From an uncultured bacterium (GTDB taxonomy: Bacteria; Dictyoglomota; Dictyoglomia; Dictyoglomales; Dictyoglomaceae), in contig CALHLF010000004.1 in the NCBI GenBank assembly GCA_938034905.1, positions 1-45,383 of the forward strand: a DNA stretch of 45,383 nt, in the 5' to 3' direction. The notes below the pieces were generated by a model. The model worked only from the letters and a program-made list of their open reading frames with translations, was not told the origin of the DNA and did not search any database. This document shows positions 1 to 45,383 of the stretch, piece by piece (within the stretch, counting starts at the first letter, position 1; each line of letters starts with the position of its first letter). The position numbers and the translations under genes were made by a program.

Positions 1-1
1 T

Positions 2-523
2 ATTGCAAATGTAACTGGAGTTTCTAATGCAGGAATGGTATTACTTGGAAATATTCCTTTAGATTCAAATATGCAGCCTATAAATAGGAGTTATTTCTCA
101 GAGTTTCCTGAAATTTTTCAAGAATCAGCATTATTTGATAGATTCCATGGCTTCATTGAAGGATGGAAATTACCAAGAATCCATGAGGGTATGAAAATAA
201 AAGGATATACTTTAAATGTGGAATATTTCTCTGAAGTGCTTCACTCTTTGAGGAATTGTCTAGAATTTTCTGCCATAGTGGAAGATCTCATAAAAATACC
301 CCCTAAAGCTGATACAAGGGATGTTACTGCTATAAAAAGACTTGCTTCTGCTTATTTAAGATTACTATTTCCCCATGTTAGAAAGACTGATGATATTGAT
401 AAGAGAGATTTTGAGAGATTTTGTTTAAAGCCTTCTATTGAAAAAAGGGGAATAATTAGGAAACAATTACATATTATTGATCCAGAATATAAAGAAGAAT
501 TACCAGCTGTGGAGGTGAGGTAA
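2..523 (+). CDS. BrxL/Lon-related AAA+ ATPase, C-terminal part (5' end outside window)
   Basis: The reading frame is open from the first bases of the window, so this is the 3' end of a longer gene. The visible 174 residues include VTGVSNAGMVLLGNIPLDSN, which looks like the strand and sensor region of an AAA+ ATPase, then DRFHGFIEGWKLPR and a helical lid-like tail. This pattern is typical of the Lon-related ATPase family that includes BrxL of BREX phage-defence systems (TIGR02688-like). I see no Lon serine-lysine protease domain after the ATPase part, because the protein stops soon after the lid. The end of the gene carries the strong GGAGGTGAGG ribosome binding site of the next gene, so the two are co-transcribed. 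Family call is fairly sure; a defence role is inference from relatives and neighbours. Confidence 0.7.
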   Translation: MANVTGVSNAGMVLLGNIPLDSNMQPINRSYFSEFPEIFQESALFDRFHGFIEGWKLPRIHEGMKIKGYTLNVEYFSEVLHSLRNCLEFSAIVEDLIKIPPKADTRDVTAIKRLASAYLRLLFPHVRKTDDIDKRDFERFCLKPSIEKRGIIRKQLHIIDPEYKEELPAVEVR

Positions 524-526
524 ACT

Positions 527-1138
527 TTGGACGATAGTTTCTTTGAAGAGGAACTTTTTGCAGAGATAGATGAAATTCTTAAAAAGCCACCATCAGAAAA
601 GGAATCTTCCCCTTTAGAGGAATATAAAACTGATAAATTTTATAAAATAATTGAAATGATAATTAATGGCCTTGAAAAAATTGCATTAGAAATTGATAGA
701 GAAATCAGGAATTTTAGTATAGATATTTCATCTATACTTAGGGAGATAGAAAATTTAGAGGAAAAACTTAAGAAAGTTATATCTGATAAAGAAAAAATCC
801 AAATTAATAGAGAAGAAACTAATAAAAAGAAGCTATCAAAAGGTCGAATAACACCACTAGAAAAATACTATCTTCCTATTCTTGAAAGTCTTTATGAATT
901 AGGGGGAAGAGGAACTGTAAAAGAAGTTCTCGATAAAGTAGGAGAAAAAATGAAGGACATTTTAAATGAATACGACTATGGAATTTTGCAATCTGGAAGT
1001 ATCCGTTGGAGGAAAACTGCTCAATGGGCAAGATTAGATCTTGTCCATAAAGGATTATTAAAGAGGAATTCACCTTTAGGTATTTGGGAACTTTCGGAAG
1101 AGGGTTATAAGTTCTTAATGGAACATAGGAATAAATAG
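527..1138 (+). CDS. Coiled-coil protein with C-terminal Mrr-N-like winged helix
   Basis: A 203-residue protein starting at TTG, three bases after the preceding stop; GGAGGTGAGG just upstream decides this start. Residues 1-35 are acidic and contain FFEEELF; residues about 50-100 are rich in E, K, I and L and look coiled-coil. Residues about 105-200 ([18 protein letters not shown], then [11 protein letters not shown] and LSEEGYKFL) resemble the winged-helix N-terminal domain of Mrr restriction endonucleases. There is no PD-(D/E)XK nuclease domain, so it is likely a DNA-binding or adaptor protein rather than a nuclease. It lies between the BrxL-like gene and a sigma factor gene and shares its N-terminal motif with the sigma factor. 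Exact function unknown. Confidence 0.7.
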
Positions 1139-1146
1139 CTTTAAAT

Positions 1147-2145
1147 ATGCCTGATTATGATTTATATGAAGAAGAGCTTTTTAGAAGGATAGAGGAATTT
1201 TTAAAAGAATTAGAAGCAGAAAAGGAAGAGCCTCCTCTTGAAAATATTCTAAAAAAAGAAAAAGAAAAAATAAAAAGGGTATCTTTAGAGGATTCAGAGG
1301 AAGTTCATTTCAGAGAGATAGCAAAATCTAAAGTTTTGAGCCCAAAGGAGGAAATAGAGCTCGCTAGAAGAGTTGAAAAAGGTGATGAGGAGGCAAGAGA
1401 AAAATTTATTAAGTCAAATTTAAAACTTGTTTACTCTATTGCCAAAAGATATAAAGGAAGGGGTTTAGAATTTTTAGATCTTATTCAAGAAGGATATATT
1501 GGATTAATAAAAGCGATAGAGAAATTTGATTGGAGAAAAGGAAATAGATTTTCTACCCATGCAACTTGGTGGATAAAACAAGCAATTTCAAGAGCTTTAG
1601 CCGATAAAAGTAGTCTTATTAGAATTCCTGTTCACTGCTTTGAAAAGATAAATTTCATGAAGAAAAGTATTAAGGTCTTTAAAGAGAAGTATGGAAAAGA
1701 GCCTACTCTTGAGGAACTGTCTAAATATACAGGGATTAAAATAGAGGAACTTGAAGAGCTGAAAAATTATGAATTTAAATTTTTCCCTTTAGATGTGCCT
1801 TTAAATGAATTATCTGGTGAAGAGATTGAAGATCTTTCTATGTATTGTGATTACATTGATGAAAAGAATGATTATACTCTTCAAGATTTAATTGAAGATC
1901 CTAATGATATTGAGGAGATAATAGAGCTAAGGTTTATTAAAGAAGAACTTATGAAAATAATAGATACTCTTTCGGATAGGGAAAAGAAGGTATTAATACT
2001 AAGATACGGACTTGAGGATGGGGTCTCAAGGACTTTAGAGGAAGTAGGGAAGATATTTAATGTGACAAGAGAAAGAATTAGACAAATTGAAGGAAAAGCC
2101 CTCCGAAGGTTAAGACATCCTATACGATCTAAAAAAATTAAGTAA
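1147..2145 (+). CDS. RNA polymerase sigma factor, sigma-70 family (group 1/2 type)
   Basis: A 332-residue sigma factor. Residues about 50-90 match region 1.2; 90-165 match region 2, with [19 protein letters not shown] and [16 protein letters not shown] (core binding and -10 recognition); the middle is region 3; about 270-325 is region 4, with a helix-turn-helix at [20 protein letters not shown]. It has no large non-conserved insert and is shorter than a usual RpoD. Residues 1-45 are not standard sigma sequence: the acidic, lysine-rich stretch with YEEELF resembles the start of the preceding protein. Eight bases separate the two genes. The ribosome binding site is weak, so translation may be coupled. 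It may be an alternative sigma factor dedicated to this cluster; I cannot exclude a principal sigma factor. Confidence 0.9.
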
Positions 2146-2154
2146 TTTTTAAGA

Positions 2155-2205
2155 TCAGATCTTGCATTAAATAAATATATTATTTTCAAGATCTGACCCC
2201 ACTTT
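2155..2205. repeat. Inverted repeat joined to first copy of a 22-bp direct repeat
   Basis: TCAGATCTTG (2155-2164) is the exact reverse complement of CAAGATCTGA (2187-2196), with 22 bases between. The right arm belongs to a 22-base unit at 2184-2205 that recurs at 4119-4140 with one mismatch. A coding remnant of a methyltransferase begins exactly after this unit. It looks like the end of a mobile element or a REP-like sequence, but no transposase is present. Confidence 0.6.
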
Positions 2206-2559
2206 GAGATTTCTAAAGCCTTAAAAAAGGGAGGTAAATTTCTCTTAGATATAGGGAATAGGGATTTTATTCTTAAAAACTTTCTCCCTTATGTAGTTAG
2301 GGAAAAAGATGGAAATTATATGATAGACTTTAATTCCTTTGATATAACTACTGGACGGATATATGATCGGAGAATTGTAGTAAGAGATGGAAAAATAAAA
2401 GAAAAACCCTTCTTTATAAGAGTTTATACTCCTACAGAGATAAAAATCCTTTTAGAAAATGTAGGATTAAGAGTAGTTAAATTTTTTGGGGGATATGATA
2501 GTAGCTCTTTGACTCTTTATTCTCGAAGATTGATTGTTATATCAGAAAAATATAAATAA
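2206..2559 (+). pseudogene. 5'-truncated class I SAM-dependent methyltransferase (C-terminal part)
   Basis: Starting right after the repeat at 2205, one frame reads EISKALKKGGKFLLDIGNRD and continues through MIDFNSFDITTGRIYDRR to a TAA at 2557-2559, about 117 residues. This is the strand-4/5 half of a class I methyltransferase (the typical L-K-x-G-G-x-F-L-L-D segment), ending with VYTPTEIKILLENVGLRVVK. The N-terminal SAM-binding half (motif I) is absent. An ATG at 2320 could start a 79-residue product, but it has no good ribosome binding site and would lack the catalytic core. I call it a remnant, probably cut by the repeat-associated event. Confidence 0.75.
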
Positions 2560-2560
2560 A

Positions 2561-2590
2561 AGGAGGCCTAAAAAGGCCCCCTATTTTTAT
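2561..2590. terminator. Bidirectional Rho-independent terminator
   Basis: AGGAGGCCT (2561-2569) and AGGCCCCCT (2574-2582) form a stem that pairs fully on the minus strand with one G-U pair, flanked by T-rich sequence on both sides. It ends the GH26 transcript and may also end transcription from the plus-strand remnant. Confidence 0.75.
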
Positions 2591-3993
2591 TCCTCTTTAA
2601 ATTTAGGTAATTCGTCTAAGGTTATTACATATTCATGGTTAAATACCTTTCTTATATGGGATAACTCATTTTTATTTGGATTATTTTGGAAACCTGTCCA
2701 TGTCATAAACCATACCCAATAAGCCTTTTGTTCCCTCATAGTATCAGGATCAGGAATTATGCCATTTTCTGTAAGGGCAATAAGTTTTCTTCCTCCAAAT
2801 AATCTTGCGATATTATAAAACATACCTGTAGAAGGAGAATAATTTTTGTCATCTAGATAAATATCTGCCCCTACAATATCTACATATTCGTCTCCAGGAT
2901 ACCACTTCAATGCTTCAGGAGAATCTGTTGTTGTCCATACCCATATAAGATTGTTTAACTTATGATAATTTACTAACCTATCGAAAAGTAGTTTCCATAG
3001 CTTTTTACAGGCTTCGGGTCCTTTTGCTCCCCACCAGAACCATCTACCTTCGGCTTCATGGAGGGGTCTCCAAAGTACCGGAACACCAGCTTGTTGTAGT
3101 CTTTTTAATTGGGAAGCTATAGCATCTATATCTCGAATTATAAGTTTGTAATCCTCTGACTCAGGATGATTTAGAGCATATTCTATATCGAAACTGGTAG
3201 CATTAGTATAAAAACCTCTCCACCATTCTTTTCCGGGGATGTCATATAATCCTTTTGGAGCATTCCAATGCCATTGGAATTGCACTATTCCTCCCCTTTT
3301 CCACCAATCTATAGCATCTTCTATATCTCTTGATGATGCTCCTCTTTCTACCCTTGAGGGAGAGTAATCCATCATATCAAATCCACATAGTGCTGGAAAT
3401 TTATCAGTTACAGTCCAGATCCAAAAACAGTCTTTATATCCTTGTTGGCCGGAAATTACATATTTTCCATAAATACTTAGAAGATAGTCCATAAGTTTTT
3501 GAGCTTCTTTAGAAGGATTAGGTGTGACTAATTTATTAGTAGGATTTAGTTTGGGAATTTCTGCTTTTTTAATTTTAAACCAATCTAATAAAAACCAGCC
3601 CCAACTTTTTACAATACTTATAGTGTTTCTCCCGCTTTTTAAGGGAATAAGTCCTGCAGATACAGTTGTGAAACTTTGAGAGGGAGGAAATTTTACATTT
3701 GTTTGAAATGCTCCATTAACATAGAGAAAGTTCTCTTTATAACCATAGGGAGCTGCATATCCAAGTATAAGCTCATACATACCACTCTCCCTTAATTCTA
3801 TTGTAATAGTGCAGGAGTCACCATCTTTGTCAAATCCATCCACATACCCTGTACCTTGATATCCTGGAATATTTTTGGCCACAAAAGTGCCATTTAAGAT
3901 TCCATTTTCTGCCTGGATTATGATTTCTTCTAAAGAAAAATTGATCGAAAAAATAAAAATAGATAATATTAAGAGAAGTATAAAGATTTTCAT
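2587..3993 (-). CDS. manA: Secreted beta-mannanase, CBM35-like module plus GH26
   Basis: A 468-residue extracellular endo-beta-1,4-mannanase. Residues 1-20 are a signal peptide. Residues about 25-145 (IIIQAENGILNGT, GYVDGFDKDGDS, FLLDWFKIKK) form a CBM35-like beta-sandwich. Residues about 155-460 are the GH26 barrel. The acid/base glutamate is E313 in WRPLHEAEG and the nucleophile is E409 in ALTENG; both are present. A clear GGAGGAA ribosome binding site precedes the ATG. The gene stands alone between the two copies of a 22-bp direct repeat, with its own promoter and terminator. GH26 also contains a few other beta-glycanases, but the RPLHE motif and the CBM35-like module favour mannan. The symbol follows the known Dictyoglomus mannanase. 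Confidence 0.85.
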   Translation of the reverse strand: MKIFILLLILSIFIFSINFSLEEIIIQAENGILNGTFVAKNIPGYQGTGYVDGFDKDGDSCTITIELRESGMYELILGYAAPYGYKENFLYVNGAFQTNVKFPPSQSFTTVSAGLIPLKSGRNTISIVKSWGWFLLDWFKIKKAEIPKLNPTNKLVTPNPSKEAQKLMDYLLSIYGKYVISGQQGYKDCFWIWTVTDKFPALCGFDMMDYSPSRVERGASSRDIEDAIDWWKRGGIVQFQWHWNAPKGLYDIPGKEWWRGFYTNATSFDIEYALNHPESEDYKLIIRDIDAIASQLKRLQQAGVPVLWRPLHEAEGRWFWWGAKGPEACKKLWKLLFDRLVNYHKLNNLIWVWTTTDSPEALKWYPGDEYVDIVGADIYLDDKNYSPSTGMFYNIARLFGGRKLIALTENGIIPDPDTMREQKAYWVWFMTWTGFQNNPNKNELSHIRKVFNHEYVITLDELPKFKEE

Positions 3994-4030
3994 AAAAACA
4001 AATATTCCTCCTTCTTCATGTAATTATTTC

Positions 4031-4059
4031 ATTCTACTTATTTTACTTCATATAGTAAA
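4031..4059 (-). promoter_or_regulatory. Candidate promoter of the GH26 gene
   Basis: On the minus strand TTTACT (4054-4059) and TAGAAT (4031-4036) are 17 bases apart, about 40 bases upstream of the start codon. The match to -35 and -10 hexamers is moderate. Confidence 0.4.
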
Positions 4060-4118
4060 CAAGGATTTTAAAATTATTGTAACCAATTTCTAATTTTTTT
4101 GATTGACATAATATTATA

Positions 4119-4140
4119 TTTCAAGATCTGAACCCACTTT
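4119..4140. repeat. Second copy of the 22-bp direct repeat
   Basis: Identical to 2184-2205 except one base (core TTTCAAGATCTGA followed by A in place of C, then CCCACTTT). The AT-rich sequence on the left is also similar in the two copies. It ends three bases before the stop codon of the neighbouring oxidoreductase gene. The left inverted arm seen at the first copy is missing here. Confidence 0.7.
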
Positions 4141-4142
4141 TA

Positions 4143-5393
4143 TTAACTATAAAATTTTTCTCTTACCTCATCCATATTTATTACTTTGTTATTTAATCTT
4201 GCCTCTTCTGCTGAAAAAGCCATAAGATGGCTTTCTATGGAGTCTTCTAAATTTGATAAAGTTTCTTTTAGCTCACCCTTTAATAGTCTTACAAATTCCT
4301 CTATTATTCCTTCGTCTCCTCCTGCATGTCCCACTAAATCCCTAAAAGGTAAATTTAAGTTAATCATTTCCTCTCCTTTACCAAATTTTTGAATTAGTAT
4401 TTTATTTTCCTCTAAATCTCCATAAATTTCTCCATGAGAGCCATATAGGTATATTTTTCTTGTTATCTTGTTGGTAAAGGCTGTCATTATAAAAGAGGCA
4501 TATACCCCATTTTTGAATCTTATTGAGACTGTTTGATGATCCACCACATTATTGTCTGAGAAATAAACACATCTACCATAAGGCCCTTCCCTTAGAGCTT
4601 TTAACCTTCCCTCTAAAGAGAGGTCTTCTGAAATTACCGATACAGGCCATCCTGTATAATCAATAAGATATATTTTTTTAGCATCATAGGGACAGTCTAA
4701 GTTACAATCAAGACATCTTTCCTTTGCACCTTCTGGAGCATTCTCCTTTCTGAAATATCTTAACTCTCCAAAGGATGAGATATATTGGGATTTTTCATTT
4801 GTTAAGAAGTTTAATATATCTAAATCATGGCAACTTTTGGCCAATATGGATGGAGCTGAAGTGTTAGAGTTTCTCCAGTTTCCTCTAACAAAGCTATGGG
4901 CAAAATGGAAGAATCCAATGTTTTCCACTAAGTTTATTCCTATAAGTTCTCCAATAACTTTATCTCGAAGAAGTTCTTTTAATTTTCTAAAAAAAGATGT
5001 ATATCTCAACACGTGAGCCACAGTTATATTAGCGTTGTGCTCTTTTGCTACTTTGTATAACTCTTTTATTTCTTCTATATTTACTCCAATGGGTTTTTCT
5101 AATAGAATTTTATAGCCTTTTTTAATAGCAGCGATAGCAGGTTTTACGTGCATTCTATCCATGGTGGCAATTATTACACCATCAGCAAATTTTTCCTTTT
5201 CAAAGATCTCCTCCCAAGTTTTAAATTGTCTCTCAGTAGGGATATTATGTTCTCTTGAAAATCTTTCTCTTCTAATATCATTGGGTTCTGCTACTGCTAC
5301 TACTTTGATATCAGGTCTTCTCAAAATTATTTTTCCATAAGCTTCGTATCCTCTATTTCCTGCGCCTATTATAATAACTTCAATTGGAATCAT
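4143..5393 (-). CDS. Gfo/Idh/MocA family NAD(P)-dependent oxidoreductase
   Basis: A 416-residue sugar oxidoreductase. The N-terminal Rossmann fold shows IIIGAGNRG (residues 8-15). The family's EKP motif is at 99-101 (LLEKPIG), and CHDLD at 188-192 fits the catalytic histidine region. A cysteine cluster, CLDCNLDC (C227, C230, C234), is not in most family members and may bind a metal. GAGGAGG precedes the start, and the first 14 bases overlap the end of the sugar-kinase gene, so it is last in the deoR operon. The substrate is probably a sugar or amino-sugar derivative handled by this locus. A glycosidase role (GH109 shares this fold) is possible but not supported by the EKP motif. Confidence 0.8.
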   Translation of the reverse strand: MIPIEVIIIGAGNRGYEAYGKIILRRPDIKVVAVAEPNDIRRERFSREHNIPTERQFKTWEEIFEKEKFADGVIIATMDRMHVKPAIAAIKKGYKILLEKPIGVNIEEIKELYKVAKEHNANITVAHVLRYTSFFRKLKELLRDKVIGELIGINLVENIGFFHFAHSFVRGNWRNSNTSAPSILAKSCHDLDILNFLTNEKSQYISSFGELRYFRKENAPEGAKERCLDCNLDCPYDAKKIYLIDYTGWPVSVISEDLSLEGRLKALREGPYGRCVYFSDNNVVDHQTVSIRFKNGVYASFIMTAFTNKITRKIYLYGSHGEIYGDLEENKILIQKFGKGEEMINLNLPFRDLVGHAGGDEGIIEEFVRLLKGELKETLSNLEDSIESHLMAFSAEEARLNNKVINMDEVREKFYS

Positions 5394-6354
5394 GGGATTT
5401 CGCCTCCTCTTGGTAAAGTTTTAAGAGTTTATCTATAAACTTAGAGTCCTTTTTATTGGAATTAATATAGGCAAGAAGTACAGCTCCAAGTACAGGACTT
5501 AGTTTTGGGGCTTTAACATTATATCCTTTAGTCTCTAAAATTTTTATAAACTCTTCTCTTACTATTTCATTTTTCTCTAATACTCCTCCGCTGTATGTTA
5601 CTGTTATTGGTCTTTTTATTTTCAAATATCTATTTGCTGTTATTACTGTAAGAGCTAATTCTTTTGCAGATTCCTTAAGAATTTTTATCGCCTTTTTTTC
5701 TCCTCTTAGAGCAATTTTATAAGTTATTTTTGCAATAGAAGCAATATTAGACCTCCTATCTTTATTGGGATCATAAATAAAGGCAATAAAATCTAGATAG
5801 TCTTTAAGATTTAGTTCTTTAAATAATAGCTCTGATAGGTTACTTCTTTTAGACCTTCCATCTAATTCTCTACTAACCTCATTTAGAGTTTTATACCCAA
5901 TATAATAAGCACTTCCTTCATCTCCAATGATACTTCCCCAACCTGATACTCTTATCTCTTTTTTCCCTTTTTTACCATAGGTTATAGTTCCTGTACCAGC
6001 TACTATATGAATACTATCTTGAGCTAAATTGCCTCCAGCCCATCCAATGACTACGTCATTTACAATAATATCTGGATCTAAATTTAATTCTTCTTTTATG
6101 ATATTTTTTAAAATTCTTACATCATCCCTAAATTCTCCAACAGCAGGAAGACCAAAGCACGATTTTATATATTTAGGATTAATCTCTTTTAAAACAGGAG
6201 ATAATAATTCCCTTAAATTTCTTCGAAATATTTCCTCTCCATTCTCTAAGATATTTGTTGGCCCTGAGTTATTTTTAAAAACAAGATTTCCTTTTTCATC
6301 AAATAGACAAGCTATTGTTTTAGTTCCTCCACCATCTATTCCTAAAAAATACAT
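5380..6354 (-). CDS. BadF/BadG/BcrA/BcrD-type sugar kinase (N-acetylhexosamine/hexosamine kinase-like)
   Basis: A 324-residue ASKHA-fold kinase. Residues 6-13 are the phosphate-1 motif GIDGGGTK; a VAGTGTITYG segment and GWGSIIGDEGSAYYIG follow, the hallmark of the N-acetylglucosamine-kinase branch of this family; TYSGGVL near the C-terminus contacts the nucleotide. AGGTGA precedes the ATG. It lies 17 bases after an SIS sugar-phosphate isomerase/deaminase gene. The likely reaction is ATP-dependent 6-phosphorylation of a free hexosamine or N-acetylhexosamine in the cytoplasm. In this locus a galacto-configured substrate is plausible, but the sequence does not settle glucosamine versus galactosamine. 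Confidence 0.8.
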   Translation of the reverse strand: MYFLGIDGGGTKTIACLFDEKGNLVFKNNSGPTNILENGEEIFRRNLRELLSPVLKEINPKYIKSCFGLPAVGEFRDDVRILKNIIKEELNLDPDIIVNDVVIGWAGGNLAQDSIHIVAGTGTITYGKKGKKEIRVSGWGSIIGDEGSAYYIGYKTLNEVSRELDGRSKRSNLSELLFKELNLKDYLDFIAFIYDPNKDRRSNIASIAKITYKIALRGEKKAIKILKESAKELALTVITANRYLKIKRPITVTYSGGVLEKNEIVREEFIKILETKGYNVKAPKLSPVLGAVLLAYINSNKKDSKFIDKLLKLYQEEAKSHDSN

Positions 6355-6371
6355 TTTAAATCACCTTTAGT

Positions 6372-7364
6372 TTAGAACTTTACAACCTTAGTTAGATTTC
6401 TTGGACTATCTACGTTTATATTCTTTCTCTTTGCAATATATAATCCAAGAACCTGTCCCCATATAACCTTTAGGAATAGACTCTCTGGCATCTCAGAGAT
6501 GAATAAATTGGTCTTTCTTCCTCCTATGGTTAATATATCTCCTCCGTAATTTTTTATCTCTTCAATCAGATCTTTTTCTTCGGGAATATCCTTTTCATAT
6601 AGGGAAACTAAAAAGCCCCTCTCTAATAAGGATTTAGGTCCATGCCTATATTCAAAAGTAGAATAGCTTTCAATTTTTGAAAGAGACATTTCTTCTAATT
6701 TAAGAGCAGATTCTCTTGCTATTCCCTCTTCTATTCCTAATCCTAAGAAAATGTAATGATTATAATGATCTTTTTCCTTTGCTAATTCTTCAGCTTTCTT
6801 TATAATCCTTTCTGTTTCTTTTAATAAATCCTTATATATATTTAGGCTTTCACCTTTCATAAAACTTGAGATAAGCTCCAAAGTTAATAAAATGGAAGTA
6901 AAAGATTTAGTCATTACTACAGCCTCTTCTTTAATGGGAAGAACAATAGAGGTATCAGATATCTTTACTAAAGAACTTTTTTCTTCTAATGTAATTCCTA
7001 AGGTTGGTATCTTCAATTTCTTAAATTCTTCTCCAGCCTTAATTACCTCTGTAGATTCTCCTGAACGGGATATCAGTATAGCTGCTTTTTTTAATGTTTC
7101 TGAATTTCCTATATTTTCTTTTAAAGTAAAAGATACTTCTCCTCCTGGAAGAGCTTTTGTTTCTATGCCATTTTTATAGGTCCAGAATCTGCTTCCTGAA
7201 ATACTTAAATATAGAGATGAGCCACAACCAATAAAGTAAATAATATCAGAATTATAGATAAATTGTGGAACTTCATTTTTCTTCAAGTAATCATTTATAT
7301 ATTCCCAGACTTTTGGGAGATCATTAATTTGTTCCTTTATCTCTTTCTCTACTAAGAATGGCAT
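6372..7364 (-). CDS. SIS-domain sugar-phosphate isomerase/deaminase (AgaS/GlmS-isomerase-like)
   Basis: A 330-residue protein with two SIS domains. The first has FIGCGSSLYLS and LISRSGESTEVI (sugar-phosphate-binding serines); EEAVVMTKSFTSILL is a hallmark of the AgaS/FrlB/GlmS-isomerase group; the second has FEYRHGPKSLLERG. There is no glutaminase domain, so it is not a full GlmS. Proteins of this type convert amino-sugar 6-phosphates to keto-sugar phosphates with release of ammonia. AGGAGG precedes the ATG; the gene lies 11 bases after deoR and 17 before the kinase, in one operon. With the GatZ-like gene nearby, galactosamine-6-phosphate to tagatose-6-phosphate is an attractive inference; glucosamine-6-phosphate is the main alternative. 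Confidence 0.75.
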   Translation of the reverse strand: MPFLVEKEIKEQINDLPKVWEYINDYLKKNEVPQFIYNSDIIYFIGCGSSLYLSISGSRFWTYKNGIETKALPGGEVSFTLKENIGNSETLKKAAILISRSGESTEVIKAGEEFKKLKIPTLGITLEEKSSLVKISDTSIVLPIKEEAVVMTKSFTSILLTLELISSFMKGESLNIYKDLLKETERIIKKAEELAKEKDHYNHYIFLGLGIEEGIARESALKLEEMSLSKIESYSTFEYRHGPKSLLERGFLVSLYEKDIPEEKDLIEEIKNYGGDILTIGGRKTNLFISEMPESLFLKVIWGQVLGLYIAKRKNINVDSPRNLTKVVKF

Positions 7365-7375
7365 TTTTTTACCTC

Positions 7376-8134
7376 CTAAACAATAAATTTTTTATCCCAG
7401 TCAGGAATATTTTTAAATTCCTCGGGAATAGAATCGGTAACTATAAAGTTTACTTCTTCTAAACTACATACTTTGAAAGGAGCTGAAGATTTAAATTTAG
7501 AGCTGTCTACTAAGAGAACAATCTTTTCTGCCTTTGATATTATAGTTTTAGCTACTTCTGCTTCTTCTAAATCAAGAAAGGTTACGCCATTTTTTAAATC
7601 TACCCCATTGGCTCCTAAAAAATAATAGTCAATTTTTCCTATCTCTTGAAAAAACTTAATTACATGTCCTCCTATACATTCGAAGGATTTTTCCTTTGCT
7701 GTTCCCCCTGAATGAATTAATTTAAAAGTTTTTCTTAAGTTTATCACTGCCCAGGCTGTAGTTATGGAATTTGTCAATATAGTAATGTCAGTTAGGGGGC
7801 TTTCATCTAAGTTTTGAATCATATAATATATGGTTGTGCCTCCACTTGTTGCAATGACTTTACCATCTTTTAAAAGAGAAAGAGCTTTTTTTCCTATCTT
7901 CTTTTTAATTTCTTTATTCTCTTCCAATTTTAAAAAGAAAGAATTTTCAGAAGTAATATTTACAGCAGTTGCTCCTCCTCTTACCCTTTTGATAAGTCCT
8001 TGTTTTTCTAAAAAATTTAAGTCTCTTCTTACAGTAATTTCTGAGATCGAGAGTTCTTGAGCAATCTCCTTTACTGTAAGATATCCTCTTTCTCTAATAA
8101 TTTGTAATATTTTGTTGAACCTATATTCTTTCAT
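7376..8134 (-). CDS. DeoR-family transcriptional regulator
   Basis: A 252-residue repressor. Residues about 15-55 are the DeoR helix-turn-helix (LTVKEIAQELSISEITVRRD, then LEKQGLIKRVRGGA). The rest is the sugar-phosphate-sensing DeoRC domain (TSGGTTIYYMIQNL; FLGANGVD; VLLVDSSKF). I place the start at the ATG at 8134; a TTG two codons upstream is in frame, and neither has a clear ribosome binding site. It heads the SIS-kinase-oxidoreductase operon and is divergent from the ABC transporter operon, so it probably controls both. AgaR, the regulator of galactosamine use, belongs to this family. Confidence 0.9.
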   Translation of the reverse strand: MKEYRFNKILQIIRERGYLTVKEIAQELSISEITVRRDLNFLEKQGLIKRVRGGATAVNITSENSFFLKLEENKEIKKKIGKKALSLLKDGKVIATSGGTTIYYMIQNLDESPLTDITILTNSITTAWAVINLRKTFKLIHSGGTAKEKSFECIGGHVIKFFQEIGKIDYYFLGANGVDLKNGVTFLDLEEAEVAKTIISKAEKIVLLVDSSKFKSSAPFKVCSLEEVNFIVTDSIPEEFKNIPDWDKKFIV

Positions 8135-8148
8135 TTTCAATCAAATTT

Positions 8149-8162
8149 ATTCAAAAATGAAT
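8149..8162. promoter_or_regulatory. Candidate DeoR operator
   Basis: ATTCA-AAAA-TGAAT is a short perfect inverted repeat located just downstream of the expected transcription start of the deoR operon, a natural place for autoregulation. A second small palindrome, TTGG-TTG-CCAA (8226-8236), lies between the divergent promoters. Which of them, if either, binds the regulator is unknown. Confidence 0.35.
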
Positions 8163-8170
8163 TTTTTATT

Positions 8171-8199
8171 ATTATACGGATTTATAAAGATTATGTAAA
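8171..8199 (-). promoter_or_regulatory. Promoter of the deoR-SIS-kinase-oxidoreductase operon
   Basis: On the minus strand TTTACA (8194-8199) and a perfect TATAAT (8171-8176) are 17 bases apart, about 37 bases upstream of the chosen start codon. Confidence 0.65.
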
Positions 8200-8263
8200 G
8201 ATAAATTTATGTTTTTATATCTAAGTTGGTTGCCAATTTTCGATCATTATTAATCAAATAATA

Positions 8264-8292
8264 TTGTTTTTTAGTATTAATAGTGATATAAC
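8264..8292 (+). promoter_or_regulatory. Promoter of the ABC transporter operon
   Basis: TTGTTT (8264-8269) and TATAAC (8287-8292) are 17 bases apart, followed by the ribosome binding site AGGGAGGTG and the ATG at 8323. Confidence 0.55.
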
Positions 8293-8322
8293 ATGAACAA
8301 AACTAAAGGGAGGTGTTTTTAA

Positions 8323-9594
8323 ATGAAAAGATTTTTAGGGGTTTTAACAATAATTCTAATATTAACTTTATTAATAGTAGGATCAGCGCAGGAAGTTGTA
8401 ACTATTAGGTATGGAGTTTGGATGAGTGAGCAAATTAATGGGATTAAAGCTCAAGTATCTGCTTTTGAGAAGAAATATCCTAATATTAAAGTTAAACTTG
8501 AGCATGTTCCATGGGAGGAGTATTGGACAAAACTTCAGACTATGATGGCTGGTGGAGATTGTTGGGATGTTTTTACAATGGACACAGGATTTTATTTAAA
8601 AGATTATGTAGCAAGAAATGCCATTGTAGATATTACACCTTTTATAGAGAAAGAGAAAATAGACTTAAGTGTTTATCCAGCAGGAGTGCTTAAACTTCAT
8701 AATGTAAATGGGAAATATTATTCATTACCGAGGGATTATGATACTATTGGATTATTTTACAATAAAAAGGCCTTTGATGAAGCTAAATTAAAATATCCTG
8801 ATGCTACTTGGACTTGGGAAGATCTCAAAAAAGTAGCAGAAAAGTTGACAAAGAAAGATGCAAAGGGAAATATTTTGAGATACGGCGTTACTGTTGATGG
8901 AGGACCCTTATCTGTATCTCAAGCCTTTTTATTTCCATTAATACTGTCTCTTGGAGGTAATTTAGTTGATAAAGATGGTAGAGTTTTACTTGATAGTGTG
9001 CAGGCAAAGGAAGCATTGAGTTTTGCTAAAGAATTAACAGAAAAGGGATTTGCACCTAAACCTGGCATAACAACCGGCGACCTTTTTATAGCAGGTAAAA
9101 GTGCAATGAATTTTGGTGGGTCTTGGATGATGGGATATTATAGTGAGAATATAAAAGCCTTTAATTTTGGGGTTGCTATGATACCAAAATCTAAAACGGG
9201 AAAAAGAGCTAATATTTCTGATTCTTTAGGTAATGTTATATGGAGTAAAACAAAGAATTTAGATGCAGCATGGACTTTTGTAAAGTGGATGGCAAGTAAA
9301 GAGGCAGCAGAGATTCTTGGTAAAACCGGTGCAGTAATTCCTGCCTATAAAGGTACTGATCTTCTCTGGGTTCAAAGCTTTAAGAAGCTTGGAAAAGAAA
9401 AAGATGCCCAAGTATTTATTGATTCTGTGAAATATACAAATCCATGGCCTCAGACAATAGGAGCTAGTGAATGGTTTGATAGATGGGAAACTTACTATAT
9501 AGTAGAGATTATTTCTGGACGATTGGGTGTAGAAGAGGGTTTAAAGCAAGCTGTTGAAGAGATAAATGATATTATTAGTAAAGCTTCTCAGTAA
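8323..9594 (+). CDS. Family 1 extracellular sugar-binding protein of an ABC transporter
   Basis: A 423-residue solute-binding protein. Residues 1-22 form a signal peptide; the mature protein probably begins near AQEVVTIRYG. No cysteine lies at the cleavage region, so it is not a lipoprotein by sequence. The body is typical of family 1 sugar-binding proteins: FEKKYPNIKVKLEHVPWEEY, then GGDCWDVFTMD, and late FVKWMASKEAAEIL. AGGGAGGTG precedes the ATG. It heads an operon with two permease genes, a GH4 glycosidase and a GatZ-like protein, so the ligand is likely an alpha-galactoside or related oligosaccharide. A strong hairpin directly after the gene should keep its level above that of the permeases. 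Confidence 0.9.
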   Translation: MKRFLGVLTIILILTLLIVGSAQEVVTIRYGVWMSEQINGIKAQVSAFEKKYPNIKVKLEHVPWEEYWTKLQTMMAGGDCWDVFTMDTGFYLKDYVARNAIVDITPFIEKEKIDLSVYPAGVLKLHNVNGKYYSLPRDYDTIGLFYNKKAFDEAKLKYPDATWTWEDLKKVAEKLTKKDAKGNILRYGVTVDGGPLSVSQAFLFPLILSLGGNLVDKDGRVLLDSVQAKEALSFAKELTEKGFAPKPGITTGDLFIAGKSAMNFGGSWMMGYYSENIKAFNFGVAMIPKSKTGKRANISDSLGNVIWSKTKNLDAAWTFVKWMASKEAAEILGKTGAVIPAYKGTDLLWVQSFKKLGKEKDAQVFIDSVKYTNPWPQTIGASEWFDRWETYYIVEIISGRLGVEEGLKQAVEEINDIISKASQ

Positions 9595-9605
9595 AGAAGA
9601 TTTTA

Positions 9606-9636
9606 AAAAAGGGGAGAGATTTTCTCTCCCCTTTTT
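9606..9636 (+). terminator. Intra-operon hairpin between binding protein and permease genes
   Basis: AAAAAGGGGAGAG (9606-9618) and CTCTCCCCTTTTT (9624-9636) form a perfect 13-bp stem with a 5-base loop, and the ribosome binding site of the first permease follows at once. Such hairpins act as partial terminators or 3'-end stabilisers after abundant binding-protein messages. Confidence 0.8.
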
Positions 9637-9648
9637 GGAGGTTATGCT

Positions 9649-10539
9649 ATGAGGGTTTTGGGTGGTATTCCTAAGTACAAGCAGGCTATTTATTTTTTTC
9701 TTTTTATAGTTTTTTCTTTGGTTTTTGCTTTGTTGGCTTATTACGTCCCCTTTGGTATATCTTTTAAACTTGCATTATCCAAATATGATGCTATTTCAGA
9801 GCCTATATTTATTGGTTTAGAGAATTTTGAAAAGATTTTGCAGGATAAAGTTTTCTGGATTTCTCTTAAGAATTCTTTTTTATATACTCTTTATGTAGTT
9901 CCTACAGTAGTAGTATTAAGTTTTCTTATCGCAGTAGCGTTAAATAAAGATACAAAATTTTTTAGATTCTTAAGGGTTTTTTATTTTATACCTACGGTGA
10001 CTGCTTCTGTGGCTATAAATTTTGTCTGGCTTTGGTTTTTTAATCCAGAGTATGGACTCTTAAATACCATACTAGGTTTTTTAGGAATTAAAAAGATATT
10101 TTGGTTAACAGATCCTAAAATTGCTTTATTTTCTTTAGCTTTGGTGGGAATTTGGGGAAGCTTAAGTTATAATATTATACTTTTTCTTGCAGGATTGCAG
10201 AATATTCCATCCACCTATTATGAGGCTGCCTCTTTAGATGGTGCTTCGAGAAGAGATATTTTAATCCGTATTACTCTTCCTCTTATGACCCCTATTATAT
10301 TTTTTGTAATTATTATGCAGATTATAGGTACTGTACAGATGTTTGAGAGTGTTTTTATTATGACTAGAGGGGGGCCTGGTTATTCAACCTATACTTTAGT
10401 TTACTACATATATCGAAATGGATTTAATTGGTTTAGAATGGGATATGGAACTGCTCTTTCCTGGATCCTTTATTTTATTCTTCTCATCTTGACTATTATT
10501 CAGTTTAATCTTCAAAGGAGATGGGTATATTATGAATAA
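9649..10539 (+). CDS. ABC sugar transporter permease (MalF/UgpA-like)
   Basis: A 296-residue inner-membrane protein with six predicted membrane segments. The ATPase-contacting EAA loop is YYEAASLDGASRRDILIRIT, followed by LPLMTPII, as in the family. TTGGAGG precedes the ATG. It overlaps the next permease gene by 8 bases, so the two are translationally coupled and should form a heterodimeric channel. No ATP-binding subunit gene is present in the window; a shared ATPase encoded elsewhere is expected. Confidence 0.9.
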   Translation: MRVLGGIPKYKQAIYFFLFIVFSLVFALLAYYVPFGISFKLALSKYDAISEPIFIGLENFEKILQDKVFWISLKNSFLYTLYVVPTVVVLSFLIAVALNKDTKFFRFLRVFYFIPTVTASVAINFVWLWFFNPEYGLLNTILGFLGIKKIFWLTDPKIALFSLALVGIWGSLSYNIILFLAGLQNIPSTYYEAASLDGASRRDILIRITLPLMTPIIFFVIIMQIIGTVQMFESVFIMTRGGPGYSTYTLVYYIYRNGFNWFRMGYGTALSWILYFILLILTIIQFNLQRRWVYYE

Positions 10540-11347
10540 GATAAGCGATAAAATAATTATTCTTCTCTTAATATTAGGAGCCATCATAATGTTTATTCCC
10601 TACTGGTTTATGATGATAATATCTTTTGAAACTATAGAAGAAGCTTCTGCTATTCCCCCTCATTTTATTCCTCTTAATCCTGTATTAGATAATTATAAAG
10701 AGATATTTATTAAGCTCGATTTTGGTAGATATTTTTTGAATTCTTTGTTTGTTACCCTTTCTTTGGTCTTTTCTCAAATTATTCTTTGTTCCTTGGCAGG
10801 ATATGCTTTTGCAAGATTATATTTTCCTTTTAAAAATGTTCTTTTTTTGATCTTTCTTTCGGTAATAATGCTTCCTGGAATTGTACTTTTAATACCAAGA
10901 TACTTAATTATAAAGCAATTGGGATGGGTAAATACCCTTACAGGAGTAATATTATTAGAAATATTTAGCGAATTTGGAATATTTCTTTATAGACAACATT
11001 TTTTATCTTTACCTATTGAGATGGAAGAGGCTGCAATTGTTGATGGGGCAAGTTTTTGGAGAATTTTTTGGCAGATTATGATGCCTCTTTCTAAACCCAT
11101 TACTTTATCCTTTGGTTTATTGGTTTTTATCTATGGATGGAATCTATTTTTATGGCCTCTAATAGTTATTACTTCTCCTGAGAAAAGAACCCTTCCTATA
11201 GCTATTGCTTTACTTCAAGGACAATATTTTAGTAATTGGGGGGTAATTATGGCTAGCGGAGTTATTGCTTCTCTTCCTCCTATAATTCTTTTCTTATTTA
11301 CCCAAAAGAGTTTCATTGAAGGAATAGCTTTTAGTGGACTTAAATAG
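10532..11347 (+). CDS. ABC sugar transporter permease (MalG/UgpE-like)
   Basis: A 271-residue inner-membrane protein with six predicted membrane segments and the EAA loop EEAAIVDGASFWRIFWQIM followed by MPLSKPI. It is shorter than MalG and closer to the oligosaccharide permeases of the carbohydrate uptake transporter-1 family. It starts inside the end of the previous gene. The GH4 gene starts 19 bases later, which suggests the imported sugar is hydrolysed in the cytoplasm. Confidence 0.9.
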   Translation: MNKISDKIIILLLILGAIIMFIPYWFMMIISFETIEEASAIPPHFIPLNPVLDNYKEIFIKLDFGRYFLNSLFVTLSLVFSQIILCSLAGYAFARLYFPFKNVLFLIFLSVIMLPGIVLLIPRYLIIKQLGWVNTLTGVILLEIFSEFGIFLYRQHFLSLPIEMEEAAIVDGASFWRIFWQIMMPLSKPITLSFGLLVFIYGWNLFLWPLIVITSPEKRTLPIAIALLQGQYFSNWGVIMASGVIASLPPIILFLFTQKSFIEGIAFSGLK

Positions 11348-11366
11348 AAAGGTGGAGGTATGAAAA

Positions 11367-12692
11367 ATGAAGATAAGTTTTATAGGAGCAGGAAGTTTAG
11401 TTTTTACAAGAAATCTACTTAGAGATTTAGCTCTCTATGAAGAATTTAACAATATTGAGATTGCTCTTATGGATATTGATGTAGAAAGATTAGAGGTAGC
11501 TACAAAAATAGCAGAAGATATAAGGGAAAAGCATAATAAAAACTGGAGAATAAAAGGATATATGGATTTAAAGGACGCCATAGAAAAATCAAATTATGTT
11601 ATAAATACCGTTCAAATAGGAGGAAAAGAAGCTACTTATATTGATTTTGATATTCCGGAAAAATATGGATTAAAGCAGACTATTGGAGATACCCATGGTA
11701 TTGGTGGGATAATGCGTTTTTTGAGAACAGCTCCTTTTTTGAAAAATTTAGTTACTGCTATTGAAGAATATGCTCCTTCTGCTTTATTTTTAAACTTTAC
11801 AAATCCTATGTCTATGAATCAGTGGTATATTAATGATATATCAGATATTAAAAATATAGGTCTTTGCCATTCCATACCCTATACCATAGAACAATTGGCA
11901 AGTTATATAAATGTACCTATAAATGAGATTAATTATAAAGTAGGTGGAATAAATCATATGGCTTGGGTTTTAGTCTTTGAGAGAAAAAATGAAAATTTAT
12001 ATCCTTTACTCTTTAAGGCTATGGAGAAGGAAGAAATATGGAAAAAAGATCCAGTAAGATTTGAGATATTAAAGAGATTTCATTATTTTGTTACCGAGTC
12101 TTCTGAGCACAACGCTGAATATGTTCCGTACTTTCTCAGAGATGAAGAATCGATTAAAAAATTTTATGTTCCAATAAGAGAATATATAAGAAGGGTAGAG
12201 GAGAACGAAAGGGTTTTTGAGGCCTTTAAGGATTATTATCTGAGGAATAATATTGATGCTTATAAAATCATAAAGGAATATTATGGGGATGAAGATCATG
12301 ATATATCTAAGGAGTATGCAATTCAAATCATCCATGGGATAGAAACAAATAACCCAAAACTTGTCTATGGAATTGTTAGGAATAAGGGAATAATTGAAAA
12401 TTATCCCAAGGATTCTATGGTAGAGGTACCTTGTTATGTAGATAGAAATGGTATTTCTCCATTATATGTAGGGTATATTCCAGATCAACTTGCAAGTTTA
12501 AATCTTCTCCAGATAAATGTTCAGAGATTAGCAGTAAAGGGAGTAGTAGAGAGAGATAGAAATTATATTCATTATGCAGCTCTTTTAGATCCTGTAGCCT
12601 CATCTTTATTATCTCCCAACAAAATTTTTGCGATGGTAGAAGAGTTAATAGAGGCTCATCAAAGATATTTGAAAGATCTTTTTAAGGAGTGA
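11367..12692 (+). CDS. GH4 family alpha-galactosidase (MelA-like)
   Basis: A 441-residue NAD- and divalent-metal-dependent cytoplasmic glycosidase. It begins with the Rossmann motif ISFIGAGSLVFTRNL; FTNPMSMNQW, GLCHSIPYT (metal-binding cysteine) and GINHMAW (catalytic-site histidine) follow; TESSEHNAEYVPYF is the segment typical of MelA alpha-galactosidases. GGTGGAGG lies 8 bases before this ATG; an ATG at 11360 is out of frame and too close to that site. GH4 also includes alpha-glucosidases, 6-phospho-glycosidases and alpha-galacturonidases; the CHS and SEHNAEY motifs favour alpha-galactoside. Part of the uptake operon, so it acts on imported sugar. Confidence 0.8.
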   Translation: MKISFIGAGSLVFTRNLLRDLALYEEFNNIEIALMDIDVERLEVATKIAEDIREKHNKNWRIKGYMDLKDAIEKSNYVINTVQIGGKEATYIDFDIPEKYGLKQTIGDTHGIGGIMRFLRTAPFLKNLVTAIEEYAPSALFLNFTNPMSMNQWYINDISDIKNIGLCHSIPYTIEQLASYINVPINEINYKVGGINHMAWVLVFERKNENLYPLLFKAMEKEEIWKKDPVRFEILKRFHYFVTESSEHNAEYVPYFLRDEESIKKFYVPIREYIRRVEENERVFEAFKDYYLRNNIDAYKIIKEYYGDEDHDISKEYAIQIIHGIETNNPKLVYGIVRNKGIIENYPKDSMVEVPCYVDRNGISPLYVGYIPDQLASLNLLQINVQRLAVKGVVERDRNYIHYAALLDPVASSLLSPNKIFAMVEELIEAHQRYLKDLFKE

Positions 12693-12700
12693 GAAAATTT

Positions 12701-13927
12701 ATGTGGTTAACAAAGGAATATTTAAGAAAAAAGGGTGTTTACTCTATATGTAGTTCAAACCCTTATGTTATAGAAGCATCAATAGAATTTGCAAGGGAAA
12801 AAGATGATTTTATATTAATTGAGGTAACTCCCCATCAAGTAAATCAGTATGGGGGATATTCGGGAATGACCCCTGATGATTTTAGAAATTTTATTGAAAA
12901 GTTAATAAAACAGAAAAATATAGAAAGAGATAGGATAATATTGGGAGGGGACCATTTAGGTCCTCTTCCCTGGAAAGATGAACCCTATTTTTCTGCCATG
13001 AAAAAAGCTAAAGAGCTTGTTAAAGCCTTTGTAGAGAGTGGGTATCAAAAAATTCATTTGGATTGCAGTATGCCTTTAGGAAATGATCCTCAGATATTAA
13101 GTCCTGAAGTTATTGCTGAAAGAGCAAGAGAATTATTAGAAGTTGCAGAAGATTCTGCTAAGAAAAATAATTTTGAGCTGGTTTATGTTGTGGGAACCGA
13201 TGTTCCTGTAGCTGGTGGAGGAGAAGAAGAAGGAATTACTACTCTTGAAGATTTTCGGAAATCTTCTTTAGCCTTAAAAAAATATTTTAAAGATATTCCT
13301 CATATTTGGGAGAAAATAGTTGGTTTTGTAATAATGCTTGGAATAGGTTTTAGTTACGATAAGGTCTTTCCTTATGAAAGGGAAAAGACAAAGGAGATAT
13401 TGGAAGAAATAAAAAAAGAAGATTTATTTGTAGAAGCCCATTCTACTGATTATCAGACAAAAGAGGCTTTGAGAAGTATGGTAGAAGATGGAATTAGAAT
13501 TTTAAAGGTAGGACCAGCTTTAACAGCAGCTTTTAGAAGAGCTGTATTTCTTTTAAGTTTGATTGAAGATGAGGTAATAAAAGACAAAAGTAAGTCAAAT
13601 ATAAAAGAAATATTGTTAGAGGTAATGTTAGAAGATAATAAATATTGGAGAAGTTATTATAAGAATAATAACATTTTGAAGATTGATCTTTATTACAATC
13701 TTTTGGATAGGATAAGATATTACTGGGAATATAAAGAAGTAAAAAAAGCTTTAAATAAACTTCTTGATAATTTTTCTGAAGGTCTTGATATAAAATTTAT
13801 TTATCAGTATTTTTATGACTCTTATTTTCTTGTAAGAGAAGGAAAAATAAAGAATAATCCTATTAGTTTAATTGGAAATGAGATTAAAAAAGTTTTAGAA
13901 GATTATCATTTTGCAATTAACCTTTGA
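12701..13927 (+). CDS. GatZ/KbaZ family protein (tagatose-6-phosphate 4-epimerase or aldolase subunit)
   Basis: A 408-residue protein with the barrel motifs of the GatZ/KbaZ family: YSICSSNPYVIEASIEF, TPHQVNQYGGYSGMTPDDF, ILGGDHLGPLPW, KIHLDCSM and EAHSTDYQT. In enterobacteria GatZ/KbaZ is the non-catalytic partner of tagatose-bisphosphate aldolase. In Agrobacterium a GatZ homologue was reported as a tagatose-6-phosphate 4-epimerase. No GatY/KbaY aldolase lies in this window, which favours the epimerase role: tagatose-6-phosphate to fructose-6-phosphate. I choose ATG 12701 because AAGGAG (12684-12689) serves it; the upstream GTG at 12689 overlaps that site. The 3' end overlaps the convergent PfkB gene by 11 bases. 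Confidence 0.85.
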   Translation: MWLTKEYLRKKGVYSICSSNPYVIEASIEFAREKDDFILIEVTPHQVNQYGGYSGMTPDDFRNFIEKLIKQKNIERDRIILGGDHLGPLPWKDEPYFSAMKKAKELVKAFVESGYQKIHLDCSMPLGNDPQILSPEVIAERARELLEVAEDSAKKNNFELVYVVGTDVPVAGGGEEEGITTLEDFRKSSLALKKYFKDIPHIWEKIVGFVIMLGIGFSYDKVFPYEREKTKEILEEIKKEDLFVEAHSTDYQTKEALRSMVEDGIRILKVGPALTAAFRRAVFLLSLIEDEVIKDKSKSNIKEILLEVMLEDNKYWRSYYKNNNILKIDLYYNLLDRIRYYWEYKEVKKALNKLLDNFSEGLDIKFIYQYFYDSYFLVREGKIKNNPISLIGNEIKKVLEDYHFAINL

Positions 13928-14855
13928 GAAATTTTTCTAAGATATCTCTTCTTACTACCCCCTCCATAGGGCCCTTTTTAGTAACACTTAGGGCCCCTAT
14001 TATATTTGCTCTTGTTAAAGCCTCCTCAACACTTCGTCCTTCCAAAATACTTACTATAAAACCAGCATCAAAACAGTCTCCTGCTCCTGTAGGATCTACT
14101 TCTTCAATTTCAAGAGGGTCAACCTTAAAAGTTTTATTCTCGTAAAAAACCTCTGCTCCCTTTTTCCCCTTTTTTAGGACAACAATTTTAATCCCTATAT
14201 CCTTTAAATAATTAATTGCTAATTTTAAATCTCTTTTTCCTGTTATAGTTAGTAATTCTCTTTCTCCTGAAAGTATAATGGAAGTTTTGGATATAATTTT
14301 ATTAATGGTTTTTAAATATTCTTCTGATAATCCTAATTCAACCCTGATATTAGGATCGAAGGTTATCATTTTACCAAACTCAAAAGAAAGATCTACCGCT
14401 TTTTCAATAGCTTTTCTAACATTTTCATTTATAGCAAGGGAACATCCCATTATGTGGAGACATTTAATATCTTTTATTAGTTTTTCAGATACATCTTCAG
14501 GATGTATTTGACCAGCAGCAGAATGAGGAAGATGAAATATGAACTTTCTTTCTCCATTTGAGAAATAGGTAACAAAGGCAATCCCCGTTATATATTCTTT
14601 AGATTTCTTTATTAAACTTATATCAACACCATCTTTTTTAAGTCTTTCAAATACATTTTTGCCAAAATCATCTTCCCCTACACATCCTAAAATTCCACCT
14701 CTTAAACCTAATTTTGCTACTTGATCTATAAAAATAGCTGGGGCTCCACTGGGAAAAGGGCCTAAAAATTCTCCAGGATGTAAAAAGTCTTGATCAACAT
14801 TTTTAGCCATTACTTCTACTAATATCTCTCCAATTGTCAATATATCTAAACTCAT
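13917..14855 (-). CDS. PfkB-family carbohydrate kinase
   Basis: A 312-residue ribokinase-fold sugar kinase. It has the N-terminal GEILVEVMA and GGILGCVGEDDFG motifs, a lid region, and the catalytic signature DPTGAGDCFDAGF near residue 255, whose last aspartate-containing G-A-G-D is the catalytic base. It follows the polyol dehydrogenase gene by 27 bases. In that setting tagatose, fructose or a keto-acid is the likely substrate; a tagatose 6-kinase would complete a galactitol-to-tagatose-6-phosphate route with the GatZ-like protein. Its stop codon lies inside the end of the convergent gatZ-like gene, and I see no terminator between them. Confidence 0.85.
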   Translation of the reverse strand: MSLDILTIGEILVEVMAKNVDQDFLHPGEFLGPFPSGAPAIFIDQVAKLGLRGGILGCVGEDDFGKNVFERLKKDGVDISLIKKSKEYITGIAFVTYFSNGERKFIFHLPHSAAGQIHPEDVSEKLIKDIKCLHIMGCSLAINENVRKAIEKAVDLSFEFGKMITFDPNIRVELGLSEEYLKTINKIISKTSIILSGERELLTITGKRDLKLAINYLKDIGIKIVVLKKGKKGAEVFYENKTFKVDPLEIEEVDPTGAGDCFDAGFIVSILEGRSVEEALTRANIIGALSVTKKGPMEGVVRRDILEKFLKG

Positions 14856-14882
14856 AAAATCGCCTCTTTGTAGATCATAAAC

Positions 14883-15905
14883 TTAATCTTTTTGAATATC
14901 AATTATTACTTTAAAGTATTCTTCTTTATTTTTTAATATACTTTCAAAGGCTTCGGGTAACTTACTAAAAGGATAGGTATGAGTTATCAATCTTTCGTAA
15001 TTTATATTCTTTTTTCCTAAAAGATCTAAAGCTATCAAGTAATCATCCTTTGTATACATAAGGGAGCCCTTTAAATTGAGCTCTCTATCTTGGATATAAA
15101 TAAATTTTGCCATTGAAATCTCCTTAGGAACTCCTAAGAGAATAATTTCAGATCCCTTTCTTGCAAATTCAATAGACATATTTATGGTTTCGTCTATACC
15201 TACACATTCAAAGGTTATATCAGGTCCTTCTTGAGAGAATAGACCGCTATTTAAATTTTGAGGTTTAATAACGATAATTTCAGTACATAATTCTTTTGCA
15301 AGATTCAATCTTTTTTCTAAGGGATCTACTAACACAATTTTTTTAGGGTTTGAAAGGGATAAAATTATAGTCGTGAGGAGTCCTATAGGACCACTTCCTA
15401 TAACAAGGACTTCGTCACCTGGTTTAAAAGAGGATCTTCTTACTCCATGCATGGCTACTGCAAGAGGCTCTGCTAGAATTGCCTTTTTCAGGGGGATATC
15501 ATTTATCTTATATGCTTTATAATAAGGGATACTTATATATTTTTGGAATCCTCCATTGGTTTTTGTGCATCCTATTACATCTAATTCTTTACAAATATTA
15601 TATCTTCCATGGATACAGTTGTAGCATTTTCCACAGGTTAAACTTGGCTCTACCACTACAAAATCTCCTATTTCAAAGCTAACTACAGCTTTTCCCTTAT
15701 CTATAATTTTTCCTACAAATTCATGTCCTAAAATAATACCTGGCTTTACAAAAGGGTGCTCTCCAAGATAGGCGTGAAGATCAGAGCCACATATTCCTGT
15801 ATATAATACTTCTAATAATATTTGATCTTCTTTTGTTTCAGGATATGGGGTCTCAATGAGTTCAAGATTTTTAATATCCTTTAAGAGCCATCCATAGTTT
15901 TTCAA
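14883..15905 (-). CDS. Zinc-dependent medium-chain (polyol) dehydrogenase
   Basis: A 340-residue alcohol/polyol dehydrogenase. Catalytic zinc ligands are in GICGSDLHAYLGEHPFV and LGHEFVG; the structural-zinc cysteines are in CGKCYNCIHGRYNIC; GSGPIGLL is the NAD-binding loop. I choose the TTG at 15905 as start because AGGGAGGTG sits 7 bases upstream; an in-frame ATG at 15953 would add 16 residues unlike the family. It leads a two-gene operon with the PfkB kinase. Sorbitol-, galactitol- and threonine-dehydrogenase-like proteins share this layout; the neighbours favour a polyol such as galactitol oxidised to tagatose. Confidence 0.85.
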   Translation of the reverse strand: MKNYGWLLKDIKNLELIETPYPETKEDQILLEVLYTGICGSDLHAYLGEHPFVKPGIILGHEFVGKIIDKGKAVVSFEIGDFVVVEPSLTCGKCYNCIHGRYNICKELDVIGCTKTNGGFQKYISIPYYKAYKINDIPLKKAILAEPLAVAMHGVRRSSFKPGDEVLVIGSGPIGLLTTIILSLSNPKKIVLVDPLEKRLNLAKELCTEIIVIKPQNLNSGLFSQEGPDITFECVGIDETINMSIEFARKGSEIILLGVPKEISMAKFIYIQDRELNLKGSLMYTKDDYLIALDLLGKKNINYERLITHTYPFSKLPEAFESILKNKEEYFKVIIDIQKD

Positions 15906-15930
15906 TTTAAACACCTCCCTTTGTTTTAAA

Positions 15931-16076
15931 TTACCAAGTTGGAGATCTATCAAAGTGCCATAAGGTAGGTGCTACGAAAATTAATGCTCTTAAATATGTT
16001 TTCCTTTCCTTCTGGTTAGCTCTAATTTATAGCTGTGATCCACTTTTACCGTATATTCTTCTCCTACTTTTATCAT
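15931..16076 (-). pseudogene. Small frameshifted gene (about 48 codons)
   Basis: Just after the KaiC-partner gene, an ATG at 16076 opens MIKVGEEYTVKVDHSYKLEL followed by TRRKGKHI and a stop. One base more in the A-run near 15998 would continue it as KTYLRALIFVAPTLWHFDRS, then PTW and TAA at 15931-15933. The joined 48-residue product looks protein-like and ends just before the dehydrogenase ribosome binding site. I do not recognise it. It could be a small third gene of the KaiC unit broken by an indel, a sequencing error, or chance. Confidence 0.35.
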
Positions 16077-16082
16077 TTATCA

Positions 16083-16463
16083 CTAAAGTCCTAATTCTTC
16101 TTTAATCTTTTTGTAGGCTAATTTAGCAAGTCCCCCGGCAACATGGGTTCTAATTTCTTTCTTCTTCATTTCATCCTCAAGAATATCAAGAACTACATCA
16201 GGATCTGATTTTAAAATATTTCTAATAGTCTGCTTTGTTAACCCAAGAAACTCTGCAATTTCAGTTTCTGTTTTCATATATCTATCTCTAAGCACTACTG
16301 AATAGCAAGCTTCAATAAGAGTTGGAACCCAGGTAAGATTCCTATAGAGTATTAGCTTTCTTGGTCCACCTAAAATCTCCAAAGTTCTAAGAAAGGTCTT
16401 TATAGCAATTTCATCTAATTCATTTTCTTTTATAGGAATTTCATTCCCACTAAGTATTGGCAT
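16083..16463 (-). CDS. KaiC-partner probable regulatory protein (TIGR03879-like)
   Basis: A 126-residue protein with a helix-turn-helix at MKTETEIAEFLGLTKQTIRN, preceded by ILGGPRKLILYRNLTWVPTL. It matches the family described as a probable regulator that regularly sits next to a KaiC-like ATPase, and here it overlaps that ATPase gene by 14 bases. GGGGTG precedes the ATG. The likely role is DNA or RNA binding under control of the ATPase partner, but no target is known to me. Confidence 0.75.
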   Translation of the reverse strand: MPILSGNEIPIKENELDEIAIKTFLRTLEILGGPRKLILYRNLTWVPTLIEACYSVVLRDRYMKTETEIAEFLGLTKQTIRNILKSDPDVVLDILEDEMKKKEIRTHVAGGLAKLAYKKIKEELGL

Positions 16464-17364
16464 CTGTTTTCACCCCCTTAGAAAGTTCTTTAAGAGAAAG
16501 ACTAATTCTCACTAAACCATTTTTATCAATCTCCAACAAATAGGTATTAGTACTATGTCCACACATTCTACATCCATCTATTCTAAAAAGCCTTACTAAC
16601 TCTCCTAAAGGTCTCTTATACATTCTCTCCATATATTGGCTACTTATCAATACCTTAGAGAGTACCATTGTTCCATCTACAATATGGGAGATAGCAAAAC
16701 CACCAGCAGCCTCAGCAGAAAATTCCTCTTGACTTGATCGCTTCTGAGATATAAAAATAGCAGTTTGATACCACTTTTTCATAAAATTGAAAAATTGTCT
16801 AACAATTACTCTTGCCATCATTTCCTTTGCTTCATAAAGTCCTGTTATTGAGTCTATAACGGTAAATTTTATTTTGTATTTTTTTATAGCATGAGCAAGA
16901 GTGGCTAATAATGTGGGAATATCCTCTCTTAATTTTGAATAAGAAGCAGCATCAATAAATATAATATTTTCATCAATAACATTTTCTTCTACTCCCATAG
17001 AAATTGCTCTTGACTTCATAGATGTAGCAACAAAATGGGCAGGAGATTCTACAGTAATAAAAGCAACAGAATTCCCTAAGGAGGCTTGTTTTATTGCAAA
17101 TTGTTCTCCCATTAGACTTTTTCCTGTATCAGAGATTCCTGTTAAATTAAAAACACTATATTGAGGTATACCTCCTAAACTAACTACTTTAGTTTTTCCT
17201 CCTTCTATTTTAGTAGTAAAAAACAAATCATCTAATCCTTCTATTCCAGAAGGAACTCCTCTTATCTCTACTGCTCTATCTCCAATATCCTTCAAGGAAA
17301 GAATTGCTTCTTCAATTACCTCATACTGAGTCTGTGGATAACTTTTTTCATCTTTCTCTGTCAT
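16450..17364 (-). CDS. KaiC-like RecA-superfamily ATPase
   Basis: A 304-residue single-domain KaiC homologue. GVPSGIEGLDDLFF opens the RecA fold; Walker A is GISDTGKSL, Walker B is FTVIDSITGLY, and ISQKRSSQEE is probably a sensor segment. Near the end RIDGCRMCGHSTNTYLLEID holds a CxxCxH motif that could bind metal. I place the start at the ATG at 17364 because AAAGGAG is 9 bases upstream; an ATG at 17373 abuts that site. It overlaps the partner regulator gene. Such pairs are best known in archaea (AF_0351 family). Cyanobacterial KaiC has two domains and KaiA/KaiB, none seen here. Confidence 0.8.
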   Translation of the reverse strand: MTEKDEKSYPQTQYEVIEEAILSLKDIGDRAVEIRGVPSGIEGLDDLFFTTKIEGGKTKVVSLGGIPQYSVFNLTGISDTGKSLMGEQFAIKQASLGNSVAFITVESPAHFVATSMKSRAISMGVEENVIDENIIFIDAASYSKLREDIPTLLATLAHAIKKYKIKFTVIDSITGLYEAKEMMARVIVRQFFNFMKKWYQTAIFISQKRSSQEEFSAEAAGGFAISHIVDGTMVLSKVLISSQYMERMYKRPLGELVRLFRIDGCRMCGHSTNTYLLEIDKNGLVRISLSLKELSKGVKTDANT

Positions 17365-17548
17365 ATTGACCATCTCCTTTTAATGTGAAATAGTTATTAA
17401 CATTATAACAAAACCTTCTTTAATTGTAATAAATAAAAACTGTAGATGAAACTCAAAGTTAATATTTAACTAATTGAAGAAAGTATTTAGAAGAAAGAAG
17501 CAAGATTAAAAGAATAATTTCCTATTTAAATATTACGAATTTTTTGTA

Positions 17549-17576
17549 TTGAAAAAGTTTACATTTAAGCTATAAT
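17549..17576 (+). promoter_or_regulatory. Promoter of the 2-oxoacid oxidoreductase operon
   Basis: TTGAAA (17549-17554) and a perfect TATAAT (17571-17576) are 16 bases apart, 45 bases before the TTG start. Confidence 0.6.
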
Positions 17577-17608
17577 AATTAGCGAAAATTATAATAATTA
17601 GCAAAAAG
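17571..17608 (+). repeat. Tandem 19-bp repeat carrying two TATAAT hexamers
   Basis: TATAATAATTAGCGAAAAT (17571-17589) is followed directly by TATAATAATTAGCAAAAAG (17590-17608), 17 of 19 bases identical. The first copy supplies the -10 element; the second lies where the 5' leader should be. Confidence 0.8.
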
Positions 17609-17620
17609 GGGGTAAGAACT

Positions 17621-19309
17621 TTGGAATGTAAAATCCTTATAGGAGGGGAAGCAGGGCAGGGTATCCAAACTATCTCTTATGTTCTCTCTAAATACTTCTA
17701 TCGTGTTGGATATTATGTCTATACTGTTGAGGATTACCAATCAAGGATTAGAGGGGGACACAATTTTAGTTTAATAAGAGTTTCAGAGAAACCTATCTTA
17801 GGAATAGACAATCTCTATATAGATATATTAATAGCCTTAAACAATGAGACTATAGAACTTCATAGAAATGAAGTAAAAGAAGAAGGTCATATAATATGTG
17901 ATGAGGATACAAAAACGGAATATTATCCTAATATTTTTAAAGTACCTTTAAGAAAAATCGCTTTAGAGGTAGCAAAAACAAGAATTGTAGAAAACACTGT
18001 GGTTTGTGGGGTTTTATTAGGACTTACTAATGGAGATGAGAAAGAGATGGAAAAAATTATATCTGAGTACTTCAAACCTGAAGATGTAGATAAAAATATA
18101 AAAGCAATGAGAGCAGGCTACTCTTTTGGTATAAATTCTGGTAAAAAATGTAGAGATTTTCTTAAGAGGGATAAAAAAACAAGAATTTTTCTAAGTGGTG
18201 GAGAAGCAATAGGGTTTGGGGCTATTGTTTCTGGATGTAAGTTTCTTGCTTCTTATCCTATGACCCCCGGAACTTCTGTTATGAATTTTTTAGCAGAGCA
18301 TGAATTAGAGTATGATATAGTAGTGGAGCAAGCAGAGGATGAGATATCTGCTGTAAATATGGCAATAGGGGGATTTTTTGCAGGAGCAAGATCTATGGTT
18401 ACTACTTCTGGTGGAGGTTTTGCTCTTATGGTAGAAGGACTGAGTCTCGCAGGAATGACAGAAACCCCTATTGTTATTCACATAGGACAACGTCCTGGTC
18501 CTGCCACGGGTCTTCCTACAAGGACAGAACAAGGAGATTTAAATTTTGTTATACATGCTGGACATGGTGAGTTTCCAAGATATGTTACTGCTCCCAGAGA
18601 TCAAATAGATGCTTTTTATAAAACTATAAAAGCATTTGAACTTGCTGAGAAATATCAGATTCCATCAATTATATTATCAGATCAGCATCTTATTGACTCT
18701 AAAGCAGTTATAGATGAATTGACTCCTTATTTTGAAATAAACTCCTATAGGATTAAAGGTGACAAAAATTACTTGAGACATAAGATAACAGAGGATGGAA
18801 TTTCTCCTTTTGCTATTCCTGGAGAATCTGAAGGTTTAGTTATTACTGATAGTGATGAGCACGATGAAGAAGGACATTTAACTGAGGATTTAGAAATAAG
18901 AAAAAGAATGGTTGAAAAAAGAATGAAAAAAGTAGCTCTTCTATCTCAAGAGATGGAAGAGCCTATCTATTATGGAGTTGAAGATCCCGAAGTTGTTCTT
19001 ATAGGATGGGGTTCTACTTATGGTGTCATTAAAGAGGCTGTAGAAGAATTAATTAATGGTGGATATAAGCTTGGACATTTGCATTTTTCTGATGTCTATC
19101 CTTTACCTACTAAAATTTTGCAAAAATTTAAGTATAAAAGGCTTTACACTATAGAACAAAATTATCAGGGACAATTTGCCAGTTTAATAAGAAAAGAAAC
19201 TTCTATTAAGGTAGACAAATTTATCACTAAATACGATGGAAGACCTTTTTACACCGAGATTATAATTAAGGAGGTAAAAGAGAAATGGGATAAGCTTAGA
19301 GGAGTTTAA
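17621..19309 (+). CDS. 2-oxoacid:ferredoxin oxidoreductase, fused gamma-alpha subunit (KorA-like)
   Basis: A 562-residue cytoplasmic subunit of a CoA-dependent 2-oxoacid:acceptor oxidoreductase. Residues 1-185 are the gamma domain (LIGGEAGQGIQTISYVLSKY, then SRIRGGHNF). Residues about 190-560 are the alpha domain with GGEAIGFGAI, YPMTPGTS near residue 212, EDEISAVNMAIGG and TSGGGFALM. It starts at TTG 9 bases after AAAAGGGGG. The 3' end carries AAGGAGG and the start region of the beta gene. This layout is common in 2-oxoglutarate- or general 2-oxoacid-using enzymes; the substrate cannot be fixed from sequence alone. No delta ferredoxin subunit is visible. Confidence 0.9.
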   Translation: MECKILIGGEAGQGIQTISYVLSKYFYRVGYYVYTVEDYQSRIRGGHNFSLIRVSEKPILGIDNLYIDILIALNNETIELHRNEVKEEGHIICDEDTKTEYYPNIFKVPLRKIALEVAKTRIVENTVVCGVLLGLTNGDEKEMEKIISEYFKPEDVDKNIKAMRAGYSFGINSGKKCRDFLKRDKKTRIFLSGGEAIGFGAIVSGCKFLASYPMTPGTSVMNFLAEHELEYDIVVEQAEDEISAVNMAIGGFFAGARSMVTTSGGGFALMVEGLSLAGMTETPIVIHIGQRPGPATGLPTRTEQGDLNFVIHAGHGEFPRYVTAPRDQIDAFYKTIKAFELAEKYQIPSIILSDQHLIDSKAVIDELTPYFEINSYRIKGDKNYLRHKITEDGISPFAIPGESEGLVITDSDEHDEEGHLTEDLEIRKRMVEKRMKKVALLSQEMEEPIYYGVEDPEVVLIGWGSTYGVIKEAVEELINGGYKLGHLHFSDVYPLPTKILQKFKYKRLYTIEQNYQGQFASLIRKETSIKVDKFITKYDGRPFYTEIIIKEVKEKWDKLRGV

Positions 19310-20144
19310 TAATAATCAGATTCCTGCTTGGTGTCCTGGTTGTGGAAATTGGTCTATTTTAAACTGTATAAAAAGGGCACTAGCAGATTTAAATATACCT
19401 GCATATAAAGTACTGATGGTTTCTGGGATAGGACAAGCTGCCAAAGCTCCTCATTATTTTAAATGTAATCTTTTTAATGGGCTTCATGGAAGAGATATTC
19501 CCGTGGCTGTAGGAGCTAAGATAGCCAACAAAGATCTTATTGTAATCTGTGAGTCAGGAGATGGTAATACTTATGGAGAGGGTGGAAATCATCTTATTCA
19601 TAATGCGAGAAGAAATGTAAATATAAAGGTCTTTGTACATAATAATCAGATTTATGGTTTAACTAAGGGGCAGGCTTCTCCTACAAGTGATATAGGTATG
19701 AAGACTAAAGTGCAACCCTTAGGAGTTATTTATCCCCCTCTAAATCCCTTAGCTCTTGCAATAGCAAGTGGAGCTTCTTTTGTGGCACGTTCCTTTTCTG
19801 GAGATCCAGATCATCTTGTGGAAATGATGAAGCTTGCCATACTACATAAAGGATTTGCCCTTCTTGATATTTTGCAACCTTGTGTAACCTTTAATAAGAT
19901 AAATACTTTTGGATGGTATTCTGAGAGGATCTATAAACTTTCCGATGATTATGATGCCTCAGATATTGGTAAAGCTTTTGAGAAAGCTTTAGAATGGGGA
20001 GATAAAATTCCTATTGGAGTTATTTATAAAAAAGAAAGAAGAACTTTTGAAGAATCATTACCTCAACTTGAGGGAATTCCGTTATATAAAAAAGTAAAAG
20101 ATCCTAAAGAGGTATTTGAGAAAATGGTGAAAGAGTTTATGTAG
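19290..20144 (+). CDS. 2-oxoacid:ferredoxin oxidoreductase, beta subunit (start unclear)
   Basis: The thiamine-diphosphate-binding partner of the preceding subunit. WCPGCGNWSIL holds the conserved cysteines; ESGDGNTYGEGGNHLIH and NNQIYGLTKGQASPTSD form the cofactor site. These motifs begin at 19326, but the first in-frame ATG is at 19416, after WCPGCG, so the true start must be upstream. Between the in-frame stop at 19275 and the motif there is no ATG, GTG or TTG in frame. I give ATA 19290 as a provisional start (284 residues). Alternatively ATG 19285, 10 bases after AAGGAGG, is the real start and one G is missing after it; either way the protein begins close to SLEEFNNNQIPAW. Confidence 0.8.
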   Translation: MSLEEFNNNQIPAWCPGCGNWSILNCIKRALADLNIPAYKVLMVSGIGQAAKAPHYFKCNLFNGLHGRDIPVAVGAKIANKDLIVICESGDGNTYGEGGNHLIHNARRNVNIKVFVHNNQIYGLTKGQASPTSDIGMKTKVQPLGVIYPPLNPLALAIASGASFVARSFSGDPDHLVEMMKLAILHKGFALLDILQPCVTFNKINTFGWYSERIYKLSDDYDASDIGKAFEKALEWGDKIPIGVIYKKERRTFEESLPQLEGIPLYKKVKDPKEVFEKMVKEFM

Positions 20145-20197
20145 GGGATTATTGGTAAATTATAAATAATTTTCTTAATTTTCTTTAAAAATTATAC

Positions 20198-20226
20198 TTG
20201 AAAAAATTTTCCATTTATGTTATCAT
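20198..20226 (+). promoter_or_regulatory. Promoter of the peroxiredoxin gene
   Basis: TTGAAA (20198-20203) and TATCAT (20221-20226) are 17 bases apart. The -10 hexamer lies inside the palindrome at 20220-20238. Confidence 0.5.
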
Positions 20227-20238
20227 TTCAAATGATAA
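20220..20238. promoter_or_regulatory. Fur/PerR-like operator upstream of peroxiredoxin
   Basis: TTATCATTT-C-AAATGATAA is a perfect 9-1-9 palindrome. Its size and base content match Fur-family boxes (PerR, Fur). It covers the -10 element, so a bound repressor would block transcription and peroxide or metal could release it. Confidence 0.7.
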
Positions 20239-20269
20239 TAATTATAATTTTGAATTAGGAGATGTGATT

Positions 20270-20950
20270 ATGGAAAATTTAGAAAGAAAAGGATTACCAC
20301 TACTTGGAGAACCTTTCCCTCAAATAGAAGTCTTAACAACCCATGGAGTAAAAAAATTACCTGATGACTATAAAGGAAAGTGGTTTGTGCTCTTTAGCCA
20401 CCCTGCAGACTTTACTCCTGTATGTACTACAGAATTTGTAGCCTTCCAGAAAAGATATGAGAAATTTAAGGCACTAAATACAGAACTAATTGGGCTTAGT
20501 ATTGACCAGGTGTTTAGTCATATTAAGTGGGTCGAGTGGATAAAGGAAAAATTAGGGGTTGATATTGAATTTCCAATTATAGCAGATGATTTAGGAAAAG
20601 TAGCTGAAAAAATTGGATTGATTCATCCTGGAAAAGGGACAAACACGGTAAGAGCAGTGTTTATCGTAGATGACAAAGGGATAATTAGACTAATACTTTA
20701 CTATCCACAAGAGGTAGGAAGAAATATGGATGAAATATTGAGAGCATTAGAGGCTCTGCAAGTTTCTGATAAGTATGGTGTGGCTCTTCCTGCCCATTGG
20801 CCAGAAAGCGAAGTTGTAGGAAAGGATCATGTAATAATACCACCTGCAAAAGATGTTAATACTGCTAAGGCAAGACTTGAATCTGCAAAGAAGGGTGAAA
20901 TTGAGTGCTTTGATTGGTGGCTCTGCCACAAGAAGTTAGAGAGAAGATAA
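20270..20950 (+). CDS. Peroxiredoxin (Prx6/archaeal-type, AhpC/TSA family)
   Basis: A 226-residue thiol peroxidase that reduces hydrogen and organic peroxides. The peroxidatic cysteine lies in [13 protein letters not shown]; the C-terminal domain ends with [10 protein letters not shown], whose cysteines match the resolving pair of archaeal 2-Cys Prx6-like enzymes. I start at ATG 20270, which follows TTAGGAG; an in-frame TTG at 20198 would run through the promoter and operator. It is monocistronic, with a terminator at 20972. Control by a Fur/PerR-type repressor is inferred from the palindrome over the promoter. An oxygen-sensitive ferredoxin-dependent enzyme is encoded next door, which fits. 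Confidence 0.93.
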
Positions 20951-20971
20951 ACTGATGTAGTGAAATTTAGG

Positions 20972-21008
20972 GAGGGGGCACTTAAAATCTGCCCCCTCTT
21001 TATTTTTT
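20972..21008 (+). terminator. Rho-independent terminator after peroxiredoxin
   Basis: GAGGGGGCA (20972-20980) and TGCCCCCTC (20990-20998) form a perfect 9-bp stem, followed by a T-rich tract. Confidence 0.9.
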
Positions 21009-21034
21009 TAGAAAGTTAATTTAAAATAATTTTC

Positions 21035-22084
21035 ATGCTAAGATATTTTTCATTCGTATTAACTTGGATCTTGGGATTCATTTTTTATAAAAGGTTAACC
21101 TTTTTAAAAAAATTAAAGACTCCAAATAATTCCTACAAAATCTCTATAATAATTCCTGCCAGGAATGAAGAGAAAAATATAGGGAAACTTCTTTCTCTTT
21201 TGAAAAATCAGAGTTACAAACCTTATGAGATTATAGTGGTTGATGACAACTCAGAAGATAATACTAATGGGGTAGCAAGAAGCTATGGAGTGAAGGTGAT
21301 AAGATTAAAGGAAAATCCTCCAAAGGGATGGACAGGTAAGAACTGGGCTTTATGGAATGGATATTTGGAGTCGAAGGGTTATTTACTGCTTTTCCTTGAT
21401 GCAGATGTTGAGCCAAGGGAAAATTTTATAGAAGTTTTGATATCAAACTATGAGGTATATAAAGGTTTAATATCTTGTTGGCCTTATCAGAGATTTGAAA
21501 AATTTTATGAGCATTTGAATTTTACCTTTAACTTGATTTCGATTTTTTCTATGTTTGCGTTGAGTAAAAAAGAGGGTGCTTTTGGACCATGCCTTTTAAT
21601 TTCTCGACTTGATTATGAAAAAGTAGGAGGACATAAAGAGATAAAGAATAAGATTGTTGAAGATTTAGCTTTAGCTAAAAAATGTGTAGAGAAGGGTATT
21701 TCTGTAAATAATTTTCTTGGAAGAGATCATGTGAAATTTAGAATGTATCAAGGATTTTTAGATTTGTTCAGAGGTTTTACAAAGAATATGGCAAAAGGTG
21801 CTTTTTCCATAAATTTTTTAAATTTTTTATTAATATTTTTCTATTTATATGGAATATATGGGAGTATTTTTTATTTTAGAGAAAGCTTATTTAACTTTTT
21901 TTATATTTTATTTGTTATTCAGTTTTATATTATTTCAAAAAATTTAGGAGATTATAAATTCTATGATGCTATTTTATATCCAATCCATTTTATGTTCTTT
22001 TTGTTGTTATTTTTATACTCGATTTTCAGGTCTTTTTTTGTAAAAACAGTTATTTGGAAAGGAAGGAAAATTTATGTGGATTAA
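21035..22084 (+). CDS. Family 2 membrane glycosyltransferase (CrtQ-like)
   Basis: A 349-residue GT2 enzyme. One N-terminal membrane segment precedes IIPARNEEKNIGKLLSLLKN, VDDNSEDNT, PPKGWTGKNWAL (seen in CrtQ/HpnB-type transferases) and the metal-binding LDADVEPR. At least two membrane segments follow residue 260. The acceptor is probably a lipid or isoprenoid. No clear ribosome binding site lies before the ATG. The gene overlaps the PlsY-like gene by 11 bases, so the two probably work in one lipid or glycolipid pathway. Confidence 0.8.
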   Translation: MLRYFSFVLTWILGFIFYKRLTFLKKLKTPNNSYKISIIIPARNEEKNIGKLLSLLKNQSYKPYEIIVVDDNSEDNTNGVARSYGVKVIRLKENPPKGWTGKNWALWNGYLESKGYLLLFLDADVEPRENFIEVLISNYEVYKGLISCWPYQRFEKFYEHLNFTFNLISIFSMFALSKKEGAFGPCLLISRLDYEKVGGHKEIKNKIVEDLALAKKCVEKGISVNNFLGRDHVKFRMYQGFLDLFRGFTKNMAKGAFSINFLNFLLIFFYLYGIYGSIFYFRESLFNFFYILFVIQFYIISKNLGDYKFYDAILYPIHFMFFLLLFLYSIFRSFFVKTVIWKGRKIYVD

Positions 22085-22679
22085 TATTTTAGTTATATTT
22101 TTGCAGTTTATCTCAGGATCTATTATGTATTCATACATTATTGCAAAATTTCTAAATATAGATCTTTTAAAGGTAAGAGATGGAAATCCTGGTGCTTCAA
22201 ATCTTTGGAGAGTGGCTGGTTGGAAATGGGGGGTTTTAGCTCTATTTCTTGATTATATAAAGGGTACTCTTCCTATTTCTATTTTTATTGTTTTAGGAAT
22301 TATAGAAAATAAGTATGTAATTTCTCTTTCTGTTTTAGCGGGTGTTTTAGGACATGCTTTCTCCCCTATGCTTAAATTTAAAGGAGGAAAATCAGTTGCT
22401 GTTTCTTTTGGGGCTTGGTCAGTACTTACAAAATGGGAAGTTCCTACTTTATTAGGATGTGTTTTTACCTTATTCACTCTAATTAAACCAAAGAATACAA
22501 CAGTAGGAGAAGATGCCTTCAGGGTGTTTATTGGATATTTATTACTTCTTTTCTATGTTATTTTTAAAGCGTACAAGGGAGAGCTATATATTCTTTTATT
22601 TTATATAGGAAATTTCTTCATAATTTTATATAAACATAGAAAAGATTTAATAGAATTTTTTAAAAACATCTTTCATTAA
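22074..22679 (+). CDS. PlsY-like glycerol-3-phosphate acyltransferase
   Basis: A 201-residue membrane protein with several hydrophobic helices and the three PlsY motifs: SGSIMYSYIIAKF, RDGNPGASNLWR and GHAFSPMLKFKGGKSVA. PlsY transfers acyl from acyl-phosphate to glycerol-3-phosphate, the first step of phospholipid synthesis. The third motif has KGGKS where the family has KGGKG, so it is a divergent member. It starts within the end of the glycosyltransferase gene. It may be the main enzyme or a specialised paralogue. Confidence 0.8.
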   Translation: MWINILVIFLQFISGSIMYSYIIAKFLNIDLLKVRDGNPGASNLWRVAGWKWGVLALFLDYIKGTLPISIFIVLGIIENKYVISLSVLAGVLGHAFSPMLKFKGGKSVAVSFGAWSVLTKWEVPTLLGCVFTLFTLIKPKNTTVGEDAFRVFIGYLLLLFYVIFKAYKGELYILLFYIGNFFIILYKHRKDLIEFFKNIFH

Positions 22680-22720
22680 TTTTTAATTTATCGTCTATTT
22701 TTATATATTCCATATTAAAC

Positions 22721-23967
22721 TTACTTTTCATAAGCACCGATATCATATCCTTTATCTTGAGGTCTTGGTTTACCCTCAAGATCATGATTAGGAGCATTTT
22801 TAGGTGTTCCATTATCTATTGCTGGGCTTTTATCCTGCAGATGGTAATCTCCTTCATTTCCCCAAGCAGATAAGATAAATAAAGGATCTCCATAAATGTT
22901 TCCTTTGCCTAAAGTTTCTATATTTTTAGAAGTATATTGATTACCTTTATATTCAAGTAAGTATTCAGATTTTGGAAGATAAAAAAGATTAAACTCTGCT
23001 AAAAGATCTACAGAATCCCCAATATATAAATGTCAACTCCATATTGAACATACATGAGATAATTTTTACCTAAAAAGTCATCTACGGTTACATTAACTAT
23101 TTCAAATACTGAATTTTTCTTCTCTACTTGGTCAATAACAATTGCTGCCCATGGAGTTTCCTGAGGATTCCCATCTCCCCTTCCATATATCAATGTGTTC
23201 TCAATTTTGCTATTATTTCCCCATATTTTTACTCCATCGCAGGAATTATTTGCAACTATGCATCGATGAATATAAGTATTCTCAGCTTTAGAATCAATTC
23301 CATCCCCATAGTTATGTTCTACAATAGTATCTACTATTTCAATAGGACCATCAGAAGGTTCAATGCCAAATCCATCGGGTCTATCATAGGGTCTACTTGA
23401 GCCATCTCCTCCTTGGTAATAATGTCCACTGTAAGATAATTTACAGTTTTTGATTTTAACATTTTTCCATCCCCCAAAATTACCTAAAGGACCACCTAAG
23501 GCACCAAAGCCACAATATTCTATTTTACAATTTAATATCTCCAAATACTCAACATCCTGAATATTCATTCCAAATTCATCAATATGATGAATATATAGAT
23601 TTTCTAATGTAATATGAGAAGATGGTTTTTCTAAGATTTCAATACCCTCTCTAAACTAAAGAGCATCTCCTTTTATAACGATCCATGCATTTTCCTCTCC
23701 TGATGTAGGGGTGATTATATCATCATCATACTCACTCAGTATATATTCTCCTCCAAGAATGATTAATGTATCCCCTGGTTTAAGTTGTCTTGAGCCAAAG
23801 CCAGGAGTTTTCCATGGCTTTTCAATAGTTCCTGGATTTGAATTATTCCCATTTGTTGCTACATAATATATTCTTCCACTACCTGTGGCATGACTTCCTG
23901 CTAAAATTAAAAGGAATATGGAAAGAAGAATTATAGAAAACTTTAACATTGTTTTCAAAAACCTCAC
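22721..23967 (-). pseudogene. Broken gene for a secreted right-handed beta-helix protein
   Basis: Reading from 23967, a signal peptide (KFSIILLSIFLLILAGS) is followed by YYVATNGNNSNPGTIEKPWK, the DUF1565-like start of parallel beta-helix proteins. An in-frame TAG at 23656-23658 breaks it; the same frame then continues through HITLENLYIHHIDEFGMNIQ and several beta-helix turns to about 23030. There a two-base excess in a TA run shifts the frame; the other frame continues (LLAEFNLFYLPKSEYLL) to SPAIDNG and DIGAYEK and a stop at 22721, the usual end of such surface proteins. A pectate-lyase-like polysaccharide-degrading role is possible. Two independent lesions indicate real decay. Confidence 0.85.
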
Positions 23968-23991
23968 CTCCTTAAAAAATATTATTTTATA

Positions 23992-24021
23992 TTGAAATTA
24001 TCCCTTATAAACTGTTATAAT
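23992..24021 (+). promoter_or_regulatory. Promoter of phoU
   Basis: TTGAAA (23992-23997) and TATAAT (24016-24021) are 18 bases apart; AGGAGG and the GTG start follow. Confidence 0.6.
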
Positions 24022-24049
24022 CTTACAAAACTTTTAGGAGGTTAATTTT

Positions 24050-24703
24050 GTGAGACAAAGTTTTGTAGAGGAACTTCAAAAATTGGAGAAAGATCTTCAG
24101 GAGATGGGGAAGGTAGTAAGAGATATGCTAAGTGGTAGTATAAAGGCTCTTTTAGAGAAAGACGAAAAAATAGCCAAAGAGGTTATTGATATGGATGATA
24201 TAGTTGATAAGTATAATTGGGATATTGAAGATCGATGTTTAAAATTGCTTGCTCTACAACAGCCAATGGCTCATGATTTGAGGGTGATAGCTTCTGCAAT
24301 GAAGATAATAAGCGATATTGAAAGGATGGGGGATTATTGTGTAGATATTGCAAAGTTTTCTATAGATCTTATGAAAAGCTCTGCTCTTTTTATTAATCCT
24401 GAATTGGTTCAAATGTTTAAATTAGTAGAAAAAATAATAAATGATTCTTTAGAAGCCTTTATTAATAGAGATGTAGAATTTATTTTAAAAGTCGTGGAAG
24501 AGGATGAAGAAATAGATCATTCCTATCGCAAAATATATGATGAAATTGTTGAAGAGATTGAAAATGTTCCCCAGACTGCTCCTCAGGGAATAAAACTTCT
24601 AATGATAGCAAGATATTTGGAAAGGATTGCTGATCATGTGACTAATGTTGCAGAAAGAATTTATTATATGGAAACGGGAGAATTAAAGGAGCTTCATAAT
24701 TAA
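24050..24703 (+). CDS. phoU: Phosphate transport regulator PhoU
   Basis: A 217-residue all-helical protein of two PhoU repeats, with the family motifs EDRCLKLLALQQPMAHDLR, ISDIERMGDYCVDIA and, in the second repeat, ARYLERIADHVTNVAER. PhoU links the Pst transporter to phosphate signalling and prevents excess phosphate uptake. GTG start with AGGAGG 8 bases upstream. Usually phoU follows pstB in one operon; here it is on the opposite strand, and its stop codon directly abuts the stop codon of pstB. It has its own promoter. Confidence 0.93.
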   Translation: MRQSFVEELQKLEKDLQEMGKVVRDMLSGSIKALLEKDEKIAKEVIDMDDIVDKYNWDIEDRCLKLLALQQPMAHDLRVIASAMKIISDIERMGDYCVDIAKFSIDLMKSSALFINPELVQMFKLVEKIINDSLEAFINRDVEFILKVVEEDEEIDHSYRKIYDEIVEEIENVPQTAPQGIKLLMIARYLERIADHVTNVAERIYYMETGELKELHN

Positions 24704-25501
24704 TTATCCAAATCTTCCAGTAATATAATCCTCTGTAAGTTTCTTCTTGGGATTGGTAAAAATTTCTGAGGTTCTTCCAACTTCAATAACTTCTCCCATA
24801 TACATGAAGATAATCTCATCAGAAATTCTTGCTGCTTGTTGCATATTATGGGTTACTATTATTATAGTAACATGATCTTTTAGGGTTTTTATAGTATCTT
24901 CAATTTTATATGTGGAGATAGGATCTAAGGCAGAGGTTGGCTCATCCATTAATAAGACTTCTGGTTCCACAGCTAAAGCTCTTGCAATGCATACTCTTTG
25001 TTGTTGTCCTCCAGATAATTCCGATGGATGATTTTTTAATCTATCTTTTACTTCATCCCATATACCTGCAAGTCTTAAGCTTTTTTCCACAATATTATCT
25101 AATTCTTCTTTTGAAATCTTTCGTTTGTTCAAAATATATCCTGAAATTACATTTTCATAAATATTCATGTTGTAAAAGAGGTTAGGTCTCTGAAATACCA
25201 TTCCAATTCTTCTTCTAATTAAAACAGGATCTAAATTATTGTCATAGATATTTAAATCTTCTAAGAATACTTTTCCCTCAATTCTTGCTCCAGGTGTTAA
25301 TTCATGTAATCTGTTAAAACACCTAAGTAAGGTAGTTTTTCCACATCCCGAGGGCCCAATAATTGCAGTTAGGGTGTTTTTCTTTATGGATATATTTATG
25401 TTTTTTAAAATCTGAAGAGAGCTAAACCAAGCGTTTAGATTTTCTGTTCTTAATTTTTCTAAATTTTTTTCTTCTTTAAAAATGTGTTTTTCTTCTTGCA
25501 T
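24704..25501 (-). CDS. pstB: Phosphate ABC transporter ATP-binding protein PstB
   Basis: A 265-residue ATPase that drives phosphate uptake. Walker A is GPSGCGKTT, the signature is [15 protein letters not shown], Walker B is [13 protein letters not shown], and the switch histidine is in [13 protein letters not shown] and [12 protein letters not shown] are typical of PstB. It overlaps pstA by 26 bases. The first 25 residues are extra compared with many PstB proteins, so a slightly later start is possible. Confidence 0.95.
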
Positions 25502-26312
25502 AGTATTTAGCTAATATGTTCAATAATAACACAATCATAGCTAAAATAAAAGAGGATGCCCAGGCAATATTTTGCCACTCTTTATAAGGAGATGTGGCAT
25601 AATTATATATGGTTACCGTTAAACTGGCAATGGGTTGATCTAATCTAAGACTCCAAAAAGAACTATTAAGGGATGTAAATAAAAGAGGGGCAGTTTCTCC
25701 CATAATTCTTGCAAAGGCAGACATAATTCCTGTAACTATTCCACTACTCCCAGAAGGAAGGACTACTTTGATAATGGTTCTCCATTTTGGAGCTCCTAAG
25801 GCATAGCTTGCCTCCCTTACAGAATTTGGAACCATTTTTAGAGATTCTTCGGTGGCTTTTGTGATAATAGGAATCATAATAATACTTAAAGCTACCCCAC
25901 CTGCCAATGCAGAAAATCTTTTCATGGAAATTACTATTAATATATATACAAAAACTCCAATTATGATTGTTGGAATTCCACTTAATACTTCAGATATAAA
26001 TCTTGTCCACCATGCCAATCTATTATTTCCATATTCTACAATATAAACTCCTGCTAAAATCCCAATGGGAATTCCAATAATTCCTGCAATTATTGACAAT
26101 AATAATGTTCCTACTATTGCGTTAGCAACACCTCCTCCTGGAATTCCTGGTGGTTTTGGGAGTTCTATAAATAAGCTTAGATTAAGAGAAGATAATCCCT
26201 TTATAAATAAATCTCCTAAGATCCAAAAAAGAAAGAAAACTCCTAATATGAAGGAAAAAACACATAAACCCAACATTATCTCAGAGTATATTTTTCTTAT
26301 CCTATAATTCAT
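25476..26312 (-). CDS. pstA: Phosphate ABC transporter permease PstA
   Basis: A 278-residue inner-membrane protein with about six membrane segments and [27 protein letters not shown] and [15 protein letters not shown], the ATPase-contacting loop typical of PstA. It pairs with PstC. Its ATG overlaps the stop of pstC by 4 bases, so translation is coupled. Confidence 0.95.
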
Positions 26313-27217
26313 CTTTTTTCTATCCTTTTTATAATAAAATATCGAGTTAAGGCAATAGTAAAGAAAGTTATAAAGAAAAGAATTAGTGCCAATTCTATAA
26401 GGGAAGATAGATGTAATTTCCCTACGGCCTCTGTAAATTCGTTAGCAATAGTGCTTGAAATAGTATATCCAGGACTAAAAAGAGATAAGGAAATTTTAGG
26501 GGAATTTCCAATAACCATTGTTACTGCCATAGTTTCTCCTAAGGCTCTACCTAATCCTAAGATTCCTCCTGCAAAGATTCCTGATTTTGCATTTCCTAAT
26601 ACTACTTTCCATATCATCTCCCATTGAGTCATTCCAAGGGCTAAAGCTCCTTCTCTTTGTTCCTTAGGAACTGCGGAAATAATCTCCCTTGATATTGAAG
26701 ATATGGTTGGAATAATCATGATAGCTAATACTATACCTGCTGTTAAGAATCCTACCCCCATGGGATAACCTTGAAAAAAGGGAAGAAAGCCAAGATATTT
26801 GTTTAAAAAGGGACCAATCTTTATTTGTATTATTGGGGCTAAAGTAAAGAGTCCCCACATACCATATATTATACTGGGAATTGCTCCTAAAAGCTCAATT
26901 ATAAAAGATAAGGGTTGTTTTAAATAATAGGGACAAATTTCCGAAATAAATATGGCAATTCCAATACTTATAGGAAATCCCAAAATAAGGGCAATAATAG
27001 ATGTTATTATAGTTCCATATATGGATGGCAAAGCGCTAAAATGCTCTATCACTGGATCCCAAATAGTTTCTATTAAAAATCTCCAACCAAACCTCTTAAT
27101 GCTTGGAATACTTGCAATTAATAGTTCATAAAATATAGCTCCCATTACCAATATAATTATAAGACTAGATAAAAGAGTCAAATTTTTAAATATTCTTTCA
27201 CCTATATTTTTTCTCAT
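26309..27217 (-). CDS. pstC: Phosphate ABC transporter permease PstC
   Basis: A 302-residue inner-membrane protein. The family motifs are GAIPSIIYGMWGLF and REGALALGMTQWEMIWKVVL, and ALGETMAVTMVIGN. It is the first gene of pstCAB; GAGGAAAG lies about 10 bases upstream of the ATG. The phosphate-binding protein gene pstS, normally first in the operon, is not present upstream, where a heptose gene diverges. Confidence 0.95.
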   Translation of the reverse strand: MRKNIGERIFKNLTLLSSLIIILVMGAIFYELLIASIPSIKRFGWRFLIETIWDPVIEHFSALPSIYGTIITSIIALILGFPISIGIAIFISEICPYYLKQPLSFIIELLGAIPSIIYGMWGLFTLAPIIQIKIGPFLNKYLGFLPFFQGYPMGVGFLTAGIVLAIMIIPTISSISREIISAVPKEQREGALALGMTQWEMIWKVVLGNAKSGIFAGGILGLGRALGETMAVTMVIGNSPKISLSLFSPGYTISSTIANEFTEAVGKLHLSSLIELALILFFITFFTIALTRYFIIKRIEKR

Positions 27218-27430
27218 TATTCAATACTTTCCTCATACATTTTAAAGATTCTTTCTTTACCTTATTAGAATAACTTTCTTTCCTAAGCATTTTTAATATC
27301 TTAATTATATTTTCCCTCAGTTTAAATTTTAAAACCTATATATTAAATAAAAGTTAAACTAACTTTAAAATTTAATTTAAATTAATTCTTTGATATAATT
27401 CTATTGTAGTTTTCTATAAGGTAATTTTAT
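27218..27430. promoter_or_regulatory. Divergent promoter region, pstC / heptose operon
   Basis: A very AT-rich region. An extended -10 for the plus strand, TG-A-TATAAT, is at 27391-27399, with only a weak -35 (TTTAAT, 27371-27376). AAGTT-AAACT-AACTT is a short inverted repeat near 27350. I see no convincing promoter or phosphate-regulator box for pstC and no RNA element. Confidence 0.4.
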
Positions 27431-28516
27431 ATGAAGGATAGAATAAAGGCAAGATTAAGAGGACATAAAAGGGTTATAGAGCTTGTAGAGGAAAAGCTCA
27501 TAGAGGAGATAGAAAAATCTGCAAGAGCTATTATTTCTGCTTATGAAAATAATAGGAAGGTTATTCTTTTTGGAAATGGCGGAAGCGCAGCAGATGCACA
27601 ACATATCGCAGGTGAGTTGGTGGGAAGGTTTTTGAGGGAGAGAAGATCTCTTCCTGCTATTGCTCTAACTACTAATTCATCAATTATTACTGCAATATCT
27701 AATGATTATGGATATGATATGGTCTTTGAGAGACAGATCGAGTCTTTGGTTCAAGAAAAGGATGTGGTTATAGGAATAAGCACCTCTGGAAGTTCTTCAA
27801 ATGTAATAAAAGCCTTGAAAAAATCGAAGGAATTGGGAGCTATAGTAATTTCCCTTTCTGGAAAAGATGGGGGGAAAATGGCAGAAATTTCTGATATTAA
27901 TTTAACAGTTCCCTTTCATATAACCCCTCATATTCAAGAAGCTCATATAGCTATTGGCCATATCATATGTGATTTAGTTGAAGATTATTTATTCAATTCA
28001 AAGAAGAGAGCGGTCTTTCTCGATAGAGATGGAACTATAAATGAAGACAAGGGATATACATATAAAATAGAGGATTTAGTAATATTACCAAAGGTCGTTG
28101 AGGGACTAAAACTTCTTCAAAAAAAATTTTTATTGATTGTTGTTACAAATCAATCGGGGGTGGAGAGGGGTTATTATACTGAAAAAGATGTAGAAAGATT
28201 TAATAATTATGTTTATTTAGCTTTAGCAAAGGAGGGGGTATATATTGATGATTTCTATTATTGTCCCTATTTAGAAGGAGAATGTAGAAAGCCTAATATC
28301 GGAATGCTTATTCAAGCTCAAAGGGATTGGAATATTGATTTAAGTAAATCCTATTTTATTGGTGATAAAGAATCAGATATTTTGGCTGGAAAAAGAGCAG
28401 GATGTAAAACTATTCTAATTGGGAAGACCTCCTCTGAGATTGTACCTGATTTTTATGCCAAAGACCTTTTGGAAGGTGCAGAGTGGATTCTTTTGATGGA
28501 GAAAAAAAATGAATAA
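27431..28516 (+). CDS. Fused sedoheptulose-7-phosphate isomerase / heptose-bisphosphate phosphatase (GmhA-GmhB)
   Basis: A 361-residue bifunctional enzyme for ADP-heptose synthesis. Residues 1-190 are GmhA (SIS fold: FGNGGSAADAQHIAGELVGR, ISTSGSSSNVI, HIQEAHIAIGHIIC) making D-glycero-D-manno-heptose 7-phosphate. Residues about 193-361 are a HAD phosphatase of the GmhB/HisB-N type with FLDRDGTIN, VVTNQSGV and GDKESDILAG, removing the 7-phosphate-independent group after kinase action. The two are usually separate proteins. The GmhB zinc loop is reduced to CPYLEGECRKP, missing the usual histidine and spacing. It overlaps the kinase gene by 8 bases. Confidence 0.9.
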   Translation: MKDRIKARLRGHKRVIELVEEKLIEEIEKSARAIISAYENNRKVILFGNGGSAADAQHIAGELVGRFLRERRSLPAIALTTNSSIITAISNDYGYDMVFERQIESLVQEKDVVIGISTSGSSSNVIKALKKSKELGAIVISLSGKDGGKMAEISDINLTVPFHITPHIQEAHIAIGHIICDLVEDYLFNSKKRAVFLDRDGTINEDKGYTYKIEDLVILPKVVEGLKLLQKKFLLIVVTNQSGVERGYYTEKDVERFNNYVYLALAKEGVYIDDFYYCPYLEGECRKPNIGMLIQAQRDWNIDLSKSYFIGDKESDILAGKRAGCKTILIGKTSSEIVPDFYAKDLLEGAEWILLMEKKNE

Positions 28517-29522
28517 TAAAAATCTTTTAAAAATCGTAGAGGCTTGGAAAGGGAAGAGAGTAGGAATCTTAGGGGATATAATGTTAGATGAGTATATAAT
28601 AGGGAAAGTATCAAGAATATCTCCTGAAGCGCCAGTTCCTATAGTAGAGGTAGAAGAGGAGTATTCTCTCTTAGGTGGAGCTAGTAATGTAGCAAATAAT
28701 ATAAAAAGTCTTTTAGGAGAACCTATACTTTTTGGAGTAATTGGAAAGGATAGGGGAGGGGAGAAGATAATTAATCTCCTTCGAGAAAAAGGGATTATTA
28801 GTAAACTTTATATAGATAGAAATAGACCCACAACTCAAAAAACAAGAGTTATTGCTTTAAATCAGCAGGTGGTAAGAATTGATAAAGAGGTAAAAGATTT
28901 TATATCTGAAGAGATAGAGGAAATAGTTTTTCAGAATATAGAGGAAAATATTAAAGAAATAGATATATTTATCCTATCAGATTATGCAAAGGGGGTATTA
29001 ACACCTAAGTTGACCTCTGAAGTTATAAACTTGATAAAGAGTAAAAGGAAAAAGGTAATAGTAGATCCGAAGGGAAGAGATTACAGGAAATATAAAGGAG
29101 CAAGTATTATTACCCCAAATGAAAGGGAGGCACAGATTGCTGTTAATATGGAAGAGAATTTTGATCTAATTACCTGTGCTAAGAAATTATGGGATATTAC
29201 TAAAGGAGAAGGAGTTATAATTACTCGAGGAGAGAAGGGAATGTTCCTCTTTGAGCCTAATTCTCAAGTTTTTATTCCCGCCCTCTCTTCTCCAGTAAGA
29301 GATGTTACTGGTGCTGGGGATACTGTAGTGGCAACCCTCTCTTTGGCATTAGCAGGGGGAGGAAATTTATTAGAATCTGCTGTTTTATCCAATTTTTCTG
29401 CCAGTATAACAGTAAAAAAATTGGGAACTGCTACAGTAAGCCCTGATGAACTTATTTCTGTAATTCCTGAAAGTTTAGAAATTAGAGATGGGTGGGTATT
29501 CTTTAAGAAAAATAAAGAGTAG
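28509..29522 (+). CDS. hldA: D-glycero-beta-D-manno-heptose-7-phosphate kinase (HldE N-domain/RfaE1)
   Basis: A 337-residue PfkB-family kinase that phosphorylates heptose 7-phosphate at C1. Diagnostic motifs are GDIMLDEYIIGKVSRISPEA, GGASNVANNIKSL, RPTTQKTRVIALNQQVVRID and the catalytic DVTGAGDTVVATL. In enterobacteria this domain is fused to the nucleotidyltransferase as HldE; here the latter is a separate gene overlapping by 35 bases. Confidence 0.93.
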   Translation: MNNKNLLKIVEAWKGKRVGILGDIMLDEYIIGKVSRISPEAPVPIVEVEEEYSLLGGASNVANNIKSLLGEPILFGVIGKDRGGEKIINLLREKGIISKLYIDRNRPTTQKTRVIALNQQVVRIDKEVKDFISEEIEEIVFQNIEENIKEIDIFILSDYAKGVLTPKLTSEVINLIKSKRKKVIVDPKGRDYRKYKGASIITPNEREAQIAVNMEENFDLITCAKKLWDITKGEGVIITRGEKGMFLFEPNSQVFIPALSSPVRDVTGAGDTVVATLSLALAGGGNLLESAVLSNFSASITVKKLGTATVSPDELISVIPESLEIRDGWVFFKKNKE

Positions 29523-29979
29523 AGAGGAACTTAAGAAGATTGTGGAAAATCTAAAAAGAGAAGGAAAAATCATTGTTTTTACCAATGGATGTTTTGAGAT
29601 TCTTCATCCTGGTCATATTGAGATTTTAGAAAGGGCAAAAAGTTTAGGTGATATTCTTATTGTAGGTATAAATAGTGATAACTCTGTAAAGAAGATTAAG
29701 GGAGAGAAAAAAATAATTCTCAGTGAGGAATCACGCTTAAGGATAATTTCCTCTTTAGAGATGGTGGATTATGTGATTCTCTTTGATGAAGACACTCCTG
29801 AAAATTTGATTGCAGAATTAAAACCAGATATTCATGTAAAGGGTGGAGACTACAAAATAAATAACCTTCCTGAGGCAAAAATTGTGGAGAGTTATGGTGG
29901 AAAAATCTATATTATCCCTCTTCTTAAAGAATTTTCTACAACGAAGATTATTGAAAGAATATTAGAACTATATAAATAA
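29488..29979 (+). CDS. hldC: Heptose-1-phosphate adenylyl/nucleotidyltransferase (HldE C-domain/RfaE2)
   Basis: A 163-residue cytidylyltransferase-fold enzyme with IVFTNGCFEILHPGHIEIL (HxGH motif) and SLGDILIVGINSD; near the C-terminus KEFSTTKIIERI fits the ISTT-like signature. It makes ADP-heptose from heptose 1-phosphate. The ATG at 29488 lies within the kinase gene and has no good ribosome binding site; translation is probably coupled. A start at GTG 29542 would cut a conserved N-terminal helix. The 3' end overlaps the convergent fusion gene by 12 bases. Confidence 0.9.
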   Translation: MGGYSLRKIKSREELKKIVENLKREGKIIVFTNGCFEILHPGHIEILERAKSLGDILIVGINSDNSVKKIKGEKKIILSEESRLRIISSLEMVDYVILFDEDTPENLIAELKPDIHVKGGDYKINNLPEAKIVESYGGKIYIIPLLKEFSTTKIIERILELYK

Positions 29980-32307
29980 TTTAAGTTTTTCCCAAACTTT
30001 GTCCACAGAGATGTTTTTCATACAATCTAAAGTCTCACATACCTTATTTCTTCTCTCCCAAAGACAAGGTTGGCAAGGAAGCTCAGTCTTTACAACTTGA
30101 AAGATATTATTTTCAGGAATAATTTCCTTTGGATTAGTGGGTCCAAATAGGGCAACTAAAGGCTTATTTAAGATAACTCCTAAATGTAATGGTGCAGAAT
30201 CTAAGCAAATCATAGCCTTGCAAAGGTATATGAGGGAAAGAAATTCCTGGAGAGATTTTGGAGCTATAAATATTTCATTGGGAAGTAGATTTCTTAAAGA
30301 GCTTCCAAATTCTTCTTCGTCAGGACCAATAGTTATTATAAAAGGAATATTCTCTCTTTTTAATTTAATACAAAGTTCCTTCCATTTTTCCTTTTCCCAT
30401 CTTCTATCAATACCTCTTTTTATACTCATCTTACTAATTCCCGGATGAATAAGAATAAAATCAAAGGGTTTTAATCCTAATTTATTTAACTCCTTTTCTG
30501 ATGCTTTATTTATTTCCTCAGAGAGAATAATCTTAGGAAGAGAAAACTCCCTCTCAATTCCAAGAGCTTTTACTAATCTATAGTGAACTTTACCCATATA
30601 TTCATCTCGTTTCAATGATGCTTTATGGGTATATAGAAAGCTTAATGGATTTTCTCTATATCCTGCTCTTTCCTTTGCTCCTGTTAGATACATAAATATA
30701 GGTATAAAGGGTGATTTTCCAGAAGAAACAGAAATATCATATTTTTCATTTCTTAATTTAGTTAAAAGTTTAAAAGTTTCTAATAAATCCAACTTGTTCT
30801 TGGGATTAAACTCTTCTACCTCATATCCTGCTATTTTTAAAATTTCCTTCCCTCTTGATTCTGTAATGATTCTTACTTTTCCAAATTTTTCCTTTAAAGC
30901 TTGAATTACTGGCAAAAATAATACTTGATCTCCTAATCCTCCTAAGTTAAAGGCAAGAACCTTTTTTTCTTTTTTATCCTTATTTAAATTTAGAAGAAAA
31001 GAACAGGCAAGCCAAAAGATTATTTGAGGATATGGTCTATACCATATAGTATCTACAAGACCGTGAAATAGTGGTGCAATTATAGAGGATAAAGATGAAA
31101 TACCAATTACCTTTTTTGTAAAATCCCAATTTTTAAAACTTGTGATAAGAGTTTTTATTAAAATATAAACCATTATCAAAAATACTATCAAGGAGAAGAT
31201 GCTTCCTTCTATAGCCAATTGCAAGAATAAATTATAAGAAGCAAGAGCAGTATATTTAGGCTCCATATAAAAGGCATATACTTGGCGAAAAACATCGTTT
31301 CCCAATCCAATTCCTGTGAAGAAGAAGTCTTTGAAAATTTTAAAGGAACTTTTCCATATCATGATTCTTGTAATATTGGAGGTATGTTTCCAAAGGGTAA
31401 ACATAGAAAAGATTCTTGCCCTAAGATAATTTGATGATAATATAGCACCTATTCCTAAAAAGGCGACAATTAAATATATAATAATAAGTTTTTTCCTTAT
31501 CTTTTTATCTCTTTGCCAAAGATATAAAGAGATTCCATAAAATAAAATTATAAGAGATGCTAAAAATCCTAAATATGCCCCTCTAGAATAGGTCCAAATT
31601 ATGGAAAGAGCTGAAATAAATATCGTTAAAAATATAAAGGACTTAAAATAAGAGTAAAAGATTAATGCAGAAAAAAGAAAAGGAAAAACTGAAATCAAAT
31701 ATCCACCTAAAAGATTTGGATTTAAAAGGGTACCGTATACCCTTGTTGCTCCTTCTACAATTAATTCTGGATCTTCCCATCCTGCCAATGGTGGAACCTT
31801 AATAATCCACTGATATACACAATATATTGAAAGAATAAAGGTAGATAAAAGAATAGAAAGAATAGCTTTTTTCTGTTTATATGTATCTTCAAAAATATCC
31901 CTAAATATGAAGAAAATTGAAAAATAGAGTAAGAATTTTGCAAGTCCTTTTAAAGCAGAGGTAAAATAAGGAGAAAAACCTGTAGCATAAATGTTTATTC
32001 CTAAAAGAATAAAAAATAGAAGAGAAAATTTGTCTAAATTTTTAAAAAATCTTCTTTCAGGAGATAAAAAAGTAATTAATACCCATAAGATAAAGGCGAT
32101 AAAAATTAAAATAGCAATTTTTCCAGTGGACAAAAAGGGAAGTAAAAATAGAAAAATGTATAAATAATGTTCTAAAATAAAGTCTAACCACGGAAATATT
32201 AAAGAAGAAGATACAATAGGTTTAAAAATTTTCTTAATTTTTGTTTCAATATTATCTAAGATTTTAAATATCAGACTTTCTTGCCAAAGGGATTCAAGAG
32301 TTTTCAT
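29968..32307 (-). CDS. Fusion of O-antigen ligase/polymerase-like membrane domain and GT9 heptosyltransferase
   Basis: A 779-residue two-part protein. Residues 1-440 hold about a dozen membrane segments and the O-antigen ligase (Wzy_C/WaaL-like) region: GTLLNPNLLGGYLISVFPFL, YSRGAYLGF, GIGLGNDVFR and a late histidine segment FHGLVDTIWYRPYPQ. Residues about 448-779 are a GT9 ADP-heptose:LPS heptosyltransferase: FNLGGLGDQVLFLPVIQALK, ILIHPGIS, CLDSAPLHLGVILNKP, then LFGPTNPKE and a cysteine-rich CQPCLWERR tail. These are normally separate enzymes. It is last in the six-gene minus operon and overlaps the DUF4330 gene by 4 bases. The adjoining ADP-heptose genes supply its likely donor. Confidence 0.88.
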   Translation of the reverse strand: MKTLESLWQESLIFKILDNIETKIKKIFKPIVSSSLIFPWLDFILEHYLYIFLFLLPFLSTGKIAILIFIAFILWVLITFLSPERRFFKNLDKFSLLFFILLGINIYATGFSPYFTSALKGLAKFLLYFSIFFIFRDIFEDTYKQKKAILSILLSTFILSIYCVYQWIIKVPPLAGWEDPELIVEGATRVYGTLLNPNLLGGYLISVFPFLFSALIFYSYFKSFIFLTIFISALSIIWTYSRGAYLGFLASLIILFYGISLYLWQRDKKIRKKLIIIYLIVAFLGIGAILSSNYLRARIFSMFTLWKHTSNITRIMIWKSSFKIFKDFFFTGIGLGNDVFRQVYAFYMEPKYTALASYNLFLQLAIEGSIFSLIVFLIMVYILIKTLITSFKNWDFTKKVIGISSLSSIIAPLFHGLVDTIWYRPYPQIIFWLACSFLLNLNKDKKEKKVLAFNLGGLGDQVLFLPVIQALKEKFGKVRIITESRGKEILKIAGYEVEEFNPKNKLDLLETFKLLTKLRNEKYDISVSSGKSPFIPIFMYLTGAKERAGYRENPLSFLYTHKASLKRDEYMGKVHYRLVKALGIEREFSLPKIILSEEINKASEKELNKLGLKPFDFILIHPGISKMSIKRGIDRRWEKEKWKELCIKLKRENIPFIITIGPDEEEFGSSLRNLLPNEIFIAPKSLQEFLSLIYLCKAMICLDSAPLHLGVILNKPLVALFGPTNPKEIIPENNIFQVVKTELPCQPCLWERRNKVCETLDCMKNISVDKVWEKLKLFI

Positions 32308-32786
32308 TCTTCCTTCACCCTTATTGCAGAGATAACTCCTGTAACATCTGCCTTATAACTTTCAATTGTAATTGACATCCCCACTTTTACCTTTGTACCT
32401 AAAACTATAGAATCAGAAGTTACATATCCCCTTGCAGTAAAGGTGACAAGACAGTCCACATTAAATGGATTATTTATATCGTCAATAGTTTTAAAGCCTC
32501 CTTTAAAATCAGGAATTATAATCTTTTTCTTGTATATTTTTATATCCTTTACTACCACCCATGCAAAGGGTTGATTTTTAATTCTTATAAATGCCTTTTC
32601 TCCTGGAAGTATGAAATTATGATCTACAAGGGGTAAATTTCTTATTATAAAGTCTATTTCTATTTCTCTCTCTTTTCCTCTAACTTCTGCAATAGGTGTT
32701 TTTCCTGATCTGACTAAGAAAAATCCTAATATCGCTAAGATTACTATTACAACTATAAATAAATCCAATATATTAATTTTTCTCAT
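32304..32786 (-). CDS. DUF4330 family membrane-anchored protein
   Basis: A 160-residue protein with one N-terminal membrane segment (NILDLFIVVIVILAILGFFL) and an extracytoplasmic beta-rich domain, matching the layout of DUF4330 proteins. AAGGAG lies 11 bases before the ATG. It sits between an M28 peptidase gene and the ligase-heptosyltransferase fusion gene. Function unknown; the context suggests envelope polysaccharide export or assembly. Confidence 0.7.
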   Translation of the reverse strand: MRKINILDLFIVVIVILAILGFFLVRSGKTPIAEVRGKEREIEIDFIIRNLPLVDHNFILPGEKAFIRIKNQPFAWVVVKDIKIYKKKIIIPDFKGGFKTIDDINNPFNVDCLVTFTARGYVTSDSIVLGTKVKVGMSITIESYKADVTGVISAIRVKEE

Positions 32787-32804
32787 AATTACAGGCTCCT
32801 TTCT

Positions 32805-34100
32805 TTAATGTATAAATTTTATTAATAAGTCTATCACTTCACCTAAACTTTGAGAAGATATTCTGTCATAAGTATCTGTCCTTTGATGAAGATCTGGCAT
32901 AGTTAAATCCTCATTTGCTCTTGTTATAAATATTGCAGGTATTCCCAATTTTACAAAACTATATTGATCCGATTGAGTCAAGAGATGATGTTCCCCTATT
33001 GGGATTATTTTTTTATTGATTTCTCTTAATTTTTTCCAATAATCCTCTGCTATGTAATTGTACGCCAAGTAAATATATTCCCCTCTCCCTACACAATCTA
33101 TATTAATATTTAATAGAGTTTTTTCTAGGGGAAATAAAGGATTTTTAATATAATAATCTGATCCTTTTAAACCATATTCTTCTCCGTTAAAAAAGGAAAA
33201 TATTAAATTATATTTTGGCAAAATATTTTTTTCTCTTATTATCTTGATAAATTCCATCAACACACCTACACCAGAAGCATTATCATTAGCACCAGGGAAA
33301 AAACTTTTATCAGGATCCTCCCCTACATGATCTATATGGGCACTTAAAATAATATATTTATCTTCCCTTCCTGGAATTAATAGATGTAAATTTGAGGTAT
33401 CTCTCTTTTCCAATCTATATTTTATCTTATATTTTAATTCAAGCTCATGATTTTCTCTGTTATATTTCTTAATATCTTCCCATGATTTCATCGATAAAAA
33501 AATAACAGGTATAGGATATTTATTTAAAAATAAAGATTTCTGAAAGACGATATACTCCTTAGATTTATCAGTAATTAGAAAAAGAGCCAAGGAAGAATTC
33601 ATATAGGCTAAATTTACCCTATAATCTATCCTATCTAAGGACTTATCCTTAAGATTCTCATAGCCTAATTGAGCTACACTTATTTTCCCATTACTATCTT
33701 TATAGTCATTAAAATTTAATCCATAACCAACAAAATTTATTTTTCCTTGTATATCATAAGATCCTGTAAATATATCTCTAAAATCTCTTCTTAAAATTCC
33801 CTCCCATAAAATTTTTTTATTAAGATAAATCTGAAGTTTAGGAATTTCCTCCAGAGTATAAACATCTAAGGGGAATTTTTGAATATAAATATGGGAATGG
33901 GGTATTTCCATATTTAATAATTCTTCCTTTATAAAATTTAAAGCTCTTTCATTTCCCAAGGTTCCTGCCTGTCTTCCTTTAAAATTTTCACTACTTAAAT
34001 TTCTTACAATATATAATGCATATTCCCCAGTGTTCTGAGAATCTATTCTCGAGAAAAATAAAAAAAGGAATAATATTAATATTAAGATTCTTTTAATCAT
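32805..34100 (-). CDS. Secreted M28-family zinc aminopeptidase-like protein
   Basis: A 431-residue protein with a signal peptide (residues 1-21). The M28 core lies in the C-terminal half: SAHIDHVG, GANDNASGVGVLMEF, FNGEEYGLKGSDYY, NINIDCVG and DLHQRTDTYDRI carry the expected two-zinc ligands H, D, E, D and H and the catalytic glutamate. The region between residues 30 and 240 may hold a PA-like insert. AAAGGAG precedes the ATG inside the end of the preceding gene (8-base overlap). Likely an extracellular peptidase. Confidence 0.85.
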   Translation of the reverse strand: MIKRILILILFLFLFFSRIDSQNTGEYALYIVRNLSSENFKGRQAGTLGNERALNFIKEELLNMEIPHSHIYIQKFPLDVYTLEEIPKLQIYLNKKILWEGILRRDFRDIFTGSYDIQGKINFVGYGLNFNDYKDSNGKISVAQLGYENLKDKSLDRIDYRVNLAYMNSSLALFLITDKSKEYIVFQKSLFLNKYPIPVIFLSMKSWEDIKKYNRENHELELKYKIKYRLEKRDTSNLHLLIPGREDKYIILSAHIDHVGEDPDKSFFPGANDNASGVGVLMEFIKIIREKNILPKYNLIFSFFNGEEYGLKGSDYYIKNPLFPLEKTLLNINIDCVGRGEYIYLAYNYIAEDYWKKLREINKKIIPIGEHHLLTQSDQYSFVKLGIPAIFITRANEDLTMPDLHQRTDTYDRISSQSLGEVIDLLIKFIH

Positions 34101-35640
34101 GCTTTATCTCCTTTATATTTTTAAGAAGAATTAAAGTTGCCTTCAATAATTCCAAACTCTCCCCAGAGGGAGGACTTATAAGTTGAGATTTTATTAAAGA
34201 TAATTGATTCTCTAAATCCTTTAGGATTTCTTGCCATTCATTTTTAGGACTTTCTTTTCCAGGATAGAGCTCTTTTTTGGTTAGATCTATACTTTGTCCA
34301 AGGGAAGGTATTAAGGTTTCATATCCTCTACTCTTAAGTAGAAGAGATAAAGCTTCCGCTGATTTAGGTTCACCATGAGTTATTATAAATAAAGGATTAG
34401 TTTGAAAGGATTCTGCCCAACTTAATAAATCCCTTTGGTCTCCATGAGCAGAAAATCCATTTATAGTATGGATCTTTGCTTTTACTGTTAGTTCTTCTCC
34501 CATGACATGAATCCTTTTAGCCCCATCTACAATACTTCTTCCAAGGGTTCCTTGGGCTTGATATCCTACAAAGATCATATGGGTATTTTCCTTCCAAATA
34601 TTGTGCTTTATATGGTGAAGAATTCTTCCACCAGTGCACATTCCACTTCCTGCAATGATTATTCCTGTTTCTATATTGTTAATGTTTTTTGATTCCTCAA
34701 CTGTGGAAAGGTAGTTTAAATTTTGTAAGGAGAAGGGATCTTCTAATTCTAAAAAATATTTTTGAAGTTCCTGAGAAAGAAGATTACTATATTTTTTATA
34801 AATTTCTGTTATCTTTTTACCCATGGGGCTATCAAAAAATATTGGAAAATCTCTTGGAATAATACCCTTCTTTTCCAGTAGCATCAGCTCATAGATAATC
34901 CTTTGAGCTCTATCTACGACAAATGAAGGAATGAGAATTTTACCTTTCTCTTTTATAACTTCCTCAATTACTTTTCTAAATTCTCCCCTTGTTTCTTCCA
35001 AAGATTTATGTAACCTCTCCCCATAAGTAGATTCTATAACCACATAATCTGCCTGTTCAATTAATGCTGGAGCTCCCTCCATTACGCTTTCCCATTGTCC
35101 CAAATCTCCTGAGAATACGATCTTTGTTTTATTTCCCCAAACTTCCAAAGAACTTGATCCTAAGATATGGGCGGAATCTCTAAATCTTACCTTTATATCC
35201 TTTAAATCTATAATTTCGTCATAAGGAACAGGCTCAAAGAGCTTTATAGCAATTTCCACCTCCTTTTCTGTATATAATGGTTCTATCAAAGGCTTTCCTG
35301 ATCTTTGATTCTTTCTATTTATCCTTTCCACCTCTTCCTTCATCAATTTTACAGTATCCATCCATAATACTTCACAGAGTTCAATGGTTGGAAGAACTGA
35401 AAATATTTTCCCTTTAAAACCCTCCTTAATTAGTTTAGGTATTCTTCCTGAATGATCTAAATGGGCATGGGTCAAGAATATTGCAGATATTTGGGAGGGA
35501 TCAAAGGGAAAGGGATTAAAATTTTCCATTTCGGATTTTCCCTGAAAAATGCCACAATCAATAAGATATTTTCTATCATTTTCAAGAAGATAATTGGATC
35601 CAGTAACTTCCCCTACAGCTCCCCAAAAAGTAAGTTTCAT
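34093..35640 (-). CDS. MBL-fold/beta-CASP ribonuclease (CPSF-like)
   Basis: A 515-residue metallo-beta-lactamase-fold RNA-processing enzyme. LTHAHLDHSG is the metal-binding HxHxDH motif; FRDSAHILGSSSLEVWG and FSGDLGQWESVM complete the site; VIESTYGERLH, FFDSPMGKKITEIYKKY, IIAGSGMCTGGRILHHIKH and FSAHGDQRDLLSWAE are the beta-CASP motifs. It is likely an endo/exonuclease acting on RNA. TAAAGGAG precedes the ATG. It is unexpectedly placed inside an operon of envelope genes, overlapping the peptidase gene by 8 bases. About 60 residues at the C-terminus are an extra helical tail. Confidence 0.9.
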   Translation of the reverse strand: MKLTFWGAVGEVTGSNYLLENDRKYLIDCGIFQGKSEMENFNPFPFDPSQISAIFLTHAHLDHSGRIPKLIKEGFKGKIFSVLPTIELCEVLWMDTVKLMKEEVERINRKNQRSGKPLIEPLYTEKEVEIAIKLFEPVPYDEIIDLKDIKVRFRDSAHILGSSSLEVWGNKTKIVFSGDLGQWESVMEGAPALIEQADYVVIESTYGERLHKSLEETRGEFRKVIEEVIKEKGKILIPSFVVDRAQRIIYELMLLEKKGIIPRDFPIFFDSPMGKKITEIYKKYSNLLSQELQKYFLELEDPFSLQNLNYLSTVEESKNINNIETGIIIAGSGMCTGGRILHHIKHNIWKENTHMIFVGYQAQGTLGRSIVDGAKRIHVMGEELTVKAKIHTINGFSAHGDQRDLLSWAESFQTNPLFIITHGEPKSAEALSLLLKSRGYETLIPSLGQSIDLTKKELYPGKESPKNEWQEILKDLENQLSLIKSQLISPPSGESLELLKATLILLKNIKEIKHD

Positions 35641-35652
35641 CTCTTTACTCCT

Positions 35653-36417
35653 TTAAACAGAAAATTTTTCATGAATCTTTCCACACTCAAAACATTCTAA
35701 ACATCTTATACAACTTGGAGAATTTGGATTTTTATAAACCTCAATATTCACAGGACATTTATTTCTACATGCTCCACATTGAGAACACGTAGATTCAATC
35801 TCTAAATGATAAAAGGAAATTTTATTGAAGATAGATAAAATGGTTCCCAAAGGACATACAAATCTACAAAAGGATCTTGAGATAAAAATACTAGATATTA
35901 AAAATACTATTAGAATAATGATTTTTATAGTAAAAAGAAGTCCAATTAAATTTCTTAATTGGGGTTTAAGAAGAATCTGGGGAATTCCTGCTTCTAAGGT
36001 TCCTGCGGGGCATAATTTGCAGAACCAAGGTTCTAGACTTATATATGGGATAATAATCACTAAAGTAATAAAAATTAACCATCTTATAGGACTACTAAGT
36101 CTATTACTAACATTTATTTTGAAGGTTTTTATCTTAAAAAGCCAGTCCTGTAAAGCTCCAAAGGGGCAAAACCATCCACAAAAATATCTTCCCAAAAGAA
36201 TTCCTGAAATAAATAAAATCCCCAAGAGGAGAAAGGGGAATTGTCTTATTATTAAAAAATGCTGGAGAGTTCCAATAGGACATGCAAAACTTGCTAAGGG
36301 ACATGAGTAGCAGTTAAATATTGGTAGGGGAATATATTTCCCCAAAGGAGCTAAATAATAGGAATTTATAAAGATTAAAGTCAGAATTTGAAATAAAGTT
36401 CTTTTTTTCCTCCTCAT
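35653..36417 (-). CDS. NapH-like membrane protein with 4Fe-4S cluster motifs
   Basis: A 254-residue membrane protein with about five membrane segments and NapH/NosR-type cysteine motifs: CGWFCPFGALQDW, CRFVCPLGTI and, at the C-terminus, CSQCGACRNKCPVNIEVYK and CIRCLECFECGK, enough for two 4Fe-4S clusters. Such proteins pass electrons across the membrane. No quinone-dependent reductase partner is nearby, so the acceptor is unknown. Its ATG overlaps the stop codon of the CapA-like gene. Confidence 0.8.
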   Translation of the reverse strand: MRRKKRTLFQILTLIFINSYYLAPLGKYIPLPIFNCYSCPLASFACPIGTLQHFLIIRQFPFLLLGILFISGILLGRYFCGWFCPFGALQDWLFKIKTFKINVSNRLSSPIRWLIFITLVIIIPYISLEPWFCKLCPAGTLEAGIPQILLKPQLRNLIGLLFTIKIIILIVFLISSIFISRSFCRFVCPLGTILSIFNKISFYHLEIESTCSQCGACRNKCPVNIEVYKNPNSPSCIRCLECFECGKIHEKFSV

Positions 36418-37403
36418 GGTGTAATCCTTAATAATCTTTTTAAATCCTCATAATATAAAATATCCTCTTTATTAATATTTCTATAATTATAAATGTTATC
36501 TGCTTTAATGATTTTATATTTATACTTTCCTCCTTCTATCCTTCTATATATAAATATTGGAACTATCTTAAATTTATAATCTATTTTTTCCCTAATTTTA
36601 AAAAGATCAATTCTTAATATCAAGCCAAATTTTGTTTTAGGTATATTAAGTCCATATTGATCTGCAAAAAAATTTCCTAAGGAATAAAAACAATACTTGT
36701 CATTAATCTTTTCAATGATTCCAACACAATGGGGATGACTTCCCAAAATAAGATTTACCCCTGAATTAATCAGTTTTTTAGCTAAGAGCTTTTGATAATC
36801 TGTAGGCTTTTCTCTATACTCTTCTCCCCAATGAAGGTAGAGAACTATAAAATTGACACCCTTACCCTTTAAGAAATTAATATCCTTTGTAATTTTTTCA
36901 GAATTTATATAATTCACCATATATTCCCTCTCCTTTGATAAATATATCCCATTAGTTCCATACGTATATGCTAAGATTCCCAATTTTATTCCATATTTCT
37001 CAAAAATAAAAACTCTTTCTTCGGGATTATTAGATAGATTTGTTCCAAGATGAAATAGATTCTTCTTCTTAATATTTTTAATGGATTCTATAATTCCTCT
37101 TTCTCCTTTATCTAAACAGTGATTATTTGCAGTAATAATCAAGCTAAAACCTATATCCTTGAGAATATCTAAGATTTCAACGGGAGCATTGTATATAGGA
37201 TAACTTGAGGGTTTAAAAATATTCCCTGCGATAACAGTATCCAATACTATACAGGATAAATCTCCTTTTATTTCCTCTTTTATATCTTCAAATATTTCTT
37301 CAGGAAAGATATATTTTTTACTCTTTGGATCATAATATGAATTGAGAATTTGTCTCTGGAGAAAAATATCACCACAAAATACCAAAGTAACTCTATTTAT
37401 CAT
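36414..37403 (-). CDS. CapA/PgsA-like metallophosphoesterase-fold protein
   Basis: A 329-residue protein of the bacterial capsule synthesis CapA family: VTLVFCGDIFLQRQ, ITANNHCLDKGERGI, LYLHWGEEYREKPTDYQKLL, ILGSHPHCVG and FYSLGNFFADQ. It is first in the six-gene minus operon. From the ATG it has no export signal, but the same frame upstream, back to a stop at 37479-37481, encodes SKLLIFILFLILSFNFIISY, a convincing signal peptide with no ATG, GTG or TTG before it. The real protein may therefore start near 37469 (codon ATA), 22 residues earlier. Role: probably envelope polymer metabolism. Confidence 0.8.
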   Translation of the reverse strand: MINRVTLVFCGDIFLQRQILNSYYDPKSKKYIFPEEIFEDIKEEIKGDLSCIVLDTVIAGNIFKPSSYPIYNAPVEILDILKDIGFSLIITANNHCLDKGERGIIESIKNIKKKNLFHLGTNLSNNPEERVFIFEKYGIKLGILAYTYGTNGIYLSKEREYMVNYINSEKITKDINFLKGKGVNFIVLYLHWGEEYREKPTDYQKLLAKKLINSGVNLILGSHPHCVGIIEKINDKYCFYSLGNFFADQYGLNIPKTKFGLILRIDLFKIREKIDYKFKIVPIFIYRRIEGGKYKYKIIKADNIYNYRNINKEDILYYEDLKRLLRITP

Positions 37404-37481
37404 CTCATAGGAGATGATAAAATTAAAAGAAAGAATAAGGAATAAAATAAAAATTAATAACTTACTTATAATAATGACTTA

Positions 37482-37490
37482 ATTATATCA
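37482..37490 (-). promoter_or_regulatory. Extended -10 promoter of the capA-like operon
   Basis: On the minus strand TG-A-TATAAT lies 12 bases before the ATA codon that would open the signal-peptide extension of the CapA-like protein. No good -35 is visible. Confidence 0.45.
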
Positions 37491-37521
37491 TGATTAAAAA
37501 ACTTAGAGAAAGGAGAAGATT

Positions 37522-38244
37522 ATGAGAAAACCCTATATTCTTTTAGATGCTGGAGGAACTATAATCTTTCCTAATTTTGAAGTGATCTCTGAAGTTGCTT
37601 TTAAGCTTGGATATTTTTTAGATCCAGATAATCTATTAAAGGAATTTTCTTATGTAAATTTTAACTTGGATAATCTTTTAAAGGAAAATCATTCTTTATA
37701 TAAAGAGGAGATTCATAAGAGTATTTTATATACCTTAGAGAGGCTTTTAATAAATAAAAAAGATGCAGAGAAAATCATAATGGAAACAAAAAGAAAGGTG
37801 AAAAATGGTTATCTTTGGACCTATACAACTTCAAGGATAATTATGGGGTTGAAAAACTTAAAAGAGGAGGGTTTCTTTTTATCTGTTATTTCAAATTCAG
37901 ATGGAACAGTAGAAGAGCAAATTAAGTTTGCTGGAATAAGAAAATTTTTCGAAAAGATTTTTGATTCTGGAATCGTGGGGATAGAAAAGCCAGATCAGAG
38001 ATTTTTTCAGTATGCGTTAAGCAATCTAAGTTTATCTCCTGAAGATGCTATATATGTAGGAGATTTTATGATGATTGATGTTTATGGTGCAAACAAAACA
38101 GGAATAGGAGCCTTTCATCTTGATCCCTTTGAATTTTATAATTCTTGGTTTGGATATCATGTAAAAGATATTTATGATTTTTCTTTGGAAATAATTAATA
38201 ATAGGTTGAATTATAAAGATGAAAGGCTCTATCCCTTTAAATAA
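37522..38244 (+). CDS. HAD-superfamily hydrolase
   Basis: A 240-residue HAD phosphatase. Motif I is LLDAGGTIIF, with Asp followed by A and Gly in place of the usual D-x-D, so the second acidic residue is missing, as in some atypical members. Motif II is SVISNSDGT, motif III lies around GIVGIEKPDQRFF, and motif IV is VYVGDFMMIDVYGA. AAAGGAG precedes the ATG. It is alone on the plus strand and ends 3 bases from the convergent DUF4139 gene. Substrate unknown; loss of the second aspartate may mean a changed chemistry. Confidence 0.8.
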   Translation: MRKPYILLDAGGTIIFPNFEVISEVAFKLGYFLDPDNLLKEFSYVNFNLDNLLKENHSLYKEEIHKSILYTLERLLINKKDAEKIIMETKRKVKNGYLWTYTTSRIIMGLKNLKEEGFFLSVISNSDGTVEEQIKFAGIRKFFEKIFDSGIVGIEKPDQRFFQYALSNLSLSPEDAIYVGDFMMIDVYGANKTGIGAFHLDPFEFYNSWFGYHVKDIYDFSLEIINNRLNYKDERLYPFK

Positions 38245-38247
38245 ATT

Positions 38248-39363
38248 TTATTTTGGAAATTTTGTCTTATAAAAATAATTTAGACTTTTTTCCTCATTAG
38301 GGCCAATTTCTAAAATAAATTTTATTCTGTTAGCATCAATCTTTTCATATGGTAATGAGGAGGAAATAATCTGCCAATCTCCTTCTAAATATTCTCTTAC
38401 CTCCACTTTAACCTTTTCCTTTTTAGAATTTCTTATTTTTATTTGTATCTTTCTTTCTCTAACAAGATTTTTAGCTTCTGTATATTCCTTACTTTCTAAT
38501 ATTTTTCTCTCTCCCTTTATATCAAAGGCTATTCCCTGAATTATAGAGAATTTTTCGCCCTCAGCTACATCTTTTAAAAAAGATTCACCTAAGAATATAA
38601 TTTTATCTATATCTTTTAAGAATATTCTAATTTTGCCTGCAGGAATGGGAATTCCTAACCCTTTATTTCTTGAATTCTCAAATAGCCACTCAATAAATAC
38701 TCCACTTACATTTCTTTGATAATCATAAAAATAAATTTTTTCGGAAATCACATCTTTATTATCAAGCCAGGGTAATATTTTATATTGTTTAGCAAGAATA
38801 TTTACAGGTTCCTTATAGGAGAAGATTTTATACTCCCCTTTACTTTCGATAAATTCCTCAGAGGGAACTTCTTCTGCAATTTCTGCTTTTAAAAGAGTTC
38901 TTGCAGATATAGGTTCTATAACCTGAGGCTCACCAGCAAGAAGTGATAATTTTATATTTCTAAAATTATTATTAGAATTATTTTGGATAATCATTCTACT
39001 ATTAAAATTGAGAACCGACTTTTCATCTACTAATAAAAAATGTTCACAATTCCAAGATATGTTGGGAATAAAGTAAAATATATTTAAGATTTCCTCCATA
39101 TCTTTTTCAGAATAAACCCATATAGCCCAATTGGGATAGACGATTTCCTTTATGACACTTCCTCTCTGAGGATTAATATAAACAGAAGAAAAGGAAATAT
39201 CTCCAGGAATTTCATCTAAGGGAATGTAATTTATACCTTGCTTTAAGTTTACTTTCTTTTCTAAGGAAACAAGAGCAAAATTTCTAGAATAGACAGTTAA
39301 ATTTGTATCTGCAAAGGAAAGACTTAGGATGAGAAATATAAGAAGAGCTAATAATTTTTTCAT
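38248..39363 (-). CDS. Secreted DUF4139-like protein
   Basis: A 371-residue protein with a signal peptide (KKLLALLIFLILSLSFA). The pattern LTVYSRNFALVSLEKKVNLK, then ISFSSVYINP, a long beta-rich middle, and a C-terminal IKIRNSKKEKVKVEVREYL with PYEKIDANRIKFILEIGPNE fits the DUF4139 family. GGGAGGTGG lies just before the ATG at 39363; an upstream TTG at 39378 overlaps that site and is rejected. An extended -10 (TG-C-TATACT) lies at 39398-39406. Function unknown. Confidence 0.7.
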   Translation of the reverse strand: MKKLLALLIFLILSLSFADTNLTVYSRNFALVSLEKKVNLKQGINYIPLDEIPGDISFSSVYINPQRGSVIKEIVYPNWAIWVYSEKDMEEILNIFYFIPNISWNCEHFLLVDEKSVLNFNSRMIIQNNSNNNFRNIKLSLLAGEPQVIEPISARTLLKAEIAEEVPSEEFIESKGEYKIFSYKEPVNILAKQYKILPWLDNKDVISEKIYFYDYQRNVSGVFIEWLFENSRNKGLGIPIPAGKIRIFLKDIDKIIFLGESFLKDVAEGEKFSIIQGIAFDIKGERKILESKEYTEAKNLVRERKIQIKIRNSKKEKVKVEVREYLEGDWQIISSSLPYEKIDANRIKFILEIGPNEEKSLNYFYKTKFPK

Positions 39364-39397
39364 TTTACCACCTCCCAAAATAATTGGATCTTCCTAA

Positions 39398-39406
39398 AGT
39401 ATAGCA
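39398..39406 (-). promoter_or_regulatory. Extended -10 promoter of the DUF4139-like gene
   Basis: TG-C-TATACT on the minus strand, about 35 bases upstream of the start codon; the -35 region is weak. Confidence 0.4.
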
Positions 39407-39440
39407 TATTTTGCCCAATATGGATAATATTGTAAAAATC

Positions 39441-39468
39441 TTGACAAATCCTATAAATTTATTATTAT
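39441..39468 (+). promoter_or_regulatory. Promoter of the tRNA pair
   Basis: A perfect TTGACA (39441-39446) is followed 16 bases later by TATTAT (39463-39468). The first tRNA starts 17 bases after it. Confidence 0.65.
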
Positions 39469-39484
39469 TAAAATAAAGTTGAAA

Positions 39485-39559
39485 TGGGGAGTCGTCTAGC
39501 TGGTAGGACGCCTGACTCTGGATCAGGTAGGGATGGTTCGAATCCATCCTCCCCAGCCA
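39485..39559 (+). tRNA. tRNA-Gln (anticodon CTG)
   Basis: Acceptor arms TGGGGAG and CTCCCCA pair over 7 bp. The anticodon arm CCTGA-CTCTGGA-TCAGG places CTG at positions 34-36, which reads CAG. The T-arm GATGGTTCGAATCCATC is standard. Discriminator G and an encoded CCA end the gene. Confidence 0.95.
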
Positions 39560-39566
39560 AATAATT

Positions 39567-39642
39567 GGCCCTATCGTCTAGAGGACTAGGACGTTGGGTT
39601 CTCAACCCAAAAACCGGGGTTCGAATCCCCGTAGGGCCACCA
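39567..39642 (+). tRNA. tRNA-Glu (anticodon CTC)
   Basis: Acceptor arms GGCCCTA and TAGGGCC pair over 7 bp. The anticodon arm TTGGG-TTCTCAA-CCCAA places CTC at 34-36, which reads GAG. The T-arm GGGGTTCGAATCCCC is standard; CCA is encoded. It is 7 bases from tRNA-Gln, so both come from one transcript. Confidence 0.95.
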
Positions 39643-39648
39643 AATAAA

Positions 39649-39685
39649 AAAAACCCCAAGGTTTTCACCTTGGGGTTTTTGATTT
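39649..39685. terminator. Bidirectional terminator between tRNAs and groEL
   Basis: CCCCAAGG (39654-39661) and CCTTGGGG (39668-39675) form a perfect stem, extended by an A-run on the left and a T-run on the right, so it works for the plus-strand tRNAs and the minus-strand groEL message. Confidence 0.9.
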
Positions 39686-39692
39686 TTTTGTA

Positions 39693-41309
39693 TTAGTACT
39701 CAGGAGGTGGTGGTGGAGTTTGTTTTTCTTTTTCAGGTTTCTCAGCAACGAGACCTTCAGTGGTTAATACTAAAGCAGCAATACTTGCAGCATTCTGAAG
39801 GGCTGATCTTGTTACTTTGCATGGATCTACAATTCCAGCCTCAAACATGTTTACAAATCTATCTCTTGCTGCATCATATCCGACTGGACCCTCCATTTCT
39901 TTAACCTTTTCTGCAATAATTGATCCCTCTTTACCAGCATTGTTTGCTATTAGCTTTAATGGTACATCTAAGACTCTTCTTACTATATCTACTCCAATCT
40001 TTTCATCTTCATTGTTTACTTTAACGTTATCTAAAGCTTTCATTGCTCTAATTAGTGCTACTCCACCGCCAGGTACAATTCCCTCCTCTACTGCAGCCTT
40101 TGTGGCAGAGAGAGCATCCTCTATTCTATGTTTCTTTTCCTTTAATTCAACCTCTGTTGCTGCTCCTGCTTTAATCACTGCAACTCCTCCTGCTAATTTC
40201 GCAAGTCTCTCTTGAAGTTTCTCTCTATCAAATTCTGAATCGGTCTCTTCTAATTGCTTCCTAATTTGAGCAATTCTTGCCTCAATATCTTTTCTATTCC
40301 CTTTACCTCCAACGATTGTTGTTTTGTCTTTATTTGCTCTTACCTTTTCTGCTCTACCAAGCATATTGAGGGTTACATTCTCTAATTTAATTCCTGTTTC
40401 CTCTGATATAAACTCTCCACCGGTAAGAATAGCTATATCTTGGAGCATTGCCTTTCTTCTATCACCAAATCCAGGTGCCTTTACTGCAAGAGATTGTAGC
40501 ACTCCACGAAGCTTGTTCACTACAAGAGTAGCTAATGCTTCCCCTTCAACATCTTCTGCTATGATTACTAAGGGTTTTCCTGTTTGTACCACTTTCTCTA
40601 AAATTGGGATAATATCATTTACAGCACTAATTTTTCTGTCTGTTATAAGGATATATGGTTCTTCTAATACTGCTTCCATTCTTTCCGCATCAGTAATCAT
40701 ATATGGAGATATATAACCCCTATCAAATTGCATTCCTTCCACAACTTCGAGGGTTGTTCCAATACCTTGAGATTCTTCTACAGTTATTACTCCATCCTTT
40801 CCTACCTTATCCATAGCATCAGCAATTAGTTGTCCAATCTCCTCATCATTATTCGCAGATATTGCTGCTACATGGGCAATATCTTCTTTTGTTTCAACAG
40901 GTCTTGCAATTTTCTTTAACTCTTCAACCACAGCTTCTACAGCTTTTTCGACACCTCTTTTTACATACATAGGATTTGCTCCTGCAACAACACTCTTTAA
41001 TCCTTCATGAACCAATGCTTGGGCTAAAACTGTTGCTGTAGTTGTTCCATCTCCTGCTACATCATTGGTTTTAGATGCTACTTCTTTAACAAGTTGTGCT
41101 CCCATATTCTCAAAGGGATCTTCAAGGTCAATTTCCTTAGCAATTGTTACTCCATCGTTGGTTATAACTGGTGCTCCAAATTTTTTCTCAAGTACAACAT
41201 TTCTTCCCCTTGGTCCTAAAGTTATTTTTACAGTATCTGCAACAGTGTCTAATCCTTTAATTAAGGCTGTTCGTGCTTCCATATTTAAACTTATAATTTT
41301 AGCTGCCAT
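39693..41309 (-). CDS. groL: Chaperonin GroEL (Hsp60)
   Basis: A 538-residue chaperonin subunit of normal length. [36 protein letters not shown] and [19 protein letters not shown] are diagnostic. The tail is unusual: instead of the GGM repeats of most bacterial GroELs, it ends [12 protein letters not shown]. It follows groES by 24 bases in a heat-shock operon controlled by a CIRCE element. It is the second gene and ends at a bidirectional terminator. Confidence 0.98.
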
Positions 41310-41333
41310 CTTCTATCTCCCTCCTTCTTTATA

Positions 41334-41624
41334 TTATTTTTCGACTACAGCCAAAACATCTCTTTCACTGAGAATCAAATACTCTTCTCCTTCAATCTTA
41401 ACTTCGGTACCCGCATATTTAGCAAAAATTACAGTATCTCCCTCTTTAATCTCAAGAGGGACTTTTTGACCGTTATCTAAAATTCTTCCTGTTCCTACTG
41501 CGACAACTTTGCCCTGTTGAGGTTTTTCTTTAGCAGTATCTGGTAATACAATCCCTCCCTTTGTTTTTTCTTCTTGCTCCAATACCTTAACCACAACACG
41601 ATCACCAATAGGTCTTAGCTTCAC
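41334..41624 (-). CDS. groS: Co-chaperonin GroES (Hsp10)
   Basis: A 96-residue protein with [60 protein letters not shown] and [15 protein letters not shown], all hallmarks of GroES; the mobile loop is [17 protein letters not shown] precedes the ATG. It is the first gene of the groESL operon. Confidence 0.98.
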
Positions 41625-41652
41625 AGTTATTACCTCCTTTCTTTAAATTTTG

Positions 41653-41679
41653 TTAGCAATCATATTAAGTGAGTGCTAA
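41653..41679. promoter_or_regulatory. CIRCE element (HrcA operator)
   Basis: TTAGCAATC-N9-GAGTGCTAA matches the consensus TTAGCACTC-N9-GAGTGCTAA with one base changed. It lies just downstream of the groESL promoter, the usual place for HrcA repression. No hrcA is in the window. Confidence 0.93.
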
Positions 41680-41689
41680 ACCAAATGTA

Positions 41690-41718
41690 AATATATAGAA
41701 TTCATATTTTAACTTCAA
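41690..41718 (-). promoter_or_regulatory. Promoter of groESL
   Basis: On the minus strand TTGAAG (41713-41718) and TATATT (41690-41695) are 17 bases apart, ending 10 bases before the CIRCE element. Confidence 0.65.
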
Positions 41719-41732
41719 TGGAGAATAGAATC

Positions 41733-41770
41733 AAAAAATTCTGTTTATGGCAAAATTTTGAGAATTTTTT
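41733..41770 (-). terminator. Weak AT-rich hairpin after the GT4 gene cluster
   Basis: AAAAAATTCT (41733-41742) and AGAATTTTTT (41761-41770) form a 10-bp stem with an 18-base loop, downstream of the minus-strand glycosyltransferase genes. The stem is AT-rich, so the transcript may partly run into groESL. Confidence 0.35.
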
Positions 41771-41781
41771 GTATTTTTTCT

Positions 41782-42942
41782 TTATTTTTCTCTTCTTTTT
41801 GCTATTTCTCTATATAAATCTTGCAATTTCCTTGCTAAGTTATCTACAGAAAATTTCTGCGCCTTTAATTTTGCATTCGCTTTCATTTTATTAAGAAGCT
41901 CGGGATTATCAAGAAGAAGCTCTACCTTTTTGGAGAAAATTTGAGGATCTAAAGGAGTTAGAAATCCATCAATACCATCAGAAACAAGGCTTTTTGAACC
42001 TGAAGCATCGACAGCAACCACAGCACATCCTCCAGCCATAGCTTCTAAGGTAACTAGTCCCTGGGTTTCAGTTATCGAAGGAAATACAAATATATGAGCA
42101 GAAGAATAAAAATTTATAAGTTTTTCTCTGGGAAACCATCCAAGAAAGAAAACCTTATCCTTTAAAAGGAGTTTATCTTTTAAGTTTTCGAGGTTTTTTC
42201 TTTCATCCCCATCTCCAACAATGAGAAGAACAGTATCATCTCTTCTTTTAAGTAAAGGGGCTAAGGATTTAAGAAGAAAATCAATATTCTTTTCCCTTGC
42301 TAATCTTCCTGTATAAATAAGAATTTTTTTGTCTTTCCAGGGTTTATCTAACAAAAATTCTTCTTTATTTGTCTCTTTCCATAAGGTTAGATCAAGACCT
42401 GTAGGTAAAATCTCTACCCTTGTTTTTGTTCCAAATTCTTTAATCATCTCCTTTATCTCAGGAGATGGTACTATTACTAAATCTACTTTATTTGTAAAAT
42501 TTATGCTGGTAATTATTGCTAATTTTTCTTTTAGCTTTTGAGGAACAAGAGGAATATAGTGAACATATTTATGATATAGAGTATGATATGTGAAGACAAT
42601 AGGAATTTTGTATTTTCTTGCTAACTTCAAGGCTGTTTTTCCAATAATATAGGGATGATGGGTATGGATAATATCAAAACTCTGATTTTTAAAAAATTTT
42701 TCTATAAAGAAAGTAAAGGGAAGAGGTATAGGGTGGATATTTACTTTTTTTATAAAAAGAGCAGGATATCTAAAAACTCTCTTATCAGAATCATCATAAG
42801 GGGGAAACCAAGGGGGATAATGGGGGGCAAATACATAAACTTCATTTCCCAATTCTTCTAAAGCTTTTCTATAAGTTTCTACAGATATTGCTGCACCGCC
42901 AGTATTTGGAAGATAGTTAATGGTAAAGAAGGCTATTTTCAT
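41782..42942 (-). CDS. GT4 glycosyltransferase, diacylglycerol glucosyltransferase-like
   Basis: A 386-residue GT-B enzyme: FFTINYLPNTGGAAISVETY at the N-terminus, DIIHTHHPYIIGKTAL and IVFTYHTLYHKYVHYIP (the acceptor-side segment seen in diacylglycerol glucosyltransferases), IYTGRLAREKNIDFLL, and the nucleotide-sugar-binding SITETQGLVTLEAMAGG with the EX7E glutamates. It likely glycosylates a membrane lipid at the cytoplasmic face. Its start overlaps the preceding stop by one base (TAATG). Confidence 0.85.
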   Translation of the reverse strand: MKIAFFTINYLPNTGGAAISVETYRKALEELGNEVYVFAPHYPPWFPPYDDSDKRVFRYPALFIKKVNIHPIPLPFTFFIEKFFKNQSFDIIHTHHPYIIGKTALKLARKYKIPIVFTYHTLYHKYVHYIPLVPQKLKEKLAIITSINFTNKVDLVIVPSPEIKEMIKEFGTKTRVEILPTGLDLTLWKETNKEEFLLDKPWKDKKILIYTGRLAREKNIDFLLKSLAPLLKRRDDTVLLIVGDGDERKNLENLKDKLLLKDKVFFLGWFPREKLINFYSSAHIFVFPSITETQGLVTLEAMAGGCAVVAVDASGSKSLVSDGIDGFLTPLDPQIFSKKVELLLDNPELLNKMKANAKLKAQKFSVDNLARKLQDLYREIAKRREK

Positions 42943-43973
42943 TAACTTTCTAATATTCTCCTATATAACTTAACAGTTTCTTCTGCAATCCTATCTATAT
43001 CGTATTTTTTTGCAAGTTCTAAAGCTCTTCTTGAATATTCTTCTCTTAAATCTCTATTTTCTATAAGAAGTTTTATTTTTTCCTCAAAACTTTCTTCATC
43101 CCCTGCAATATATGAGTCAAAGAGAGGCTCTTTATACTCAGGTAAATCCCTCAGAAGAAGAGGAAGTCCACAAGATGCTGCTTCTAAGACTGCTACACTA
43201 AAATTTTCCTGATGAGATGGAAAGAAGAACACATCAGCCATGTTATAAAATTTTGGAAGTTCTTCGTGAGGCATTCCTCCAGGAAGAATTAGGTTCTCTG
43301 GTGGATTTTCCTTTATTTTTTTGGCTTCTGCAAAGCCCCCACTAAGAAAAGAAAAAGGAATATCTCCTACCCATACAAATTTATGTTGGGGAAATTTTTC
43401 TGCTATCTTTACAAAGGTATCAAATCCCTTTCTTTTTATAAGATGCCCTACAGAAAGAAAAACAATTTCCTCTTCCTTTATTTTATACTCTCCTCTTGCT
43501 TTAATTCTTAATTCTTCATCCCTTCGAAATTTCCTAATATCTATTCCATTAGGTATAACTACGATTTCAGATTTTACTCCTATCTCCTTTAATTTTTCTG
43601 CCTCTAAAGGAGACACTGCTATAACCACCCTTGCTTGATTATAGAAAAGGAGAAGATATTGGGTAAATACTCCTTTCCATTTGTCGGCTAATATCGCACT
43701 TCCTATCATGGTATCTGGAATCACATGAGCGGTAAATATAATTCTATCTTGATATTCCTTTTTAGCATATCTGAAAAAGATATCTCCAAAGGAATGAAAA
43801 TGTATTATATCAAAAGGTTCATCTTTTTTGGATCCATTCAAAAATACTTCTATATCCCCTCTTCTTTTAAGGGCAGAATAAAGCATAAAACATGCAGTTT
43901 GATCCCCTCCTCCTTTCCTACGAGCAGAGGGTATACCTGGCTTAAAAACAAGATTAACTCTTATTCTTCCCAT
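42942..43973 (-). CDS. GT4 glycosyltransferase
   Basis: A 343-residue GT-B enzyme. VNLVFKPGIPSARRKGGGDQ opens the first fold; FDIIHFHSFGD, VIPNGIDIRKF, FLSVGHLIKRKGFDTFVKIA and FPSHQENFSVAVLEAASCGL follow, the last being the donor-binding EX7E motif. It resembles the next upstream protein over most of its length (for example AHVIP near residue 90 and DVFFFPS-QEN-AVLE-ASCGLPLLLRD), so the two are tandem paralogues. It overlaps that gene by 13 bases. Acceptor unknown. Confidence 0.85.
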   Translation of the reverse strand: MGRIRVNLVFKPGIPSARRKGGGDQTACFMLYSALKRRGDIEVFLNGSKKDEPFDIIHFHSFGDIFFRYAKKEYQDRIIFTAHVIPDTMIGSAILADKWKGVFTQYLLLFYNQARVVIAVSPLEAEKLKEIGVKSEIVVIPNGIDIRKFRRDEELRIKARGEYKIKEEEIVFLSVGHLIKRKGFDTFVKIAEKFPQHKFVWVGDIPFSFLSGGFAEAKKIKENPPENLILPGGMPHEELPKFYNMADVFFFPSHQENFSVAVLEAASCGLPLLLRDLPEYKEPLFDSYIAGDEESFEEKIKLLIENRDLREEYSRRALELAKKYDIDRIAEETVKLYRRILES

Positions 43974-45097
43974 CTTATACTTTCTCTCCTTCTTTTAATA
44001 TTAGGATATCCTAAATATTTCCAGATTTTTCTTCCTTCTTTTCTAATCTTTTCTAAGGTTATCCAATCTCTTTTGTATCTTGGAGGATTATTTAAAGTTT
44101 CTCTATATATCTCTAACATTTTATCTCCTACATTATCTAAACTATAATTTTGGGCTAATTGAAGGGCTTTACTCCGGTATTCTGCATAAAAGTTTTTATC
44201 ATTTTTTAATTTTAGTAGGTATGTCAAAAAATCTTCATTATTTTTTGCTGGGATAAAGAACCCTCCAAAAGGCTCTTTATATTCGGGTATATCCCTTAAA
44301 AGAAGAGGAAGTCCACAAGATGCCGATTCTAAAACTGCCATAGGAAGATTCTCTTGATAAGATGGAAAGAAAAATACATCCCCTAAATTGTAATAATCAG
44401 GCATTTCTTCATAAGAGACAATCCCTGTGAAAATTATATTAGATGGGGCATTTTTAATCTTCTCTTGGAGTTCCATAAATCCTGCAGTAAAAACAGAAAA
44501 GGGTTGCCCTCCTACCCACACAAACTTTATATCAGGTAGTTTTTTAGCGGTTTCTATGAATACATCGATGCCCTTTCTCGGTTGTATTTGTCCTGCCCCT
44601 ACTGCTACAAAATCTGACATAGAGATACCCAATCTTTCTCTTATTTTTTCTCTTTTCTCCCAAGAAGGGAAGAATCTTTCTAAATTTACAGGATTTGGTA
44701 CAAAATAAATAGGAGCTTTTACTCCAAGGTTTTCTAATTCTTCTTTAACCTTAGGAGAAACAGCTATCACACAATCTGCTAAATTGTAGTAATACTTCAA
44801 ATATTGCACAAAAAATGGAAGCCAAACATCTACTAAAACAAGACTTCCGATTAAAGATGCTGGTATAACATGAGCGGAGATTACTAATCTTTTTCCTGAG
44901 ATCATTCCTTTGCTTACCGCATATGGACCTGGGGTATGAAGATGGGCAATATCATATAATCCTCTACCATTTATACTTACTTCCAACTCTTCTTTTCTTT
45001 TTAAAGCTTCTGCAAGGGACAAGCTTGCAGTATATACCCCTTGCCCTTTAACATCCCAAGCTAAAGCTTCAGAGATTATGTTAACTGTGATTTTCAT
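43961..45097 (-). CDS. GT4 glycosyltransferase, first gene of a three-gene unit
   Basis: A 378-residue GT-B enzyme with HLHTPGPYAV, VISAHVIPASLIGSLVLVD, YFVPNPVNLERFFP, AVGAGQIQPRKGIDVFIETA and FPSYQENLPMAVLESASCGL (EX7E). A basic C-terminal tail of about 40 residues (RYKRDWITLEKIRKEGRKIW) is not in its paralogue. The likely promoter is at 45116-45143 and a 25-bp palindrome covers the start codon, so the unit may be under control of the divergent LacI-family regulator. Confidence 0.85.
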   Translation of the reverse strand: MKITVNIISEALAWDVKGQGVYTASLSLAEALKRKEELEVSINGRGLYDIAHLHTPGPYAVSKGMISGKRLVISAHVIPASLIGSLVLVDVWLPFFVQYLKYYYNLADCVIAVSPKVKEELENLGVKAPIYFVPNPVNLERFFPSWEKREKIRERLGISMSDFVAVGAGQIQPRKGIDVFIETAKKLPDIKFVWVGGQPFSVFTAGFMELQEKIKNAPSNIIFTGIVSYEEMPDYYNLGDVFFFPSYQENLPMAVLESASCGLPLLLRDIPEYKEPFGGFFIPAKNNEDFLTYLLKLKNDKNFYAEYRSKALQLAQNYSLDNVGDKMLEIYRETLNNPPRYKRDWITLEKIRKEGRKIWKYLGYPNIKRRRESIRWEE

Positions 45098-45120
45098 AAT
45101 ATTAAAGCCTTTAATATTAT
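45096..45120. repeat. 25-bp palindrome over the GT4 start codon
   Basis: ATAATATTAAA (45096-45106), GCC, then TTTAATATTAT (45110-45120): perfect 11-bp arms. It covers the start codon and the -10 of the minus-strand unit and lies in front of a LacI-family gene, so it may be an operator for that regulator. Confidence 0.65.
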
Positions 45121-45143
45121 AACATAAATTAAGTTCTTTACAA
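45116..45143 (-). promoter_or_regulatory. Promoter of the GT4 cluster
   Basis: On the minus strand TTGTAA (45138-45143) and TATAAT (45116-45121) are 16 bases apart. The leader would be only about 12 bases. Confidence 0.5.
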
Positions 45144-45212
45144 TTAGAAAAACTTGTTTTTTAATAAATATAATAAGAAACTGAAACTAGAATAGGAGGC
45201 GAGCTAAAAAAA

Positions 45213-45383
45213 ATGAAAAAAATTAAAAAGCCACCAACGATAAGGGATGTAGCAAGATTAGCAGGGGTATCTGTAAGCACCGTCTCTCATGTCATAAATA
45301 AAACAAGACATGTGGAAGAAGATACTAAAAAAAGAGTTCTTTCTGCCATAAAGGAATTGGGATATAGACCAAATATTGTTGCA
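45213..45383 (+). CDS. LacI-family transcriptional regulator, N-terminal part (3' end outside window)
   Basis: The first 57 residues of a LacI/GalR repressor. [20 protein letters not shown] and [19 protein letters not shown] form the helix-turn-helix and hinge-side helix, followed by ELGYRPN. GGAGG lies 13 bases before the ATG. The sugar-binding domain lies beyond the window. It is divergent from the glycosyltransferase unit, with a palindrome between them. Confidence 0.93.

Follow-up and report, generated by a model that had tools for sequence, protein, structure and literature searches.

The window analysed here, a 45,383-nucleotide stretch of DNA from an uncultured member of the Dictyoglomaceae, a family of heat-loving bacteria, encodes a protein in which an IctB-type Wzy_C ligase/polymerase is fused to a glycosyltransferase of family GT9. 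With about even confidence, we read this fusion as a polymerase/ligase plus glycosyltransferase for a wall polymer that anchors SLH domains, with heptose as the likely donor sugar. This reading draws on computed results, namely the fusion itself, its conservation and topology, the kinship of both halves, the linkage to DUF4330 genes, and the presence of CsaB, TagA, MnaA and an SLH protein.

An earlier sequence-only reading of this DNA had described one 779-residue protein that combines Wzy_C with a full GT9 domain, and this description holds. Its coordinates are correct, and the strand, which it had not given, is minus. The open reading frame runs from 32307 to 29968 without an internal stop, while the opposite (plus) strand is rich in stops, and both Pfam domains score above their cut-offs (Wzy_C, residues 228-377, E 1e-13, 51.6 bits versus 31.7; Glyco_transf_9, residues 512-750, E 4e-23, 82.5 bits versus 22). 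The GT9 half is the sole GT9 of the window genome. Full-length fusions were also found in five of the six other Dictyoglomaceae genomes, which belong to the same genus or family (comparison genomes G001-G006), and two of these five are single-contig; no match came from the sixth, G006, whose completeness is 72%. The six full-length fusions, the one in the window included, span two genera; the homologs are 60-81% identical and every one lies in one frame. The Dictyoglomaceae MAG RSWP16 contributes a single locus from a contig scan, with 60% identity to the fusion. Gene order (DUF4330 followed by the fusion, convergent with hldC-hldA-gmhAB) is identical in both genera. Since the same fusion is intact in these genomes, two of them single-contig, a frameshift or assembly artefact at the junction, which the earlier reading had considered, is ruled out.

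The architecture is not unique to the Dictyoglomaceae. Two other Wzy_C-GT9 fusions, in G009 (L040:7956-10079, 707 aa) and G176 (L118:1431-3776, 781 aa), have the same domain order, but show no IctB match at E 0.001 and no NPNL motif, and their GT9 halves lie elsewhere in the tree. These are apparently independent fusion events.

Table 1. Features of the fusion gene and its neighbours, in window positions
Feature	Positions	Strand	Basis or remark
gmhA-gmhB fusion, sedoheptulose-7-P isomerase + heptose bisphosphate phosphatase	27431..28516	+	Pfam, NCBIfam
hldA, heptose-7-phosphate kinase	28509..29522	+	TIGR02198 over cut-off
hldC, heptose-1-phosphate adenylyltransferase	29488..29979	+	TIGR02199 over cut-off
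Fusion gene, IctB-type Wzy_C ligase/polymerase + GT9	29968..32307	-	779 aa, ATG start
Residues 446-779 + stop, GT9 (GT-B) half, predicted cytoplasmic	29968..30972	-	Pfam, model, fold
D703-H708 (DSAPLH), GT9 donor-binding motif, retained	30184..30201	-	motif alignment
D460, GT9 GD motif	30928..30930	-	motif alignment
Residues 1-445, N-terminal amphipathic helices + 12-TM IctB/WaaL-type half	30973..32307	-	TIGR00947, 7tpg
H415 (HGxVDTxWYRP)	31063..31065	-	invariant across fusions and cyanobacterial IctB
Y358	31234..31236	-	WaaL H313 (HAHN) position; cyanobacterial IctB also Tyr
R314	31366..31368	-	aligned with WaaL R265
R242 (SRG)	31582..31584	-	aligned with R191 of Cupriavidus WaaL
NPNL, residues 196-199, IctB signature motif	31711..31722	-	6/6 fusions
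DUF4330 protein, one TM helix + beta-rich outer domain	32304..32786	-	PF14221, E 9e-28

Hydropathy of the six homologs gave 11 clear transmembrane segments, and 12 when the last helix, at about residues 425-440, was taken from an AlphaFold model (pLDDT 85, pTM 0.79). Helices in the model agree with hydropathy, the last one ends at about residue 440 and the first strand of a GT-B GT9 domain starts at 449, as expected from the junction near residue 445 that had been proposed. Loops placed on the inside hold most of the positive charge, and a long loop at 293-369 is placed outside. The predicted topology has 12 helices and both termini inside, which would place the GT9 half in the cytoplasm, as the earlier reading had assumed, and would bring R242, R314, Y358 and H415 to the outer face or close to it. 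A GT9 half outside the cell is rejected on the helix count and the positive-inside loops. Foldseek matched the ligase half to WaaL (7tpg, E 2.4e-6) and the GT9 half to 3tov (TM score 0.84), 1psw (TM score 0.79), 2h1h and the chloroplast protein PnsB1.

The N-terminal half had been called an O-antigen ligase/polymerase. A genuine Wzy_C/WaaL-type domain is present, but it is of the IctB type and not an ordinary WaaL. Its best NCBIfam match is TIGR00947 (IctB; E 7e-83, residues 31-438), with 279.1 bits against an equivalog cut-off of 366.4 that the fusion does not reach. Only three of 386 genomes, which we take for cyanobacteria judging by score and gene content, pass this cut-off, as does the named control Synechococcus elongatus; the Dictyoglomaceae follow with E values near 1e-80. 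The motif NPNL occurs in 114 of 114 proteins of the cyanobacterial IctB group and in none of 212 other cyanobacterial Wzy/WaaL proteins (PMC4594306). All six fusions have it (N196-L199). In a tree of 19 rows, with modest support and, elsewhere, long branches, the ligase half grouped with cyanobacterial IctB (support 84/98).

A profile of the ligase half gave a single match in the PDB, WaaL 7tpg (E 1e-12). Counting positions along this alignment pairs WaaL R191 with R242, R265 with R314 and H313 with Y358. We assume the usual roles for these three WaaL residues, H313 being the general-base histidine of the HAHN motif. A catalytic histidine and a conserved Und-PP-binding arginine are supported for WaaL (PMC10449877). 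Both arginines are thus kept, while the general-base histidine is without a counterpart in the six fusions, which have a tyrosine there, as do three cyanobacterial IctBs. The WaaL-type histidine is kept in the relatives from G265 and G201 and in most clostridial-type loci, so the chemistry may differ between these proteins and the fusion or cyanobacterial IctB.

The DUF4330 gene overlaps the start of the fusion by 4 bases, as translationally coupled genes do. A fold search with the DUF4330 protein gave no match at E <= 0.001, the top hits being EF-Tu-like barrels with a TM score of about 0.35, and a literature search found no paper mentioning DUF4330. The domain was detected in 16 of 241 broadly sampled genomes (E 0.001), comprising Dictyoglomaceae, cyanobacteria and a few others, and in 118 of 245 genomes of the class of G201. 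An IctB-type Wzy_C gene adjoins DUF4330 in G201 and G167. We surveyed clostridial-type genomes of 33 families, taking one locus per family, and 31 loci were scored automatically; every one of these had an IctB-like gene within three genes of DUF4330 on the same strand. The remaining two (L173 and L182) have DUF4330 where the ORF caller missed it, with an IctB-like gene adjoining. As a background, the fusion was the sole IctB-like protein among 203 ORFs (0 of the 202 others). TIGR00947 was the best NCBIfam match for all five clostridial-type IctB-like proteins scanned, and NPN is present in nearly all. Of the scored loci, 25 have a GT4 gene and 9 have CsaB at a distance of up to 6 kb. All six neighbours of about 510-525 aa that were scanned carry MurJ, and one protein of 1051 aa is a MurJ fused to an IctB-like part. 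The cluster of G201 reads GT4-DUF4330-IctB-like-CsaB-TagA. Such an arrangement is what one would predict for a wall-polymer locus of the Wzx/Wzy type.

The surface polymer had previously been left as one of unknown type; gene neighbourhoods now point to an SLH-anchoring secondary cell-wall polymer (SCWP). We take the Synechocystis gene slr0688 to be csaB. MnaA, TagA and CsaB make a pyruvylated SCWP repeat in vitro (PMC6030368), OmpM of cyanobacteria and of Deinococcus binds pyruvylated SCWP through its SLH domains (PMC10628300), and repression of slr0688, which suppresses pyruvylation, leads to detachment of the outer membrane in Synechocystis (PMC9163127). In the Dictyoglomaceae, CsaB (TIGR03609, over cut-off) adjoins TagA, with MnaA nearby. 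Six of seven Dictyoglomaceae genomes have a single SLH match, which in the window genome is an SLH-coiled-coil protein. The csaB-tagA genes of the Dictyoglomaceae are on another contig or region than the fusion, and the cyanobacterial csaB locus is also elsewhere, so the link to SCWP is transferred from clostridial-type relatives; the G201 relative does sit in a csaB/tagA locus. Literature searches on Dictyoglomus envelope chemistry yielded nothing usable.

The C-terminal half had been named a complete GT9 heptosyltransferase. The complete GT9 stands, but a canonical inner-core enzyme it cannot be. Its best match is heptosyltransferase II (TIGR02195; E 2e-26, 93.3 bits versus a cut-off of 134.6), and it reaches none of the NCBIfam equivalog cut-offs for LPS heptosyltransferases I, II and III. 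The GD and DSAPLH motifs are kept, D460 of the former being at the position of the WaaC catalytic aspartate. A separate GT9 is encoded in each of the three cyanobacteria that pass the IctB cut-off and matches the fusion at E 1e-33 to 1e-51; two of these three score above all other unfused GT9s sampled. In the tree, the GT9 half falls with cyanobacterial GT9 (100/99, starred), and the cyanobacterial GT9 of this grouping has the chloroplast NDH subunit PnsB1 as its best PDB match. Because of the NPNL motif, these GT9 matches and the trees of both halves, the fusion, as judged from sequence, combines the equivalents of IctB and of a GT9, which in cyanobacteria are separate proteins.

Adjacent ADP-heptose genes had also been reported, and gmhAB, hldA and hldC are indeed found adjoining one another in a conserved neighbourhood, on the opposite strand and convergent with the fusion, whose 3' end hldC overlaps by 12 bases. 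The ADP-heptose donor pathway is therefore at hand. Because hldC accompanies this type of GT9 in both Dictyoglomaceae and cyanobacteria, and a gmhB-like gene lies 16 bases after the GT9 in the cyanobacterium G328, ADP-heptose is the likely donor. Among the relatives tested, clostridial-type ones included, hldC is absent from G201, G167, G042, G187 and G265, so that a heptose step by GT9 may lie outside SCWP synthesis. The SCWP repeats we are aware of contain no heptose, and we know of no SCWP locus with GT9 or ADP-heptose genes.

In the mechanism that we favour, the GT9 half would add a sugar in the cytoplasm to an undecaprenyl-PP-linked SCWP precursor, most likely D-glycero-D-manno-heptose from the ADP-heptose made by the neighbouring gmhA/B-hldA-hldC products. 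The precursor would then be flipped by a MurJ/Wzx-type protein. On the outer face, the IctB-type 12-helix half would work with the single-pass DUF4330 protein and move the precursor from undecaprenyl-PP to the growing polymer or a wall acceptor. CsaB would pyruvylate the polymer, and the one SLH protein of the genome would bind the finished product through its SLH domain, tethering the outer membrane. A coupling between cytoplasmic and outer-face steps, and a product that contains heptose, both suggested in the earlier reading, would be features of such a pathway. Here we infer the substrate, the sugar, the direction of the reaction, the partnership with DUF4330 and the action of both halves in one pathway, and indeed everything beyond sequence, fold and gene order.

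SCWP is a better guess than LPS, which is the main rival. As an LPS enzyme, a heptosyltransferase-WaaL fusion, the fusion would heptosylate a lipid A core that lacks Kdo, by its GT9 half, and then attach an O-chain to it by its ligase half. We consider this unlikely, though the LpxC of the Dictyoglomaceae leaves an LPS role some probability there. LpxC is present in the Dictyoglomaceae, together with an lpxD-fabZ-lpxA-lpxB-bamA-like cluster (names besides LpxC read from sequence), and in cyanobacteria too; the WaaL-type fold and the adjoining ADP-heptose genes also fit. However, no Kdo transferase (KdtA, PF04413) was found in any of the seven Dictyoglomaceae genomes or in the cyanobacterial genomes tested, so the classical acceptor is missing and canonical LPS heptosylation by the GT9 half is unlikely. 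Together with the scores below cut-offs, this rules out a canonical WaaC/WaaF inner-core enzyme. In G201, G167, G042 and G187, DUF4330 and a Wzy_C/IctB-like gene occur in the absence of LpxC, and LPS is therefore excluded as the general substrate. A second Wzy_C protein of the window genome, with a HAHN motif, could be the O-chain enzyme.

IctB, GT9 and DUF4330 genes are mutually unlinked in the cyanobacteria we looked at, so no neighbourhood support comes from there. This separation, and the joining of GT9 to other partners elsewhere, as seen in sequence, would suit a chance fusion of two glycan genes that was then kept, the halves serving different polymers with no mechanistic coupling. We find this rather improbable, as the full-length fusion is kept across two genera and counterparts of both partners are present in all three cyanobacteria examined. 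Less probable still is a PglL-like protein O-glycosylation ligase, in which the GT9 half would complete a glycan on its lipid carrier for transfer by the ligase half to proteins such as the SLH protein; such ligases do occur within the Wzy_C family, yet the TIGR03097 match is weak (28.8 versus a cut-off of 188.1) and the relatives' neighbourhoods resemble polymer export loci. A retained role in inorganic-carbon transport with GT9 as an accessory, suggested by the name of TIGR00947 and the original IctB proposal, is very hard to credit given that later work saw no bicarbonate transport and called the function unknown (PMC9366323), the Wzy_C/WaaL homology with conserved arginines, the DUF4330, MurJ, CsaB and GT4 genes adjoining relatives, and the retention of the protein, with GT9 attached, in a heterotrophic family.

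The relatives and gene neighbours thus point to IctB-type proteins as builders of a sugar polymer of the cell wall, not as carbon carriers. IctB has been introduced into crops as a 'carbon transporter'. PMC9366323 lists it as a protein of unknown function, and PMC4594306 leaves its O-antigen-polymerase domain without an explanation. The natural fusion to a glycosyltransferase and the nearly constant association of IctB-like genes with DUF4330 in wall-polymer loci indicate a concrete, testable function in envelope glycan assembly and outer-membrane tethering. More tentatively than for the fusion itself, we propose that IctB-type proteins in general, cyanobacterial IctB included, may be polymerases/ligases of the SLH-anchoring pyruvylated polymer acting with DUF4330; the fusion would represent a diderm pathway with a dedicated GT9 (heptose) step, and the cyanobacterial GT9 would later have given rise to chloroplast PnsB1. 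Of all that this analysis offers, the most useful is the prediction that proteins of the IctB type polymerise or ligate wall polymers together with DUF4330. This prediction gives DUF4330, an unnamed family, a predicted role, and the fusion offers a handle on outer-membrane anchoring in Dictyoglomota and cyanobacteria.

Among known systems, the IctB family (TIGR00947; Wzy/WaaL group one, PMC4594306) is closest to the N-terminal half, matching nearly its full length and being its sister in the tree. Cyanobacterial IctB and the fusion share NPNL, HGxVDTxWYRP and the tyrosine replacing the WaaL histidine, whereas the fusion falls below the equivalog cut-off, adds a C-terminal GT9 and has a DUF4330 gene directly upstream. 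WaaL (7tpg; CAZy GT121) resembles the fusion in its 12-helix fold, two conserved arginines and outer-face active site; unlike WaaL, the fusion has a tyrosine for the HAHN histidine, IctB motifs, a fused GT9 and no Kdo-type core as acceptor. WaaC/WaaF (1psw, 2h1h) and the GT9 of V. parvula (3tov) have the GT-B fold and the GD and DSxxxH motifs in common with the fusion, but the GT9 half scores below every heptosyltransferase equivalog cut-off, is membrane-anchored by the fusion and groups with the line of cyanobacterial GT9 and PnsB1. With the SCWP/S-layer loci (CsaB-TagA-MnaA; Paenibacillus alvei) the Dictyoglomaceae share CsaB, TagA, MnaA and an SLH protein; clostridial-type SCWP loci hold IctB-like and DUF4330 genes, whereas the Dictyoglomaceae fusion, itself next to DUF4330, lies outside the csaB locus.

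In a second natural fusion, besides that of the window's 779-residue protein, a MurJ flippase and a Wzy_C domain of the IctB-like kind share one chain of 1051 aa; this fusion, too, ties IctB-like proteins to the export of a lipid-linked glycan. Fusions of another kind, 743-746 aa long with CsaB following a GT4 glycosyltransferase, were also detected at two clostridial-type loci. Four IctB-like genes are preceded by separate ORFs encoding ~170-186 aa; the two scanned had no match in Pfam. At other loci a stretch of similar look forms an N-terminal extension of the IctB-like protein itself, and residues 1-40 of the window's fusion are a short version of it.

Features discussed, with coordinates in the loci cut from other genomes or contigs
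Feature	Locus	Positions	Strand
MurJ–IctB-like Wzy_C fusion	L182	7637-10792	-
GT4 glycosyltransferase with CsaB pyruvyltransferase fused behind	L154	7632-9863	-
Same	L175	3297-5537	-
ORF upstream of IctB-like gene	L173	5490-6050	
Same	L159	2830-3390	
Same	L164	2201-2743	
Same	L063	8671-9189	
Second Wzy_C protein, HAHN motif (G000 contig 74)	L097	9372-10481	+
Cyanobacterial GT9	L105	5227-6195	-
Same	L039	7014-7985	+
Conserved ~160-aa protein adjoining GT9	L039	8691-9176	
Same	L106	5063-5536	

The window's genome encodes a second Wzy_C protein, which adjoins glycosyltransferases and is a candidate for an ordinary polymerase of O-chain or capsule. LpxC is present, and no Kdo transferase was found, in Dictyoglomaceae and cyanobacteria (G000-G006, G053 and G197), so lipid A without Kdo is expected in both. 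Elsewhere in the window, two adjacent ORFs (186 and 103 aa; 23008-23967, minus strand) resemble two pieces of a single surface protein of beta-helix type, whose gene may be broken.

The top PDB match of the L105 GT9 protein is the chloroplast NDH subunit PnsB1 (E 4e-26), ahead of genuine heptosyltransferases (WaaF, E 5e-8). The conserved neighbour of GT9, found in two cyanobacteria, presumably resembles the NDH assembly factor CRR6; a position next to a PnsB1 relative would be odd for such a protein. Since PnsB1 is the top match of the L105 protein and PnsB subunits are stated to be absent in cyanobacteria (2025 structure paper, PMC12170339), PnsB1 looks like a cyanobacterial GT9 turned to a new use.
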